DNA of 52,589 nucleotides from IMG/VR virus record IMGVR_UViG_3300031251_000969, positions 1-52,589 of that record. One strand, written 5' to 3'. The DNA is from a virus. Positions 1 through 52,589 of the stretch are shown in pieces (position 1 is the first letter of the stretch; each line of letters begins with the position of its first letter). The notes below the pieces were generated by a model. It did not search any database, had not been told where the DNA came from, and saw only the letters and a program-made list of their open reading frames with translations. The position numbers and the translations under genes were made by a program.

Positions 1-567
1 ATGAGCACACCGGCGGACGCACGAGACCGCACACGTAAGCAGTGCGTAGACGTCCTCGACGAGCTGGAAGCCGCGAACGCCCAAACGCAGAAGGCGATCG
101 CGATCGCCCGGGCCGAGCGCGAGCGTGCCGAGAATTCCGATGACGACCTGGTCGTGACTGCCGAGCAGTACCGGGGGCGGCTGGCCGAGTTCGCCGGTCT
201 CGCGGAGGCGCTATCCGGCGCCGAGCGAACCGCGATCTTTGGTCTGCTGGGCCTCATCCTGACGAATCATGGGGCCACCAATCGTGTCCCCCGTTCGGTT
301 GGTTGCGGTGACGATGCTCCGCGAATGATCGCCGTGCAAATGATCGCCGTGCAAGGTCCCGCACTGCGAGCGATTCGCGAGGCCCGTGGCCGCAAGATCG
401 TTGAATTGGCGCAGAGGGTCGGCGTGGACCGCTCATTCATCACCAACGTCGAGACTGGCCAACTCCGTCGGATCGACGCCGAGATCTACACGTCCATCCT
501 GCGAGAACTTCGGATTTCTGACCATCGCGCACTGATGGCGAATCCCTTCGATGGGGCGCGGCCATGA
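1..567 (+). CDS. XRE-type helix-turn-helix DNA-binding protein
   Basis: Residues about 119-175 form an XRE-type helix-turn-helix (helices around LRAIREARG, IVELAQRVGVDRSFITNVE and YTSILREL), so the protein should bind operator DNA. Its position makes it a candidate repressor, Cro or excision-control protein. Residues 1-85 are Ala/Glu-rich and helical, with no family I recognise. The linker is odd: the 15-bp unit ATGATCGCCGTGCAA is tandemly duplicated (325-339 and 340-354), giving MIAVQMIAVQ. The ATG at 325 or 340 could be the original start of a 75-80 residue XRE protein to which upstream coding sequence has been joined. The frame is open from base 1, so its ribosome binding site lies outside the window. 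The helix-turn-helix call is firm; the role is inferred. Confidence 0.7.
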   Translation: MSTPADARDRTRKQCVDVLDELEAANAQTQKAIAIARAERERAENSDDDLVVTAEQYRGRLAEFAGLAEALSGAERTAIFGLLGLILTNHGATNRVPRSVGCGDDAPRMIAVQMIAVQGPALRAIREARGRKIVELAQRVGVDRSFITNVETGQLRRIDAEIYTSILRELRISDHRALMANPFDGARP

Positions 568-590
568 TCGAGTCCAGGCCCCGGACTGCG

Positions 591-773
591 TCACCGCGCT
601 GGCTTGGCGTTGATGATGCGACGGTCAGCGCGACCGAGGATCCGCGAAACCTGTTGCCGTTGCGCCGCAGTCGGCTCGGGCCACTTGGCAGCTTCGGCCT
701 GCAGGAGTGCCTCGACCTCTGCGGGCGCGTTGCCGGGTGCCAGTGGCCAGCGCTCTGGGTTGAATGCGGTCAT
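591..773 (-). CDS. Small hypothetical protein with its C-terminal coding sequence in an inverted repeat
   Basis: This 60-residue protein starts at ATG 773 behind a strong Shine-Dalgarno (AAAGGAGGAATC), which decides strand and start against the open plus-strand frame. The N-terminal half is Pro/Trp-rich (MTAFNPERWPLAPGNAPAE); the C-terminal half is a basic helix. No family is recognised. Its C-terminal segment AAQRQQVSRILGRADRR is encoded a second time, in inverted orientation, at 799-850 on the plus strand. The two copies differ at two bases, and both changes are synonymous. Inversion of the DNA between the copies would exchange the C-terminal tail (IINAKPAR for ARAAS). Confidence 0.6.
   Translation of the reverse strand: MTAFNPERWPLAPGNAPAEVEALLQAEAAKWPEPTAAQRQQVSRILGRADRRIINAKPAR
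619..670. repeat. Left arm of a 52-bp inverted repeat
   Basis: This arm matches the reverse complement of 799-850 at 50 of 52 positions. It encodes the C-terminal part of the leftward 60-residue protein. A 128-bp segment (671-798) carrying that gene's start codon and Shine-Dalgarno separates the arms. Confidence 0.85.
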
Positions 774-798
774 GATTCCTCCTTTGGATTGAATACTG

Positions 799-850
799 CT
801 GCAGCGCAACGGCAACAGGTTTCGCGGATCCTCGGTCGCGCCGACCGTCG
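799..850. repeat. Right arm of a 52-bp inverted repeat
   Basis: This is the inverted partner of 619-670. Read on the plus strand it encodes AAQRQQVSRILGRADRR and then ARAAS with a stop at 867-869, in the frame a flipped copy of the small leftward gene would use. No start codon with a ribosome binding site precedes it now, so in the present orientation it looks silent. The rest of the 774-928 gap holds only a weak hairpin (CCACG/CGTGG at 892-905). Confidence 0.8.
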
Positions 851-928
851 CGCAAGGGCTGCATCATGAGTGCCTGCATGCAAACGGCCCCCCACGCATA
901 CGTGGAGGACCGCAGTGGCACGGTCAGC

Positions 929-1135
929 TCAGTTAAGCCATCGGCCGACACCGCCGTGATCGCTGCATGTACCCGACCGATGGTGGCTCGTAGACCAGCT
1001 GCCATCGCTGCACTGAGCCGTAGCACCCGGCGGTGGTGTAGGCCCGTACGTCTCAGCGTTGGCGAAACCCGCTCCCAGCAGCAGCCCGGCACCGATCGCG
1101 AGCACAGCGCAACCGCCGATCAGATGATGTTTCAT
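929..1135 (-). CDS. Secreted DUF3761-like protein
   Basis: This 68-residue protein has a Sec signal peptide (residues 1-27: basic MKHH, hydrophobic GLLLGAGF, cleavage after ANA). A short mature domain follows with the pattern CSDGSWSTSHHRSGTCSDHG, which matches DUF3761, a family of small exported actinobacterial and phage proteins of unknown function. The start at 1135 follows GGGAGGTAAGACG, a good ribosome binding site. The gene reads leftward, against the early operon, so it could be expressed in the lysogen. The long plus-strand frame across it is a shadow. Confidence 0.75.
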   Translation of the reverse strand: MKHHLIGGCAVLAIGAGLLLGAGFANAETYGPTPPPGATAQCSDGSWSTSHHRSGTCSDHGGVGRWLN

Positions 1136-1185
1136 CGTCTTACCTCCCAGTACAGATTTCTTGATGGCCTGGGAACTCTACTGGC

Positions 1186-1201
1186 CCGCACTGCCGTGCG
1201 G
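1186..1201. other. Short perfect hairpin upstream of the leftward DUF3761 gene
   Basis: CCGCAC and GTGCGG are separated by TGCC, in the 1136-1401 stretch where no gene is confidently called. It could be an operator or the end of a leftward transcript. It has no T-tract, so a terminator is not supported. Confidence 0.35.
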
Positions 1202-1233
1202 ACCAGAATCATGAACGTCACTCAGGCCGCATC

Positions 1234-1929
1234 GTGAGAGCCCGCGAGCGCGCCCGGATCCTCGATCAGCGCCACAGCGACGTCATCTGCGGTCTCGACG
1301 CGATCCGGTCGTCACTCCGTCGCGTCGAGACCGCAGCACGAGTTGAACGCCTCGCGGCCGACTCGACCACGCTGGCGTTGCGGATGCTGCAGCGCGAGGG
1401 GCTAGTCCGCGTGGCTGATGGAGGCCTCGATCTCGGCGACAATGCCGAGCAGCCCGTAAAGCAACGTCTTGTCGGCGACGACGTCCCCTCCCATCAGTCC
1501 GGCGTTGACGACGGTGTCACGGAGCTTCTTGCAGCGGACGGCCCCGTCGGGCAACGCGATCTGGCCGATGTTGTTGATCTCCACGATTCTTCTCCTTCGG
1601 ATGGTTCTGGCGACTCAACCGTAGGAGACGGGCGCCCCGGCCGTGATGGATCCACGGCCGGGGACAACGCCCGCATCAGCAACCCGTTCGCTGCCGAGCT
1701 CACCGACGCTGAGGTCCGCCGTATCGAGCGCGTTTTCAGCCACCAGCCGTCCGCCGCCGCTGCGCCAGGGGCTGTGCGCGCGCAGGCGGACCCGTCCCAC
1801 CCGGCCAGCAGCGCGGACGCTACCCGCGCGCGCCGGGTGGGACACCAAACTTCTGGCGACTTCTCGCCGGAACACCCTGCGGATCAAGGGGATAGCGCAG
1901 GGACAACGAAAAACCCCGGCGCGACCTGA
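1234..1929 (+). CDS. Possible hypothetical protein, overlapped antisense by a small gene
   Basis: This frame (GTG start, 231 codons) is uncertain. Residues 1-60 (RILDQRHSDVICGLDAIRSS and onward) and about 147-175 (ISNPFAAELTDAEVRRIERV) look protein-like with good codon use. The middle third is opposed by the better-supported leftward gene at 1402-1584. No Shine-Dalgarno precedes the GTG. The stop codon falls inside the loop of a strong hairpin (1914-1944), as would suit a gene end. It may be a real helical regulator, a decayed gene, or two coincidental open stretches. Confidence 0.3.
   Translation: MRARERARILDQRHSDVICGLDAIRSSLRRVETAARVERLAADSTTLALRMLQREGLVRVADGGLDLGDNAEQPVKQRLVGDDVPSHQSGVDDGVTELLAADGPVGQRDLADVVDLHDSSPSDGSGDSTVGDGRPGRDGSTAGDNARISNPFAAELTDAEVRRIERVFSHQPSAAAAPGAVRAQADPSHPASSADATRARRVGHQTSGDFSPEHPADQGDSAGTTKNPGAT
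1402..1584 (-). CDS. Small hypothetical protein
   Basis: This 60-residue acidic protein starts with GTG at 1584, preceded by GAAGGAGAAGAATC. Nearly every codon on this strand ends in G or C across its whole length, whereas the opposing plus-strand frame has poorer codon use here; that is why I favour the leftward gene. The sequence (VEINNIGQIALPDGAVRCKK and onward) has no signal peptide, membrane segment or motif I recognise. It lies leftward like the two small genes to its left, and the three may form one lysogeny-region transcript. Confidence 0.55.
   Translation of the reverse strand: MEINNIGQIALPDGAVRCKKLRDTVVNAGLMGGDVVADKTLLYGLLGIVAEIEASISHAD
1635..1663. other. GC-rich perfect hairpin, terminator-like
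   Basis: CCCCGGCCGTG and CACGGCCGGGG form an 11-bp perfect stem with a 7-base loop. No T-tract follows on either strand. It lies just upstream of the leftward gene at 1402-1584, so it could shield that gene from readthrough or act as an operator. Confidence 0.45.
1794..1843. other. Nested inverted repeat
   Basis: The outer arms GTCCCACCCGGC (1794-1805) and GCCGGGTGGGAC (1832-1843) are perfect complements. Inside them lie GCGCGG (1811-1816) and CCGCGC (1824-1829). The result is a long two-part hairpin just upstream of the rightward early operon. It could be an operator pair or a structured leader; I see no T-tract. Confidence 0.5.
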
Positions 1930-1944
1930 ACCGTCGCGCCGGGG
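1909..1944 (-). terminator. Intrinsic terminator reading leftward
   Basis: CCCCGGCGCGAC (1914-1925) and GTCGCGCCGGGG (1933-1944) form a 12-bp perfect stem with a 7-base loop. On the minus strand a run of five T residues follows directly (1909-1913 complement). On the plus strand the T-tract is absent. It would stop antisense transcription entering from the early operon, or serve as a weak bidirectional end for the frame ending at 1929. Confidence 0.6.
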
Positions 1945-1984
1945 AATCAAATCCAACTCTCGACAACCTCCACGAAAGGCCGTC

Positions 1985-2239
1985 ATGCATCAGAGTACCG
2001 AACAGCCCATCAGCCACAAGGCGCGCGCACTAGACGCGCTCGCCGACAGCGTCCAGGAGTACGCGGTTGGAGCCGCCGGCCAACGCGCACAAGCCCACGC
2101 CACCCTGCACGCCGCCGAGCAGCTCGAGGCCGCAGTCGAGCAGCTGCGGCGCCTCGCCGACGCGCAGGAACATGTCAACAAGCATCTGTTCGATGGCGGC
2201 GTCTACAAGTCCGCCCCGCAGTTCGGTGGCGTCCGATGA
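1985..2239 (+). CDS. Hypothetical helical protein, first gene of the early operon
   Basis: This 84-residue, mostly alpha-helical protein (ARALDALADSVQEYAVGAAG, AAEQLEAAVEQLRRLADAQE) has no recognised domain. ATG 1985 follows GAAAGG with suitable spacing. It is the first of a long run of rightward genes joined by 4-base ATGA overlaps; its stop overlaps the next start. Confidence 0.65.
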   Translation: MHQSTEQPISHKARALDALADSVQEYAVGAAGQRAQAHATLHAAEQLEAAVEQLRRLADAQEHVNKHLFDGGVYKSAPQFGGVR

Positions 2240-2478
2240 GCGCACCGACGCAGCCTCCGTCACCGATCTGGCGGGACGACGCCAGCGGCCTGACTGTCTG
2301 GATGAACGGCGCCCTGATTGAAATCGACACCGGCGGAGACACGTTCGCGCGCATGCTTCCCGAAGATGCTGCCGAGCTGCCCGGGCCGTTCGCCACGGCA
2401 ATAGCCGAGGCGCTCGCGTGGTCCGCCCGATGGAACGTCAACACGCGCACTTACGACGCAGTCGAGGTGGCGGCATGA
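2236..2478 (+). CDS. Hypothetical protein
   Basis: This 80-residue protein overlaps its upstream neighbour by ATGA, so translation is probably coupled. It looks like a small beta/alpha fold (LTVWMNGALIEIDTGGDTFA). No family is recognised. Confidence 0.65.
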   Translation: MSAPTQPPSPIWRDDASGLTVWMNGALIEIDTGGDTFARMLPEDAAELPGPFATAIAEALAWSARWNVNTRTYDAVEVAA

Positions 2479-2597
2479 CCATCGCACTCGCCTTCATGGC
2501 CTCCGCGCTCGCCATCTGTGTCCGCGCACAGTTCACCGACAAGCCTTCTGCCGACGACACATTCATCCGCGTCGAGGGTGGGGAGTGGATCGAGTGA
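2475..2597 (+). CDS. Very small membrane-inserted peptide
   Basis: This 40-residue frame (ATG 2475, TGA 2595-2597) begins with a hydrophobic stretch, MTIALAFMASALAICVRAQ, followed by an acidic tail. Both ends overlap neighbours in the same way as the rest of the operon (ATGA upstream, GTGA downstream), which is the main reason to believe it is translated. The function is unknown. Confidence 0.5.
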   Translation: MTIALAFMASALAICVRAQFTDKPSADDTFIRVEGGEWIE

Positions 2598-2908
2598 CCA
2601 TCGCCCAAGAGTTCGCCGTCATGCTGCCCGACGGCTTGCTACTGCAGGAACTGCAGCAGCGGCACAACATGTTCGGCCAGTGCATCAGCGAGCAGCCCGT
2701 CGGCCCGCGCATTTATCGCACACGCGCCGAAGCCGAGCACGTCGTCAATGAATTGCGCGGTGCCGCAATGAAGATCGGCGTCCAGGACCTGCTAGCCGTC
2801 GTCGTCACCCGCTACTGCGGCCCGTGGTCATCACCCTTCCAGGCCGAAGTGCTCGCACAGCAGTTCCTCACCTACATCGACACCTACGAGAAAGACCTCG
2901 ACACATGA
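2594..2908 (+). CDS. Hypothetical protein
   Basis: This 104-residue protein starts at GTG 2594, overlapping the previous stop. Its content is alpha/beta with no membrane segment (MLPDGLLLQELQQRHNMFGQ). No family is recognised. The ATG of the next gene overlaps its stop. Confidence 0.65.
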   Translation: MTIAQEFAVMLPDGLLLQELQQRHNMFGQCISEQPVGPRIYRTRAEAEHVVNELRGAAMKIGVQDLLAVVVTRYCGPWSSPFQAEVLAQQFLTYIDTYEKDLDT

Positions 2909-3297
2909 AACTTCACACCATCATCGCCGCAACCATCGGCGCTGCCGCGATCGCCGCACCGCTCGTCGTCGCGGCACCGGCCCACGCAGACACCACGGCC
3001 GGCGACTCAATCGTCTACCAGTTCTGTAGCGACACAACGGAGAACGGCGTCAGCACCTGGTATGACGGCGACAACGATCTACGCAGCTTCGACCGCACGC
3101 ACCTGCCGAGCTTCCGGCCCAGTGATGGCAACTACTGCGGCACGCAGCGCGACTACTCGCGATCCGCCTATCAGCTGACCGGCAACTCGATCCAGACGTA
3201 CGGCTATTGGGCATCGTGCGAAATCACCGTCAACGGCACCCTGGTCGCCTCGAACGCCGCCACTGGCCACTACTCGATCGCCGAGTGCAGCGCATGA
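2905..3297 (+). CDS. Secreted small protein
   Basis: This 130-residue protein opens with a clear Sec signal peptide (MKLHTIIAATIGAAAIAAPL, cleavage after the AHA at about residues 28-30). The mature part of about 100 residues contains several cysteines likely to form disulfides. The fold is not recognised. An exported protein inside the early operon is unusual and may act at the cell envelope, for instance in superinfection exclusion, but nothing in the sequence proves that. Confidence 0.65.
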   Translation: MKLHTIIAATIGAAAIAAPLVVAAPAHADTTAGDSIVYQFCSDTTENGVSTWYDGDNDLRSFDRTHLPSFRPSDGNYCGTQRDYSRSAYQLTGNSIQTYGYWASCEITVNGTLVASNAATGHYSIAECSA

Positions 3298-3539
3298 AAT
3301 TCTTCCGGCACACCAAGATCCGCGCGGCCAAGCTCAACGCACGCCTGCAGAAGTCCTACCAGATCAGCATCGATCAGCGGATGGAGATCGGCCGGCATCG
3401 CGCCGCCAGGCATTCACTGACGGTCGCGGCGCTGTGCCGCCGCAGTTTCGACGAGTTCCTCGCAGCCCGTGAAGCCCTATGGAATTCGCGCGGAATCACA
3501 CACGTCGAGTACTTCATGCCCGATGCGGTGACGGCATGA
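3294..3539 (+). CDS. Hypothetical basic protein
   Basis: This 81-residue protein is strongly basic at the N terminus (MKFFRHTKIRAAKLNARLQK) and helical, which would suit nucleic-acid binding. No motif supports a specific role. It overlaps both neighbours by ATGA. Confidence 0.6.
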   Translation: MKFFRHTKIRAAKLNARLQKSYQISIDQRMEIGRHRAARHSLTVAALCRRSFDEFLAAREALWNSRGITHVEYFMPDAVTA

Positions 3540-3850
3540 GCACCATCGGGACCTACGGCGAGATCGCCGACGGCATCAAGATCGCCGTAGAGAAGCAGCG
3601 TGAGAACGAGCAGCTCGGCCGCCTGGCCAACGCACTCAAGGCCCGGGCCATCGAGCACGGCTGCAACTACTCGATTCAACACACCGACGCCGACCGGCTT
3701 GCCATCGTCGAGATCAGGTTTTGGCCAATCGGCATGCAGTCCAACGCCTACGCGCCAGTCAAGACCACCGGGCCGACGTTGGCGCACACGATCGACAAGG
3801 TGATCGACCTGATCGATCACCACGACTGGGCAGCCGAGGCGCAGCGATGA
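3536..3850 (+). CDS. Hypothetical protein
   Basis: This 104-residue protein has an N-terminal helix (ADGIKIAVEKQRENEQLGRL) and a mixed C-terminal part ending in a histidine-containing helix (DLIDHHDW). No family is recognised. It overlaps both neighbours by four bases. Confidence 0.6.
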   Translation: MSTIGTYGEIADGIKIAVEKQRENEQLGRLANALKARAIEHGCNYSIQHTDADRLAIVEIRFWPIGMQSNAYAPVKTTGPTLAHTIDKVIDLIDHHDWAAEAQR

Positions 3851-4077
3851 ACGCGCCGAAGCCGGGTGCCGCAGCGCGGCTGATCCACGATGTCATCGAG
3901 ACCATCCCGGCACCGCCCGGCTGGTCGTGGACCGTCGTCGGCGACATGAAGTACACGCAGGGCTGCCGCGATGGGATCCCCACGCTGTACCTCGAGTACC
4001 ACTGCGACGACGACATCGAAATGATCTACCTCGTCGGCCAGCACGACCTCGCGCCCGAGGTGAAGCGCAATGGCTGA
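3847..4077 (+). CDS. Hypothetical protein
   Basis: This 76-residue acidic protein (APPGWSWTVVGDMKYTQGCR) has no recognised domain. Its 3' end overlaps the WhiB-like gene by eight bases, so the two are probably translated together. Confidence 0.6.
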   Translation: MNAPKPGAAARLIHDVIETIPAPPGWSWTVVGDMKYTQGCRDGIPTLYLEYHCDDDIEMIYLVGQHDLAPEVKRNG

Positions 4078-4351
4078 CCAGTCCTGGCGTCTGTACGCCA
4101 AGTGCGCCAACGATGACGCAATCGAGCGGATGGACGAGATCGTCGACAGCCGCACGCCCGCGGCCATCAAACGCCGTCGCGCCATCGAGTTCTGCCACGG
4201 CTGCACAGTGGTCCGCGAATGTGCGTTGTCCGCAAGGCAGCACGCCGACATCGGCGTGATAGCGGCCGGGGTTGTGCTGAGCGAGACGGCGAACAGCGCA
4301 CCCGGCAACCGCGCCGATCTGCAGCGACTCAAGGCGGTGGCCGGTGTATAG
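4070..4351 (+). CDS. whiB: WhiB-family iron-sulfur transcription factor (phage Wbl)
   Basis: Cys12, Cys42, Cys45 and Cys51 give the WhiB arrangement Cx29-Cx2-Cx5-C that holds a 4Fe-4S cluster. Wbl proteins are actinobacterial regulators that usually act with the primary sigma factor. In mycobacteriophage TM4 a phage WhiB represses host whiB2 and causes superinfection exclusion. The usual GVWGG turn is degenerate here (GVIAAGVV), with the Trp and both of the final glycines altered, so partner or DNA recognition may differ. At 93 residues it has normal Wbl length. It sits in the middle of the early operon and so should be made early after induction. Confidence 0.85.
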   Translation: MADQSWRLYAKCANDDAIERMDEIVDSRTPAAIKRRRAIEFCHGCTVVRECALSARQHADIGVIAAGVVLSETANSAPGNRADLQRLKAVAGV

Positions 4352-4655
4352 GTCAACCGAAGAGATCCACGTAGCGGCAATGAACCTGGTTGAGCAGTTC
4401 CTCGAAACACCTGATCCTGCAGTGAATCTGGCTGAACTCGCCGGACGCTGCATGCATCATCCGGCCGAGACGGCGCAGATCCTCATGGCGTTCATCGCCT
4501 GGCATGATCACGCACTCAACGAACGCCAACTGCAGGCGCGCGCCGAGCTGACTCGCGTCGAGCAGGCGCGACGCATCCTGAACTCACCGGCCATGGACCG
4601 TGAAATCCGGCGGACACGCATCACTGTCCGGCCGCGGGGGACGGTGCCGGCATGA
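4344..4655 (+). CDS. Hypothetical helical protein
   Basis: This 103-residue protein starts at GTG 4344, eight bases inside the WhiB-like gene. It is almost all helix (LVEQFLETPDPAVNLAELAG, HALNERQLQARAELTRVEQA) with a basic C terminus. No family is recognised. Confidence 0.6.
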   Translation: MYRSTEEIHVAAMNLVEQFLETPDPAVNLAELAGRCMHHPAETAQILMAFIAWHDHALNERQLQARAELTRVEQARRILNSPAMDREIRRTRITVRPRGTVPA

Positions 4656-4981
4656 ACACCGCCAATAACGCGTTCGTTCCGGATCCGAAGGAGATCGCAC
4701 GCTGCCGAGGCTGCAAGGCACGAATTTTCTTCGCCCGCACAGGGCGCATGCGCGACAAGGGCACCAAGCACGTTCTCATGGTGATTGACGTCAATCCCGT
4801 TGGCGACGGAAACCTCTCGCTGTCAAGGAAATTCGATGCCGGATTGGGCCGCCCGGTCGCGCACGTAGAGGTTGTGAGCCTCGGGCAGGCCGCTGGGATG
4901 CGCGCGCTCGGCCTGCCGACCTACCAGGACCATCACCGGCATTGCCCGAACGCTGACGACTTCCGTCATAGGCCGCCGTGA
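4652..4981 (+). CDS. Zinc-ribbon-like hypothetical protein
   Basis: This 109-residue protein has CRGC near residue 18 and a C-terminal HHRHC, which together could form a zinc site. The pattern with KARIFFARTG is common in small actinophage proteins of unknown role. It overlaps both neighbours by ATGA or GTGA. Confidence 0.65.
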   Translation: MNTANNAFVPDPKEIARCRGCKARIFFARTGRMRDKGTKHVLMVIDVNPVGDGNLSLSRKFDAGLGRPVAHVEVVSLGQAAGMRALGLPTYQDHHRHCPNADDFRHRPP

Positions 4982-5130
4982 CCGCGCCCGAGCAGCTCGT
5001 CGATGGCATCCCATGCATCCGCTGCTGGCGCCAGCAACACGGCCTGTACGTGCGCCTGATCACCGGCATCTGCACCTACTGCCGGCCACTGAATCCGAGA
5101 CCAGACCGAAAGCGAGACCGCCGATGCTAG
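4978..5130 (+). CDS. Small zinc-ribbon protein
   Basis: This 50-residue frame starts at GTG 4978 on the previous stop. It contains CIRC and CTYC about 16 residues apart, a minimal zinc ribbon, followed by a very basic tail (PRPDRKRDRRC). A nucleic-acid or protein interaction role is plausible; no family is recognised. Confidence 0.55.
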   Translation: MTAPEQLVDGIPCIRCWRQQHGLYVRLITGICTYCRPLNPRPDRKRDRRC

Positions 5131-5291
5131 ACACCAAACTCACACCAGCCCGACAAGTGCTGTACGCCTTGCAATTCCAGTCACACATCTACGCAGGCAC
5201 CGTTCCGCAGGCCGAGATCGAACGCCGCCGCCAGCGCAACAAGGTGGCACGCCGATCGCGCCGCATCAACCGATTGGCGGCCAAGCGATGA
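5124..5291 (+). CDS. Small basic protein
   Basis: This 55-residue protein ends in a dense Arg/Lys helix (IERRRQRNKVARRSRRINRL), suggesting nucleic-acid binding. It overlaps the zinc-ribbon gene by seven bases. The function is unknown. Confidence 0.55.
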   Translation: MLDTKLTPARQVLYALQFQSHIYAGTVPQAEIERRRQRNKVARRSRRINRLAAKR

Positions 5292-5458
5292 ACAAGCCCG
5301 TAGAAATGGACGCGAACCGACCGTCGTCGCATATCGACTTCACTGGGTATGGGCAAGGATTCAGCATCCCCCGATACTTCATCGAGCAGCTCGGTGCCGA
5401 TGCTCCCGCATTCTTTCGTGGCATCGCTGATGCGATCGAGCAGGGCGAAACGTCATGA
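5288..5458 (+). CDS. Small hypothetical protein
   Basis: This 56-residue protein (start ATG 5288, overlapping the previous stop) has an aromatic-rich centre (GFSIPRYFIEQLGADAPAFF). It has no recognised motif. The overlaps on both sides are the main support for expression. Confidence 0.5.
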   Translation: MNKPVEMDANRPSSHIDFTGYGQGFSIPRYFIEQLGADAPAFFRGIADAIEQGETS

Positions 5459-5577
5459 GCTACAACGAGGACGCCGAGCCCGACTACGAGCAGATGCAGG
5501 ACGACCGCGACGAACGCCGGTTCGACAAGAAGGTCGACCGCATGGACCGCACCGAACCCTGGTGGCGAGTCTCGTGA
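5455..5577 (+). CDS. Small highly charged protein
   Basis: This 40-residue frame (ATG 5455, TGA 5575-5577) alternates acidic and basic residues (EDAEPDYEQMQDDRDERRFD). It bridges the previous gene and the exonuclease with 4-base overlaps at both ends. It might be an acidic regulator of the nuclease, but that is only position-based inference. Confidence 0.5.
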   Translation: MSYNEDAEPDYEQMQDDRDERRFDKKVDRMDRTEPWWRVS

Positions 5578-6485
5578 AGGCGGTCCAGGTCAAGAATCCA
5601 GCCGCACCCGGCTCGCGGGAATGGCTGCAGCTCGTCAGCGCGTCGAAGATCCCTGTCATCCTCGGGATCTCGCGGTATCAGTCGCAGTACACGCTCTGGC
5701 ACGAGATGGCCGGCCTAGTCGAATCGAAGGCCGCGGCCGCTGCCACGCAGGACGATTGGGACTACGGGCACGCCGCCGAGCTGGCCGCCGCAGAGTACTG
5801 GAAGTACAAGACGCCGCCGACGTGGCGGCTCTCGCGGGTCGAAGTGCAGTACACGCGGCCAGACCTTCCCTATGGCAACGCCGCAACCATCGACCGCCGT
5901 GCTTCGTGCGGGCAGCTGCGCCGGGTCGTCGAGATCAAGACCGCCCGCGATCTCGCCGAGTGGGGCGACGACGGCAGTGGCATCGTTCCGGCCGACTATG
6001 CCGCGCAGGTGATCTGGCAGCAGTTCATCACCGGCTGGCACGACGACGCCGACATCGTGCTGTGGCCGCAGTATGGCAAGCCGAAGATCTATCACGTCGT
6101 CTACGACCTGCAGGTCGCCCAGGCGCTCGACGAGGCTGCCTACCGGTGGATGCACTCGCTCAAGACTCTCGTTGCACCACCGCTCGACGACTCGGTCAGC
6201 TGCTACGAGACGGTCAAGGCCTTGCACCCCGACATCGACGGCAGCACAGCAGAACTCGACCCAAAGCTGGCCGCCGAGTTCCTCGCCACGTCAACCGACC
6301 TCAAGGCGCTCAAGTCCAAGCAGCGGCTTGCCGCCACCAAGGTGCTCGACGCCATGGGGAACGCCCAGTACGCCCAGGTCAACGGCGTCAAGATTGCTGA
6401 CCGCCGACCCAACAAGTACGGCATCACGTTGATGCCGAACTACAAGATCACCACCAACGAGATCCAAGGAGCCAACGCAGCATGA
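5574..6485 (+). CDS. YqaJ-type (lambda-exonuclease-like) recombination nuclease
   Basis: This 303-residue protein carries the PD-(D/E)XK exonuclease core: Gly65-x3-Glu69 in DYGHAAELAA, Asp107 in NAATIDRRA, and Glu120-x-Lys122 in VVEIKTA. YqaJ enzymes resect double-stranded ends so that a partner annealase can load. The recT gene follows immediately and overlaps its stop by ATGA, the classic two-component phage recombination module. I chose GTG 5574 because it overlaps the preceding stop and the conserved region begins soon after; longer upstream starts would run through two other small genes. Confidence 0.85.
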   Translation: MKAVQVKNPAAPGSREWLQLVSASKIPVILGISRYQSQYTLWHEMAGLVESKAAAAATQDDWDYGHAAELAAAEYWKYKTPPTWRLSRVEVQYTRPDLPYGNAATIDRRASCGQLRRVVEIKTARDLAEWGDDGSGIVPADYAAQVIWQQFITGWHDDADIVLWPQYGKPKIYHVVYDLQVAQALDEAAYRWMHSLKTLVAPPLDDSVSCYETVKALHPDIDGSTAELDPKLAAEFLATSTDLKALKSKQRLAATKVLDAMGNAQYAQVNGVKIADRRPNKYGITLMPNYKITTNEIQGANAA

Positions 6486-7477
6486 ACACCGAAGTAGCAC
6501 AACATGAGTCGACCGAGCTGACTGGCGCAATCGTCACTGCGCCCAGCACCGAGCTAACCATCGCCGCTGGCCAAACCGAATTCAGCGACGCTCAGGTCGC
6601 AGCGCTACAGCAGCTCGGAGTGGAAGACGCGAGCCCGGGCGACCTGCAGGTGTTCTTCCATCAGGCCAAGCGCACAGGCCTGGACCCGTTCGCCAAGCAG
6701 ATTTACATGATCGGCCGCCGCACGAAGGTCAAAGAGTGGAATCCGCAGACCCGCAAGCAAGAAGAAAAGTGGGTGATGAAGTGGACGATCCAGATCGGTA
6801 TCGATGGATACCGGCTCGGCGGCCGCCGCGTCGCCAACGCGCTCGGTATCAAGCTTGAGAAGGACGGCCCGTACTGGCACGACGGCGAGAAGTGGGTCGA
6901 CGTGTGGATTGACTCGTCCAGGCCGCCGGCGGCCGCCAAGTTCACCATCATGCGCGACGGTGAGAAGCACACAGCCACAGCGAACTACGCCGAGTATGTG
7001 CAGACCTACACCGTGGAAGCAAACGCGCGACCCAACTCGATGTGGTCGAAGATGCCAGCCAATCAGCTGGCGAAGTGCGCCGAGGCCGCCTCGTATCGGC
7101 AGGCATTCCCGGAGCAGTTTTCAGGCGTGATCTTCGAGGACGCTGCACACCTGGTGGTCGACGCCGCGATCGTGGAGCAGGCCAAGACCAAGGCCGCCCC
7201 GGTGCGCGGCGTGGCAGGCGTGCGCGCCGCGCTCGGTATCGCTCAGGACGCCGATCCGCAACGCAACGATGCGCCAGCCGATGACCCCGACCCCGAGCCG
7301 GAGCCAGCCAAGGTGGACGCCGACAACATCTTCGACGCGCTAGCAGCCGCCGAAACGATCGAGGATCTCAAAGCCGTAGTGCCCAAAGACATTCTCGACA
7401 GACTGACCGATGACGACCGCCAGGTCGCGAAGGGAATCTACGAGGCCCGCAAGGCCGAATTGGAGGCAACCAAGTGA
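6482..7477 (+). CDS. recT: RecT-family single-strand annealing protein
   Basis: This 331-residue protein matches RecT in residues about 35-235: a helical lead (GDLQVFFHQAKRTGLDPFAK), QIYMIGRR, and the central IQIGIDGYRLGGRR with the following beta sheet. RecT proteins bind single-stranded DNA and anneal homologous strands. After residue 245 the C terminus is an acidic Asp/Glu/Pro linker (DPDPEPEPAKVD) followed by a small helical domain, probably for protein contacts. It lies directly after its exonuclease partner. Confidence 0.88.
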   Translation: MNTEVAQHESTELTGAIVTAPSTELTIAAGQTEFSDAQVAALQQLGVEDASPGDLQVFFHQAKRTGLDPFAKQIYMIGRRTKVKEWNPQTRKQEEKWVMKWTIQIGIDGYRLGGRRVANALGIKLEKDGPYWHDGEKWVDVWIDSSRPPAAAKFTIMRDGEKHTATANYAEYVQTYTVEANARPNSMWSKMPANQLAKCAEAASYRQAFPEQFSGVIFEDAAHLVVDAAIVEQAKTKAAPVRGVAGVRAALGIAQDADPQRNDAPADDPDPEPEPAKVDADNIFDALAAAETIEDLKAVVPKDILDRLTDDDRQVAKGIYEARKAELEATK

Positions 7478-8313
7478 TCACCATCGGCACGAAGAAGCTG
7501 TGCGATCTGCTGACCGACCTGATCGACACCGCTGATTGGCGCGGTATCCACCTGCAGACGACGCGCGGCTATGACGGCGATGAGCCCGGCGAAGTGGCAC
7601 TACTGGTCGGGACATCAACGGACGGTTACGTTCTCGGCCACACGTGGGCCGGCTGCGACGGACGCCTCGATGGCGCTATCTGGCCGCGCGGCGATGCGAA
7701 AGCGGTGATCGCCGTGTGCAAACCGTTGGCTGCTGCGAACCCGCAGCACACCGTCAACCTCTCGCTACAGGACAAGACGCTCGTCCTCGAAGAAACGCCG
7801 GAGCTGTTCGATTCCGGGACGGCCCTGCGGTTCGAGACGAAAGAAGTTGACGATGCAATGCTGTTGCGCGCCAAACGCATCCTGTCCGGCGACCCGCTGC
7901 CGCTGCCGGTAGACGCGGACGGCAACCCGCGCCTGGACACACCGCGCACCAGCTTCACACCGTCGTCGCTGGCGTTGCTGAACAGCATCGCCAAACGCCG
8001 CAAGGAAGCGGTGCACCTGTTCGGGACGCACTCGATGCAGTTGCACCGTGTGCAGATCGGTTCCCACTGGATCGGCGCGATCGCACCGACCATCGCACAC
8101 GATCATGACGACCCGGAGAAGCCGACAGAGACGGGGCATTTCGGGGATGCTGTGATCAGTGAAGTTGTCTCACCCGATGACACTGACTGGCTGACGAAGG
8201 CCGGCGTGCTCTGGCCTGAACACAAGGCTAACGACACTCCTGACGAGGAACGCCCTCACGGATTGTTCGACGGGGCAGAGAGCGACGACTCCGAAAGCGG
8301 TGACGACGAATGA
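7474..8313 (+). CDS. Sliding-clamp (DnaN)-like protein
   Basis: This 279-residue protein looks like a divergent beta-clamp. It has repeated beta-rich segments, a LVGTSTDGYVLGHTW block, and late in the chain HRVQIGSHWIGAIAPT, reminiscent of the strand-turn-proline ending of clamp domains. It is shorter than bacterial DnaN (about 370-400 residues), so it would have fewer clamp subdomains. The tail is very acidic (DGAESDDSESGDDE). Its place between recT and the replication genes fits a DNA-metabolism role. The assignment rests on pattern resemblance only. Confidence 0.5.
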   Translation: MITIGTKKLCDLLTDLIDTADWRGIHLQTTRGYDGDEPGEVALLVGTSTDGYVLGHTWAGCDGRLDGAIWPRGDAKAVIAVCKPLAAANPQHTVNLSLQDKTLVLEETPELFDSGTALRFETKEVDDAMLLRAKRILSGDPLPLPVDADGNPRLDTPRTSFTPSSLALLNSIAKRRKEAVHLFGTHSMQLHRVQIGSHWIGAIAPTIAHDHDDPEKPTETGHFGDAVISEVVSPDDTDWLTKAGVLWPEHKANDTPDEERPHGLFDGAESDDSESGDDE

Positions 8314-8477
8314 CCGCGCGCCGTGACACCCGCAACGACGAGGCGTTCGAGCGCCTCGAAGCCCGGTACGAGCGCACCCCCGAGCAGCAGCTCGCCGAAC
8401 TCGACCGGCGTCTCGGTGCCGGCCTCGGCGCCCAGTGTGAACGCGCACGCCTGCTCAAGCAGATCGGAGCGTTGTAA
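8310..8477 (+). CDS. Small helical protein
   Basis: This 55-residue protein is a single long charged helix (TRNDEAFERLEARYERTPEQ), probably a coiled coil. It overlaps the clamp-like gene by ATGA, and its stop abuts the next ATG. The function is unknown. Confidence 0.55.
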   Translation: MTARRDTRNDEAFERLEARYERTPEQQLAELDRRLGAGLGAQCERARLLKQIGAL

Positions 8478-8818
8478 TGACCGAGAACGCAATTAAGCAG
8501 GCCCTGCTGCCCGACGAACTGCGAGAGAAGACGCTCGCTGACCTCGAGGTCGGCGATAGCGCATGGACCGTTCCGTGGGCGATGTGGGTCGACAACAGCA
8601 ACCGTTGCTGGCTCCATCCCGATTGCAGCGCCAGCGTCTACGGAGGCGGCACGCTACAGATGCTCGTCGCGCGACGAGCTCACGGCTACTCGGTCGGACT
8701 CCTTCCGGACTGCAGCCACAAGTGGACACCGAGCGACGTCCCGGGCTATGCGGATTCGGCAACCGCCATCTGGATTCCCGTGGTGGAGTTCCTCGTTCAC
8801 CGCGAGGTCCGCTCGTGA
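8477..8818 (+). CDS. Hypothetical protein
   Basis: This 113-residue protein is rich in Trp and Cys (GDSAWTVPWAMWVDNSNRCW). The later cysteine and histidine residues (HPDCS, DCSHKW) could bind metal. No family is recognised. Confidence 0.6.
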   Translation: MTENAIKQALLPDELREKTLADLEVGDSAWTVPWAMWVDNSNRCWLHPDCSASVYGGGTLQMLVARRAHGYSVGLLPDCSHKWTPSDVPGYADSATAIWIPVVEFLVHREVRS

Positions 8819-8949
8819 ACCGCCTGCACGCTGCCTGGCACCGCGTCGTCGGCCACCGTCAGCGGGAATTCCACCCGCACATGCTGTTCGGCTGGATGCC
8901 GATCCTGACCATCACCGAATGCGCATGCGGAAGGCGGTGGGAGTGGTGA
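8815..8949 (+). CDS. Very small hypothetical protein
   Basis: This 44-residue frame starts at GTG 8815 on the previous stop and ends with CACGRRWEW. Cysteines and histidines (HRVVGHRQREFHPH) suggest a metal site. Overlaps at both ends support it; little else can be said. Confidence 0.5.
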   Translation: MNRLHAAWHRVVGHRQREFHPHMLFGWMPILTITECACGRRWEW

Positions 8950-9299
8950 AACGCGAAGCGCTGCGGGTCGAACTCATTCGCGCACTCGACAGGGATGAGC
9001 GCGTGCTCTGGCTGTGCGATAGCCGGCCGCAATATCTTGAGCGACTGGACGACGTTGTGGGACTTGCATCTATCCGATGGAAGAACATGACGCAGAAGGT
9101 GCGTCGCGGATCGCCTGCGGTCTTCACGCTCGGCGAGACCGGGCGCGTCACGTTCGTCAGCACGCTGAACGCGATGCGTGGCATGAGCGCCGACCTCGTG
9201 ATCCTCGAGCGTGACGAAATCAGCGACGAGGCAAGGTTGTTCGCCAATCTCGTTGTGAGTGGTGTTGGTGGCGAAGTGATCGAGGTGGCACGGCCATGA
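8946..9299 (+). CDS. Hypothetical protein resembling the Walker-B half of a terminase-type ATPase
   Basis: This 117-residue protein starts at GTG 8946, overlapping the previous stop. Residues 60-95 (GETGRVTFVSTLNAMRG, then SADLVILERDEI) resemble the strand-loop-Walker B stretch of phage terminase ATPases; the terminase in this window has a parallel stretch, TISFGVRSVDQGRG then VDLIVYDEA. No Walker A is present, so it should not hydrolyse ATP by itself. It may be a relic, a decoy subunit or an unrelated fold. Confidence 0.55.
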   Translation: MKREALRVELIRALDRDERVLWLCDSRPQYLERLDDVVGLASIRWKNMTQKVRRGSPAVFTLGETGRVTFVSTLNAMRGMSADLVILERDEISDEARLFANLVVSGVGGEVIEVARP

Positions 9300-9562
9300 T
9301 CGAGAAGTACACACAGGTCGTCGAGGGATACCAGCTACCGGAAGACGATGCCGTTGAGGCGTTTCGCGTCCTGAGCGGACTTATTGGCCCAGGCGTCGGG
9401 GTCTATCTGCGAGAGAGTGGTGGCTACGAGATCGGCATCGGTGGCCCAACGGGGCGGATCATCAAGGGCGGCGAGTGGGTCGTGAAGTATCCGGGCCGCG
9501 GTTCCGTGCGCGTATTCAGCGACAAGGAATTTCGCGCAGCCGGATTCGAGGCGACGTCATGA
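9296..9562 (+). CDS. Hypothetical protein
   Basis: This 88-residue protein is Gly-rich and beta-rich (SGGYEIGIGGPTGRIIKGGE). It overlaps both neighbours by ATGA. No family is recognised. Confidence 0.6.
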   Translation: MIEKYTQVVEGYQLPEDDAVEAFRVLSGLIGPGVGVYLRESGGYEIGIGGPTGRIIKGGEWVVKYPGRGSVRVFSDKEFRAAGFEATS

Positions 9563-9714
9563 GCTGGTGGCAGATCCTCATTATCGTCGTGGTCGCCTGG
9601 TTCGCGCTGACCTCGACCGTCGTCATCGCCGTCGCGATCATCATCGGCGCGCGCGCCTCGCGTGAGGCCGACCGCGTCGCGAAGGACGTTCGGCGAAAGC
9701 TCGGTGGGTCATGA
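9559..9714 (+). CDS. Small single-pass membrane protein
   Basis: This 51-residue protein has one long hydrophobic segment (WQILIIVVVAWFALTSTVVI, continuing to about residue 31) followed by a basic cytoplasmic-type tail (READRVAKDVRRKLGGS). The function is unknown; small early membrane proteins of phages often alter host envelope functions. Confidence 0.65.
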   Translation: MSWWQILIIVVVAWFALTSTVVIAVAIIIGARASREADRVAKDVRRKLGGS

Positions 9715-10085
9715 CCGACGCTGACATCGCCGTCGAGATCTTCTCCGAGCAGCACACCAAGCAGCTCGCACTCAAGATCACCGACGCCCAGCCCGTCCGG
9801 CTACCGTGCGCACCAGACGGACGCCGCGCCCTCTGCGAAGTGGCCAGCGTACACCTGCGCTACCTGGCGCAGACGTTCACCAAGAACACCACGCTGCCAA
9901 TGGCCAAGGCACCCATCGCCGTTATCGCCGTCACCGTGCACGGTGTGCACGCCGACAAACCCGGAATCGAAGGCGAACGCACCTGGCGACCCGACTCGCT
10001 CGACTGGCCATCGCTGCCTGAGTGGATCGCCGAGCTCGTCGAGCAGCATCGGCCGGCGTGGCTCTCATCGGAGATCCGCACATGA
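9711..10085 (+). CDS. Hypothetical protein
   Basis: This 124-residue alpha/beta protein (MAKAPIAVIAVTVHGVHADK) has no recognised domain. It overlaps both neighbours by ATGA. Confidence 0.6.
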   Translation: MTDADIAVEIFSEQHTKQLALKITDAQPVRLPCAPDGRRALCEVASVHLRYLAQTFTKNTTLPMAKAPIAVIAVTVHGVHADKPGIEGERTWRPDSLDWPSLPEWIAELVEQHRPAWLSSEIRT

Positions 10086-10741
10086 ATCAACAGCTCGACC
10101 TATTCGACCTAGACGGCGAATCCCGGCGACAGGCGCAGCTCGACCGCGACGCTCGCCGCAAGGCACTCGATGCCGAGTGGACCGAAGTCCTCACAGTGCG
10201 GCCCGACGCTGGCCAGAAGCTCGGCCGCCATCAAATCTGGTGTGGCCGTTGCGGGCAGACGCACAACCCGGTCGGAGGATCGCACGACGGCGGCTACACC
10301 GGATGCCCGATCGAACACGATCCGACGTGGTCGAAGTATCCGCGGCGCGCCGATGGTCACGGCTATCACGGCGGGGGAATCACCGGCCACGATGGCGGCA
10401 GCCTTCTGACCACCGACGAGCTGTGCGACCGCTGGGAGAACCAGTACTTCCCGGGCTGTGAATGCGGTCATCCGCGTGGCCTGCACGTCAACGTCTACGG
10501 CGTCTCCGCCTACCACACGAGCTGCCTGACCTATTGCGGCTGCCCACGAATTCAGGCCCGCGTCATGAACGCGCCATGCCGCCACTGGCGCACCAACGAT
10601 GCCACGCCGCACGAAGGCCACTGCTGTTTCAGCGGCCCGACCGAGGCGTACATCGACGCCGTGCTGCCGCCGTGCGGGCACTGGGCGCCCGCAATCGAGC
10701 TCGCCGACATCACACGACAGGAGGTGCCCAGTGGCACGTGA
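10082..10741 (+). CDS. Cysteine/histidine-rich protein with N-terminal clamp-binding motif
   Basis: Residues 4-8 are QLDLF, the canonical beta-clamp binding pentapeptide, placed right at a probably flexible N terminus (MNQQLDLFDLDGESRRQ). The rest of the 219-residue protein has at least four Cys/His clusters (WCGRCGQTH; CECGHPRGLH; CLTYCGCP; PCRHW), likely zinc sites. Together these suggest a protein brought to replicating DNA by a clamp, either the host's or the clamp-like protein encoded 2.6 kb upstream. The biochemical activity is unknown. Its stop overlaps the replication initiator start by about ten bases. Confidence 0.6.
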   Translation: MNQQLDLFDLDGESRRQAQLDRDARRKALDAEWTEVLTVRPDAGQKLGRHQIWCGRCGQTHNPVGGSHDGGYTGCPIEHDPTWSKYPRRADGHGYHGGGITGHDGGSLLTTDELCDRWENQYFPGCECGHPRGLHVNVYGVSAYHTSCLTYCGCPRIQARVMNAPCRHWRTNDATPHEGHCCFSGPTEAYIDAVLPPCGHWAPAIELADITRQEVPSGT

Positions 10742-11912
10742 ATTCGGGAAGATGTGGTTCTCGATGTACACCGACGAGGACTTTGCTCGTCAACCGATCG
10801 GTGACAAATGGCTGTATCAGGTGCTCATCGGGCAGCCCGGTATGAACTACGCCGGCGTGCAGACGATCAACATGCGGCGCTGGCGCAAGGCGCTGCGCGA
10901 CGGCGATGCGATGCCGTCGGAGGCCGAGATCGAGAAGCGGCTGATTCGTCTCGAAGCCCGCGAGTTCGTGTTCACCGATGACGAGACCGGCGAGGTGTTG
11001 ATCCGGTCGTTCATGCGCAGCGACAAGATCGTGGACCAGCCGAACGTGCTCAAGTCGGCGCTGCGCGACGCCGGGCATGTCGAGTCGCCGAAGATCGCGG
11101 CCGTGCTGCTGTCGGAGATCGAGCGGCTGGGTGACCCGAAGATCAAGACCACAACGCCTGCAGGCACCAAGCTGCGCGCCTCGATCGACGAGCTCAAGGC
11201 GGCTGCGATCGCACATCTGGAAGGTCGCACCGAAGGCATTTCCGAACCCTTCCCGAAACCCTTCACCGAAGGGTTAGAAGAACCCCTGCAGGAAGGGTTT
11301 TCGGAAGGGTTACTGCGACCTGGGGAAACGGAAGGGTTCACCGAACCCTTCCCGAAACCCTTAGCGGTTGGGTCGGTTGTGGTTGAGGTTGAGGTCGAAG
11401 ACTCACCTTCCAGAGGTGGTTCAGTTGGTGTTCGCGCGCGAACCGTCGAAAACGTCGAGCCCCAGCCGATCGAGTCGCCGATCGGACACACCGAGATCCC
11501 ATCCGAACCGGCCAACGACGCCGAGCCGCCGCAGCGCTGCGCTAAGCACCGCGCCGTCCCGGCTGACGGCACATGCGGTCCCTGCGCCAACTTCCGCAAG
11601 GCTCACGCCAACTGGACCGCACGCCAAGCACGCCGCCACGCCCTGGCCAAGTCGGCGGCCGCACGCCAAGCTGCCGAGGTCCGCCGCGCCGCGATCAATC
11701 AATGCCCGATGTGCGATGACCGCGGCTACGTCGGCACGGCCCTTTGCGGCCACGACCCGCAGCAGGCCGAACGCAACGCCGAGGGCGCCGACCGCGTCCG
11801 CCAGGCACTCGCCGCCGCGAAAGCGCGCCGCGCTGGCGCAGATTCGGCCCCTGACGGCTCGACGGGCGTCCAGGCCACCGACGGGTCCGACGACGAGGCG
11901 GTCGCGCTGTGA
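10731..11912 (+). CDS. Replication initiator / helicase-loader-like protein with internal iterons
   Basis: This 393-residue protein starts at GTG 10731 behind AGGAGGTG. Residues 1-150 are a winged-helix-like domain typical of phage replication organisers (WFSMYTDEDFARQPIGDKWL, INMRRWRKALRDGD, EAREFVFTDDETGEVLIRSF). Residues about 165-215 are a low-complexity run of EPFPKP and EGF/EGL units; the DNA encoding them is an array of AACCCTT/AAGGGTT repeats. The C-terminal part has a CxxC/CxxC zinc site (CAKH, CGPC, CPMC, CGHD) in a basic helical region. As in lambda O, the initiator gene probably contains the origin it binds. Confidence 0.65.
   Translation: MAREFGKMWFSMYTDEDFARQPIGDKWLYQVLIGQPGMNYAGVQTINMRRWRKALRDGDAMPSEAEIEKRLIRLEAREFVFTDDETGEVLIRSFMRSDKIVDQPNVLKSALRDAGHVESPKIAAVLLSEIERLGDPKIKTTTPAGTKLRASIDELKAAAIAHLEGRTEGISEPFPKPFTEGLEEPLQEGFSEGLLRPGETEGFTEPFPKPLAVGSVVVEVEVEDSPSRGGSVGVRARTVENVEPQPIESPIGHTEIPSEPANDAEPPQRCAKHRAVPADGTCGPCANFRKAHANWTARQARRHALAKSAAARQAAEVRRAAINQCPMCDDRGYVGTALCGHDPQQAERNAEGADRVRQALAAAKARRAGADSAPDGSTGVQATDGSDDEAVAL
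11245..11362. repeat. Iteron-like array, candidate replication origin
   Basis: Eight perfect copies of the 7-mer AACCCTT or its complement begin at 11245, 11257, 11269, 11293, 11305, 11332, 11344 and 11356, plus a near-copy at 11281. Start-to-start spacing is 12 bp within each run, so sites are helically phased. A 22-bp block is repeated exactly at 11242-11263 and 11341-11362. Two perfect palindromes (AACCCTTC/GAAGGGTT around 11257-11275; GAAGGGTTC/GAACCCTTC at 11331-11351) lie inside. The location within the initiator gene parallels lambda ori. Confidence 0.6.
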
Positions 11913-12151
11913 ACGGCATTCAGCGCCGCACGAGCGCCGCCGACGCGCTGACCGCGATGGGATTCCAGGTCATCGGCAGCATCGACCCTGACGAGGGCGT
12001 GCGGTTCACGCCGCGACAACGTGACCCACTCCTGGACTGGGCGATCCGCCTCGGCGAAGAGGCGCGCGCCGCTGCAACCGGCGTCGTCGACGGCGAAGTC
12101 CTCGACGTACACGACGAAATCGTCAGCCCGCGAAAGGAGTTGGAATCATGA
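11909..12151 (+). CDS. Hypothetical protein
   Basis: This 80-residue acidic protein starts at GTG 11909 over the initiator stop. It has a helical N terminus (TSAADALTAMGFQVIGSIDP). No family is recognised. Confidence 0.6.
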   Translation: MNGIQRRTSAADALTAMGFQVIGSIDPDEGVRFTPRQRDPLLDWAIRLGEEARAAATGVVDGEVLDVHDEIVSPRKELES

Positions 12152-12768
12152 GCGACATCACCCGAGCGCTACGCCTGGACTGGCTGCGCAAGATCTGCCA
12201 GTGGCCAAATCCGTTGCTGCCCAGCAGTGGCGACGAGAAGCTGACGGTGAGCTTGACCACCAGCGCGACGATCGCCGACAAACTCGCCGAGGAGACCTAC
12301 GACAAGGGCGGCTGGCTCAACAGCAGGCCCTACGCGCCGAACTGGCCGCCGCTGCAGCCCGGTGACCTCGTCTCGGTCGAGATCGACGGCGAGATCTACA
12401 CCGGGCGCTACGGCGACGCCAGCGGATGGGCGGCCAGCGCATCGCAGACCCAGCGCGAACCGCTGCCCGATGTGGCGCCCGAAGACGTCCGCCCGCTGCA
12501 GTGCATGACCGTCGCCGAGCTGATCGCCAAGCTGCAGAAGGCACCACCGGACGCGCTGATCCTGGGCTCTGACAACGAATTAGGCCACGTCGACAACATC
12601 GACGCCTACCTGTTCAACGGCCGCGTGTACCGGTTCTCAAGGTCAACGCCCTACCTGAGTTTCGACTCCGATCCGTACGACATGGAACGCAAGCATGAGC
12701 GGATCGATGAGCGCCCGCAGACATTCGTGATCCTGTCCACGTTCGGCGAAGACGGGGAGTCGCTGTGA
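12148..12768 (+). CDS. Hypothetical protein
   Basis: This 206-residue protein follows a GAAAGGAGTTGGAATC ribosome binding site. Residues about 115-160 (MTVAELIAKLQKAPPDALIL then GSDNELGHVDNIDAYL) match a small module often seen in phage proteins of unknown role. The N-terminal half is Trp/Pro-rich with a small beta unit (DLVSVEIDGEIYTGRYGD). It overlaps the RuvC-like gene by four bases. Confidence 0.6.
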   Translation: MSDITRALRLDWLRKICQWPNPLLPSSGDEKLTVSLTTSATIADKLAEETYDKGGWLNSRPYAPNWPPLQPGDLVSVEIDGEIYTGRYGDASGWAASASQTQREPLPDVAPEDVRPLQCMTVAELIAKLQKAPPDALILGSDNELGHVDNIDAYLFNGRVYRFSRSTPYLSFDSDPYDMERKHERIDERPQTFVILSTFGEDGESL

Positions 12769-13325
12769 GCGCCGTCGTTGGGCTCGACCCTTCTTTGACC
12801 GCGTGCGGGATCGCGGTCCTCACCGACCACACCGGCGTGCCATATGTCGAATTCCTGCGCACCGTCGGCCATCGCGGACACGACGCGGCCAGCTGGGACG
12901 AACGCAGCGACCGAGTCGTCTCTCAGGCGCGGCACGTCGCCAACATCGTGCTCGGCGCGAACCCGGATCTCGTGATCATCGAAGGCCCCTCGTACGGCTC
13001 GCAATTCGGCTCACAGTTCGATCGTGCGGCGCTCTGGATGGGGCTGTATTCGACGCTACGCGCCAAGGGCATTCCCGTCGGTGTCTGCAGCCCACGCACC
13101 CGTGCCAAGTGGGCCAGCGGCAAAGGCAATGCCGACAAGGCCACCGTGCTCGCCGCCGTGCGCGAGCAGTGGCCGGCCGATCGCATCCGCAACGACAACG
13201 AAGCCGACGCCCTCACCATGGCGGCGCTCGGCGCACTCAAGCTCGGCTGGCAACTGCCGTTCGAGATCAAAGAACGCCATCACGTGGGACTAGACGCGGT
13301 GGCGTGGACTAAGGAGATCGCATGA
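12765..13325 (+). CDS. RuvC-like Holliday junction resolvase
   Basis: This 186-residue protein has the RNase-H-fold acid set of RuvC: Asp8 in VVGLDPSLTACG, Glu73 in LVIIEGP, and the C-terminal NEADAL with Asp148. RuvC-family enzymes cut four-way or branched DNA; in phages they clear branched intermediates before packaging. The length is normal for the family. GTG 12765 overlaps the preceding stop, and the conserved strand begins at residue 4, which fixes the start. Confidence 0.85.
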   Translation: MSAVVGLDPSLTACGIAVLTDHTGVPYVEFLRTVGHRGHDAASWDERSDRVVSQARHVANIVLGANPDLVIIEGPSYGSQFGSQFDRAALWMGLYSTLRAKGIPVGVCSPRTRAKWASGKGNADKATVLAAVREQWPADRIRNDNEADALTMAALGALKLGWQLPFEIKERHHVGLDAVAWTKEIA

Positions 13326-13495
13326 AAGACAACCAGGTTCCGATTCAGATGGTCGTTCCCAACGACATCATCAGGCAGTCGGTGAGCGAACTGCTTGAAG
13401 ATGCAACGCGCACGGCCAACATGGCGATGGCGATCGCTTGCTCAGCGTTCCTGCTCTCATTCGTCGCCCTGATCGTCGCGGTGGTGTACGTATGA
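13322..13495 (+). CDS. Small single-pass membrane protein
   Basis: This 57-residue protein has a polar N-terminal half and a C-terminal transmembrane segment (IACSAFLLSFVALIVAVVYV), the topology of a tail-anchored protein. It overlaps the RuvC-like gene and the next gene by ATGA. The function is unknown. Confidence 0.65.
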   Translation: MKDNQVPIQMVVPNDIIRQSVSELLEDATRTANMAMAIACSAFLLSFVALIVAVVYV

Positions 13496-14592
13496 GCGAC
13501 AACGTGATTGATCCGGCGTCCTGCGGGCCGGACAAGTACTGGCTGGCGAAGGCGGCCCACCACCTCGGCGGTGACGACGCTGAGCCTGCCCGGCGATCGC
13601 CTGTCGGCAGATGGTATCTGTCCGATTATGCACTGTGGCTGCGCGACGAAGATGTCACGGTCCTGTCTGAACTGGTGCGTGCGGATGAGGCGCAGAAGAC
13701 AGCGGAATGGCTGATCGAGGAAGAGACGCACGGGTATGGCCTGCTGCTGAGTCGCCAGAGCGAACAGCTCATGAAGACGGCCAACGTGCTGCGAGGTGAT
13801 CCGCCGCCGCTGACGCAGTGGTCGCACCATGACGTTGCAGAGCGTGCTGCTGCGGTTGTGGCTGAGCGCGATCACTGGCGGTCGGAGTGTGAGAAGGCGC
13901 AAACCGAACGCGATGAGGCGCAGGCCACCGTGGGTAGGGTGGCTACCGATCTTGGTGAGGTCCTGGCCGAGCGTGACGAGCTGCAACGTCGGAATGACAG
14001 GCAGCGCGAAGGTCTCCGGCAGATGGGCGAGGAGCTTGGTGAGGCACGTGCCGGACGCGACAGCTACCGCGATGCAGCGTCTATCTGCCAAGAGAACGTA
14101 GAGCGCATGGTGTCCGAACGTGACGAGCTGCGGGAGAAGCTGGCCCAGCTTGAGGAATTGACCAAGGTTCCCGCCGTCGACCTTGCCGCCAATTATGACA
14201 GCGGCTTTCAGGACGGCGAAGACCGGGGTTTCGGAGAAGGGTATGAGGCTGGACGTGCCGCCCGTGCGGTCAGACTGCCGGACCCTGATCCCACGTCTGC
14301 GGCCCGGCTACGGCTGGCAGCAGAGACACTGGAAGCACTCGCTCTTGGCGTTGTCGCGCAGGGAAAGGCGAACCCGCTGAATTATGGGACGTATCCGGCT
14401 GCGCTGCGAAAGCAGGCCGACGAGCTTGAGGCTGCCTCGGCGCGGGAGCAGGAACGGGACGCCGAAATCGCGGCGGTGGCAGAGATTCTCAACCCAGATG
14501 AATGGGATTCGCCAGAGAGCGCCAGGAACTTCGTTGGCGAGTTGGTCGACGCTCTCGACGCGCACCGCAGTGCGACGCGGGAGGGCGCGTGA
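13492..14592 (+). CDS. Long coiled-coil protein, founder of a small paralogous family
   Basis: This 366-residue protein has an N-terminal module ending in RWYLSDYALWLRDEDVTVLS, a heptad-rich coiled coil at about residues 120-235 (ERDELQRRNDRQREGLRQMG), a Gly-rich turn, and a C-terminal helical module. The N-terminal module recurs in the gene at 15256 (GWYLAG, then DDEITVLSELV). The C-terminal module recurs in 15256 and more weakly in 14592. No known function; a scaffold or phage-specific structural role is possible. Its stop and the next ATG share a base (TGATG). Confidence 0.65.
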   Translation: MSDNVIDPASCGPDKYWLAKAAHHLGGDDAEPARRSPVGRWYLSDYALWLRDEDVTVLSELVRADEAQKTAEWLIEEETHGYGLLLSRQSEQLMKTANVLRGDPPPLTQWSHHDVAERAAAVVAERDHWRSECEKAQTERDEAQATVGRVATDLGEVLAERDELQRRNDRQREGLRQMGEELGEARAGRDSYRDAASICQENVERMVSERDELREKLAQLEELTKVPAVDLAANYDSGFQDGEDRGFGEGYEAGRAARAVRLPDPDPTSAARLRLAAETLEALALGVVAQGKANPLNYGTYPAALRKQADELEAASAREQERDAEIAAVAEILNPDEWDSPESARNFVGELVDALDAHRSATREGA

Positions 14593-15053
14593 TGTCTGAC
14601 GCATCATATCGACTGCTAGACAAGGAAATCCGTGCATATGCGGCGGGACTCGACATGCTCGAACGGGACTTGCTGAACATCGTCGGGCACGTGAAAGTTC
14701 TGCACGACAACGCGGAGCAGGACGCCGCAGAGTTGCCCGAGCCGGACCCCAACAATCCGGCACATCTGCGGTTCGCGGCGGACATTGTTTCAGGCGTATA
14801 CCAGACTGCGACCTCGGGGCGGCATCTGCGCGATGAGGCTGACCGTCTTGAAGCCGAGCAGTCGCAGGTGTCGCGGCGGGAGCAGGCGATCGAGAAACTG
14901 GCGCGGCGTCAGTACGAGCTGACGCGCAACCCCAAGCCGGTTGACCGCTGGGACAAGATCACCGAGGCAGCCAGAGAGTCATGGCGTCCCGACATTCGCG
15001 CTCTGGTGGATGCCTACCCCGGCATCGTTGACGCAGTACTAGGCGGTGAGTGA
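14592..15053 (+). CDS. Coiled-coil protein, paralogue of its neighbours
   Basis: This 153-residue helical protein shares with the 13492 and 15256 products the pattern P-x-N/D-P-A-H-L-R-x-A-A-D followed by a long charged helix (LRDEADRLEAEQSQVSRREQ). It has TGATG junctions on both sides. The function is unknown. Confidence 0.6.
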   Translation: MSDASYRLLDKEIRAYAAGLDMLERDLLNIVGHVKVLHDNAEQDAAELPEPDPNNPAHLRFAADIVSGVYQTATSGRHLRDEADRLEAEQSQVSRREQAIEKLARRQYELTRNPKPVDRWDKITEAARESWRPDIRALVDAYPGIVDAVLGGE

Positions 15054-15256
15054 TGGCCCCGAAATGTCCTGCCGCTGATTGTGATCGGATCGCTGCCCAT
15101 CCTGGCCTGCATCTCAAGCGGTGCCGGAAGCTCGACCGTTGGGGACGACGGTGCAGCGGCTACGAGAGGCATCACGGGCGGCTGCATGTGGATGAGACGG
15201 GTAACGCTGCGTGGTCCACGATCGCATGGCATTCGAGCACGACGGAGGACGTGTGA
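15053..15256 (+). CDS. Small Cys/His protein
   Basis: This 67-residue protein has CPAADC, HPGLHLKRC, a further Cys and HHGRLH, consistent with one or two zinc sites. ATG 15053 overlaps the preceding stop by one base; a GTG lies just before it. No family is recognised. Confidence 0.55.
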   Translation: MAPKCPAADCDRIAAHPGLHLKRCRKLDRWGRRCSGYERHHGRLHVDETGNAAWSTIAWHSSTTEDV

Positions 15257-15726
15257 TGGCGATTAACCCTGCCGACTGTGAGCCCGGCCGCTGGTATTCG
15301 GTGCAGTCGAAGCTCTCCGGCATGCGGAGCTGCGGGTACCGGGCCGCTGGCGGCTGGTACCTGGCGGGCTGGAACCGTGGGTTTGCTTTGGGCGACGATG
15401 AGATCACGGTCCTATCCGAGCTTGTGCCTGCCGTGTTCGATCCGTCTGACCCGGCGCATCTGGAGCGGCTGGCGGACCAGCTGGAAGCGGTCTGCATACC
15501 GAAGGGGTGGAGCCACTGGCAAAGCCTCAGCGCCGAAGACTTGCGGGCATTCGCCACCAGCCTCCGCGAGGGTGCTGCTCGTGATGTGCAGCGGGAGAAG
15601 GAAATCAGGGCGGTATCTCGGGTGTTCGCCGATGAGTGTGGCACTGACATTGAGGCCATTGACCGCGAGACCGCTGTACGTGCCATTGACGCGCTCGATG
15701 CTGTACGGGCCGAAGGTGAAGTATGA
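15256..15726 (+). CDS. Paralogue of the long coiled-coil protein, lacking the coil
   Basis: This 156-residue protein carries both end modules of the 13492 product (GWYLAGWNRGFALGDDEITV; LERLADQLEAV; EIRAVSRVF; AIDALDA) but not its coiled coil. It looks like a duplicated and shortened copy. The function is unknown. Confidence 0.6.
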   Translation: MAINPADCEPGRWYSVQSKLSGMRSCGYRAAGGWYLAGWNRGFALGDDEITVLSELVPAVFDPSDPAHLERLADQLEAVCIPKGWSHWQSLSAEDLRAFATSLREGAARDVQREKEIRAVSRVFADECGTDIEAIDRETAVRAIDALDAVRAEGEV

Positions 15727-16028
15727 ACGAGCCGAACTTGATCGATCGTGCCCTCGCACAGTTGCCCGAGGATGCTCGAATGGACGCCTACTACTTCGGA
15801 TTCGACAGGACCGGCGTCGGTGCCATAGACACGATCCTTTCCGAGGTGGATACCGCAGGCAAGGCGTACCACTCCACCGAAATGTGGAGCGAGGAGCCGC
15901 AGGGCTGGGAGGGTACTGACCTTTCGTGCGCCGAGCGGATTCAGGAAGCTGCCAATGCAGCTGCGGAGTTGTTGAGACAGCTCCGGGACGAAGTAATCCG
16001 CCTTCGGGGTGGTGAGCGGGATGTCTGA
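15723..16028 (+). CDS. Hypothetical protein
   Basis: This 101-residue protein is acidic in its first half (DAYYFGFDRTGVGAIDTILS) and ends in an amphipathic helix (AANAAAELLRQLRDEVIRLR). No family is recognised. It overlaps the next gene by eight bases. Confidence 0.55.
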   Translation: MNEPNLIDRALAQLPEDARMDAYYFGFDRTGVGAIDTILSEVDTAGKAYHSTEMWSEEPQGWEGTDLSCAERIQEAANAAAELLRQLRDEVIRLRGGERDV

Positions 16029-16281
16029 TCCGGCTGTTGAGGCGGCACAGCGGGCGTGGCCAGCCGCGCACGGCGCGAACGATGTTGTCCTGCCTGCGTT
16101 CGACCGCGACATGCAGAAGGTGGCAGCGGATGGTGCCCGTGAGGCGTTGAACTGGGCTGCCGACGTAATCGCCCAGGAGGCACGCGAGCAGTGGACTCGC
16201 GACCACGACGGCTTCTCCGGTGCTGCATTGATCGCGCAACGAATGGATCTGATGGAGAAGGTGATTCGCGGTGAAAAATGA
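16021..16281 (+). CDS. Hypothetical helical protein, paralogue of the next gene
   Basis: This 86-residue protein starts SDPAVEAAQRAW, which recurs as NDPAIAAAQRAW in the gene at 16271. Both are helical and look like a tandem duplication. The function is unknown. Confidence 0.55.
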   Translation: MSDPAVEAAQRAWPAAHGANDVVLPAFDRDMQKVAADGAREALNWAADVIAQEAREQWTRDHDGFSGAALIAQRMDLMEKVIRGEK

Positions 16282-16498
16282 TCCGGCAATTGCTGCGGCA
16301 CAACGGGCGTGGGTGATTGACCAACCGGAAGGGCATCGTCGTGCTAGCGCATTGACCGCTGCCCGTGAGGCTCTAGCGCCGATACGCGCCGAGCTCGAAG
16401 GATGGTCCTTGAAGCCAGGTGACCTCGTCAACGCGGAAGCGATTATTTCCGAGCTCTACCCCCTGCTGTACACGACAGAGGAATTGGAGGACCAGTGA
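16271..16498 (+). CDS. Hypothetical helical protein, paralogue of the previous gene
   Basis: This 75-residue protein starts at GTG 16271 with KNDPAIAAAQRAW, the motif shared with the upstream product, followed by ALTAAREALAPIRAELEGWS. It overlaps its paralogue by 11 bases and meets the next gene at TGATG. Confidence 0.5.
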   Translation: MKNDPAIAAAQRAWVIDQPEGHRRASALTAAREALAPIRAELEGWSLKPGDLVNAEAIISELYPLLYTTEELEDQ

Positions 16499-16713
16499 TG
16501 GAGCGGGACAAGCTGATTGACGTGCTCCGTGAGGCGATCATCGCGGGCGTCGAAGCACGAGCGTCGAAGGGGCGCGTGCTGACGCTCGATTCCAGGCGCA
16601 TCGACCTCGATGTGGTGGCGGACCGGCTACAGGCGGCGATCGCAGCGGAGTACGAGCGCGGCTACGACGATGGCGTGGCGGAAATGAACCGGCAAGCGGA
16701 GGACCGACGCTGA
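16498..16713 (+). CDS. Small hypothetical protein
   Basis: This 71-residue helical protein (ERDKLIDVLREAIIAGVEAR; YERGYDDGVAEMNRQAEDRR) has TGATG junctions on both sides. No family is recognised. Confidence 0.55.
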   Translation: MERDKLIDVLREAIIAGVEARASKGRVLTLDSRRIDLDVVADRLQAAIAAEYERGYDDGVAEMNRQAEDRR

Positions 16714-17078
16714 TGTCTGAGCACGGTATCCCCACGGGGGCGGAAGTCATTGCGCAGCACCGCTGGGACGGCGACTACTTCACCTGCTCCTGCATGGAGC
16801 CCGACGAGCCCGACAGCGAGTGCGACGAAATCTACTACGTCGAGTGGGCCGAGCACGTGTCTGCGGCGTTGCGTGAGGCACGCACCATCACCACGGTGGA
16901 GGCTCTGGATGCGCTGCCGGTGTGGACGGTGGTTCGCGAGACCGCCCTCGCTGGCTGCATCTGGACCAAGACGACCAACGACTGGGCGTTCGGAGGCATG
17001 GCGTCGGACGGCTTCGCGTCCGGCGCAATGTGCCTTCCCGCTCGCGTGCTTTATCTGCCGGGAGAGGACAAGGAATGA
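16713..17078 (+). CDS. Hypothetical protein
   Basis: This 121-residue protein has an acidic, Cys-containing first half (YFTCSCMEPDEPDSECDEIY) and a beta-rich second half (ALPVWTVVRETALAGCIWTK). It looks like a small beta-barrel module common in phage early genes; no specific function. Confidence 0.55.
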   Translation: MSEHGIPTGAEVIAQHRWDGDYFTCSCMEPDEPDSECDEIYYVEWAEHVSAALREARTITTVEALDALPVWTVVRETALAGCIWTKTTNDWAFGGMASDGFASGAMCLPARVLYLPGEDKE

Positions 17079-17203
17079 ACATCCAATATGTCTATCTATG
17101 CCACCGCTGCCAGGACAAGGTGTACCGCTACCAGCGCACCCATGACGCCGTCTATTGCGCCAAGTGCGAATCAGCCGGAGAGGACGATGTCTGTGGATAT
17201 TGA
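17075..17203 (+). CDS. Small zinc-ribbon protein
   Basis: This 42-residue protein has CHRC and CAKC separated by about 17 residues, a minimal zinc ribbon. It overlaps its upstream neighbour by ATGA and the next gene by 17 bases. The function is unknown. Confidence 0.55.
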   Translation: MNIQYVYLCHRCQDKVYRYQRTHDAVYCAKCESAGEDDVCGY

Positions 17204-17432
17204 GCAGATCGAGGCGCGGCTGACCGCGGGCCGATACTACTTCGACGCTCAGGCTGAAACCGACATCACCGCACTCATCACGGAAGTGCGACGGCTGCGG
17301 GGCGAGTCCGCCGAGTTGCTGATCTCCCGCGCCGGGTTAGCAGATGAGGCCCAAAAACTCAGGGACTGGCGAGACGGCCCCAGATCGGAACGCGCCGAGC
17401 GGGCTGCGTTGCAGGCGAAGGGGGAGCAGTGA
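17187..17432 (+). CDS. Hypothetical helical protein
   Basis: This 81-residue protein is mostly helix (IEQIEARLTAGRYYFDAQAE; DITALITEVRRLRGESAELL), likely a coiled coil. It ends at a TGATG junction. No family is recognised. Confidence 0.55.
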   Translation: MSVDIEQIEARLTAGRYYFDAQAETDITALITEVRRLRGESAELLISRAGLADEAQKLRDWRDGPRSERAERAALQAKGEQ

Positions 17433-17746
17433 TGTCGGGAATTCGCGAAGCACTCGACACCTACCCGCTCGCGCGCTGGCTGCGCCGCGGCCCAATGGAT
17501 CTGCGGCCATCGCTCGCCAAGCACCTCGAGCAGAACACCGAACCGCCCGCAGCGCCGAATCCAGAACAGCCGGTGCGCGCACTCGTCGCACAGCTTGACC
17601 GGCTGATCGGGGAGTGGCGCACACAGGCGCAACAGCTGGATTCAACTGGCCCCACATTCGGGCCCAATGCCGAACGCGTGACCGTGCTCATTGAATGCGC
17701 GAACGAACTCGACCAACTGCTCAACGAAGGGAAGCCAAGCGCGTGA
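17432..17746 (+). CDS. Hypothetical protein
   Basis: This 104-residue protein has a basic start (LDTYPLARWLRRGPMDLRPS) and a long helical end (RALVAQLDRLIGEWRTQAQQ). Its stop overlaps the GTG of the zinc-ribbon helix-turn-helix gene. The function is unknown. Confidence 0.55.
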   Translation: MSGIREALDTYPLARWLRRGPMDLRPSLAKHLEQNTEPPAAPNPEQPVRALVAQLDRLIGEWRTQAQQLDSTGPTFGPNAERVTVLIECANELDQLLNEGKPSA

Positions 17747-18729
17747 GCATGATGTGTCAGCGTTGTGGCGGCCGTGCCGATGTCTACCTGTGCCGCGAAT
17801 GCGGAAAGCAGCTGCGCGACAACCTCAAGCAGATTCCCTGGCTGTCTGATCGTGTCGCTGAGGCCGCAGTGAAGGAAACCAACATCACACTGTCGCTGTC
17901 GAAGATCGGCCGCGCGCCGAAAACCGAGGACGAAGAAGAATCGCCCGTACCGTTCAGCCAGCCCGCACATCAGGCGTACGCACACATCGAGACCGTGCTG
18001 CGACGCTGGGTACGTGACTTCTGCGACCAGCTCAGCGTCGAATTCGAGCCCATCGACACCGTGCCAGCCGATTTCATCGGACCGCTACCGCGGTTCGGCC
18101 GATACCGTCAAGGCCGCTACGTGGCCGATCCGCGCGACCGGCGGCGAATCAAACCCGGCTACCTGCCCACAATCCGCGACATGGCGCGCTGGCTCGGCGC
18201 GCACTACCTCGACATCGTCAATTCCGAGGATGCCGCGTACTTCTCACACGAGATCGACACCATCATCCATAGCGGACTCGATGTCATCAACCCGCCGCGC
18301 AAGACGTTCGCCGGCCGATGCCCGACGAAGATCAACGGCACCGACGAGAAGTGCGGCGTCGACATCTGGATCGACTGGAATGACGACACCGCGCGGATCG
18401 CCGATTTCGTCACCTGCCATCGCTGCAAAACGACCCACGACTCGAAAGCGCTGCGCGATAACGCGCTACGCGAAGCCGAACACATGCTGATGACCCAGTC
18501 GGAGATCATCGACATCATGGCCAAGTTCGGCGAACCTCTCTCGCCCAACACATTCAAGAAGTGGCGCAAGAACAAGCGACTCACACCGCGCGGATGGAAA
18601 TACGGCGACCGAATCATCGATCGCCGTATCCACCACTACGACCCGGCCGTCTACCGATTCGGCGATGTGCGCACGCTCTGCGAGAACCGGCGACATAATC
18701 AGCGAAAGACAGCCGATGCCACGGCGTGA
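17743..18729 (+). CDS. Zinc-ribbon and helix-turn-helix DNA-binding protein
   Basis: This 328-residue protein opens with CQRCGG and CRECG (a zinc ribbon), has a second Cys set mid-chain (CPTK, CGVD, CHRC), and ends in a helix-turn-helix (LMTQSEIIDIMAKFGEPLSP then NTFKKWRKNKRL), followed by a MerR-like wing. Such proteins are common in actinophages near the end of the early operon and are thought to bind phage DNA. It is a candidate regulator of the downstream promoter at 19.6 kb, inferred from position only. Confidence 0.65.
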   Translation: MSMMCQRCGGRADVYLCRECGKQLRDNLKQIPWLSDRVAEAAVKETNITLSLSKIGRAPKTEDEEESPVPFSQPAHQAYAHIETVLRRWVRDFCDQLSVEFEPIDTVPADFIGPLPRFGRYRQGRYVADPRDRRRIKPGYLPTIRDMARWLGAHYLDIVNSEDAAYFSHEIDTIIHSGLDVINPPRKTFAGRCPTKINGTDEKCGVDIWIDWNDDTARIADFVTCHRCKTTHDSKALRDNALREAEHMLMTQSEIIDIMAKFGEPLSPNTFKKWRKNKRLTPRGWKYGDRIIDRRIHHYDPAVYRFGDVRTLCENRRHNQRKTADATA

Positions 18730-18940
18730 CAACACCGGGCGCTGCATACTAGAAATGGTGCAGGTCGCCGTCCGTGAGCCAGCCGAATTCGATTCGGACG
18801 GCACGATGATCAAACCGCCGCTATGCACTCAGGAATCGCGGCGCTGCGTGCTGTCGGCTCACCACGATGACGATCACCAGTTTGAAACGGCGACCGGCAT
18901 GCAGATTCAAGTCCCGCGCGGATTCTTCGACGCTGAGTGA
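18716..18940 (+). CDS. Small hypothetical protein, last gene of the early operon
   Basis: This 74-residue protein starts at ATG 18716 inside the end of the previous gene. Cysteines and a His/Asp-rich stretch (CVLSAHHDDDHQF) suggest metal binding. It converges tail-to-tail, one base apart, with the leftward antitoxin gene, with no terminator between them. Confidence 0.5.
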   Translation: MPRRDNTGRCILEMVQVAVREPAEFDSDGTMIKPPLCTQESRRCVLSAHHDDDHQFETATGMQIQVPRGFFDAE

Positions 18941-18941
18941 T

Positions 18942-19262
18942 TCAGCTAGCGCGATGCTCGAGGTGTTCCTCGATGAGTCGGCGCGCGAACTTCGATACCG
19001 ACATGCCGGCGTCCTTGGCTTCGGCCGCCAGCTGATCGCGGTGATCCTGCGATAGCACCACCTGCACTACCGGCGAGCGCTTGGTGGCATCACCTGACAG
19101 CGACTTTCCGCCAGGGATCAACCCGGCGCGCTGCCGGAACTTCGGCAGCACCTCTTCGGCCACCCGCGCCGCGGCCATCTCTTCCTCGGGCGTCAGATCC
19201 GCGTCCACGACCTCGAAGTCTTCCTTCGAGAAGTCGGGGAATCGCTTGTCCGCCATGGTCAT
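18942..19262 (-). CDS. Ribbon-helix-helix antitoxin-like protein
   Basis: The C-terminal half of this 106-residue protein (SPVVQVVLSQDHRDQLAAEA then GMSVSKFARRLIEEHL) is a ribbon-helix-helix DNA-binding unit. The acidic N-terminal half is the usual toxin-contact type of segment. ATG 19262 shares its A with the toxin stop (TGATG), so the pair is translationally coupled. An upstream in-frame GTG and a downstream ATG (19256) are alternatives. It probably represses its own promoter through the 14-bp inverted repeat at 19501-19544. It is transcribed against the early operon. Confidence 0.65.
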   Translation of the reverse strand: MTMADKRFPDFSKEDFEVVDADLTPEEEMAAARVAEEVLPKFRQRAGLIPGGKSLSGDATKRSPVVQVVLSQDHRDQLAAEAKDAGMSVSKFARRLIEEHLEHRAS

Positions 19263-19492
19263 CACTCCCAGTTCTTCCGGTAGCTGGTAGGCATCGCGTG
19301 GATGCAGGTCCAGGAATCGTCCTCGTTGGCGACGAGAATGATCTCGAACTCGACGCCGTGCGAATCGGTGCCGATGTAGTAGGCGCGGTTGCCGTCGATC
19401 AGGAGCGGATTGCCAGCGTGGCGGAGCGCCTCCATCAGGCGCCCGTTGCCTGCACGACGCCGGGCTGCTGCTGTCATCCGTACCTTGCTCAT
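19262..19492 (-). CDS. Toxin-like protein of a type II pair
   Basis: This 76-residue basic protein ends in a beta-rich core (YYIGTDSHGVEFEIILVANE then WTCIHAMPTSYRK). The IHAMP-x-x-x-x-K ending and its place directly before a ribbon-helix-helix gene suggest a compact RelE/BrnT-like toxin. The family is not certain. The toxin-first order resembles BrnTA and HigBA. No Shine-Dalgarno precedes the ATG; the -10 box ends six bases upstream, so the mRNA is probably leaderless. Confidence 0.55.
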   Translation of the reverse strand: MSKVRMTAAARRRAGNGRLMEALRHAGNPLLIDGNRAYYIGTDSHGVEFEIILVANEDDSWTCIHAMPTSYRKNWE

Positions 19493-19498
19493 GACTCT

Positions 19499-19544
19499 AG
19501 TATGTATTAGATACTCGGCATAGTCAACGGGTATCTAATACATA
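19499..19544 (-). promoter_or_regulatory. Toxin-antitoxin promoter and operator
   Basis: TATGTATTAGATAC (19501-19514) and GTATCTAATACATA (19531-19544) are a perfect 14-bp inverted repeat with a 16-bp spacer. On the minus strand TTGACT lies in the spacer, and 17 bases later CATACT (19499-19504 complement) forms a -10 box. Predicted transcription begins at or next to the toxin ATG. Both operator half-sites overlap the core promoter, so binding would block polymerase. Confidence 0.7.
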
Positions 19545-19590
19545 TCCGTAAGAATTCGATCGAATCCGCAGGTCGCGGCAGCCGGCCTTA

Positions 19591-19619
19591 TCGACACGCT
19601 TCTGACCAGCAGATATAAG
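19591..19619 (+). promoter_or_regulatory. Rightward sigma-A-type promoter
   Basis: TCGACA (19591-19596) and TATAAG (19614-19619) are separated by exactly 17 bp, each matching 5 of 6 consensus bases. The predicted start is about 19626. It lies downstream of the leftward toxin-antitoxin promoter and ahead of a short leader with an intrinsic terminator, then the packaging and structural genes. It is the best rightward promoter I see in the window. Confidence 0.6.
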
Positions 19620-19625
19620 CAAACA

Positions 19626-19748
19626 GAGCGCAGAATGGGATTCGCATAGGTAGAAGTTGTACCCTACCTACAGCGCGGTCGACGCTACCCAAAAGCTGAT
19701 TCTGACCGCGAACCCGCTTGCCGCTGCCGCCGTGTGAACGGCGGTTTT
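19626..19748 (+). ncRNA. Candidate structured short RNA / late leader
   Basis: About 123 nt lie between the predicted start and a terminator. Three hairpins follow each other: TAGGTAG/CTACCTA (19647-19670), CGCGGTC/GACCGCG (19674-19710), and the terminator stem (19727-19744). No convincing gene fits, apart from a 4-codon frame at 19634 and a possible 26-codon TTG-started frame. By analogy with the lambda pR'-tR' leader it could be a constitutive short RNA extended only when an antiterminator acts, or a stand-alone regulatory RNA. This is inference. Confidence 0.4.
19727..19748 (+). terminator. Intrinsic terminator
   Basis: CCGCCGT (19727-19733), a GTGA loop, ACGGCGG (19738-19744) and TTTT give a textbook rho-independent terminator, reading rightward just ahead of the region leading to the packaging genes. 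Confidence 0.7.
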
Positions 19749-19869
19749 CTCGTAATCGTCTTTCCCGCCAAAGCGCCCACCATGGACGGCCTTGGTCTCA
19801 TGCGCCCGAGTGGACAGCTGCGCGGCGCAGCGGCAACTCAACCAGCAACACGCGAAAGCCGATTCAGAC

Positions 19870-20043
19870 ATGGAAACAGCAGTCAGCCGTCAGCAACGCT
19901 TGCTCGAATCGCTACTCGCGCAACGTAAGAACTGCGGCGGCGGAATCGACACCGGCGACTGCCGTCGACAACGCTGCAAGCGCTGTCGACGTGGAATCGA
20001 ACACCAGCGCCGCAGCCTGCACCAACCACGCCGAATCCGATGA
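19870..20043 (+). CDS. Possible small Cys/Arg-rich protein
   Basis: The frame is open from TTG 19792; ATG 19870 would give 57 residues (METAVSRQQRLLESLLAQRK, then a CRRQRCKRCRR cluster). It overlaps the next start by ATGA, the junction style of real genes here, but it has no clear ribosome binding site and competes with two other open frames. A hairpin (CGTCGACA/TGTCGACG, 19963-19991) lies inside. I rate it uncertain; the 19749-19869 stretch holds nothing else I can name. Confidence 0.35.
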   Translation: METAVSRQQRLLESLLAQRKNCGGGIDTGDCRRQRCKRCRRGIEHQRRSLHQPRRIR

Positions 20044-20201
20044 TTCTCATCTTCGAGCTGATCGGCACTGTTCACGAATTCCTCATGCGCCGCGACCGTC
20101 GACGCTACAACGCCAACTGCTACGCCTCGGCGCTGCAGGCGGACGTCGGCTCACCAGCTCGGCGAATCATCGGAGATTCCAAAGGATTACGAGATGCTTG
20201 A
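20040..20201 (+). CDS. Small hypothetical protein
   Basis: This 53-residue protein begins with a hydrophobic helix (MILIFELIGTVHEFLM) followed by a basic stretch (RRDRRRYN), like a short membrane-associated peptide. It overlaps the next gene by eight bases. The function is unknown. Confidence 0.5.
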   Translation: MILIFELIGTVHEFLMRRDRRRYNANCYASALQADVGSPARRIIGDSKGLRDA

Positions 20202-20568
20202 TCGCAGCAACATCGCCGAGCGCGTCACCGCACGCGTGCAAGCCAATCCGGCCACACGGCCAGAACCCGAAATCGGATCGGGCACACAACTATCCGAACG
20301 CGCACAGGCCATCACCGATTGGTGCATGGATGCCACCATCCATGCGCCCGACGGCCGCGTCATGGTCGAACACCAGCGACTGTGCGGCGACCGCGAATAC
20401 GCTGAGGCATTCGCGGCCATCATCGACCAGCAGCTCACCATCAGCCTTGACGAGAACGATCTGGCCATTCTGCTGGGCAATCCACGCGGCCAGTTCCGCA
20501 TGTATCAGCTCGCACCGCTGATCGCCGCCGACCTGATGCGCGAACTACGGGATCTCGGCCATGTCTGA
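20194..20568 (+). CDS. Hypothetical protein
   Basis: This 124-residue acidic helical protein (QAITDWCMDATIHAPDGRVM; ISLDENDLAILLGNPRGQFR) has no recognised domain. It overlaps both neighbours. Confidence 0.6.
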   Translation: MLDRSNIAERVTARVQANPATRPEPEIGSGTQLSERAQAITDWCMDATIHAPDGRVMVEHQRLCGDREYAEAFAAIIDQQLTISLDENDLAILLGNPRGQFRMYQLAPLIAADLMRELRDLGHV

Positions 20569-20785
20569 TCCGCGCTACGGACCGCTATCCGGACTACTCG
20601 ATCTCTCACGCGACCTGGCCGGCAAAGCCAACGGAACACGCACACATGAGCAGAACGTGCACGCCATCTTCGCCATCGTGCGACGCAAGGCTCACCCAGC
20701 AGCACGACTGCGCTGCAACGCAGACGGCAGCTACACCATCACCATTCCGCCACAACCGAAGTCACAGAACGGAGCAACACCATGA
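20561..20785 (+). CDS. Hypothetical protein
   Basis: This 74-residue protein has a helical first half (YGPLSGLLDLSRDLAGKANG) and a beta hairpin (LRCNADGSYTITIPPQP). No family is recognised. ATGA overlap with the next gene. Confidence 0.55.
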   Translation: MSDPRYGPLSGLLDLSRDLAGKANGTRTHEQNVHAIFAIVRRKAHPAARLRCNADGSYTITIPPQPKSQNGATP

Positions 20786-21135
20786 GCATCATCAACAGCA
20801 TCGAGAACGAGATCGAGAAGGCACGCATCATCGAGGAGTTCACCAAGAACGCCACGCTCATCCGCAACGCTGTCGAAGAGCTGCGGCCAGTGCTAGGTGA
20901 CCTCGACAACGCACTGCCAGAGCCGTACAAGAGCGACCTCGCCAAGGTGCTCGAGGTCTTCGACACCATCGACAAGCTCAGCCACGCCGTGCAGACCTAC
21001 GCCGTGGTAGCCGACCCTGTCGCAACACAGCAGCCCGTACTTGATCCGCCGGTCGACTACCAGGCGCTCGCAGCCAGTGCCAACGCGGCAGAGATCAACG
21101 CCGCCGCCGCCGAGCTGACCGCCGACGACCAGTAG
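20782..21135 (+). CDS. Hypothetical helical protein
   Basis: This 117-residue protein starts with a charged coil (MSIINSIENEIEKARIIEEF) and ends in an Ala-rich tail. It contains no motif I recognise. The small HNH gene follows after 22 bases. Confidence 0.6.
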   Translation: MSIINSIENEIEKARIIEEFTKNATLIRNAVEELRPVLGDLDNALPEPYKSDLAKVLEVFDTIDKLSHAVQTYAVVADPVATQQPVLDPPVDYQALAASANAAEINAAAAELTADDQ

Positions 21136-21157
21136 AACCCCGGCCTAGGCCGCAGCA

Positions 21158-21499
21158 ATGGCCGGCACTCACAAGCGATCAACAACCGCTCGCGGACTCG
21201 GACATCGACATCGCAAGCAGTCTGAGTACCTGCACTCGACCCATCAAGACGGCACACCGTGCTGGTGGTGCGGCAAACCGATGTACCGAGATCCCGTACG
21301 CAATTGGGATGGCCGCAAACTCAGCGCAGACCACTCCATACCGCGCAGCAGAGGTGGAACCCTCGCCGACCGGCTCCTGCACTGGCAATGCAACACCGAC
21401 CGCGGCGACGGCAGCCACGACCATCTACGTCCAGCGCTGACCGGCGGGATGGTGACCGACGCAACGGATCTGGGCACGCTGCAGATGGCATGGCCGTGA
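21158..21499 (+). CDS. HNH endonuclease
   Basis: This 113-residue protein has the HNH signature: CWWCGKPM (first zinc pair), LSADHSIPRSRGG (the catalytic His of the DH pair), and LLHWQCNTDRGDG (Asn and second metal region). HNH proteins encoded next to terminase genes are needed with TerL for specific cos cleavage in several cos-packaging phages. The position, immediately before the candidate cos region and TerS, fits that role rather than a homing function. Confidence 0.82.
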   Translation: MAGTHKRSTTARGLGHRHRKQSEYLHSTHQDGTPCWWCGKPMYRDPVRNWDGRKLSADHSIPRSRGGTLADRLLHWQCNTDRGDGSHDHLRPALTGGMVTDATDLGTLQMAWP

Positions 21500-21779
21500 T
21501 CCTCCCGGATGGGCACCATCGCCGGCCGGCGCTGGACACCGACCGGGCGGGTGGTCACCATGCCCCACACCCGGTCGTGTTAGACGGTGACCGCTGACCA
21601 TGCGACCGGTCCCGCTGCGGACCCGGAGGGCGAGCGCCCCACCCCCGAAAAAATCGGACCCCCCGGGGGGTTGGTCGAAATGACCGGCTGGTCGCGGTTT
21701 TTTTTACAGCGTCTGACCTGCGCGAACTCGGAGGGTGACCGATCGGTGACCATCCGACCATCCGGGGAGGTGACCCATC
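21500..21779. other. Candidate cos / packaging initiation region
   Basis: This non-coding stretch between HNH and TerS holds the perfect palindrome ACCCCCCGGGGGGT (21658-21671), a T8 run (21698-21705), and five copies of GGTGACC or its complement (21553, 21586, 21734, 21745, 21769), with a sixth just upstream at 21451. Clustered short repeats flanking a GC palindrome beside terminase genes are what terminase-binding and nicking sites look like. No gene with good codon use is seen; the open frame across 21587-21889 has poor composition. Confidence 0.45.
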
Positions 21780-22121
21780 GTGAGCGATCACCGCGGACCG
21801 GCCGGGGAGCGTCTTCACGCGAGTTTGAGCGTGGATGGCGACCCGGCGTGGCTGGATTTGATGATCGCCGAGGCGTGCCGGATGGCTGATCGGCTGGAGA
21901 AGTTTGATCGGCTGTTGCGCGGCGACATTCACACGTGGCTGTACCTGGATCTGGACACGATCGATTCGGGCCGTGTGGCGATTGTGCTGAACAACGCGGT
22001 CGGTGAGGCTCGCCAATTGGCCGGCGTCTTCGCGCGGTTGATCGGGGAGATCCGTAAGGCTCGCGCCGAGGTGGACGCGGCCAATCCGGTGACGGTCGGC
22101 GATGAGTTCGACGCTGTGTGA
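21780..22121 (+). CDS. Terminase small subunit candidate
   Basis: This 113-residue protein begins at GTG 21780 behind GGGGAGGTGA. It is helical (DLMIAEACRMADRLEKFDRL; ARQLAGVFARLIGEIRKARA), with size and position typical of small terminase or terminase-associated proteins that recognise cos. It overlaps TerL by 20 bases. The assignment is mostly positional; no helix-turn-helix is obvious. Confidence 0.55.
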   Translation: MSDHRGPAGERLHASLSVDGDPAWLDLMIAEACRMADRLEKFDRLLRGDIHTWLYLDLDTIDSGRVAIVLNNAVGEARQLAGVFARLIGEIRKARAEVDAANPVTVGDEFDAV

Positions 22122-23691
22122 GGACTTCCCGACGCTAACTGGGCGTCAGGATCCGCATCACCTGTCGGTGTTCGAGGGCAATACCCGCCAGGGTGAGCGG
22201 TGTGTGGAGTTCGCCCGGCTGGCTGGCGCGACGTCGATGCCGTGGCAGCGCAGCGCGCAGTTGTCGATCTGTTCGACGACCGAGTTCGGCCAGTGGACGC
22301 ATCCGACATTCTGCTTGCTGTGTACGCGCCAGAACGGCAAGTCGGAGATCTTGATTCTCCGTTGCCTGTTCGGGCTGTACAAGCTGGGCGAGACGATCTT
22401 GTACACGGCGCAGCGGTGGAAGACGGCGCGCGATGCGTGGCGTCGCCTGATGACGCTAATCAAGGCTAACGGGGCGTTGAACCGGCGCGTGACTCGGGCG
22501 ACGTGTTCGCAGGGCGAGGGCGTCATCGAGCTTGACGGTGGCGCGGCGACAATCAGTTTCGGTGTCCGGTCGGTGGATCAGGGTCGCGGTCTGACCGAGG
22601 TCGACCTGATCGTCTACGACGAGGCCTACAACCTCACTGATGGCGAGATCGCGGCCATGGGCTTCACGCAGATGGCTGCCAAGAATCCGCAGCGGATCTA
22701 CGCGAGCTCAGCGGTCAATGCCGAGCAGCATCCGAATGGGCACGTGCTCGCGGGTATTCGCCGCGCTGGCCTGTCGCATGCGCCGCGGCTCGGGTTCATG
22801 GAGTGGTGGGCGCCGGACGGGTCCTGTTTGTGCGAGGCGTGCCGGGACGTGGCGCCCATGGATCGTCTGGACGAGGCAACGCATCGGTACGCCAATCCGT
22901 CCTACGGCGTGATTCAGACGGCGGACAAGATCGCCGACCTGATGGTGAACATGCAGACGGTCGCCGGCCGCAAGTCATTCGACGTCGAGGCGTTGGGCCG
23001 TGGCGATTGGCCGGTCGATCAAGAGTTCCGCGAGGCCGTCTTTGCGACGGAGGTGTGGGCGGATATGGCAGACACCAGCGCGACGCTGACGGGCCCGATC
23101 GCGGTCGCTGTAGACCGCACGCCCGATCGTGATCTTTGGGCGATCTCGGCGGCGCAGCGGACCGACGAGGGCCGTGTGCATGTGGAGATCGGCTACTTCC
23201 GGCAGGCGCAGCCCGAGGCGGTCGTCGACTATCTGCTGGATCTGGTCGAGGCCTGGGATCCGTGCGCTATCGCGATCGATGCGAAGTCGACGGCGAATGT
23301 GCTCAAGCCGCTGCTGATCGAGGCCGGTATCGAACCGGAGATGACGAACTCGGTGAACCTGTCGGCGGCCTGCGGCGGATTTCTGGATGCCGCGCTCGGT
23401 GGCCGTCTGGCTCATTCGGGCCAGCAGGTGCTCGCCGATGCCGCGGTGAACGTTGACAAGAAGTTCGTCGGCACCAGCGACACGCAGTTCACGTGGTGTG
23501 CAGCCACGGGGGCAGTGATCGCGCCACTGGTGGCCGTCACGCTCGCGCATTGGGCGCTGCTGACGTTCGGCGTGGTCGAGAAGAAGGCTCCCGCGCCGTC
23601 GATGGGCGAGGGAATGGCTGCCAATAAGGAGATTTCGACCGATTGGGCGCCGAAATCGACCGAAATCGATGCTCTGACAATGGCTTTCTGA
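22102..23691 (+). CDS. terL: Terminase large subunit
   Basis: This 529-residue protein has an ATPase domain with a Walker-A-like TRQNGKSE near residue 78 and Walker B VDLIVYDEA near residue 170. An RNase-H-like nuclease domain follows, with AVAVDRTPDRD and AIAIDAKST strands supplying acids. TerL is the ATP-driven motor that threads DNA into the prohead and makes the cos cuts. The length is normal for an actinophage terminase. It is followed by the portal gene after a short gap. Confidence 0.92.
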   Translation: MSSTLCEDFPTLTGRQDPHHLSVFEGNTRQGERCVEFARLAGATSMPWQRSAQLSICSTTEFGQWTHPTFCLLCTRQNGKSEILILRCLFGLYKLGETILYTAQRWKTARDAWRRLMTLIKANGALNRRVTRATCSQGEGVIELDGGAATISFGVRSVDQGRGLTEVDLIVYDEAYNLTDGEIAAMGFTQMAAKNPQRIYASSAVNAEQHPNGHVLAGIRRAGLSHAPRLGFMEWWAPDGSCLCEACRDVAPMDRLDEATHRYANPSYGVIQTADKIADLMVNMQTVAGRKSFDVEALGRGDWPVDQEFREAVFATEVWADMADTSATLTGPIAVAVDRTPDRDLWAISAAQRTDEGRVHVEIGYFRQAQPEAVVDYLLDLVEAWDPCAIAIDAKSTANVLKPLLIEAGIEPEMTNSVNLSAACGGFLDAALGGRLAHSGQQVLADAAVNVDKKFVGTSDTQFTWCAATGAVIAPLVAVTLAHWALLTFGVVEKKAPAPSMGEGMAANKEISTDWAPKSTEIDALTMAF

Positions 23692-23707
23692 CATAGGAGG
23701 TGACCTG

Positions 23708-25168
23708 ATGACCGCTCCCGTGAGTACTTCGGGCCGCAATCCTGTTGTTCGGCCGACTGCAGAGCTGGGCTATGTGAACGGCTCCGGCACCGATTGGGCC
23801 GCCTGGGACTGGACCGAGAAGGTTCCGGATCTGCAGTGGCCGCGTTCGGTCGAGGTTTTCACGCGCATGGGGCGCGAAGATGGCCGAATCGCGAGCGTTA
23901 TGAACGCGATTTGCCTGCCAATCCGGCAGACGCCGTGGCGAATCGACAAGGCTGGGGCGTCTGACGAGGTGACGCAGTTCGTGGCGCAGAATCTTGGGCT
24001 GCCGATCCGTGGAGATGACAATCCGACGCCGAATCCACGTACCCGCAACCGATTCGACTGGGGACATCACCTGCGTGAGGCGTTGTCGATGCTCACGTAC
24101 GGACACGCGTTCTTCGAGCAGGTCTATGAACCCGGCGATGACGGCCGCATGCGGCTCAAGAAGCTGGCCCCCCGGCCGCAGGCGTCGATCATGCGAATTC
24201 TGGTCGCGCTCGATGGTGGACTGGTCGAGATTCAGCAGTACAGCCCGGTATCGATGGGCTACCTCGGCTCGGTGGTGCAGCAGGTCCACAATCCCGAGGA
24301 CGTCACCTCGACGATCCCGGTCGAGAAGCTGGTGGCGTACGTCCGTGAGCAGTCACCGGGGATCTGGACGGGCAACAGCCTGCTGCGGCCGGCCTACAAG
24401 CACTGGGTGCTGAAGGATGAACTGCTGCGGATCCAGGCGGCGACGGCCCGGCGCAACGGCATGGGTGTGCCTGTGGTGATCGCGCCGCCGACGGCGACCG
24501 AAGACGAGGACATCAAGAAGTTTCAACGGATCGCGTCGGCCTATCAGGGCGGCAATCACGCTGGGGTGGGTCTGCCATACCAGGCGGACATGAAACTGCT
24601 TGGTGTGCAGGGCAACATGCCAGACCTACAGAAGGCTATCGAGTACCACGACAAGCAGATCGCGCTCGCTGGCCTGGCGCATTTTCTGAATCTGGACAAG
24701 GGCGGCAGCTATGCGCTCGCCAGTGTGCAGGCCGACACGTTCACGCAAGCCGTGCAGGCGATCGCCGAAACGATCCGCGACACCGCGCAGGCGCATGTGA
24801 TCGACGATCTAGTGGATCTGAACTTCGGCGAGGACGTTCCGTCACCGCAGCTGACGCTCGACGAGATCGGTTCACGGCAGGATGCCACCGCCGCGGCGCT
24901 GCAGATGCTCGTCACCGCGGGGATTCTCGCTCCCGATCCGGCTCTTGAGGCCTATGAGCGCCAGCAGCTCGGATTGCCGGCGGCTGATCCGGTCGAGGAC
25001 GACGAGGACGCCGACGAGAACAACGAGGCACCGGCCGAAACCGATCCGCCGGCGACCGCAGCGCCGCCGGTGCCGGAAATCGCCGTGCCGGAGAACAAGT
25101 ACCGGTCACGCCGGGTGCGTGCGCGCCGGGTGACGGTCGAGCCGAATGGAGCGCTGACGCTGTGGTGA
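23708..25168 (+). CDS. Portal protein
   Basis: This 486-residue protein has features of the Mu gp29/DUF935-type portal: GREDGRIASVMNAICLPIRQ, then ALSMLTYGHAFFEQVYEP, then the central VAYVREQSPGIWTGNSLLRP and HWVLKDELLRIQAATARRNG. The dodecameric portal is the DNA gate at one capsid vertex and docks TerL. AGGAGGTGACCTG before ATG 23708 is a very strong ribosome binding site. The C terminus is acidic and ends in a basic patch (RSRRVRARRVTVE). Confidence 0.88.
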   Translation: MTAPVSTSGRNPVVRPTAELGYVNGSGTDWAAWDWTEKVPDLQWPRSVEVFTRMGREDGRIASVMNAICLPIRQTPWRIDKAGASDEVTQFVAQNLGLPIRGDDNPTPNPRTRNRFDWGHHLREALSMLTYGHAFFEQVYEPGDDGRMRLKKLAPRPQASIMRILVALDGGLVEIQQYSPVSMGYLGSVVQQVHNPEDVTSTIPVEKLVAYVREQSPGIWTGNSLLRPAYKHWVLKDELLRIQAATARRNGMGVPVVIAPPTATEDEDIKKFQRIASAYQGGNHAGVGLPYQADMKLLGVQGNMPDLQKAIEYHDKQIALAGLAHFLNLDKGGSYALASVQADTFTQAVQAIAETIRDTAQAHVIDDLVDLNFGEDVPSPQLTLDEIGSRQDATAAALQMLVTAGILAPDPALEAYERQQLGLPAADPVEDDEDADENNEAPAETDPPATAAPPVPEIAVPENKYRSRRVRARRVTVEPNGALTLW

Positions 25169-26376
25169 ATCTTCCGAAGGCCAAGGGGCCCTGGTACGAG
25201 TTCCGCAACGAGTCCGGCACGAACGGTCCAGCCGAGCTGCTGATTTATGACGTGATCGAAGAAGGCTGGGGCGTCTCGCCGTCGTCTTTCGCCCGGGCGC
25301 TGGCGTCGCTGGACGCCGACGAGCTGACGGTGCGGCTCAATTCGCCCGGCGGCTCGGTGTACGACGGCATTGCGATCTTGAACAGTCTGCGTGGGGCGCG
25401 ACAGAAGGTCACGACCGTCGTGGATGGCCTTGCAGCCTCGATTGCGTCAGTGATTGCGATGGCTGGCGACGAGATCGTGATGATGCCGAACTCGGAGATG
25501 ATGATTCACAACGCCTGGACGTTCGTGTCCGGCACCGCCGACGATTTGGCCCGTGCCGCAGACGCTTTGGGAAAGACTACGGCGAACATCGCCTCCATCT
25601 ACGCCGACAAAACGGGTCTCCCGGTCCAGTTCTGGACCGAGCAAATGGCCGCGGAGACCTGGTATTCGGCGCAGGAGGCCGTCGACGTCGGCCTTGCCAG
25701 CCGCGTCGGCGCGCCCGAATCAACGTCGAATGTGGCCGCGATGGCCCGAAATTCGTTCGATTTGACCTATTTCAACTTCGCCGGACGCATGAAAGCGCCT
25801 GCGCCGGTGACCGAATCCCCTTCTGCCGCAGCCGAGGCGAAGGTTCCACAAGAAAAGGAGGCCATCGTGGCCACTCTCAAGGAGAGTCTCGCGGATCGCT
25901 TCGGCATCAACGCCGACGCGGACGACGAGGCGTTCATCAAGGCGGCCGAGGATGCCTTGGCCGCAAAGAATGCCGACGGTGACGGCGAGTCGGCCGTTCC
26001 GGCCGATCCGACTATCGAACAGGCGCAGAAGGTGGCCGCTCAGAACGGCATGGTGCTAGTCGAGTCCGATGCTTTTGAGGCCGTGAAGGCCAACGCGCAG
26101 TTGGGCGTTCAGGCACGCAATCAGCAGATCGCCGATGCCAACAACGCGAAGGTCGATGAGGCCATTCACGGCGGGAAGATCACGCCGGCACGCCGAGAGC
26201 ACTGGCTGAACCAGCTCAAGGCCGACCCGGAGGGCATCTCGAAGGTGATCGACGAGTTGCCGCAGGTATTCAACGTCAACACCGAAGCCGGCCATGCGAT
26301 CGCTGGCAACGGCGGGGAAAACCCCGGCGCCAAGCCCGTCGAAGACGACGACAAGTTCAAGAACTGGAGCCTGTGA
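25165..26376 (+). CDS. ClpP-like capsid maturation protease fused to scaffold
   Basis: Residues 20-190 are a ClpP/S14-type serine protease: LNSPGGSVYDG, nucleophile Ser92 in VDGLAASIASVIAMAG, and His115 in MMIHNAW. It cleaves scaffold and capsid precursors during prohead maturation. Residues about 235-403 are an acidic helical scaffold-like domain. The start is GTG 25165 over the portal stop (GTG 25162 is an alternative). An internal strong ribosome binding site starts the scaffold part alone. Confidence 0.85.
   Translation: MNLPKAKGPWYEFRNESGTNGPAELLIYDVIEEGWGVSPSSFARALASLDADELTVRLNSPGGSVYDGIAILNSLRGARQKVTTVVDGLAASIASVIAMAGDEIVMMPNSEMMIHNAWTFVSGTADDLARAADALGKTTANIASIYADKTGLPVQFWTEQMAAETWYSAQEAVDVGLASRVGAPESTSNVAAMARNSFDLTYFNFAGRMKAPAPVTESPSAAAEAKVPQEKEAIVATLKESLADRFGINADADDEAFIKAAEDALAAKNADGDGESAVPADPTIEQAQKVAAQNGMVLVESDAFEAVKANAQLGVQARNQQIADANNAKVDEAIHGGKITPARREHWLNQLKADPEGISKVIDELPQVFNVNTEAGHAIAGNGGENPGAKPVEDDDKFKNWSL
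25867..26376 (+). CDS. Nested in-frame scaffold protein
   Basis: AAAAGGAGG sits six bases before an in-frame GTG at 25867, inside the protease gene and exactly at the boundary between protease and scaffold parts. Translation would give a separate 169-residue scaffold (first residues ATLKESLADRFGINADADDE). This parallels lambda C/Nu3, where the scaffold is a nested product needed in excess over the protease. The signal is unusually strong; expression is inferred. Confidence 0.65.
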   Translation: MATLKESLADRFGINADADDEAFIKAAEDALAAKNADGDGESAVPADPTIEQAQKVAAQNGMVLVESDAFEAVKANAQLGVQARNQQIADANNAKVDEAIHGGKITPARREHWLNQLKADPEGISKVIDELPQVFNVNTEAGHAIAGNGGENPGAKPVEDDDKFKNWSL

Positions 26377-26822
26377 TGAGCGGAATTCCTCAGATCACCA
26401 AGACGGGGCCGGCGAGCTACACCCCGGCATCCGGCGAAACCATCCATGGCGGCGTGCTGGTTGAGGCGCGCTCGGGTGGCCGGATCGGCGTGGCTGCGGC
26501 TGCGTCGGTACACGTGCTGGGCGTCGCGCTGTTCGACGCCATTGCGCCCGAGCAGGTCAACACCAGCACCACGACCGATTCGCTCGGTCGTCCGGTGCTC
26601 ACCGCAGTGGCGATTCCCACCACGGTGGCCGTCGCTTACGGCGGCGTTGAGGTGAAGCTGACCTACAGTGCGGCAGCCAATTTTGGCGATCTGCTGGTTG
26701 CCACCGCAAATGGCCAGGTTGCCCCCGCGGCGGCGACACCAGATGTCCGAACCATCGTCGGACGCTGCACCGAACCCGCTGGCGTTGCCGCCGCAGGTGT
26801 CGGCCGAGCCCGTATCAACTGA
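26376..26822 (+). CDS. Capsid decoration protein
   Basis: This 148-residue, Gly/Ala/Thr/Val-rich beta protein (GVLVEARSGGRIGVAAAASV) lies between protease/scaffold and major capsid, the usual place of a lambda gpD-like decoration protein that stabilises expanded capsids. It meets the protease gene at TGATG. The call is by composition and position. Confidence 0.65.
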   Translation: MSGIPQITKTGPASYTPASGETIHGGVLVEARSGGRIGVAAAASVHVLGVALFDAIAPEQVNTSTTTDSLGRPVLTAVAIPTTVAVAYGGVEVKLTYSAAANFGDLLVATANGQVAPAAATPDVRTIVGRCTEPAGVAAAGVGRARIN

Positions 26823-26835
26823 AAGTGAGTCTGTC

Positions 26836-27771
26836 ATGACTTCTCCCACCCCGATTGTGAGTGCGAACGATGGCGGGCGGCTCACCGTCTCCGATATCGT
26901 CGCCAACCCGCTGTTCGTGCCGACCAAGCTGCAGCAGCTGCTCGCGAATCAGTTCATCTCCGAGACGCTGTTCCGCGATGCCGGTTCGAACCCGAATGGT
27001 GTTGCCATCTACCGCGAGGGCGACCCGATGTTCCTCGACGATGACATCGCCACGGTGTCGGAGTTCGGCGAGATCCCGGTCAGCTCCGGTCGTCGCGGCG
27101 TGCCGCACACTGCCTTCGCCACCAAGAACGCTCTCGGCATACGCATCTCGAAGGAGATGATCGACGAGAACAACATCGGCGAGGTGAACCGGCAGATCGT
27201 CGCGCTGGCGAACACGTTTATCCGGTTCAATGACCGTGCAGCCAAGGCGATTTTGACCTCGAACGTCATCCCGACGATCCCGGTCACTACCGCATGGGAC
27301 GTGTCCGGCGGCAAGCCGCGCACCGACATCGTGAACGCCTACCAGACCGTCACCGTGGCCAAGCCGTCGTGGGCGACCACCGACGAGACGTACGGCTTCG
27401 TGCCGGACACCCTCGTCGCGCATCCAGGCCTGCTGGCCACGCTGATGGACAACGACGACATTCTGCGCGTCTACAACGGCAACATCGCCAACGAGAGCAT
27501 GGCGTACACCGGCAAGTTCCCGGGCCAGCTGTACGGCATGGACATCATCCAGTCGCGGACGTTCCCGATCGATCAGGTGCTGCTCCTGCAGCGTGGTGTG
27601 GTCGGCTTCTACAGCGACACGCGCTCGCTGCAGTTCACCGGCCTGTACCCGGAGGGTAACGGCCCCAGTGGTGGTCCGACCGAGTCGTGGCGTTCGGATG
27701 CCTCACAGAAGCGGTTGCTCGCGGCCGACCAGCCGCAGGCAGCCGTGTGGCTGACGGGCGTCGTCTCGTGA
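26836..27771 (+). CDS. Major capsid protein (HK97 fold)
   Basis: This 311-residue protein matches the phage major head family: a helical N-terminal arm (LTVSDIVANPLFVPTKLQQL), E-loop region (VAIYREGDPMFLDDDIATVS), a spine-helix region (KEMIDENNIGEVNRQIVALA), and the P-domain end (LYGMDIIQSRTFPIDQVLLL). It forms the icosahedral shell. ATG 26836 lies 13 bases after the decoration stop, with AAAGTGAG upstream. No separate delta domain is obvious, since scaffold is supplied by the upstream gene. Confidence 0.88.
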   Translation: MTSPTPIVSANDGGRLTVSDIVANPLFVPTKLQQLLANQFISETLFRDAGSNPNGVAIYREGDPMFLDDDIATVSEFGEIPVSSGRRGVPHTAFATKNALGIRISKEMIDENNIGEVNRQIVALANTFIRFNDRAAKAILTSNVIPTIPVTTAWDVSGGKPRTDIVNAYQTVTVAKPSWATTDETYGFVPDTLVAHPGLLATLMDNDDILRVYNGNIANESMAYTGKFPGQLYGMDIIQSRTFPIDQVLLLQRGVVGFYSDTRSLQFTGLYPEGNGPSGGPTESWRSDASQKRLLAADQPQAAVWLTGVVS

Positions 27772-28166
27772 GTTGGCGACTCGCCGCGCACTCCTACCGG
27801 CATGCGGCCAAACGGGATGCCCGCGGCTATCCGGTGAAGATCGTCAAGTACACCCGCGGCGACATCGTCGAAGGCTTGTCTGACGAAGACGTGCAGCGCC
27901 TGCTCAAGGCTGGCGCGATCGTCGATACGGACGCCACGGATGATGCATCCGCCGACGGGCCTGGTGCGGGAGATCCCGCGCCATCGCCCGGTGACGGGCA
28001 GCCTGCGCCGACGGGTGATCCCGCGCCGGCCACCGGTGAGCCCGAGCGCCCGGCGCAGACGGCGACCAAGGAGGCGTGGGAACAGTACGCGATCGCGAAG
28101 GGCGTGCCGGAAGAGCAGGCGAAGGCTGCTACTCGGCAGGATCTGATTGCGGCACTCTCGTCATGA
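27768..28166 (+). CDS. Hypothetical head-region protein with Pro/Ala/Gly linker
   Basis: This 132-residue protein has an N-terminal basic/beta module (YPVKIVKYTRGDIVEGLSDE), a long low-complexity linker (GDPAPSPGDGQPAPTGDPAP), and a C-terminal helical module (EEQAKAATRQDLIAALSS) like the short HeH/LEM-type helices seen in phage head proteins. It may be a minor head or Rho-N-like nucleic-acid contact protein. It overlaps MCP and the next connector by ATGA/GTGA. Confidence 0.55.
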   Translation: MSWRLAAHSYRHAAKRDARGYPVKIVKYTRGDIVEGLSDEDVQRLLKAGAIVDTDATDDASADGPGAGDPAPSPGDGQPAPTGDPAPATGEPERPAQTATKEAWEQYAIAKGVPEEQAKAATRQDLIAALSS

Positions 28167-28654
28167 CCGGACCCGGACAGGGGACGCCCGATCCTGGGTA
28201 TCCACAGACGCCCAATCCGCTGCCTGCGCCGTTTCTGACGGCTGATCAGTTCGCGGCATTGTGGCGCCCCCTGTCTACGTCCGAGACGCAGGTTGCGACT
28301 CTGCTGCTGCAGGCGGCTGCAGTGTGGATCGTCGAGCGTAAGCCGACTATCTCGCAGGATGACCCGATGGCCAAGGTGGTCTGCCTAGACGTGGTGCGCG
28401 AGGCATTGACGGTCGGCAAATACGCTGGCATGAAACAGTTCTCGCGCACAGTCGGGCAGCGGATGGAGTCCGGCACGATCGCCGATGTGACGGGCCTGCT
28501 CGACTTCACGGCTCATCACCGCGAGCTACTCGGCATCGGTGGTGCACCGGCACCCGCGATTGGGCTCGATGCACCGTGCCGGGCGTTCGCCGATCCGGCG
28601 CTCCCGTCGAACATGGACGGTAGCCGTATCGGTCCGGCGGGCTGGTACTGGTGA
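28163..28654 (+). CDS. Head-tail connector (adaptor) protein
   Basis: This 163-residue helical protein (FLTADQFAALWRPLSTSETQ; VATLLLQAAAVWIVERKP; DVVREALTVGKYAGMKQFSR) has the pattern of gp6/gp15-type adaptors that ring the portal. It is the first of four overlapping connector and tail-completion genes in the standard siphovirus order. Confidence 0.7.
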   Translation: MTGPGQGTPDPGYPQTPNPLPAPFLTADQFAALWRPLSTSETQVATLLLQAAAVWIVERKPTISQDDPMAKVVCLDVVREALTVGKYAGMKQFSRTVGQRMESGTIADVTGLLDFTAHHRELLGIGGAPAPAIGLDAPCRAFADPALPSNMDGSRIGPAGWYW

Positions 28655-29124
28655 CCTCTACGGGGCCGACGCCGTGGCCGGCGAACGCTCAGCCGAATCC
28701 GCCGGGCGCGCTCATCTATGGCATCGGCATCAAGCAGCTAGTTGTCGACGACGACGGCAACCCGGTGCTGGGCGACCGCGGTCAGACGTCGCATCAGTGG
28801 GTGTGGATCGCCAAACCTGGCTGTTGGGGCGAAGTTTGGCGCACATACGAGCGCGTGTCGAACACCGATGTCTCGACCGCGAAGGTGCGGGCCTGGTTCC
28901 CATACGACGTCGACACGGTGCGGATGGACGAGTACTCGCGTTTCGCGATCCCGGCCACGGTCGACGACTCTGGCGCGATTGTTTTGGCCCCCAACCGGGC
29001 TGGCGAGATGGTGCCCGTCGGCGCCACCGTCTATGAGGTGGAGGGCCCGCCGCACGTTGTCGTCGATGACGACTGGGGCGACCTGACACATATCGAGTGC
29101 CAGGGCACTTACTCGAGTGGGTGA
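28651..29124 (+). CDS. Head-tail stopper candidate
   Basis: This 157-residue beta-rich protein (QWVWIAKPGCWGEVWRTYER; TVYEVEGPPHVVVDDDWGDL) is placed second after the major capsid gene, where the head-closure/stopper protein normally lies. GTG 28651 overlaps the previous stop. Function is inferred from position and size. Confidence 0.6.
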   Translation: MTSTGPTPWPANAQPNPPGALIYGIGIKQLVVDDDGNPVLGDRGQTSHQWVWIAKPGCWGEVWRTYERVSNTDVSTAKVRAWFPYDVDTVRMDEYSRFAIPATVDDSGAIVLAPNRAGEMVPVGATVYEVEGPPHVVVDDDWGDLTHIECQGTYSSG

Positions 29125-29129
29125 GGTGA

Positions 29130-29594
29130 ATGGCCGGATACAAGACCTACAAGTCGCTCGCTGAGCTGATGGGTGCCGTCGAGGCCGAAGCTGGAGGACT
29201 GATCGCGAACTCGGTTGTCATGCGTGAACGCATGGAGGCCGCAGCCAAGCGCGGTGTCGAGCTCGCACAGAGCTATGCCCCAGTCGGTGATCGGACGCAC
29301 ACACTCAAGGATGGCCACGTCGACGAGCCCGGTGCTTACCGCGATTCCATCACCGGCACAGCGGTATTCGAAGACGGGTTCTGGCGCGGACGCGTGCGAG
29401 CCTCCGACTACAAGGCCTGGTGGGTCGAATTCGGCGCCGCGCACATGCCGAAGTACGCGACGATGCGCAAGGCCCGCGAGGACCTCGGCGCCGAGCTGGG
29501 TGGCGTCTACGACGATGCGGCTGACGTCGCATCGAACTGGAAGGGCTGGCGGCCGCAGGAAACGCAGCCTGGCGCCGGAAGCTGGCGCGACTGA
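29130..29594 (+). CDS. HK97 gp10-like tail-joining protein
   Basis: This 154-residue protein shows the gp10 pattern: a helical start (AKRGVELAQSYAPVGDRTHT), then a beta section ending in KAWWVEFGAAHMPKYATMRK. Proteins of this family help join or complete the tail. GAGGTGA precedes ATG 29130, and the stop shares a base with the next start. Confidence 0.75.
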   Translation: MAGYKTYKSLAELMGAVEAEAGGLIANSVVMRERMEAAAKRGVELAQSYAPVGDRTHTLKDGHVDEPGAYRDSITGTAVFEDGFWRGRVRASDYKAWWVEFGAAHMPKYATMRKAREDLGAELGGVYDDAADVASNWKGWRPQETQPGAGSWRD

Positions 29595-30043
29595 TGCCGA
29601 TCAATCAGGATCTGCCGCTGGGCCCGGTGCCGATGCCCGGCGGCGACAACATCGCCTTCGCCAAGGTTGATGTCGCGATCGTCGCGTGGCTCATCGCGCT
29701 GGGCTTCCAGTCGGTCGGCTCCGACGGCCCGGATAAGGCGCGATCCTGGCCGCACATCATGGTGACCAAGCTGCCAACCGGCACTTCGTCACTCTACGAA
29801 GACTCCTCGATTGTTGATGTCGAGGTATTTCACCCTGATTACAACGCGGCAGCCGACGCGTCCGGGGTGGTTCATTTCTGGCTCACCGATCCCGTGAAGG
29901 GGTTGCGCGACAACGAAGTGAACGGTCAGAAGGTCGATGACGTCCGCGGCCCGACTCCGGGCTACCAGGACTACGAGGACCCGCAGTTGAAGCGGTTCAT
30001 GTCGTCCTACCGGGTCGATTCGCGACCCATCAATCCTCTCTGA
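29594..30043 (+). CDS. Tail terminator / completion protein
   Basis: This 149-residue protein (AKVDVAIVAWLIALGFQSVG; SSIVDVEVFHPDYNAAADAS) has the size, alpha/beta composition and position (just before the major tail gene) of the tail terminator that caps the tail tube. Its role is inferred from gene order. Confidence 0.65.
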   Translation: MPINQDLPLGPVPMPGGDNIAFAKVDVAIVAWLIALGFQSVGSDGPDKARSWPHIMVTKLPTGTSSLYEDSSIVDVEVFHPDYNAAADASGVVHFWLTDPVKGLRDNEVNGQKVDDVRGPTPGYQDYEDPQLKRFMSSYRVDSRPINPL

Positions 30044-30061
30044 CCACCCTTTTCAGCCACT

Positions 30062-30088
30062 GAAACCCCGTGCATTGCACGGGGTTTC
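30062..30088 (+). terminator. Terminator-like hairpin before the major tail gene
   Basis: GAAACCCCGTGC and GCACGGGGTTTC make a 12-bp perfect stem with a 3-base loop, followed after CGTCA/GTCA by a T5 run (30093-30097). It would reduce transcription entering the major tail gene or protect an mRNA end created there. Confidence 0.65.
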
Positions 30089-30123
30089 GTCATTTTTCCA
30101 CCCCGTTTACAAGGAGAATTCCT

Positions 30124-31116
30124 ATGCCATCGACACCGGCTGTAACCGCGGATGCCCTGTACACGGGCAACCCGCTGAACATCTTCAAGGGCACCAGTGG
30201 CCTCGCGCTCGTGCGTGACTACGACCCGGCTCAGATCGATCCCAACTTCACGCCATTCGACTCGGCGACCGGCCTGTTCAAGGGCAATCTCAAGGAGTCG
30301 ATCTCGTCTGGCGGGTTCGGCTACATCGATCTCGGCGGATTCGACGAGAACGGCGTCGAGAACGACCGGTCGGTGACCGTGTCGAGCGACAAGTGGTGGC
30401 AGTCGCCGGACGTGCAGCGCAACGACGTGACCGACCGGTCGCTGTCGGTGTCGTTCACGCCCGCAACGCTGTTCCCAGCGATTGATGCGATCAACAACCT
30501 GCTGCCGCTCTCGGCGGTCGGCGTGATCGGCCAGGCCGGCTACTCGGTGGCGCCCGAAGGCTCGCCGACGCTGTACGAGCGCGACATCATCATCATCGGT
30601 GTCGACAAGAAGTACGGCATCGTCAGCCGGGCGTTGTGGCTGCCGCGTTGCGACACCACGAAGTTCGACAAGGAAAGCTGGTCGCGCAAGACGTCGACCA
30701 TGACCAAGCTGCAGTTCGACGCGCTGTTCGAGACGGCTCTCGGCCGCCCGTACAAGGTGTTCGTGGACGGCCCCGGCTGGCGCGCCATGGGCGGCGTGAC
30801 CGCGATCCCTGGTGGCGCTACGCCGCCTGTCGCCACCGTCGGCGGCTCGGCCGGCCACGCGACCCTGGCGTTCGCACCACCTGCATCGCCGAACGCGCCG
30901 TTCGTGTTCAACGTTTGGGCCAAGCAGGATGCCGGTCCGGCAACCCAGATCGATGCGAGTGACATCGCTGTCGATCCGTCATCCACCGATTCGAGTGTGG
31001 TGCTGGATCTGACCGGCCTGACCGCCGGTGCCACCACCTTCCAGGTGAGTGCGACCGGATCGAACCTGTCGACGTCGGCTCTGTCGACTGCATCGAACTC
31101 GATCACCGTCACCTAA
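30124..31116 (+). CDS. Major tail protein with C-terminal Ig-like domain
   Basis: This 330-residue protein is the tail-tube subunit: it follows the tail terminator, has its own strong ribosome binding site (AAGGAGAATTCCT), and shows the tube-protein pattern in residues 1-230 (ALVRDYDPAQIDPNFTPFDS; SLSVSFTPATLFPAIDAIN). Residues about 235-330 form an added Ig/FN3-type surface domain (ATLAFAPPASPNAPFVFNVW; LTGLTAGATTFQVSAT), which in other siphophages decorates the tail and can bind host carbohydrate. Confidence 0.8.
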   Translation: MPSTPAVTADALYTGNPLNIFKGTSGLALVRDYDPAQIDPNFTPFDSATGLFKGNLKESISSGGFGYIDLGGFDENGVENDRSVTVSSDKWWQSPDVQRNDVTDRSLSVSFTPATLFPAIDAINNLLPLSAVGVIGQAGYSVAPEGSPTLYERDIIIIGVDKKYGIVSRALWLPRCDTTKFDKESWSRKTSTMTKLQFDALFETALGRPYKVFVDGPGWRAMGGVTAIPGGATPPVATVGGSAGHATLAFAPPASPNAPFVFNVWAKQDAGPATQIDASDIAVDPSSTDSSVVLDLTGLTAGATTFQVSATGSNLSTSALSTASNSITVT

Positions 31117-31132
31117 TCACTCCCACGAGTCT

Positions 31133-31168
31133 CGCCGGGTGTCCGTTTGGCTGAGCGGGCACCCGGCG
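31133..31168 (+). terminator. Terminator-like hairpin after the major tail gene
   Basis: CGCCGGGTG (31133-31141) and CACCCGGCG (31160-31168) form a 9-bp stem, extended inside by TCCG/CGGG pairing, followed by GGTTTC. With the hairpin at 30062 it brackets the major tail gene. Confidence 0.55.
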
Positions 31169-31207
31169 GGTTTCATCAGCCACTCAGCCGAAAAGGATTG
31201 CAAGACA

Positions 31208-31576
31208 ATGGCTAATCGCACCGTTACCGATATGGCGAAGTACCGCGAGCAGATGCTTGAGAACGCGGGTGGCCTCGGCGTCACCTTCGATCTGGCTTGG
31301 ACCGACAAGCTCACCGGCGAGCAGAAGTCGGAACAGTTTGTCGTGCCGCACCCGATGATCGCATCGCCCAAGCTGAATGAGGCTCTGGAAAAGATTCCCA
31401 AGAATGACGACGGCAGGGCTCGCGCTCGCGTCATGCTCGAAACCGACAGCACCGAGGGTGCATTCGACCGATTCCTCGCCGCCGGAGGCACTGAGAGCGA
31501 TGTGCTGATGGCGTGGCAGGCGATGATGGCAGAGATGCAGCGCAACGGCTTTCGTCTACCTGACGCAGACGTTTAG
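31208..31576 (+). CDS. Tail assembly chaperone G
   Basis: This 122-residue protein (ATG 31208, AAAAGGATTGCAAGACA upstream) has the helical, acidic character and position of gpG-type chaperones, which coat the tape measure during tail assembly. It ends at TAG 31574-31576. The following frame is open far upstream of any good start codon, the sign of a programmed frameshift to a longer GT product. Confidence 0.75.
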   Translation: MANRTVTDMAKYREQMLENAGGLGVTFDLAWTDKLTGEQKSEQFVVPHPMIASPKLNEALEKIPKNDDGRARARVMLETDSTEGAFDRFLAAGGTESDVLMAWQAMMAEMQRNGFRLPDADV

Positions 31577-32009
31577 GGCCCTCGCTCTGCTGCGGTCGGC
31601 CCCGTCTGAGGTCGAGGCCGACTTGCAGCAGTTCTATCCCGGCCGCCGGATCCGCGAATTCTGGCGCACCCTCGACACGTTCAGGCGCACATGCGACTTC
31701 GACGAGGGCATGTCGCCGCGCGAACTGTGTGTGCTGATCGATGAGCTACCCGACGAGTCCCGGGTCAAACGCCGGTTCGGGTCCGGCTGGACCACGCTCG
31801 AGCTGATGATCGCGCGGCTGGCGAATGACTACCGCGCTACCCACACCGCTGAGGGTGAGCCGGTCGAGAACCTGTTGGTCCCGCCGAATCAACGCGAGGA
31901 CGAAACCGACGAGGCCGCAATCGACTACGACCCAGTGTCGAACGACGACATCACCCGAATGCTCGACGGCGACATGAGCGTCTACGCCGAACTCGGCGTC
32001 GCCGTCTAA
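31527..32009 (+). CDS. Tail assembly chaperone GT extension (frameshifted)
   Basis: This frame has no stop from 31527 to 32009 and reads FRALALLRSAPSEVEADLQQ across the end of G. That stretch is well-formed protein, though no ATG or GTG with a ribosome binding site precedes it (only TTG 31623). Going from the G frame to this one needs a +1 (or -2) shift, not the more common -1. Candidate sites are TTT-C at 31550-31553, where tRNA-Phe could re-pair on TTC, and GAC-GTT-TAG at the G stop. A +1 fusion would be 266 residues. Confidence 0.65.
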   Translation, partial: WQRCSATAFVYLTQTFRALALLRSAPSEVEADLQQFYPGRRIREFWRTLDTFRRTCDFDEGMSPRELCVLIDELPDESRVKRRFGSGWTTLELMIARLANDYRATHTAEGEPVENLLVPPNQREDETDEAAIDYDPVSNDDITRMLDGDMSVYAELGVAV

Positions 32010-32056
32010 CCGCCGTCCTCCATCCCTCGCGCACGTGAAAGGTGGTGAGTCCCTCC

Positions 32057-35000
32057 ATGTCCAGTGCATCTATCGGTGGCGTGTTCTTCGATATTGGCGC
32101 GCGTTCTGTCGGTATGAAGGCGACCGCCGCGTCGATGATCCGCGACATGGAGGCCGCAGGCACGGAGGCTGGTGAGGGATTCAACGCATCGTTCTCCAAG
32201 GTGATAACCGGCAACCGGGCACTCATCGCATCGATGAAGGGTGAGGCCGCGTCGGCGACGGCGTCGCTGCAGTCGGCATCGCGGGCGGCCCAGGATGCCG
32301 CCGCGAACGTCACGGTCGCCAGGCTCAAGCAGGAGGCGGCCACCGCCAAGCTGACCGAGACCGAGGCGCGCTACGAGGCCGGGTCGGCGAAGGTGCTCAC
32401 AGCGCAGGCCAATGCGGCGCGCGCGGCCAACACCACCGAGAAGGCGCTGCGCGATCAGCAGATCGCCACGCAGTCGATGAATGACGCGACAGCCCGTCAT
32501 GCTGCCGCCCAGGATGCCGCCGCGGCGAGCACAGGCAAGTTCGGTGCCGTCATCCACGCGGCCGGTATCGCGGCACTGGGCGCGTACGTGGTGGGCACTG
32601 GCGCGGCGATCAAGTCGGCCGCAAACTTCCAGACGACGCAAGAGCGGTTGGTCACTACCGCCAACCTGTCGCAGCAGTCACTCAGCGCAGTTTCACAGGG
32701 ATTATTGCAAATCTCCGACCAGACGGGCGAATCGTCACAGGCACTTTCGCAGGCTATTTACACCGTGTCATCGGGCATGGTGCATGTCGCCGACCCAACA
32801 AAGGATGCTGCGAACGCGCTCGACATTCTCAAGGCGGCGTCGCAGGGCGCAGCGCAGGAGGGCGCCAACGTCAAGGACGTCTCGGACGCGTTGACGACTT
32901 CGCTCAAGGACTTCCATCTACCCGCCGATCAGTCGGCCAACGTCATGTCGAAGCTGATTGTCGCTGTCTCCCATGGCAAGACGAACCTGCAGGATTTCTC
33001 GACAGGCCTATCTCAAGTGGCTTCGCAGGCAGCGACTGCGCATGTGCCTATCGATGATCTAGTGACCGCATTGGCCGAGATGACCTCGCACGGCATCGGC
33101 GCCGACCAGGCTGCGCAGAACATCAACAACACGCTGGCGAAGTTCGCTGCCCCTTCGCAGCAGATGACCGATGCTTTAGCGTCCGTCGGCATCAAGTCCT
33201 CAGATCTGGACAAGATGCTCGGCAGTGAGGGGCTGACCGGGACTGTCGAGTCGCTGTCGGATGCCGTTATCCAGCATCTAAACCCGGCCACGAACACCGT
33301 TCTTGTCAGTGCATTCAATCAGTCGCAGATTGCAGCTAAGAGCGCCAAGGAGGCCTACGACAGCCTGACGCCGTCGCTGCAGAAGTACGTCGACATGATC
33401 AAGCAGGGCCAGCTAGCCAACACGGTCAAGCAGATCGAGAAGGCCACCGGTCTCGACATGCAAGACGCAACGGCGGTCAACCAGGCTGCGACCGCCTACC
33501 AGAAGTCCGTCGGGCTAAACGCAAATCTCAAGTCTGCGAAGAACAACGACAAGGACTATCAGCAATACATGCAGACCGTCTCCGGCGGCATTCCGAACTG
33601 GCGTGTAGTCAGTCAGCTCACCGGCGAAAACACACAGGACACCAAGAACACCAAGAAGGACGTTCAGGACGCGCATGCGGAGAATGGTGGCCGAGATGTG
33701 CAGGGCTGGCATGACATTCAGGGCAATTTCAATCAGCAGCTGAAAGAGACGTCGGCTACGGTCAAGAACTTTGGCATCGACCTGGGTACGAAGGTGCTGC
33801 CCTACGCGACGATGTTCATGGGCGCCCTCAAGGACACCACGCAATGGTTGATGAAGAACAAGACAGCGCTCGACGTTCTTCTCGCCACCGGTGCCGGCCT
33901 CGCTGGCCTGTGGGTGACGGTCAAGGCCGGTAAGGCCGCATGGTCGGCGGTCGAGTCTGGTATCGGCGGCGCGCAGAAGGCCCTCAAGTTCTTGGTCGGC
34001 GACCAGGAATCGGCGGGCGCGTTCTCGAAGATCGCCGACAAGGCTTCGACGGCGTGGACGGGCATCCGAGTGGGCGCGATCAACGCTGCTGAGGCCACCT
34101 CGGGTGCGTGGTCCAAGCTCGGCGACGCGAAGGCGTGGGTGGCGCTGCGTTCCGAGGCCCTGGGCACGTTCGCCGCCGCAAAGGCTGCAGCACTCAAGGA
34201 TTCGGTGGCGTCGGCAGGCGCATGGGTTGCTCAGAATGCCCGCGCAGCGGGATCGTTCATCGCGCTTAAGGTGGCGCAGCTGGCATCGGCTGCCGCGACG
34301 GGCGCCATGACCGCCGCACAGTGGCTGTTGAATCTGGCGATGGATGCTAACCCAATCCTGTTGGCGGTCACCGCCGTTGCTGCAATCGGCACCGCGCTGT
34401 ACGAGGCGTACAAGCACTGCAAGACTTTCCGTGACATCGTGAAAGACGGTTGGTCCTGGGTCAAGAAGTACCACGATGTGCTGCTGCTTCTGCTTGGCCC
34501 GGTCGGCGCGGTGATCGTCGCGACCGAGCAACTGGTAAAGCATTGGGGTACAGTCACTTCCGTACTGCGGGCTGGCGGTCACGACATCGCCGCCGTCTGG
34601 CGCGATCTGGGCGCGGCATGGGATTCGTTCTGGGACAACGATGTTAAGCCAGCGTGGGATGACCTGACCAAGGCCTGGCATGCGGTGTACGACGTGACGA
34701 TCAAGCCGGTCTCGACAGCGATCACCGACAGTTGGAAGGGCATCAAGGATGCCGCGAAGGGCATGGTCGATTGGGTCGAACAGCAGTGGGGCCGAATCGA
34801 ATCCATAGTCAAGGCACCGGCGAAATTCATCATCGAAACCGTCTACGACGACGGAATCGTACCGCTGTGGAACGGCATTGCCAGCGTCTTCCACCTGGGC
34901 AAGATCGACAAGGTTGATGCCTCGAAGTTCGCAGGTGGCGGCGTCTACAACCAGTACGGCACCGTTCCCGGCTACGCACCCGGCCGCGATACCGTTGCCG

Positions 35001-37981
35001 CGCAGAGCAATCCCGGCGACGGCTGGATCGTTCCCGAAGCAGCCAAGGCGCTCGGTTCTCGTGCAATCAATGCGCTGAACTCGGGCCGCGCGTTCGCCGG
35101 TGGCGGTATTGCGAACTCGATGGTGTCGCCCGGCGAGGCACGTCTGACTCCGCAGGGCGTGCAGGCGATCGGGGGCGCACCAGGGCTGTGGGCGCTCAAC
35201 GCGCAGTACTCGAACGGTCGGCCGAACGCGAATGGCGCGATCCCGGGCTATCACTTCGACCTCGGCGGCATCGTCGGCGGCGCAGTCCACGGCGTCGAAC
35301 ACCTCGGCCACGACGTCGCGCACGGTGTCGAATCCGTGACGAAAATGGTTGGCTCTGTGGCTGATTGGGTGGCTGATCCGGTCGGCAAGCTGCGCAGCTT
35401 GTTCGACCAGTGGATCAAGAAGGCCTCGGGCGCACCCGATGGCGGCAACGATTTCTGGAAGGCTGTCACCTCGGTGCCGTCGCGGATGCTCGACGGCGCG
35501 ATCGACATGATCAAGGGCTGGTTCGGCTCGCATCCCGGGGGAGGCCAGGGCAATGAGCCGTGGGCCTCCGGTGCCGGTGCTGAGCAGTGGGTGCCGCTCA
35601 TCAAGCAGGCGCTGGCGCTCGAAGGATTCCCCACCTCCGACGAGTATGTGAACGCATCCAAGGCGCAGATCATGACCGAGTCGGGTGGCAACCCGAACAT
35701 CAGCCAGCAGGTCCAGGACGTCAACTCGGGTGGCAACGAGGCTCAGGGGCTCGTGCAGGTGACGCCGCGGACCGCGCAGGCTCTCGGGCTGGCGGACCTC
35801 GGTGGGAACATTCATGACCCGCTGACGAACCTGCGGCTCGGTATGCGCGAGCTCAAGAGCCAGCATGGCGGCGATCTGCTCGGCACCTGGGGCCATGGAC
35901 ATGGATATGCCGGAGGCGGCATCGCGGGTCTCACGATGCGCGAGGTGCTGCATTTCACGGGCGGCGGATGGACCCCGAACACCAACAGCGACTGGAGCCC
36001 GAACAGCTCCAACAGCAAGTGGGACCCGAACGCCAACATCGCCGGAAATATGGGTCCGAGTGCGCCGCCCAGCAATCTTGCGCCGACCGCGCAAATGAAT
36101 TCCGCACCGCCTCCGGCCGGCATGTATTACCACGGGCAGGAAGATCACTACACCCCGCCAGCCGAAATGACTCAGGCCGCACCAGCTCCGGGCCAGTACT
36201 ACCACGGGCAGCAGGATCATGATGACAAGCCGATTCCCGGCGCGACTCCGTATCAGAATCCGAGTTCCTACAACTGGAATCAGGTCGGGCCGCAGCCGGT
36301 GCCGCAGAGCCTGTTGGGCACACCGCCTTCAAGCCAACCTGTCAGCCCGGGTGGTAATTCGACACCCGTGCAGCAGGATTCAGCGAACCAGGGTGTGCAG
36401 CCGCCGACCGACGCGAACGGCGTTCCGGTGTACGGCGACACTGGCTCGAACTACACGGGTGCCGGTGTCGGCACTGGCGGTTCGTCGCCGGTCTCCGTCG
36501 CGCCCGGTGTTTCGTCGGTCGGCACTGGTACGGGCGCCAGCGTCGTGGGCTCTGGCGTCTCAGCAGTCAGCACCGGTGCTGGCGTAGACGGTTCAGGCGC
36601 TGGCGTTGCGGCCGGTGGAACCGGGGGCCCGGCGAATGCCATTAGCTGGCTGACGGCGCACGAGAGCATCCCATACGTGTACGGCGGTGCGTCGGCAGCC
36701 GGTCTCGACTGTTCGGCGCTCGTCGGCTTCGGCCAGAAGGTCGCCGAGGGCGATCAGAACCCGAACGGCCGTATCGGCACCACCGACACGATGCTGGCGG
36801 GCAGCTGGCCCGACATGATCCGCGGCGCGACACAAGGCCAGGACGCCTTCATTGTGGGTGTCAACCCCGAACACATGCTGATGTCGATTCTCGGAACGAA
36901 TTTCGAGGAACGTCAGTCGGGCGAGACCATGCGTGTTGGCGCAAATGCCAAGTCGCCCTTCGACCCAGAGTTCACCGCGCAGTATCACCTCGATCCGTCG
37001 AAGTTCAATCCGCCGTATCAGGCGGGAGCTCCGGACGGCGGCACCGGTAGTGGCGCTGGCGCCGGATCTGGCCTCGATTCGGCGCAGGTGACCGATCTGA
37101 ATAACAAGATCACGGCGGCCAAGGACCAGGCGGTCAAGGACCAGGCTGACGCGAAAGCCGCTCAAGCACGGGCCGATTCGGATATGGCGGATGCTCAGCG
37201 TGCCGACCAGCAGGCCGCGACCGCCAAGACCGTGGCTCAACGCGTCAAGTACACCAAGGATGCCGCGAAGTACCGCGCCGATGCCGCGGTGCAGAAGGCT
37301 GCCGCGCAGAAGTACCTCGACGATGCCAAGGCAAAGGGTGATGACGTCGCGAAGCTGCAGAATCAGCTCTCGACCGACCCGGGCACCAACGGCACCGGTA
37401 CCGATGGCAGTAGCGACTCGTTGACCTGGCATGACATGTGGTCGCGCCTCGGTGGTGTTGCCGGGGACGCGATCTCGCAGACGACTGGTGTCGGTGACCT
37501 GAACCTCGAGTCGATCAGCGAATCGCCGCTGTTCAAGATCGGCTCAGCGTTCGCGGGCGCGAAATATGGTGGCGCGCCGCGCACTCCGTCGATCTTCACC
37601 GGCCTGGGCGGCAAGACGCCCATCGGTACGGGCGCTGGCGGCAAGGACGACGGCAAGCAGATCGACACCATCGCGAAGATTCCGGCGATCGACAAGAAGA
37701 AGATCCCGCTCTACGACGATGGCGGTCTGCTGCCCGATCCGGGGCCCGGCATCAGCGTGGTGCCGATCGCCAAGGGCACCCGCGAGCCCGAGCGCGTCCT
37801 GAATGGTCGCCACACCGAGAAGCTCGACAACTGGCTCGACAACGATCACACGGGCGCCAATGTCCACAACGGCCATCTGCTGAACATCGAGAAGTTCGTT
37901 GCGCCAGAGCGAGATCAGCATGCCGCTGCGCGCGAGATTGCACGTTGGATCGCACCATATCGACTGCATACGGGGCGTTGA
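32057..37981 (+). CDS. Tape measure protein with SLT and NlpC/P60 hydrolase domains
   Basis: This 1974-residue protein sets tail length. Residues about 190-370 match the TP901-type tape-measure core (GLSQVASQAATAHVPIDDLV). Hydrophobic segments lie at about 610-625, 740-790 and 805-825 (LLLLLGPVGAVIVATEQLVK). Residues about 1177-1285 are a lysozyme-like transglycosylase domain with catalytic Glu1208 in IMTESGGNP. Residues about 1528-1635 are an NlpC/P60-like peptidase with Cys1552 in YVYGGASAAGLDCSALVG and a His in PEHMLMS. These cut peptidoglycan during DNA entry. In-frame GTG codons at 32042 and 32045 are alternative starts. Confidence 0.92.
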   Translation: MSSASIGGVFFDIGARSVGMKATAASMIRDMEAAGTEAGEGFNASFSKVITGNRALIASMKGEAASATASLQSASRAAQDAAANVTVARLKQEAATAKLTETEARYEAGSAKVLTAQANAARAANTTEKALRDQQIATQSMNDATARHAAAQDAAAASTGKFGAVIHAAGIAALGAYVVGTGAAIKSAANFQTTQERLVTTANLSQQSLSAVSQGLLQISDQTGESSQALSQAIYTVSSGMVHVADPTKDAANALDILKAASQGAAQEGANVKDVSDALTTSLKDFHLPADQSANVMSKLIVAVSHGKTNLQDFSTGLSQVASQAATAHVPIDDLVTALAEMTSHGIGADQAAQNINNTLAKFAAPSQQMTDALASVGIKSSDLDKMLGSEGLTGTVESLSDAVIQHLNPATNTVLVSAFNQSQIAAKSAKEAYDSLTPSLQKYVDMIKQGQLANTVKQIEKATGLDMQDATAVNQAATAYQKSVGLNANLKSAKNNDKDYQQYMQTVSGGIPNWRVVSQLTGENTQDTKNTKKDVQDAHAENGGRDVQGWHDIQGNFNQQLKETSATVKNFGIDLGTKVLPYATMFMGALKDTTQWLMKNKTALDVLLATGAGLAGLWVTVKAGKAAWSAVESGIGGAQKALKFLVGDQESAGAFSKIADKASTAWTGIRVGAINAAEATSGAWSKLGDAKAWVALRSEALGTFAAAKAAALKDSVASAGAWVAQNARAAGSFIALKVAQLASAAATGAMTAAQWLLNLAMDANPILLAVTAVAAIGTALYEAYKHCKTFRDIVKDGWSWVKKYHDVLLLLLGPVGAVIVATEQLVKHWGTVTSVLRAGGHDIAAVWRDLGAAWDSFWDNDVKPAWDDLTKAWHAVYDVTIKPVSTAITDSWKGIKDAAKGMVDWVEQQWGRIESIVKAPAKFIIETVYDDGIVPLWNGIASVFHLGKIDKVDASKFAGGGVYNQYGTVPGYAPGRDTVAAQSNPGDGWIVPEAAKALGSRAINALNSGRAFAGGGIANSMVSPGEARLTPQGVQAIGGAPGLWALNAQYSNGRPNANGAIPGYHFDLGGIVGGAVHGVEHLGHDVAHGVESVTKMVGSVADWVADPVGKLRSLFDQWIKKASGAPDGGNDFWKAVTSVPSRMLDGAIDMIKGWFGSHPGGGQGNEPWASGAGAEQWVPLIKQALALEGFPTSDEYVNASKAQIMTESGGNPNISQQVQDVNSGGNEAQGLVQVTPRTAQALGLADLGGNIHDPLTNLRLGMRELKSQHGGDLLGTWGHGHGYAGGGIAGLTMREVLHFTGGGWTPNTNSDWSPNSSNSKWDPNANIAGNMGPSAPPSNLAPTAQMNSAPPPAGMYYHGQEDHYTPPAEMTQAAPAPGQYYHGQQDHDDKPIPGATPYQNPSSYNWNQVGPQPVPQSLLGTPPSSQPVSPGGNSTPVQQDSANQGVQPPTDANGVPVYGDTGSNYTGAGVGTGGSSPVSVAPGVSSVGTGTGASVVGSGVSAVSTGAGVDGSGAGVAAGGTGGPANAISWLTAHESIPYVYGGASAAGLDCSALVGFGQKVAEGDQNPNGRIGTTDTMLAGSWPDMIRGATQGQDAFIVGVNPEHMLMSILGTNFEERQSGETMRVGANAKSPFDPEFTAQYHLDPSKFNPPYQAGAPDGGTGSGAGAGSGLDSAQVTDLNNKITAAKDQAVKDQADAKAAQARADSDMADAQRADQQAATAKTVAQRVKYTKDAAKYRADAAVQKAAAQKYLDDAKAKGDDVAKLQNQLSTDPGTNGTGTDGSSDSLTWHDMWSRLGGVAGDAISQTTGVGDLNLESISESPLFKIGSAFAGAKYGGAPRTPSIFTGLGGKTPIGTGAGGKDDGKQIDTIAKIPAIDKKKIPLYDDGGLLPDPGPGISVVPIAKGTREPERVLNGRHTEKLDNWLDNDHTGANVHNGHLLNIEKFVAPERDQHAAAREIARWIAPYRLHTGR

Positions 37982-37984
37982 TAC

Positions 37985-38932
37985 ATGAGCACACCGATCA
38001 CCATTCCGATGCCACTGCAGTCGGGCCCATCACGCTCGATGCTCGTCGGTGAGCTGCCGGACCTCACCTATGTGGGTATCGACGGCACGCGGCACTATCT
38101 GTCGGGCCCGCTGGCGCATCTGCAGCAGACGCACGGCATCAAGCTCAAGAAGATCAAGGGTGTCGACGGGCCGTTCAAGCACCTCGATCAGCAGGGCGCC
38201 CGGCAGGACGGCGTCGACTGGCTCGCATCGTATTTCGACCCGGTGCAGCTGGACATGACGATCAGCGTGAACGGCATCAACGCCATGGATCGGCGCGGCG
38301 TGTGGCGCACCTGGTTCGACGGATGGTCGCCGTACTCGCAGGGCAAGTTGTCGTGGACGACTCGGGAGCTGGGCACCTGGTGGATGATGCTGCGCCGTTT
38401 CGGGCCGATGACCTCGGATCTGCCGGGCAGCTTCCAGAAGACGTGGGAGGTGGATTGGACTGCGCGGGGCGATTTTCCGTTCTGGCAGTCGTTTCCGTCG
38501 TCGTCCGCGGTCATCAGCACCGCGGTTGCGACGTTGTCGGACCCGAAGGGGGTCTCGCCGAACAATTTCCTGCCGTTGTTCAACCGCGGCAGCATCCCAG
38601 CATGGCCCGAGATCCTGCTGCAGGGTCCCGGCATTTTCACTATGGGCGATAACGGATCTCTGACCTCGACGCGGCAGATCAGCATTCAGCTGTACGCGCG
38701 GGAAGTGGTGTTGCTCAAGACGTTGCCGCGGCGCCGTTCGGCTGTCGAGGTCAACACGGATGCGGACGTTTTCGAGCGTCTGCATAACCGTTTCAGCCAG
38801 CCGGTACCGCCGATGAAGCCGGGCAACCCGGCAGCGGGCGCGGTACAGATTCCGATTCAGGTGACCGGCGCCGTGCCGGGCACCACGGCGGCAACAGCGA
38901 CTCTCACGCCGTGCCGCATCTGGCCTGAATAG
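37985..38932 (+). CDS. Distal tail (Dit-like) minor tail protein
   Basis: This 315-residue protein follows the tape measure, where the distal tail protein lies in siphophages. Patterns fit that family: DLTYVGIDGTRHYLSGPL, DPVQLDMTISVNGIN, RRGVWRTWFDGWSPYSQGKL, and a late galectin-like beta part. It forms the hub ring at the tail tip. The start is ATG 37985, three bases after the tape-measure stop. Confidence 0.7.
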   Translation: MSTPITIPMPLQSGPSRSMLVGELPDLTYVGIDGTRHYLSGPLAHLQQTHGIKLKKIKGVDGPFKHLDQQGARQDGVDWLASYFDPVQLDMTISVNGINAMDRRGVWRTWFDGWSPYSQGKLSWTTRELGTWWMMLRRFGPMTSDLPGSFQKTWEVDWTARGDFPFWQSFPSSSAVISTAVATLSDPKGVSPNNFLPLFNRGSIPAWPEILLQGPGIFTMGDNGSLTSTRQISIQLYAREVVLLKTLPRRRSAVEVNTDADVFERLHNRFSQPVPPMKPGNPAAGAVQIPIQVTGAVPGTTAATATLTPCRIWPE

Positions 38933-38994
38933 CTAGCTCTCCCAACGCATTAACCCTCTAGTCGCACGTCCATTGGGCGTGGGAAGGGATCATC

Positions 38995-39414
38995 ATGTCC
39001 TCATACGGAATGACCACCTACATCGCGAATGCGTGGCTGAATGCTATCCGCGGCGGCGGTGCGGGCACTTCATACACCGCGCCGACAACGATCTACGCAC
39101 AGCTGCATGTTGGTGCGCCGGGCGCATCAGGCACCGCGGCCCTGTGCGCGGGCACCGTCGGCGGCACTGTGCGTGTGGCGATCGCGTTCGCGGCCGCGTC
39201 GGGCGGTTCAATCTCGATTACCGGTACGGCGCCGACGTTTTCGTGCACGGCGACCTCGGTGTCGGAGACGCTGACCGGTGTCACGCTGTGGGATGCCGCA
39301 TCAGGCGGCAACTGCATCTGGGCTGAGCAGCTGAACACTGCGCGTAGCTGGTCGACGGGCGATAACTACACGCTCTCGAGTGATCAGCTGAACCTCGGAA
39401 CCCTGGCTAGCTGA
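38995..39414 (+). CDS. Small minor tail protein
   Basis: This 139-residue protein (TYIANAWLNAIRGGGAGTSY; TIYAQLHVGAPGASGTAALC) resembles the short beta-sandwich minor tail proteins of actinophages. ATG 38995 follows GGGAAGGGATCATC. Gly/Ser/Thr richness fits a surface-exposed virion protein. Exact role unknown. Confidence 0.6.
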   Translation: MSSYGMTTYIANAWLNAIRGGGAGTSYTAPTTIYAQLHVGAPGASGTAALCAGTVGGTVRVAIAFAAASGGSISITGTAPTFSCTATSVSETLTGVTLWDAASGGNCIWAEQLNTARSWSTGDNYTLSSDQLNLGTLAS

Positions 39415-39453
39415 CCGGGGATCTGTGAGCCGCTGCGCTCATGAGGGTCTGAC

Positions 39454-42297
39454 GTGACGATCACGTTCGACAACTCGGTCACCGGGCAGCCGTCCTATAC
39501 GGGCACGCCGTCGGTGACACTGACGGTCGGCGGCAGCGGGAACGCTGACGTGTTCCTGCTGTTCGCCACTGGCGACACGGGCACCACGCCGACGAACGCC
39601 AAATGCGGCGGCGTGACCGGCACATTGCTGGGTTCGTTCGTCCAATCGAGCAATGCGAAATTCTGGGTCTACTACTGGACCGGCGTTCCAGCTGGGTCGC
39701 AGGCGATTACGGTCACGCTGCCGAGCAGCAGCGTCTATTCCATGGCGATGGTCGCCGCCTCCTATCTGGGAGTGACCAGCATCGCGACGCCTTGGTCGAC
39801 GGCGACCGGCGCGAGCGCGGCGACAATCAGCCAGAACGCCACCGATTACACGGTTTCGTTCTTCGGTTCCGCTAATGCGATGACGGCCACGTCAGGCACG
39901 TCGCGCGGCATTGTGCAGGGCGGCGGCGGATCGCTTGTGTGGAGTGGCCGCGCCGGTGTTATCGATGGCACCGGTTCGACGTCGATAACGAACGCCACCT
40001 CTGGCGGCTTGGTCAGCGGCTCAATCCGCCTCGTCGGCTCGACGAACTGGACGGGCGGCGCCACCGGAACTGGCACCGGCACAAGCTCGTCCGACGGCAA
40101 GGTCTCTGGCCAGGGTGGCGCGAGCGGATCGGCGACAGCGACCAGCTCGGCCAACGGTGTCCGCACCGCCAGCTCGACAGCCACTGGCACCGGCACCGCA
40201 ACAGCCAACGCCGACGGTGGCCGCACCCTCTTCGGCTCGGCCGCATCGACAGCCACCGCCACCAGCTATGCCGAAGGAGCCAGCGGCGGCGGCACGGTCG
40301 GAAACGGAACCGGCAGCAGCAGCGCCGACGGCTACCGAACGACACTGTCGAGCGCCACCGGAACCGGAACCGGCACAAGCAGTGTCGATGGATGGGTCGC
40401 CGGACATGGCACCACGGCAGCCACCGGCATAGGCACGTCCACAGCCGACGGCCACGTCAACCACATCGATGGCGCGACCGGATCGGCCACCGGCACAAGC
40501 TTCGCCGACGGACACGAAGGCGAAGCCGGGGGAGCCAGTGGCACCGGTATCGGCACGAGCTTCGCCGACGGCACATTCGGCGGATCGGCCCGCGGCCACG
40601 GAATCGGCTGGTCCAAGGCTGACGGCACCGTCACCCACGCCGACGGGCGCCTGGACATCACCGAGGTAACCAGCGCCGAGGCGTTCGACCGGGCCAATGC
40701 GTTCTATAACGAGAACTACGGGCCGCCAACGCTTCTGGACATCGAGCTGAAAGACGTCAACGGCTACCCACAGGGTGTCGTCGGCGATTACATCAGTTCC
40801 ACCGGAACCTTCCAGCGCAACGTGCCAGGGCCCGGCACCGTCGTCTTCAAGGGCGACGACCCGATGGCCAAGGTCGCAATGACCTGCAAGTACGCGACCG
40901 TGCCGATCACGATGAGCACCGACCACTTCAAGTGGACGGGCCGCGTCACCGACTGCACCCGCGACACCGTCGACGGCGTCACGACCTACACCGCGCAGTT
41001 GATCGACGATTTGTCCTGGCTATCAAAGATTCTCGTTTTCCCGACGTGGTGGTCACCGATCGAATTCCAGCCGATCAAGGAAGCCATCTACATCGGCCCC
41101 GCCGTCAGCTGCATCAAGAACATGATCTCGGAACAGATCTTCCGGCTCTACGGCCTGGACCTGGTCTACGACCTCATCAACAACATCGGCCAGCCGGCCG
41201 CCATGTTCGCGACGCTACTTGCGGACCTGCAGAACGGATTTGAGCCGCCCATCGTCGTTCTACCGACGAACATGCTCACCGACACGAGCAAGTGGACCGC
41301 AATGGTCGCGCGGATGCAGCCGATCGACACAGTCATCGCCGCCACGCTCAAGGACTGCGGTCTACGGCTCAAGGTGTGGCTATGGGAGCCGGGCGATCCG
41401 CAGCCGTCGGACGCGTTCGAGCTCACCGTGCCGACGGTCTGTGTCGACGTCGTGGACGAGACGAACGTGCAGGGCCTGACCGGCACCATGCTCGACGGGC
41501 TCATCGGCACCGCAGTCGAGTTCGCCGATACCGCATTCGGTGCGATCATCACCGCCCTGGCCGGAACCGACCAGTCGCTCAACCACGACACCGACGCCAC
41601 CAACCCATACGCCGGAATCCTGTCGGACTGGCTCGGACTCGACAGCAAGCCACCGTGGATCGTCTACGAAGACGGACCGTACTCGGCGATCAAGGAAAGT
41701 CACGTCGGCGCGCATACGCCGTTGGCGCACACCGTAGTTGGCGGCGGCGCATCGCCTACCTGGGTCAACGATTTGCTCGACCTCCTGCTCGAGGCGTTGC
41801 TGTCGGCAATCTTGGCCTACGCGGGCGTGAGCGGGGTCGCGGACAACATTCTCGACGGGATCCTGGACAACATCATCCTGGCGTTTCAACAGGTTGAGGA
41901 CGTCGCGCGCCGAATCGAGGCAGGCCGGTTCTGCTGGCCTGAGGCGCTCACCCAGTCGGGCGGCACCGCATGGACCGCAGACGAGCTCATCGCGCTCGAA
42001 GATGCGCTGTGGACCACGCGCGGGCAATACACATTCCAGTTCATCACCCGCGATGGACAGCCGTACATGTACGGCAAGGACTTCGAGATCGGGCACGCCA
42101 TCAGCTTCGTCATCGACGGCGTGATCTACACGGACTACTGCGATTCATTCGTATTCACCGATGACCGCAGCAACTTCATCGAATCGCTAATCACCGTCGG
42201 AGACAACAACCCTCAGCAGTCGCCGTGGGCGAAGTTGTCGCGCTATATCCAGTCGGCCGACGACGTGATCAAGGCAGTCACCCTGCAGGCCGTCTAG
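39454..42297 (+). CDS. Minor tail protein: beta domain, GT-repeat region and Gp37-like domain
   Basis: This 947-residue protein has three parts. Residues 1-195 are a Ser/Thr-rich beta domain (NADVFLLFATGDTGTTPTNA). Residues about 195-410 are imperfect repeats around GTGTS-x-ADG (GTGTGTSSSDG, GTGTSSVDG, ATGTSFADG, GIGTSFADG). Residues about 415-947 match the ReqiPepy6 Gp37-like baseplate family (LLDIELKDVNGYPQGVVGDY; ILVFPTWWSPIEFQ; KDFEIGHAISFVIDGVIYTD). The start is GTG 39454 with GAGGGTC upstream. The repeats look like an extended spacer presenting the N-terminal domain. Confidence 0.75.
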   Translation: MTITFDNSVTGQPSYTGTPSVTLTVGGSGNADVFLLFATGDTGTTPTNAKCGGVTGTLLGSFVQSSNAKFWVYYWTGVPAGSQAITVTLPSSSVYSMAMVAASYLGVTSIATPWSTATGASAATISQNATDYTVSFFGSANAMTATSGTSRGIVQGGGGSLVWSGRAGVIDGTGSTSITNATSGGLVSGSIRLVGSTNWTGGATGTGTGTSSSDGKVSGQGGASGSATATSSANGVRTASSTATGTGTATANADGGRTLFGSAASTATATSYAEGASGGGTVGNGTGSSSADGYRTTLSSATGTGTGTSSVDGWVAGHGTTAATGIGTSTADGHVNHIDGATGSATGTSFADGHEGEAGGASGTGIGTSFADGTFGGSARGHGIGWSKADGTVTHADGRLDITEVTSAEAFDRANAFYNENYGPPTLLDIELKDVNGYPQGVVGDYISSTGTFQRNVPGPGTVVFKGDDPMAKVAMTCKYATVPITMSTDHFKWTGRVTDCTRDTVDGVTTYTAQLIDDLSWLSKILVFPTWWSPIEFQPIKEAIYIGPAVSCIKNMISEQIFRLYGLDLVYDLINNIGQPAAMFATLLADLQNGFEPPIVVLPTNMLTDTSKWTAMVARMQPIDTVIAATLKDCGLRLKVWLWEPGDPQPSDAFELTVPTVCVDVVDETNVQGLTGTMLDGLIGTAVEFADTAFGAIITALAGTDQSLNHDTDATNPYAGILSDWLGLDSKPPWIVYEDGPYSAIKESHVGAHTPLAHTVVGGGASPTWVNDLLDLLLEALLSAILAYAGVSGVADNILDGILDNIILAFQQVEDVARRIEAGRFCWPEALTQSGGTAWTADELIALEDALWTTRGQYTFQFITRDGQPYMYGKDFEIGHAISFVIDGVIYTDYCDSFVFTDDRSNFIESLITVGDNNPQQSPWAKLSRYIQSADDVIKAVTLQAV
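40039..40683 (+). repeat. GTGTS-ADG coding repeats in the tail protein
   Basis: About nine to ten imperfect units of roughly 17-25 codons share GGCACCGGCACAAGC-type cores followed by GCCGACGG. Two units near the end carry AGCTTCGCCGACGG identically (40499 and 40557 regions). Such tandem units can change number by slippage or recombination. Confidence 0.65.
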
Positions 42298-42305
42298 GAG
42301 GACGC

Positions 42306-43181
42306 ATGTCGAATTGGGTAGAGAATCCGGACGGAACCGTCACCGTCACAGTGCAAGTCATCTTCGACGGGTCTTATGACGCGCTCGGCACCGGTACTGC
42401 GACGCTGATCATCACGCCGGACGGCGGATCGTCCACGCTGTCAGCCTTGCTCGACGGCGATCCAGGCCAGCCGCCGACCATCCGCAATCTGATCGTGAAC
42501 ACAGTGCTGCCAACCACGTCGGGATCAGGCAGCGCCACGCTGGTGTCGGCCGGCGGCGCGGGTGTCGCGTCGGTGTACGACCTGACGCTCAACATTCCGC
42601 AGGGCGTGCCGGGTGTGGGCTCGGTCGGAACGATCCTCAACGCCGCCGACCTGGCGAACTCGCCGACAGCTGGACAGATCCTCTCGTTCGATGGCACCAA
42701 GGGTCTCTGGGTGCCGAATGCGCCGGTATCGCCGTACTACGTGGTCCCGGCGTCTTCGTTCAGCGCGATCAACGGCACGACGGGAACCGCGTCGGGACAG
42801 TCGGTGGCCCTCACGATTCCGGGCCAGCCATACCGCTGGCGGCCGATGGTCGAGTGCGACATGGAGATGGTCACCGCGGCTGATACGCGCGTTGACCTGC
42901 AGATCATGATGGGCCCGTCGACCTCGACCGCGGCGACGATCGCTGCGACCGGCACGCAGGTCGGCTACGGGCGCGGGCAGGCGAGCGCCACCGGATTCCA
43001 CGTCTCGGCGCGGCCGATGTTCGGCGTCTCGATGACACCAAGCGACTCGTCGCCGGCCGCCGTTGTGGCGTCCGGCACGGCGCAGACGATCGTGGTGTCG
43101 GCGGTGCGCCAGTACGGCACCTCGGTGTGGTCGACGACGACAGCGCTCAGCGAGCTGCGCGTGCGAGTGCAGCCGGTCTAG
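42306..43181 (+). CDS. Minor tail protein
   Basis: This 291-residue beta-rich protein starts at ATG 42306 behind TAGGAGGACGC. A Gly-rich beta N terminus (GTGTATLIITPDGGSSTLSA) is followed by a connector (LNAADLANSPTAGQILSFDG) of the type found in tail fibre and baseplate-upper proteins, and a C-terminal beta domain. It lies among the tail-tip genes. Confidence 0.65.
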   Translation: MSNWVENPDGTVTVTVQVIFDGSYDALGTGTATLIITPDGGSSTLSALLDGDPGQPPTIRNLIVNTVLPTTSGSGSATLVSAGGAGVASVYDLTLNIPQGVPGVGSVGTILNAADLANSPTAGQILSFDGTKGLWVPNAPVSPYYVVPASSFSAINGTTGTASGQSVALTIPGQPYRWRPMVECDMEMVTAADTRVDLQIMMGPSTSTAATIAATGTQVGYGRGQASATGFHVSARPMFGVSMTPSDSSPAAVVASGTAQTIVVSAVRQYGTSVWSTTTALSELRVRVQPV

Positions 43182-43185
43182 TCCA

Positions 43186-44574
43186 ATGGCGTTGCAGAAA
43201 CAGTTCGTTCAGGGCTTCACCACAGCCTTCATCGACGTCATCCTCGCGCACGTGCTCTATGCACTCGCCGGGATCTCGATCTTCGGTGTCGATCCATTCG
43301 CGGGCTTGACCGCGTGGGCCGACGAGCTGATGGCCCAGGCCAATCAGGCGATCGCGAGCGCTGCGACAGCCAACAACGGTGTCGCAGCTACCAATTCACA
43401 ACTGTCGCTGACTGGCGCAACGGCCGTGCACGTGTCCGGTAGCGATCCGACAGCGGACGCGACCGTGCCGTACGCGAGCTGCCAGCAGGGGATCGCGGTC
43501 ACCAGCACCCAGGCGATTATCGGATTCGACCGGATCAGCCGACCGGCCCAGCGGGAGGTCGTTACCTGGTCGGCCTACGTGTCGGGCACCTGCACGCTGC
43601 TTGTGTTCAACGTCTACAAGCTCGATCCGGTCACGGGCGACCTGAACAACGTATTCACCACCACTGACCAATCAGCGTTGCTCACAGGCAGTTACACGGT
43701 CAATCAGTTCACGTTCTCGGTCAGCGACACACAGCCAGTCACCTACGGCGACGTGTACGCGGTGGAGGCCGTGATGGCCGGATCAGGCACCGTCTATCTG
43801 CTCGGCCTGATCCCATCGCATGCACCCGGGCCGATGCCGTCGCGGCCGTACCAGATGGGCGGATTCCGCAATCCAGCCGTGTTGGCCACGTCGCCTGCTC
43901 AGATCCCGGCCGCCACAATGGATGCCAACTACGTGAAGAACGTCCCGTGGTTCACTTTCGGCTCGCAGGCCAATCCCTCTGCCGCAGCACGTGTTATCTC
44001 CGACAACTTCCAGAACGGCACCGCCAACTGGCTGCTGCAGCACGCGGGTGGCACTTCGGCGAACATGATCATGTCCGGTGGACAGGCCACCTTCAACGGC
44101 ACCGGCACTGGCGGCCAGATCGCAGTCAACAACACACCGCTGCTGACCGACGATATCGACTGCGCATTCACGGTCAATATTCCCAGCAGCGCTTACTACT
44201 CAAATCTCAATATGTGCTCGGATCAGAACGCGAATGCATTTCTGTCGCTCAAGGTTGAGGCATCAGCTCTGATCGTTCGCAACGTGTACGGCGGATTCTA
44301 TTCCGGCGCGTATACCGATCTGTACTCGGCAAGCGGCTTATCGCAAAGTGGCACAACAAGTTTCTATGTCACCTATCGGTCGGCCACGACGACGTGGAAC
44401 TTCTATCGCGGTAGCGATGCCTCCGGAACACCGTTCTTCAGCTGTCCCGATCCGAGTGGCTTCACACATGGTGCCGGACACCGCTATTTCGGACTCATGA
44501 TCGAGAACACCACCATCGGATTCATTAGTGTTCCCGGTTCGCCGATCGTCGACTTTATGGCCAAGGACGTCTAA
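43186..44574 (+). CDS. Minor tail protein / receptor-binding candidate
   Basis: This 462-residue protein begins with a hydrophobic helix (AFIDVILAHVLYALAGISIF), has an Ala-rich coil, a beta domain, and from residue about 270 a module starting ISDNFQNGTANWLLQHAGG that resembles laminin-G/concanavalin-like carbohydrate-binding folds. This arrangement suits a host-binding tail protein. It is the last structural gene before the lysins. Confidence 0.65.
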   Translation: MALQKQFVQGFTTAFIDVILAHVLYALAGISIFGVDPFAGLTAWADELMAQANQAIASAATANNGVAATNSQLSLTGATAVHVSGSDPTADATVPYASCQQGIAVTSTQAIIGFDRISRPAQREVVTWSAYVSGTCTLLVFNVYKLDPVTGDLNNVFTTTDQSALLTGSYTVNQFTFSVSDTQPVTYGDVYAVEAVMAGSGTVYLLGLIPSHAPGPMPSRPYQMGGFRNPAVLATSPAQIPAATMDANYVKNVPWFTFGSQANPSAAARVISDNFQNGTANWLLQHAGGTSANMIMSGGQATFNGTGTGGQIAVNNTPLLTDDIDCAFTVNIPSSAYYSNLNMCSDQNANAFLSLKVEASALIVRNVYGGFYSGAYTDLYSASGLSQSGTTSFYVTYRSATTTWNFYRGSDASGTPFFSCPDPSGFTHGAGHRYFGLMIENTTIGFISVPGSPIVDFMAKDV

Positions 44575-44589
44575 ATGGAAAGGGAAACA

Positions 44590-45345
44590 ATGAAACTCGG
44601 AAAACTGCCTGCACGTGAGGGTGCAGTCAAGCTCAAGCTGAGCGACTATCTCGACAGTGCAGCGTTGCCGACGCCACCGGCCACGTTCGGCCACCAGAGT
44701 CTCGTCCCGGCCGACGGCTGGGGGATGCTTGGCAACGACCAGTACGGCGACTGCGCATGGGCCGGTCCCGCGCACGAGACCATGGTGCTCAACGCCGCCG
44801 CGGGCCGCACCGTCGGATTCACCACCGATGGCGTGCTGTCGGACTACTCGGCGTGCACCGGATTCAACCCGGCCGACCCGTCCACCGATCAAGGCTCGGA
44901 CATGCAGAAGGTCGCCGCCTACCGGCAGCAGACCGGGATCATCGACGCCGCGGGCGCACGCCACAAGATCGGCGCCTACGTCGCCATCCAGCCCGGCGAC
45001 CTCGACCAATTGCTGCACGGCGCATACATTTTCGGCGCTGTCGGTATCGGCATCGAGGTCTACGACTACTTCATGGATCAGTTCAGTAAAGGCGAGCCAT
45101 GGACACTGCGGCCCGGCGGCAACATCGAGGGCGGCCACTACGTGCCGCTGATCGCTGCCGATCCCCAGTGGTTCTATGTGGTCACCTGGGGCAAGGTGCA
45201 GCCCGTCGACCGCCGCGTCATCCAGAAGGTCAACGACGAGAACGCCGTCTGCCTGTCGCCGGATCAGCTCAACGATGCGGGTAAGACGCCCGAGCAGTTC
45301 GATACCGCGCAGCTGCAGGCCGACCTTCAGGCGCTGGAGGACTAG
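44590..45345 (+). CDS. Endolysin component: cysteine peptidase
   Basis: This 251-residue protein has papain/C39-like active-site patterns: Cys55 in GMLGNDQYGDCAWAGPAHE and His183 in IEGGHYVPLIAAD. Actinophage lysin A peptidases of this type cut the stem peptide of peptidoglycan. No cell-wall-binding domain or signal peptide is seen. I prefer ATG 44590, which follows GGAAAGGGAAACA; ATG 44575 would add five residues. The lysin is split into separate genes here, with the muramidase in the next one. Confidence 0.75.
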   Translation: MKLGKLPAREGAVKLKLSDYLDSAALPTPPATFGHQSLVPADGWGMLGNDQYGDCAWAGPAHETMVLNAAAGRTVGFTTDGVLSDYSACTGFNPADPSTDQGSDMQKVAAYRQQTGIIDAAGARHKIGAYVAIQPGDLDQLLHGAYIFGAVGIGIEVYDYFMDQFSKGEPWTLRPGGNIEGGHYVPLIAADPQWFYVVTWGKVQPVDRRVIQKVNDENAVCLSPDQLNDAGKTPEQFDTAQLQADLQALED

Positions 45346-45348
45346 GCG

Positions 45349-46125
45349 ATGCCCGACACACTGTTCGCCGATGTGAGCGAGTTTCAGACTGCGGTGGACG
45401 GAACCTATCCGTACCCGATCCTGTCGATCCGCAGCAACGACGGCACTTACCGCGATCACCAGTTCCCGACGAACTATCCGCGCATGACCGACATGCTCGA
45501 CAGCGGAAAGCTCGTGTGCGGCTTGGTTTATTGCTACTGGCGATCGAACTGGAGCGCGACGTTCGAGACCATGCAGTCGATGATCAACAGCTACGGCGGC
45601 CTGCATCCGCAGGTAGTGCTGATGAACGACCTGGAATCGGGTGGCAACCCTGGCGGCGATCAGTCCGGCGGTATCGACGGGCTGCTCGACGCGATGGCCG
45701 ACTGGACCGGTAACCCGCGGCGCACCACGCTGTACGCCAACCGCGGCGACTTCTTCTCGATGTGGGGCAACTACGGAGCGTACGTCGGCCGCATCGGCGG
45801 GGTGATCGGTGCCGGGTACGGGGCGAACCCGAACCTGCCCGGGCAGATCGCGCACCAGTACACCGATGGCGTCTACAGCCACCCGTACAAGATGCTCGCC
45901 CACAAGAAAGCCGGGCGTCCGCCACTCAAGGGCGCGATGGCATCGCTGCCGCTGGGATGCCCGCCGTTCGGCCACTGCGACATGAACTCGGCCGACGGCA
46001 TGACCGCCCAACAGTTCGCCGCCGCATGCGGAGTTGGCGATGTGCCGGCCGGGAACCTTGCCGGCATGACCGACGCGCAGCTCGCCGAATTCGCCACCAA
46101 TATGCGTCAGCTCGGCCCGAGCTGA
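45349..46125 (+). CDS. Endolysin component: GH25-type muramidase
   Basis: This 258-residue protein matches GH25 lysozymes: Asp8 in FADVSEFQTAVDG, the Asp94-x-Glu96 pair in LMNDLES, and barrel strands GLVYCYWRSNW and TLYANRGDFF. It cleaves the glycan chain of peptidoglycan. A short C-terminal helical tail (MTDAQLAEFATNMRQL) may be an interaction element. Together with the upstream peptidase it makes a two-gene lysin A. Confidence 0.78.
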   Translation: MPDTLFADVSEFQTAVDGTYPYPILSIRSNDGTYRDHQFPTNYPRMTDMLDSGKLVCGLVYCYWRSNWSATFETMQSMINSYGGLHPQVVLMNDLESGGNPGGDQSGGIDGLLDAMADWTGNPRRTTLYANRGDFFSMWGNYGAYVGRIGGVIGAGYGANPNLPGQIAHQYTDGVYSHPYKMLAHKKAGRPPLKGAMASLPLGCPPFGHCDMNSADGMTAQQFAAACGVGDVPAGNLAGMTDAQLAEFATNMRQLGPS

Positions 46126-46142
46126 CGGAAGGGAAATCAGCT

Positions 46143-46415
46143 ATGTCACAAGAGAATGCAGCGTTCGACAATCCCGACGGGATCATCGTTGAGCTGGTCG
46201 ACGACTACACCACAGATCATCCGGTTGGTCGGGTGCTCCACAAGGCCAAGAAGGTTCTGCTCAACGGCGTCGACATCAGCCAATGGGTGGACCCCGACAG
46301 CGTGCGGCTGCTCTGCGGCCCGCGCGAGGCCACCCGAATTCGCATCGACTTCTACGTCGCCGACGTGAAGATGATCCGCCCGGACACCCACAGCAAGGAG
46401 AATCGCAATGTCTGA
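46143..46415 (+). CDS. Hypothetical protein in the lysis region
   Basis: This 90-residue protein (ACGGAAGGGAAATC before ATG 46143) has a compact beta module (VLLNGVDISQWVDPDSVRLL; ATRIRIDFYVADVKMI). Similar short proteins occur near lysins or tail genes of actinophages with no known role. It overlaps the next gene by eight bases. Confidence 0.6.
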   Translation: MSQENAAFDNPDGIIVELVDDYTTDHPVGRVLHKAKKVLLNGVDISQWVDPDSVRLLCGPREATRIRIDFYVADVKMIRPDTHSKENRNV

Positions 46416-46806
46416 CACCGATGATGCAGTGAACGGCGCCCGCCAGCTCGGCGATGTAGGTCAGTGGCCCGAAACGCCTACGCCACGGGCGATCGCGCAG
46501 ACCTATAGCCCGGACGCAACTGAGCAGTGGGCGCGCGTGGCGATCGAGAAGGCTGCACTCGAGCTCGGCCAGCAGCTACCCGGTCGCAGCGAGTATGCGG
46601 CGCCCGGCGCGCCGACGGACACTCTCGCCGGATATGTGCTCGATACCGACGCACACGCCTACGACCTGTGGCTCGAGCTCGGCGCCATCGTCGGCGACAC
46701 CAACTCGACAGAGATCGTGCAGGCTGCGGCCGATGCCGGCAACACCCGGGCGCAGGCCGTGCTCGCATTCGCGGCGTCGGTGGACAAACTGTTGGGGCTG
46801 GCGTGA
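46408..46806 (+). CDS. Hypothetical protein in the lysis region
   Basis: This 132-residue helical protein (YSPDATEQWARVAIEKAALE; TEIVQAAADAGNTRAQAVLA) has no membrane segment. Its TGATG junction links it to the membrane gene that follows. The function is unknown. Confidence 0.6.
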   Translation: MSDTDDAVNGARQLGDVGQWPETPTPRAIAQTYSPDATEQWARVAIEKAALELGQQLPGRSEYAAPGAPTDTLAGYVLDTDAHAYDLWLELGAIVGDTNSTEIVQAAADAGNTRAQAVLAFAASVDKLLGLA

Positions 46807-47126
46807 TGCCCTGGTGGACGCGCCGCCGGGGCCTGCGGCGGCTGGCCATGACGCCAGCCGCCGCGCCCGTGCTCGCCTCAGAAGCGACATGGGGCGATCG
46901 GGTCAGCCAATACGCGCGGCTGATCACCGGCCTACTGAGCGTGGTGACTATCCTCGCCAACCTGATCGTGGCCGAGGCCACCAACCTGCCGCTGCGCGAG
47001 ATCGGTTGGGTCACAGCCATCGCCGCAGTCACTGGCGCGCTCAGCACGTTACTGACCCGCGACACCGAGCTGATCGTCAATGTTGCTGACGAAGTCGAAG
47101 AGATCGTTCACCGGGACCGGTCATGA
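46806..47126 (+). CDS. Two-pass membrane protein, holin candidate
   Basis: This 106-residue protein has two hydrophobic segments (LITGLLSVVTILANLIV, about residues 40-57; WVTAIAAVTGALSTLL, about 68-83) and charged ends, the size and layout of a class II holin. Holins release lysins at a set time. Two further membrane proteins follow, so which one sets timing cannot be told from sequence. Confidence 0.6.
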   Translation: MPWWTRRRGLRRLAMTPAAAPVLASEATWGDRVSQYARLITGLLSVVTILANLIVAEATNLPLREIGWVTAIAAVTGALSTLLTRDTELIVNVADEVEEIVHRDRS

Positions 47127-47572
47127 CACGCGCGTGGCTCACACGCCTGGGCGCGATGATCGACTCGGAGACGGTGCGGCTGTACCGCGCGGTCATGTAC
47201 ACATGCTTTCTCTGGGGCGGCATCTATATGACCCTGTGGGGACATGCCCCGACGACCGTGCAGGCCGCACTCGGATCAGGGCTCGATCACGTGTGGAAGG
47301 CGCTCCTGGTCGTCTGCCCGCTACTGGTGTTCGTCGGCTCGCATCTACCGAGACTGCGTGCGCATCAAGGGCTCTGGCTGCAATTCTCGGGCGATGTCGG
47401 CGTGACATTCGCACTCATCACCTACTGCATCGCTGTCCTGCAGTCGCCGTGGTGGGGCAGCGGCACGTTCGCCTTGTGGGGATATATCGGCCTGGCGGTC
47501 TGCACGACCGTGGTCGCCGTTCGCGATGTCCGACAGCTACGCGCGGTTGGACGTCTGGCAAAGGAGCTGTAG
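47123..47572 (+). CDS. Four-pass membrane protein of the lysis cassette
   Basis: This 149-residue protein has about four hydrophobic segments (AVMYTCFLWGGIYMTLW; ALLVVCPLLVFVGS; VTFALITYCIAVLQ; FALWGYIGLAVCTTVVAV). It resembles the larger membrane partner found next to holins in actinophages. It overlaps its upstream neighbour by ATGA. Confidence 0.6.
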   Translation: MTRAWLTRLGAMIDSETVRLYRAVMYTCFLWGGIYMTLWGHAPTTVQAALGSGLDHVWKALLVVCPLLVFVGSHLPRLRAHQGLWLQFSGDVGVTFALITYCIAVLQSPWWGSGTFALWGYIGLAVCTTVVAVRDVRQLRAVGRLAKEL

Positions 47573-47575
47573 ACC

Positions 47576-47923
47576 ATGGGTTCGTTTCTGGCGACGTTGG
47601 GCACCGGCGCGGGCGCTGGCGCGGTAGTGGCCGGCGTACTGATGGCATTCATGCAAGGCATGTTCGGCCGTGGCGAAGCCAAGGCCAAGGCTGCCCAGAT
47701 CATCACCGATGCGGCCGGCGATTGGGTTGAAGAGATGCGCAAGGACATGGCCACCGTCAAGGCTGAGACTGCCAAAGTCAGTGGCGAGATGCGTCAAATG
47801 CGCTACGCCATCGAGGATTACACCGAGGTCGTGGAGGGCATACTGCCCGCGATCGAACCGAACCATCCTGCCGAGGCTGCCGCCGTGCGTGCGGCTGGCC
47901 GCAAGCTACGAAGGGTTATCTGA
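47576..47923 (+). CDS. Single-pass membrane protein with coiled coil
   Basis: This 115-residue protein has an N-terminal transmembrane segment (GTGAGAGAVVAGVLMAFMQG) and a long helical coil (MRKDMATVKAETAKVSGEMR). The layout is like one-pass holin-like or LysZ-type proteins that act with holins in mycobacteriophages. It overlaps lysB by one base. Confidence 0.6.
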   Translation: MGSFLATLGTGAGAGAVVAGVLMAFMQGMFGRGEAKAKAAQIITDAAGDWVEEMRKDMATVKAETAKVSGEMRQMRYAIEDYTEVVEGILPAIEPNHPAEAAAVRAAGRKLRRVI

Positions 47924-48594
47924 TGAAGATCATCGTCGTCCGCGGTACCGGCGAAAGCTACGTCCACAACATGATCATGGACGCGCTCGTCGGCGTCTCG
48001 AACGTGGTGGAGCTGGACTATCCCGCGCAGATCCGGCCGATCGGCATGCTGACGTTGCAGCAGTCGGAGACCGCCGGGCGCCGGGCGCTCGCCGCGCAGG
48101 ACCAGGTCGGAGAACCATGGTTCGGCATCGGCTACAGCCTCGGCGCGATGACCCTTGGTGATTTCGTGCAGCTCGACGACCCGCAGCACTGTGTCGGTAT
48201 CGCGCAATTGGCTGATCCGCTGCGCTCCTACGACCAGGTGAGCAATGCGGGTGTGGATCCGCGCTCGTGGGGCTGCGCCGGCCAGCGCAAAATCGCCACC
48301 GTGGCGTGCCATTCGTTCGCCATCCCGGACGATCCGATCGCCAGTTGCCCGGGGACGTCGGGCTTCCGCAACATCGCCGACATGGTGACCGGGCTGTCGC
48401 AGCCGACACCCGAGACGATCATGGGTGTTGCCGACACAATGACTGAGATCGAGCGCTACCTGGTCGGCAACCCGAACCTGGATCTCGGCGACAGCTTCCA
48501 CCTATCGCGGCACTGTGCCTATGGCGTGGAGAACATGCCGGGCGCGGCCGTGACCTACACGCAGGCTGTGCGGGCGCTCGTTGATGCGCTCTAA
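47923..48594 (+). CDS. lysB: LysB mycolylarabinogalactan esterase
   Basis: This 223-residue alpha/beta hydrolase has VVRGTGES near the start, the nucleophile elbow GYSLG (Ser72), acids in IPDDP (136-137) and a late His (His197 in SRHCAYG). LysB enzymes hydrolyse the ester joining mycolic acids to arabinogalactan and free the outer membrane after lysin A has acted. It is compact for the family. Its presence is the clearest sign that the host has a mycolate envelope. Confidence 0.85.
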   Translation: MKIIVVRGTGESYVHNMIMDALVGVSNVVELDYPAQIRPIGMLTLQQSETAGRRALAAQDQVGEPWFGIGYSLGAMTLGDFVQLDDPQHCVGIAQLADPLRSYDQVSNAGVDPRSWGCAGQRKIATVACHSFAIPDDPIASCPGTSGFRNIADMVTGLSQPTPETIMGVADTMTEIERYLVGNPNLDLGDSFHLSRHCAYGVENMPGAAVTYTQAVRALVDAL

Positions 48595-48620
48595 CCGATG
48601 TTGCATTCGGGGCGATAAAA

Positions 48621-49049
48621 TCACTGCCTGCAACAATATTCGGCCGAATGAGCTGCCATTGTGTGCGACCTTGCCACCGCAGTGCGGCCAATCCGCCGTG
48701 TCACGTCAGCGGCTGACTGGAAACCGATCTGCGGGCGCGGAAGTCCCGCCGCCTCAACGACAGCGAGGACGACAGCCCGCACGGTGCGAGCGCGGACGTT
48801 GAGCCCGAGATCCCGACCCGTCGCGTCGGCCAGCGACGTGCCGGTGCCGGTTTGGGTGAACGCGAGCTGCCAACGGTCGTCGCCGATGCTCCACCAGGAC
48901 GGCAGCGGATCCTGGACTTCGATCGAGAAGGCGATGCCAGCGCGTAGGTTCCGCACCCGCATGTGTACGGGGCGCTGGGCGAACTCCTGATATTGCACGT
49001 CCCATGAGGCTGGCGACAGCTGGGTGACGGTGATGTTGATGCGGGACAT
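48621..49049 (-). CDS. Hypothetical protein, leftward, converging on lysB
   Basis: This 142-residue protein starts at ATG 49049 after AAGGGGTTCACC. It is beta-rich in the middle (VHMRVRNLRAGIAFSIEVQD; WWSIGDDRWQLAFTQTGTGT). It has no signal peptide and no recognised family. It is transcribed from the 49.05-49.19 kb divergent region, opposite to the late genes, and so may be expressed in the lysogen. Its codon use resembles phage late genes. Confidence 0.6.
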   Translation of the reverse strand: MSRINITVTQLSPASWDVQYQEFAQRPVHMRVRNLRAGIAFSIEVQDPLPSWWSIGDDRWQLAFTQTGTGTSLADATGRDLGLNVRARTVRAVVLAVVEAAGLPRPQIGFQSAADVTRRIGRTAVARSHTMAAHSAEYCCRQ

Positions 49050-49180
49050 GGTGAACCCCTTATTAGTTGGGATTCAACCTCCGCGTTCGTAACTGTACGC
49101 GCTGGCGCCGACATGGTCGTCGCTCGGGCGGCGTGATCGACTAAGTAACGCAAACGCCTGATCCAACTGGTGTACAGCCC

Positions 49181-49193
49181 TACAGTCTGTCCA
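49181..49193 (+). promoter_or_regulatory. Candidate leaderless promoter in a divergent intergenic region
   Basis: TACAGT (49181-49186) is seven bases before ATG 49194, and no Shine-Dalgarno lies between, so transcription may begin at the start codon. No good -35 is seen. The 49050-49193 region must serve both the leftward gene at 49049 and this rightward gene. Confidence 0.35.
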
Positions 49194-49841
49194 ATGAAAG
49201 CCGCAATGCGATGGGCACGTCGACACACGGTCTATATGTGGACACTGCTAGGCGTGCTGGTTGTCGCCATCCTCTGGGGCGCAACTCAACTCGCGATGCA
49301 ATTCGGCCAAGATGTGGATTGGTACGCGGGATTCGGTCAGTGGCTGGGGGCACTCGCGAGCGTTTTCGCGGCGGGAATCGCGCTCTGGATCGCAACGTCA
49401 GATCGTCGAGACAGAATGAATGAGCAGCGACGCGAGCTGACGTTAGAGGCATCCCTTGTGCGTGTGCAGATTGGTCGAGGGTGGATGCCGAACCCAGTCA
49501 ACTATCCAGATTCGCGAGAGTGCATCACAGTCACAAACTGGCGCCGGTCAGAGCTATTCGACATTGAAGTACGCCAGCTTAGAACCGCCGGCGACCAAGA
49601 CATCGGAACAGACAAGTTCAGTCAGGTGGTGGTGTATTCCGCCGAAAAGCCAGAGATCCTATTGCGTGAGGCGAGGCAACTTAGGTGGGTGCCAATTGAC
49701 CCCAAGGCGTACTTTGTGCTGTTCCCGGCCGCTCGCGAAGAACTCAGCTATGCCGCCATTCGTTACACAGACTCCGCCGGACGTCGCTGGCAGGTGGACA
49801 GCAACAATGCGGTGATCCGGCTCGACGCTGACCCGGCGTGA
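49194..49841 (+). CDS. Two-pass membrane protein, accessory gene
   Basis: This 215-residue protein has two transmembrane segments (WTLLGVLVVAILWGATQLAM; GALASVFAAGIALWIATSD) and a C-terminal soluble beta domain of about 130 residues. It is an isolated rightward gene between leftward ones, with lower G/C at third positions than its neighbours: signs of an acquired accessory gene (moron). The family is not recognised; an envelope or exclusion function is possible. Confidence 0.6.
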   Translation: MKAAMRWARRHTVYMWTLLGVLVVAILWGATQLAMQFGQDVDWYAGFGQWLGALASVFAAGIALWIATSDRRDRMNEQRRELTLEASLVRVQIGRGWMPNPVNYPDSRECITVTNWRRSELFDIEVRQLRTAGDQDIGTDKFSQVVVYSAEKPEILLREARQLRWVPIDPKAYFVLFPAAREELSYAAIRYTDSAGRRWQVDSNNAVIRLDADPA

Positions 49842-49856
49842 GCATCGTCGTTGCAA

Positions 49857-50003
49857 CTATCCGCGGTACCTCGGCGACTTGGGATCGTTCCGATCGATGA
49901 CGTTGCGTGCCGCGCGGCCGCTCTTGGCCAGCAGCGCGATGCCCTTGCACAAGAAATAGAGCACCCCGAGTGCGAACACGATGAACATGAAGATTCCGAG
50001 CAT
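49857..50003 (-). CDS. Small membrane protein
   Basis: This 48-residue frame (ATG at 50001-50003, preceded by TAGGAGGCTGGCC) has one transmembrane segment (MLGIFMFIVFALGVLYFLCK) and a basic/polar tail. It is the last gene of the leftward unit headed by the integrase. The strong ribosome binding site makes translation likely. The function is unknown. Confidence 0.6.
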   Translation of the reverse strand: MLGIFMFIVFALGVLYFLCKGIALLAKSGRAARNVIDRNDPKSPRYRG

Positions 50004-50033
50004 GGCCAGCCTCCTAAGGGTGGGTTAGTGGCC

Positions 50034-51020
50034 TCAATAGGCGAAATGAAGAATGGTCCCTTGGCCGCTGCGGCCGGGTCCGTACCAGAGCTGCACGAGT
50101 TGGGCGTTGATCCAGGTTCCAGGCGGCGGTACCTGCTGCCCAGCATCAGCGATGACGGGAATCCACACCGTCATTTGATCGCCTGGGCCAAGCAGTGGCG
50201 CGGTCGGCATGTAAGCGGCGTCTGTGCCGAAGACCTTTGATTGGGGCGTGAACTGCGCGTCCTGGGTGAACTTGACTTCGGGCTGTGCATATCCAGTGAA
50301 GTCACTTGAGGTGTTTTGGACCAGGATCTCACTTCCGGTGCGCCCGTTTGGGGCTTGCCCGATTCCCTGCACCATCGTGACCGTGAACGGCCCAGCGACA
50401 TATTTGTTGCGGTTTGTATTGGGGACAGGCTGAATGAGAACGCCTTGCGGGACACCCGCAGTCGGGCCTTGTGGGGCGACCTCTCCGAAGTGCGAGAAGT
50501 CGCCTCGCCAGGTTGCTGTCCCCATCGTCAATATCGCCTGCGTCAGTTGGGATTTCCTGATCGCAAAACCTTCCCGGGCCGTCTCGGTCGAACCCGGTGG
50601 AATAGCGTTCGAGGGCGGTTCTCCGATCGACGCATCACCCTCTTGGGCGTACGGCATCGCCGATTGCACCGCCAGGCCATTCGGCCCATAGGCGAGCGTT
50701 GGATAGTTCCAATTCCCACTGGGCTCATAGACACTTGGTCCGTTGTTGGTCGCGTGGAAAGTGAACACGGCACCGGGTGTCGCAGGCGCCGACCCGGCGC
50801 TGTCGTCGTTCGGAGCAAGCGGTTCTTCGTCGACGCCGACAATGGTGATGGTCAGCTGCCCGTCGTTCGCCGGATCGGTCGGCCCCGCAACGGCAGCCGC
50901 GCTCGGACTGGAATCCTCGTGCGATGTGGACGACTTGCCGCTACCACACGCGGTGAGCACCGCCAGAACGGCTGTCGGAATGGCGAGGACCGCGAGCGCG
51001 CGGCGATAGCTGGTGGACAT
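50034..51020 (-). CDS. Secreted lipoprotein, hypothetical
   Basis: This 328-residue protein has a lipoprotein signal peptide (basic SYRR, hydrophobic AVLAIPTAVLAVL, lipobox LTAC with Cys25) and a Ser-rich linker. The rest is a beta-rich extracellular domain (GQLTITIVGVDEEPLAPNDD; GAVFTFHATNNGPSVYEPSG) resembling small Ig-like surface lipoproteins. ATG 51020 lies one base past the DUF732 stop. Lipoproteins encoded next to an integrase are typical lysogenic-conversion candidates. Confidence 0.7.
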   Translation of the reverse strand: MSTSYRRALAVLAIPTAVLAVLTACGSGKSSTSHEDSSPSAAAVAGPTDPANDGQLTITIVGVDEEPLAPNDDSAGSAPATPGAVFTFHATNNGPSVYEPSGNWNYPTLAYGPNGLAVQSAMPYAQEGDASIGEPPSNAIPPGSTETAREGFAIRKSQLTQAILTMGTATWRGDFSHFGEVAPQGPTAGVPQGVLIQPVPNTNRNKYVAGPFTVTMVQGIGQAPNGRTGSEILVQNTSSDFTGYAQPEVKFTQDAQFTPQSKVFGTDAAYMPTAPLLGPGDQMTVWIPVIADAGQQVPPPGTWINAQLVQLWYGPGRSGQGTILHFAY

Positions 51021-51021
51021 C

Positions 51022-51573
51022 TCAGTTCCCGTCCGTCGGATTGTCGATTTTCGACTCATTGGTCGGGCACGTGTAGCGCACGGCGTTGATCACGATCTCG
51101 TCGGCGGCATGCTGACTGAAATTGAACGGAGCCCCTGTGAGCTGCGCGGCTGCGCTGATCGCCGTTTCACCCGCCTGGTTGAGATCAAGGCACGCCGCCA
51201 TTCCGTCCGAGTTCAGCTCGTCATCAGATCCCTGCGCACCCGCTGCGCGTACCGCGGCGAGGTACGAATCGTCCGCTGGATCGGCAGCTGGTGTTGTCGC
51301 CGGCGGGGCGACAGTGGTCGGGAGAGGTGTCCACGTAGTCACCGGCGTGCTCGGCGGACTCCAATTGGTCAGCGGTGGTGGAGGCCACTGGACACTCGAA
51401 GTCGACGATGCCGCCGCAGTGCTCGCGTTCGCGTGCTTGCTTGAGCCGTCGCTGCTGCAGGACACGACACCCCAAATGATCAGGGCGACAACGAGGATTG
51501 GTCCGCCGAGTACCACCGCATAGCCGAACGTCATCGCCACCGGGCCAGGCTTGTCGCTGTCCGAGTCGCTCAT
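51022..51573 (-). CDS. Membrane-anchored DUF732 protein
   Basis: This 183-residue protein has a short cytoplasmic start, a transmembrane segment (YAVVLGGPILVVALIIWGVV), a Pro/Thr/Ser linker (WPPPPLTNWSPPSTPVTTWT) and a C-terminal DUF732 domain (DDSYLAAVRAAGAQGSDDEL, two Cys likely paired, final YTCP). DUF732 proteins are exported and largely mycobacterial, and occur in mycobacterial prophages; function unknown. It overlaps the integrase stop by ATGA, so the two are probably co-translated. Confidence 0.78.
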   Translation of the reverse strand: MSDSDSDKPGPVAMTFGYAVVLGGPILVVALIIWGVVSCSSDGSSKHANASTAAASSTSSVQWPPPPLTNWSPPSTPVTTWTPLPTTVAPPATTPAADPADDSYLAAVRAAGAQGSDDELNSDGMAACLDLNQAGETAISAAAQLTGAPFNFSQHAADEIVINAVRYTCPTNESKIDNPTDGN

Positions 51574-52589
51574 GCTGCCACACCGCTATCGCCTGAATCC
51601 ATATTGTCCCCCCGTGGAACTCGGTCGTCGGCAGCCGCGCTGTCGAACGCGACGAGAGTAGCGCCGCCGGTCGGCTCGCCGAGGTCGATCCGCGGGAATT
51701 GCTCGACCATCACCGCGATGCGCGTCGGGCGTACGAACGTGTATACGGCCGTCGTTTCCGGCTTCGCGTGTCCAAGGAAATCTTGCACGACACGCAGATT
51801 CTCGGTCGTCTCGCCGCCCCGGGTGCCAGCCCAATGTCGCAACGTGTGGAGCGTCTTTTGCACGCCGCACTTGTGAATGTGATCGTTGGAATACTGGCTC
51901 ACCTGCTGAGGCGTGACCGGCCCAGTGCCACGCTGGCGGTACCAGCACGGGCCCGACGGCGGCAGTGATATCTCGATGACGCGCCAAACCCACATGGGGA
52001 GAGCGGTCACGCGCTCGACTTCACCCTTGGTGCGGTGCAGGTGAATGAACATGTAGCCGTCGAATCCTTGGAAGTCCTCGACACAGAGATATGCAATCTC
52101 CTTGGCGCGCAACCCCGCATAGGCGGCAAGCAGCAGCCAGCAGCGTAGCTGCCCGGATGCCATACGCACCACGTGTTCTAGATCCTGGTCGTCGATCGGT
52201 CGTGGAATTCCCCGCTTCGACTTCGGCGATACCAACAGGGCGGCCGGGTTGTCCGGCCGCAAACCCTTCGCGTGGATCCAGTTGTAGTACGGCGTGATCA
52301 TCGCTGTCGCGTATCGGATCTGGTCGCGGTTGAGGCTGTCTTGGTATCGCTCAAGGTTGGCTTCGGTGGCCCGAAACGGGTCCTTGCCGAGGAAATCTGC
52401 CAAGTACTGCAAGTACATTCGGCGCTTCTTGATGGTTGTATCCGCGCGTCCCGCGCGCATCATCCAGCGACAGTGGTCGTCAAGGTGCTTGACCTTGAGG
52501 CCGTACTGGCTGCCAGGAATGCTGCTCATGACATGGGTCGAATCCATGGTCTTGCTGGGTGACGCACCCGCGAATTGGGGTGCGTCCAT
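51570..52589 (-). CDS. int: Tyrosine-family phage integrase
   Basis: This 339-residue protein has an N-terminal SAM-like core-binding domain (residues about 30-120) and a catalytic domain with Arg161 (AGLRAKEI), Lys188 (HRTKGEVE), His248-x-x-Arg251 (TLHTLRH), His274 (FLGHAKPETT) and nucleophile Tyr283 (AVYTF). It recombines attP with attB and, with an excision factor, reverses the reaction. The first 14 residues may be untranslated: a hairpin lies there, and Met15 (52547) or Met21 (52529) are credible starts. Three exported or membrane proteins follow downstream in one leftward unit. Confidence 0.9.
   Translation of the reverse strand: MDAPQFAGASPSKTMDSTHVMSSIPGSQYGLKVKHLDDHCRWMMRAGRADTTIKKRRMYLQYLADFLGKDPFRATEANLERYQDSLNRDQIRYATAMITPYYNWIHAKGLRPDNPAALLVSPKSKRGIPRPIDDQDLEHVVRMASGQLRCWLLLAAYAGLRAKEIAYLCVEDFQGFDGYMFIHLHRTKGEVERVTALPMWVWRVIEISLPPSGPCWYRQRGTGPVTPQQVSQYSNDHIHKCGVQKTLHTLRHWAGTRGGETTENLRVVQDFLGHAKPETTAVYTFVRPTRIAVMVEQFPRIDLGEPTGGATLVAFDSAAADDRVPRGDNMDSGDSGVAA
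52561..52586. other. Hairpin at the integrase 5' end
   Basis: GACGCACCC (52561-52569) and GGGTGCGTC (52578-52586) form a 9-bp perfect stem with an 8-base loop. It overlaps the first integrase codons if the longest start is used. It could be a terminator without T-tract, a site near attP, or a translational control element. Confidence 0.4.

Follow-up and report, generated by a model that had tools for sequence, protein, structure and literature searches.

A putative late promoter followed by a terminator, and a candidate regulator, in actinobacterial phages encoding phrog_908

Introduction

What is the function of the 158 bases that precede the late genes of an actinobacterial prophage at positions 19591–19748? 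The window, by which we mean the whole stretch of 52,589 nucleotides of IMG/VR record IMGVR_UViG_3300031251_000969, is a temperate phage with its genes in prophage order. The first-pass annotation, made from the letters alone, read the segment as a promoter, three hairpins, and a terminator. It proposed either a lambda-6S-like leader, with an antiterminator among the unnamed early genes, or a stand-alone regulatory RNA made in the lysogen. Here, we compare the segment with related phage loci and with published transcription data.

Position of the segment in the phage

The genes of the window are ordered as recE/recT-like genes, replication initiator, RuvC, phrog_908, minus-strand brnAT, the segment, and the late operon, and the integrase gene is the last (Table 1). 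The segment is placed between the brnAT cassette and the late operon, which contains HNH, terminase, and tail genes, so that the segment stands ahead of the packaging and structural genes, as first annotated. The earliest plausible gene starts of the late operon are at 19870, 20040, and 20194. Across the segment, open frames are limited to one TTG frame of 26 aa and subsequent TTG/GTG frames with no clear ribosome site, in agreement with the earlier view that it holds no convincing gene. The inverted repeat upstream of brnT is probably the operator of the brnAT pair. The DNA of the pair and its operator (18942–19544) is common to Gordonia phages Eyre and PhrostedPhlake and Mycobacterium phage JustASigh. 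Several unlike phages have a toxin-antitoxin module placed between their phrog_908 gene and late leader (L149 3956–4734; L178 5996–6530; window 18942–19492), of the HicAB type in Santhid and Adephagia and of the BrnAT type in the window. Strong terminator-like hairpins are also present within the structural gene region, at 30085 and 31171 (−17.5 and −35.5 kcal/mol, respectively).

Table 1 Features of the late-gene leader and its surroundings. Coordinates refer to the window unless a locus is named.
Feature	Position	Strand	Remarks
phrog_908 gene	17695–18729	+	344 aa; candidate late antiterminator or activator
brnA/brnT-like toxin-antitoxin pair	18942–19492	−	between phrog_908 gene and putative late promoter
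Inverted repeat upstream of brnT	19501–19544		17 bp; outside leader
Putative late promoter core	19591–19619	+	TCGACA 19591–19596, 17 nt, TATAAG 19614–19619
Spacer element CTGACCAGC	19602–19610	+	CTGACCWGC in relatives, just upstream of −10
Leader hairpin 1, TAGGTAG/CTACCTA	19647–19670	+	arms 19647–19653/19664–19670; window-specific
Leader hairpin 2, CGCGGTC/GACCGCG	19674–19710	+	arms 19674–19680/19704–19710; window-specific
Leader box CGCTACCCAAAA	19683–19694	+	matches TGCCCAAAA beside terminator in relatives
Intrinsic terminator GCCGCCGTGTGAACGGCGGTTTT	19726–19748	+	stem CCGCCGT/ACGGCGG 19727–19733/19738–19744, then TTTTCTCG
Late operon start	19870–22121	+	small genes at 19870, 20040, 20194, 20561, 20782
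HNH nuclease	21158–21499	+	in late operon
CTGACCWGC copies between HNH and terminase small subunit	21713–21721; L155 6877, 6945, 6979		
Further CTGACCWGC copies between HNH and terminase small subunit	L214 4873, 4917; L263 1578, 1622		
Terminase small subunit	21780–22121	+	in late operon

Promoter, hairpins, and terminator of the leader

The promoter-like letters and the three stems with the terminator are present where the first-pass annotation had located them, and all three 7-bp stems are perfect. The exact −10 element is uncertain, as either TATAAG (19614–19619) or AGATAT (19611–19616) could serve, and transcription is expected to start near 19626, which is a guess at the position. A stock consensus scan of the window did not call the site at 19591–19619, because the scan demands a T at the sixth position of the −10 element; a scan of the window for sigma-70-like promoters on the plus strand downstream of the terminator found none. 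A matrix constructed from the relatives, with the window left out, gives position 19602 the top rank among about 105,000 positions on both strands, but is not fully independent since the motif first came to notice by eye and by its resemblance to the window. The putative promoter is thus supported by conservation rather than by a consensus scan. The spacer element CTGACCWGC is a candidate binding site for the late regulator. A −10-like CAGAAT is located in the region that would be transcribed initially (19632–19637). In loci L213, L217, L226, L230, L232, and L251, a second element, TAGGCG, follows about 13 nt after the −10 sequence TAGGCT/TACGCT and is absent from other leaders; it is a candidate sigma-pause element of the kind used by Q systems.

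The terminator hairpin forms eight pairs (19726–19745, −15.4 kcal/mol) about 100 bases downstream of the promoter. Three perfect 7-bp stems within 158 nt were reached in none of 2000 shuffles. However, as many stems occur in 19 of the 664 sequence windows taken from this phage (3%), so that, taken by themselves, the stems are moderately unusual at most and provide weak evidence. In 13 aligned, widely differing leaders, the promoter core and the terminator are constant, and so is the (A/G)CCC(A/G)AAA box between them, which has the form GACGCTGCCCAAAAGC in Gordonia phage Gudmit. On either side of the box, the window has insertions that set it apart from the other aligned leaders, and these contain stems 1 and 2. 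The alignment rules out conservation of all three stems, which the first-pass annotation had suggested looking for; the terminator hairpin alone recurs. The RNA antiterminators encoded by put of phage HK022 are structured leader RNAs made from a phage promoter that act through conserved RNA stems, unlike the extra stems here.

The interpretation of the segment as a new structured RNA is not supported, because hairpins 1 and 2 are not conserved. A stand-alone three-stem regulatory RNA made in the lysogen would be in keeping with the lack of a coding gene within the segment and with a folded leader that is more stable than its shuffles (z −2.24, 3/200), but stems 1 and 2 are missing from relatives and Rfam covariance models gave zero matches to the segment, even at E≤1. 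In addition, prophiGD21-1 carries the leader, and the repressor alone was reported as expressed in the RNA-seq profile of its lysogen (PMC8092301). This M. abscessus profile argues against a regulatory RNA made in the lysogen, although very short RNAs would probably be missed. We therefore regard the stand-alone RNA as the least probable of the explanations considered here.

Recurrence of the leader in phages encoding phrog_908

The layout of promoter and terminator is found in many phages of Mycobacterium, Gordonia, Rhodococcus, and Tsukamurella that encode phrog_908. CTGACCWGC is located just upstream of the −10 element, and the terminator follows tens of bases on, before HNH/terminase, usually soon after the phrog_908 gene. 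Relatives with both promoter core and terminator upstream of HNH/terminase include prophi91-3, prophiGD53-3, IdentityCrisis, prophi89-1, prophiT36-2b, WST1, prophiT36-2a, and Whack; among IMG/VR prophage loci of the IdentityCrisis type (L155–L176), the leader is present in 22 of 22. Most of the phrog_908 phage records opened have a short non-coding gap ahead of HNH/terminase. CTGACCWGC is commoner on the coding strand, with 22 versus 7 occurrences in phage loci and 35 versus 0 in IMG/VR loci. In many genome leaders, TTGACA or CTGACC precedes TA(G/C/T)GCT by about 21 nt, and the hairpin begins within tens of bases. The distance from CTGACC/TTGACA to the −10 element can be 3, 11, or about 21 nt, and this variation counts against the reading as a switch.

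Searches with the window itself were less productive: blastn with the leader matched the brnT promoter region only, an exact 17-mer from the leader had zero matches in viral contigs, and no close relatives of the window phrog_908 protein or of the 20194 protein were found in viral contigs. A search of viral contigs for the stem pattern was abandoned as too unspecific, the matches listed being unrelated loci. A tRNA considered for some late gaps was unconfirmed in L137, L148, and L151.

Sixty phrog_908 genome loci were scanned over 2 kb downstream of the gene for a −10 hexamer with a terminator after it. The test is independent of the CTGACCWGC motif, with a −10 pattern picked after some of these leaders had been seen, and the pair was found on the coding strand in 17 of the 60 loci, on the other strand in 2, and in shuffled sequence in 0–4. 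That only 17 loci pass this strict test counts against the switch. With the same pattern, a −10-like hexamer lies upstream of 11 of 20 terminators beside the phrog_908 stop codon versus 1 of 103 control terminators taken from the same loci (Fisher p 1.2e-9). This enrichment and the strand bias of 17 versus 2 speak against a terminator that merely ends upstream, early transcription and is preceded by promoter-like bases by chance, as does the opposite orientation of the window's upstream neighbours, brnAT. Such an explanation would fit the common occurrence of terminators after early operons, and the moderate rarity of the stems; we consider it improbable, if a little less so than the stand-alone RNA.

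The presence of phrog_908 and of the leader was compared in seven records. Hedwig and GEazy have neither phrog_908 nor a leader-like gap before HNH, which counts in favour of the switch. Mbo4 lacks phrog_908, yet its late gap contains a long hairpin. In Eyre and Ruthy, phrog_908 is present and a leader was not recognised, which counts against the switch.

Copies of CTGACCWGC are also located between HNH and the terminase small subunit (Table 1), there as CTGACCTGC, often in the form CTCTGACCTGCGGAAACGC and repeated, and the motif is therefore perhaps not promoter-specific. The same regulator may bind here a second time, or the copies may serve as a packaging signal. A GC-rich inverted repeat with a T8ACAG run between the two genes of the window (21650–21705) is probably the cos region, and the Mbo4 genome end would map there.

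The phrog_908 protein

The phrog_908 protein is composed of a zinc ribbon, helices, a second zinc ribbon, and a C-terminal helix-turn-helix. Its relatives are encoded in 168 phage records, and of 401 genomes of the bacterial family to which Tsukamurella belongs, 101 encode it. It has no match to antiterminators or Q in Pfam and NCBIfam, and a PDB profile search gave no match. Structure prediction from the single sequence of the window protein reached a pLDDT of 36, and that of a homologue with a 14-sequence alignment 74.8. In a fold comparison with the PDB, for which the model is of moderate confidence, the best match had an E value of 0.79, and none was to Q. Because neither sequence nor fold matches, phrog_908 would be an analogue of Q, and we do not claim membership of that family. 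Fold and profile comparisons with phrog_908 did not bring up AlpA as a relative.

Late transcription in cluster K phages

Adephagia and Fionnbharth both encode phrog_908. The Adephagia counterpart is gp72; gp78 was considered and rejected, as it is phrog_2342. PhnA, named below, is a zinc-ribbon protein. According to the Adephagia study (PMC11373665), gp72 is non-toxic when expressed, its predicted structure is closest to PhnA and a terminase small subunit, and RNA-seq indicates that late transcription appears to begin between genes 92 and 93. We found that this gap contains TTAGACT, a CCCAAAA box, and a terminator-like hairpin. The equivalent gap of Fionnbharth contains the same series, and late transcripts that start in it must cross the terminator, because only about 30 nt are left after the hairpin. 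Late transcripts of cluster K phages thus probably cross a promoter-proximal terminator. Adephagia resembles the window in the promoter-box-terminator series of the gap to which its late transcription is mapped; the paper, in its accessible text, describes neither a promoter element nor a terminator in the gap and gives no role for gp72 (PMC11373665). Two features of cluster K count against the switch: the leaders lack the CTGACCWGC motif, and the Adephagia gp72 gene is about 9 kb upstream of the leader rather than adjoining it.

A model of late-gene control

We consider it fairly probable that the segment is a late promoter with an attenuating terminator, which polymerase passes in the presence of a phage factor, possibly phrog_908. 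RNA polymerase would start near 19626, make a leader of about 120 nt, and mostly halt at the terminator, whose last base is 19748. During the late part of the lytic cycle, a regulator encoded by the phage, most likely the phrog_908 protein, would act at the promoter, with CTGACCWGC as the candidate site, and let polymerase past the terminator into the late genes. What is observed is a set of elements that recur in relatives and are linked to phrog_908. We infer promoter activity, control at the terminator, and the role of phrog_908 as the factor, with CTGACCWGC as its site.

The main rival is an activator acting on a promoter with a leaky terminator. Transcription would begin only after phrog_908 or another factor had recruited polymerase to an otherwise silent promoter, and the terminator would be a weak insulator against stray early transcripts, which a promoter grown strong would partly read through, with no antitermination. 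Partial read-through without any factor is possible, because several of the terminators have weak T tracts. The relatives lack a consistent −35 box, which is typical of activated promoters. The C-terminal helix-turn-helix of phrog_908 gives weak MerR-like matches, and MerR proteins bind promoter spacers. The late region was reported to be largely silent in lysogens of M. abscessus prophages (PMC8092301), as expected of an activated promoter. Nevertheless, we consider activation alone unlikely, as a terminator within the first 40–120 nt of the late operon, in many unlike leaders, would cost late expression unless it were used for control.

The proposed attenuating arrangement resembles the lambdoid pR'/tR'/Q systems of lambda, 21, and 82 in having a regulator gene, late promoter, short leader, intrinsic terminator, and late operon, with a conserved promoter element beside the −10, a place shared with the Q binding element (PMC6606751). 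With Q systems in general, the likeness, that of a late promoter and then an intrinsic terminator ahead of the late genes, is one of sequence layout. CTGACCWGC is conserved where Q systems bind their antiterminator, between −35 and −10, and is a candidate site whose spacing varies in some lineages. Unlike Q proteins, phrog_908 has two zinc ribbons in addition to its C-terminal helix-turn-helix. Lambda 6S RNA is roughly 200 nt long, whereas many leaders here are much shorter. AlpA of Pseudomonas aeruginosa is an antiterminator that binds between −35 and −10 via a C-terminal helix-turn-helix and is alike in the proposed role, in that polymerase bypasses a promoter-proximal terminator, but it controls a host cell-death operon and not phage late genes (PMC9371919).

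Of the two initial proposals, the lambda-6S-like leader is well supported in its geometry by the relatives and the Adephagia RNA-seq. The antiterminator expected among the early genes has a candidate in phrog_908, encoded upstream. The RNA of the lysogen, taken as having three conserved stems, is not supported, with promoter and terminator as the only conserved parts. More tentatively, and with doubt prevailing, we speculate that phrog_908 founds a new, widespread family of actinobacterial phage antiterminators unrelated to known Q, which load at CTGACCWGC-type promoters and carry polymerase through a terminator within the first 40–120 nt of the late operon.

Late-gene activation in mycobacteriophages and their kin is largely unknown; a 2022 review stated that few mycobacteriophage late promoters have been characterised and called for work on these (PMC9262239). 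Our analysis provides a control module defined by sequence and a named candidate regulator. If true, the model would mean that a switch working like that of the lambda late genes operates in another bacterial phylum as well, through another protein.
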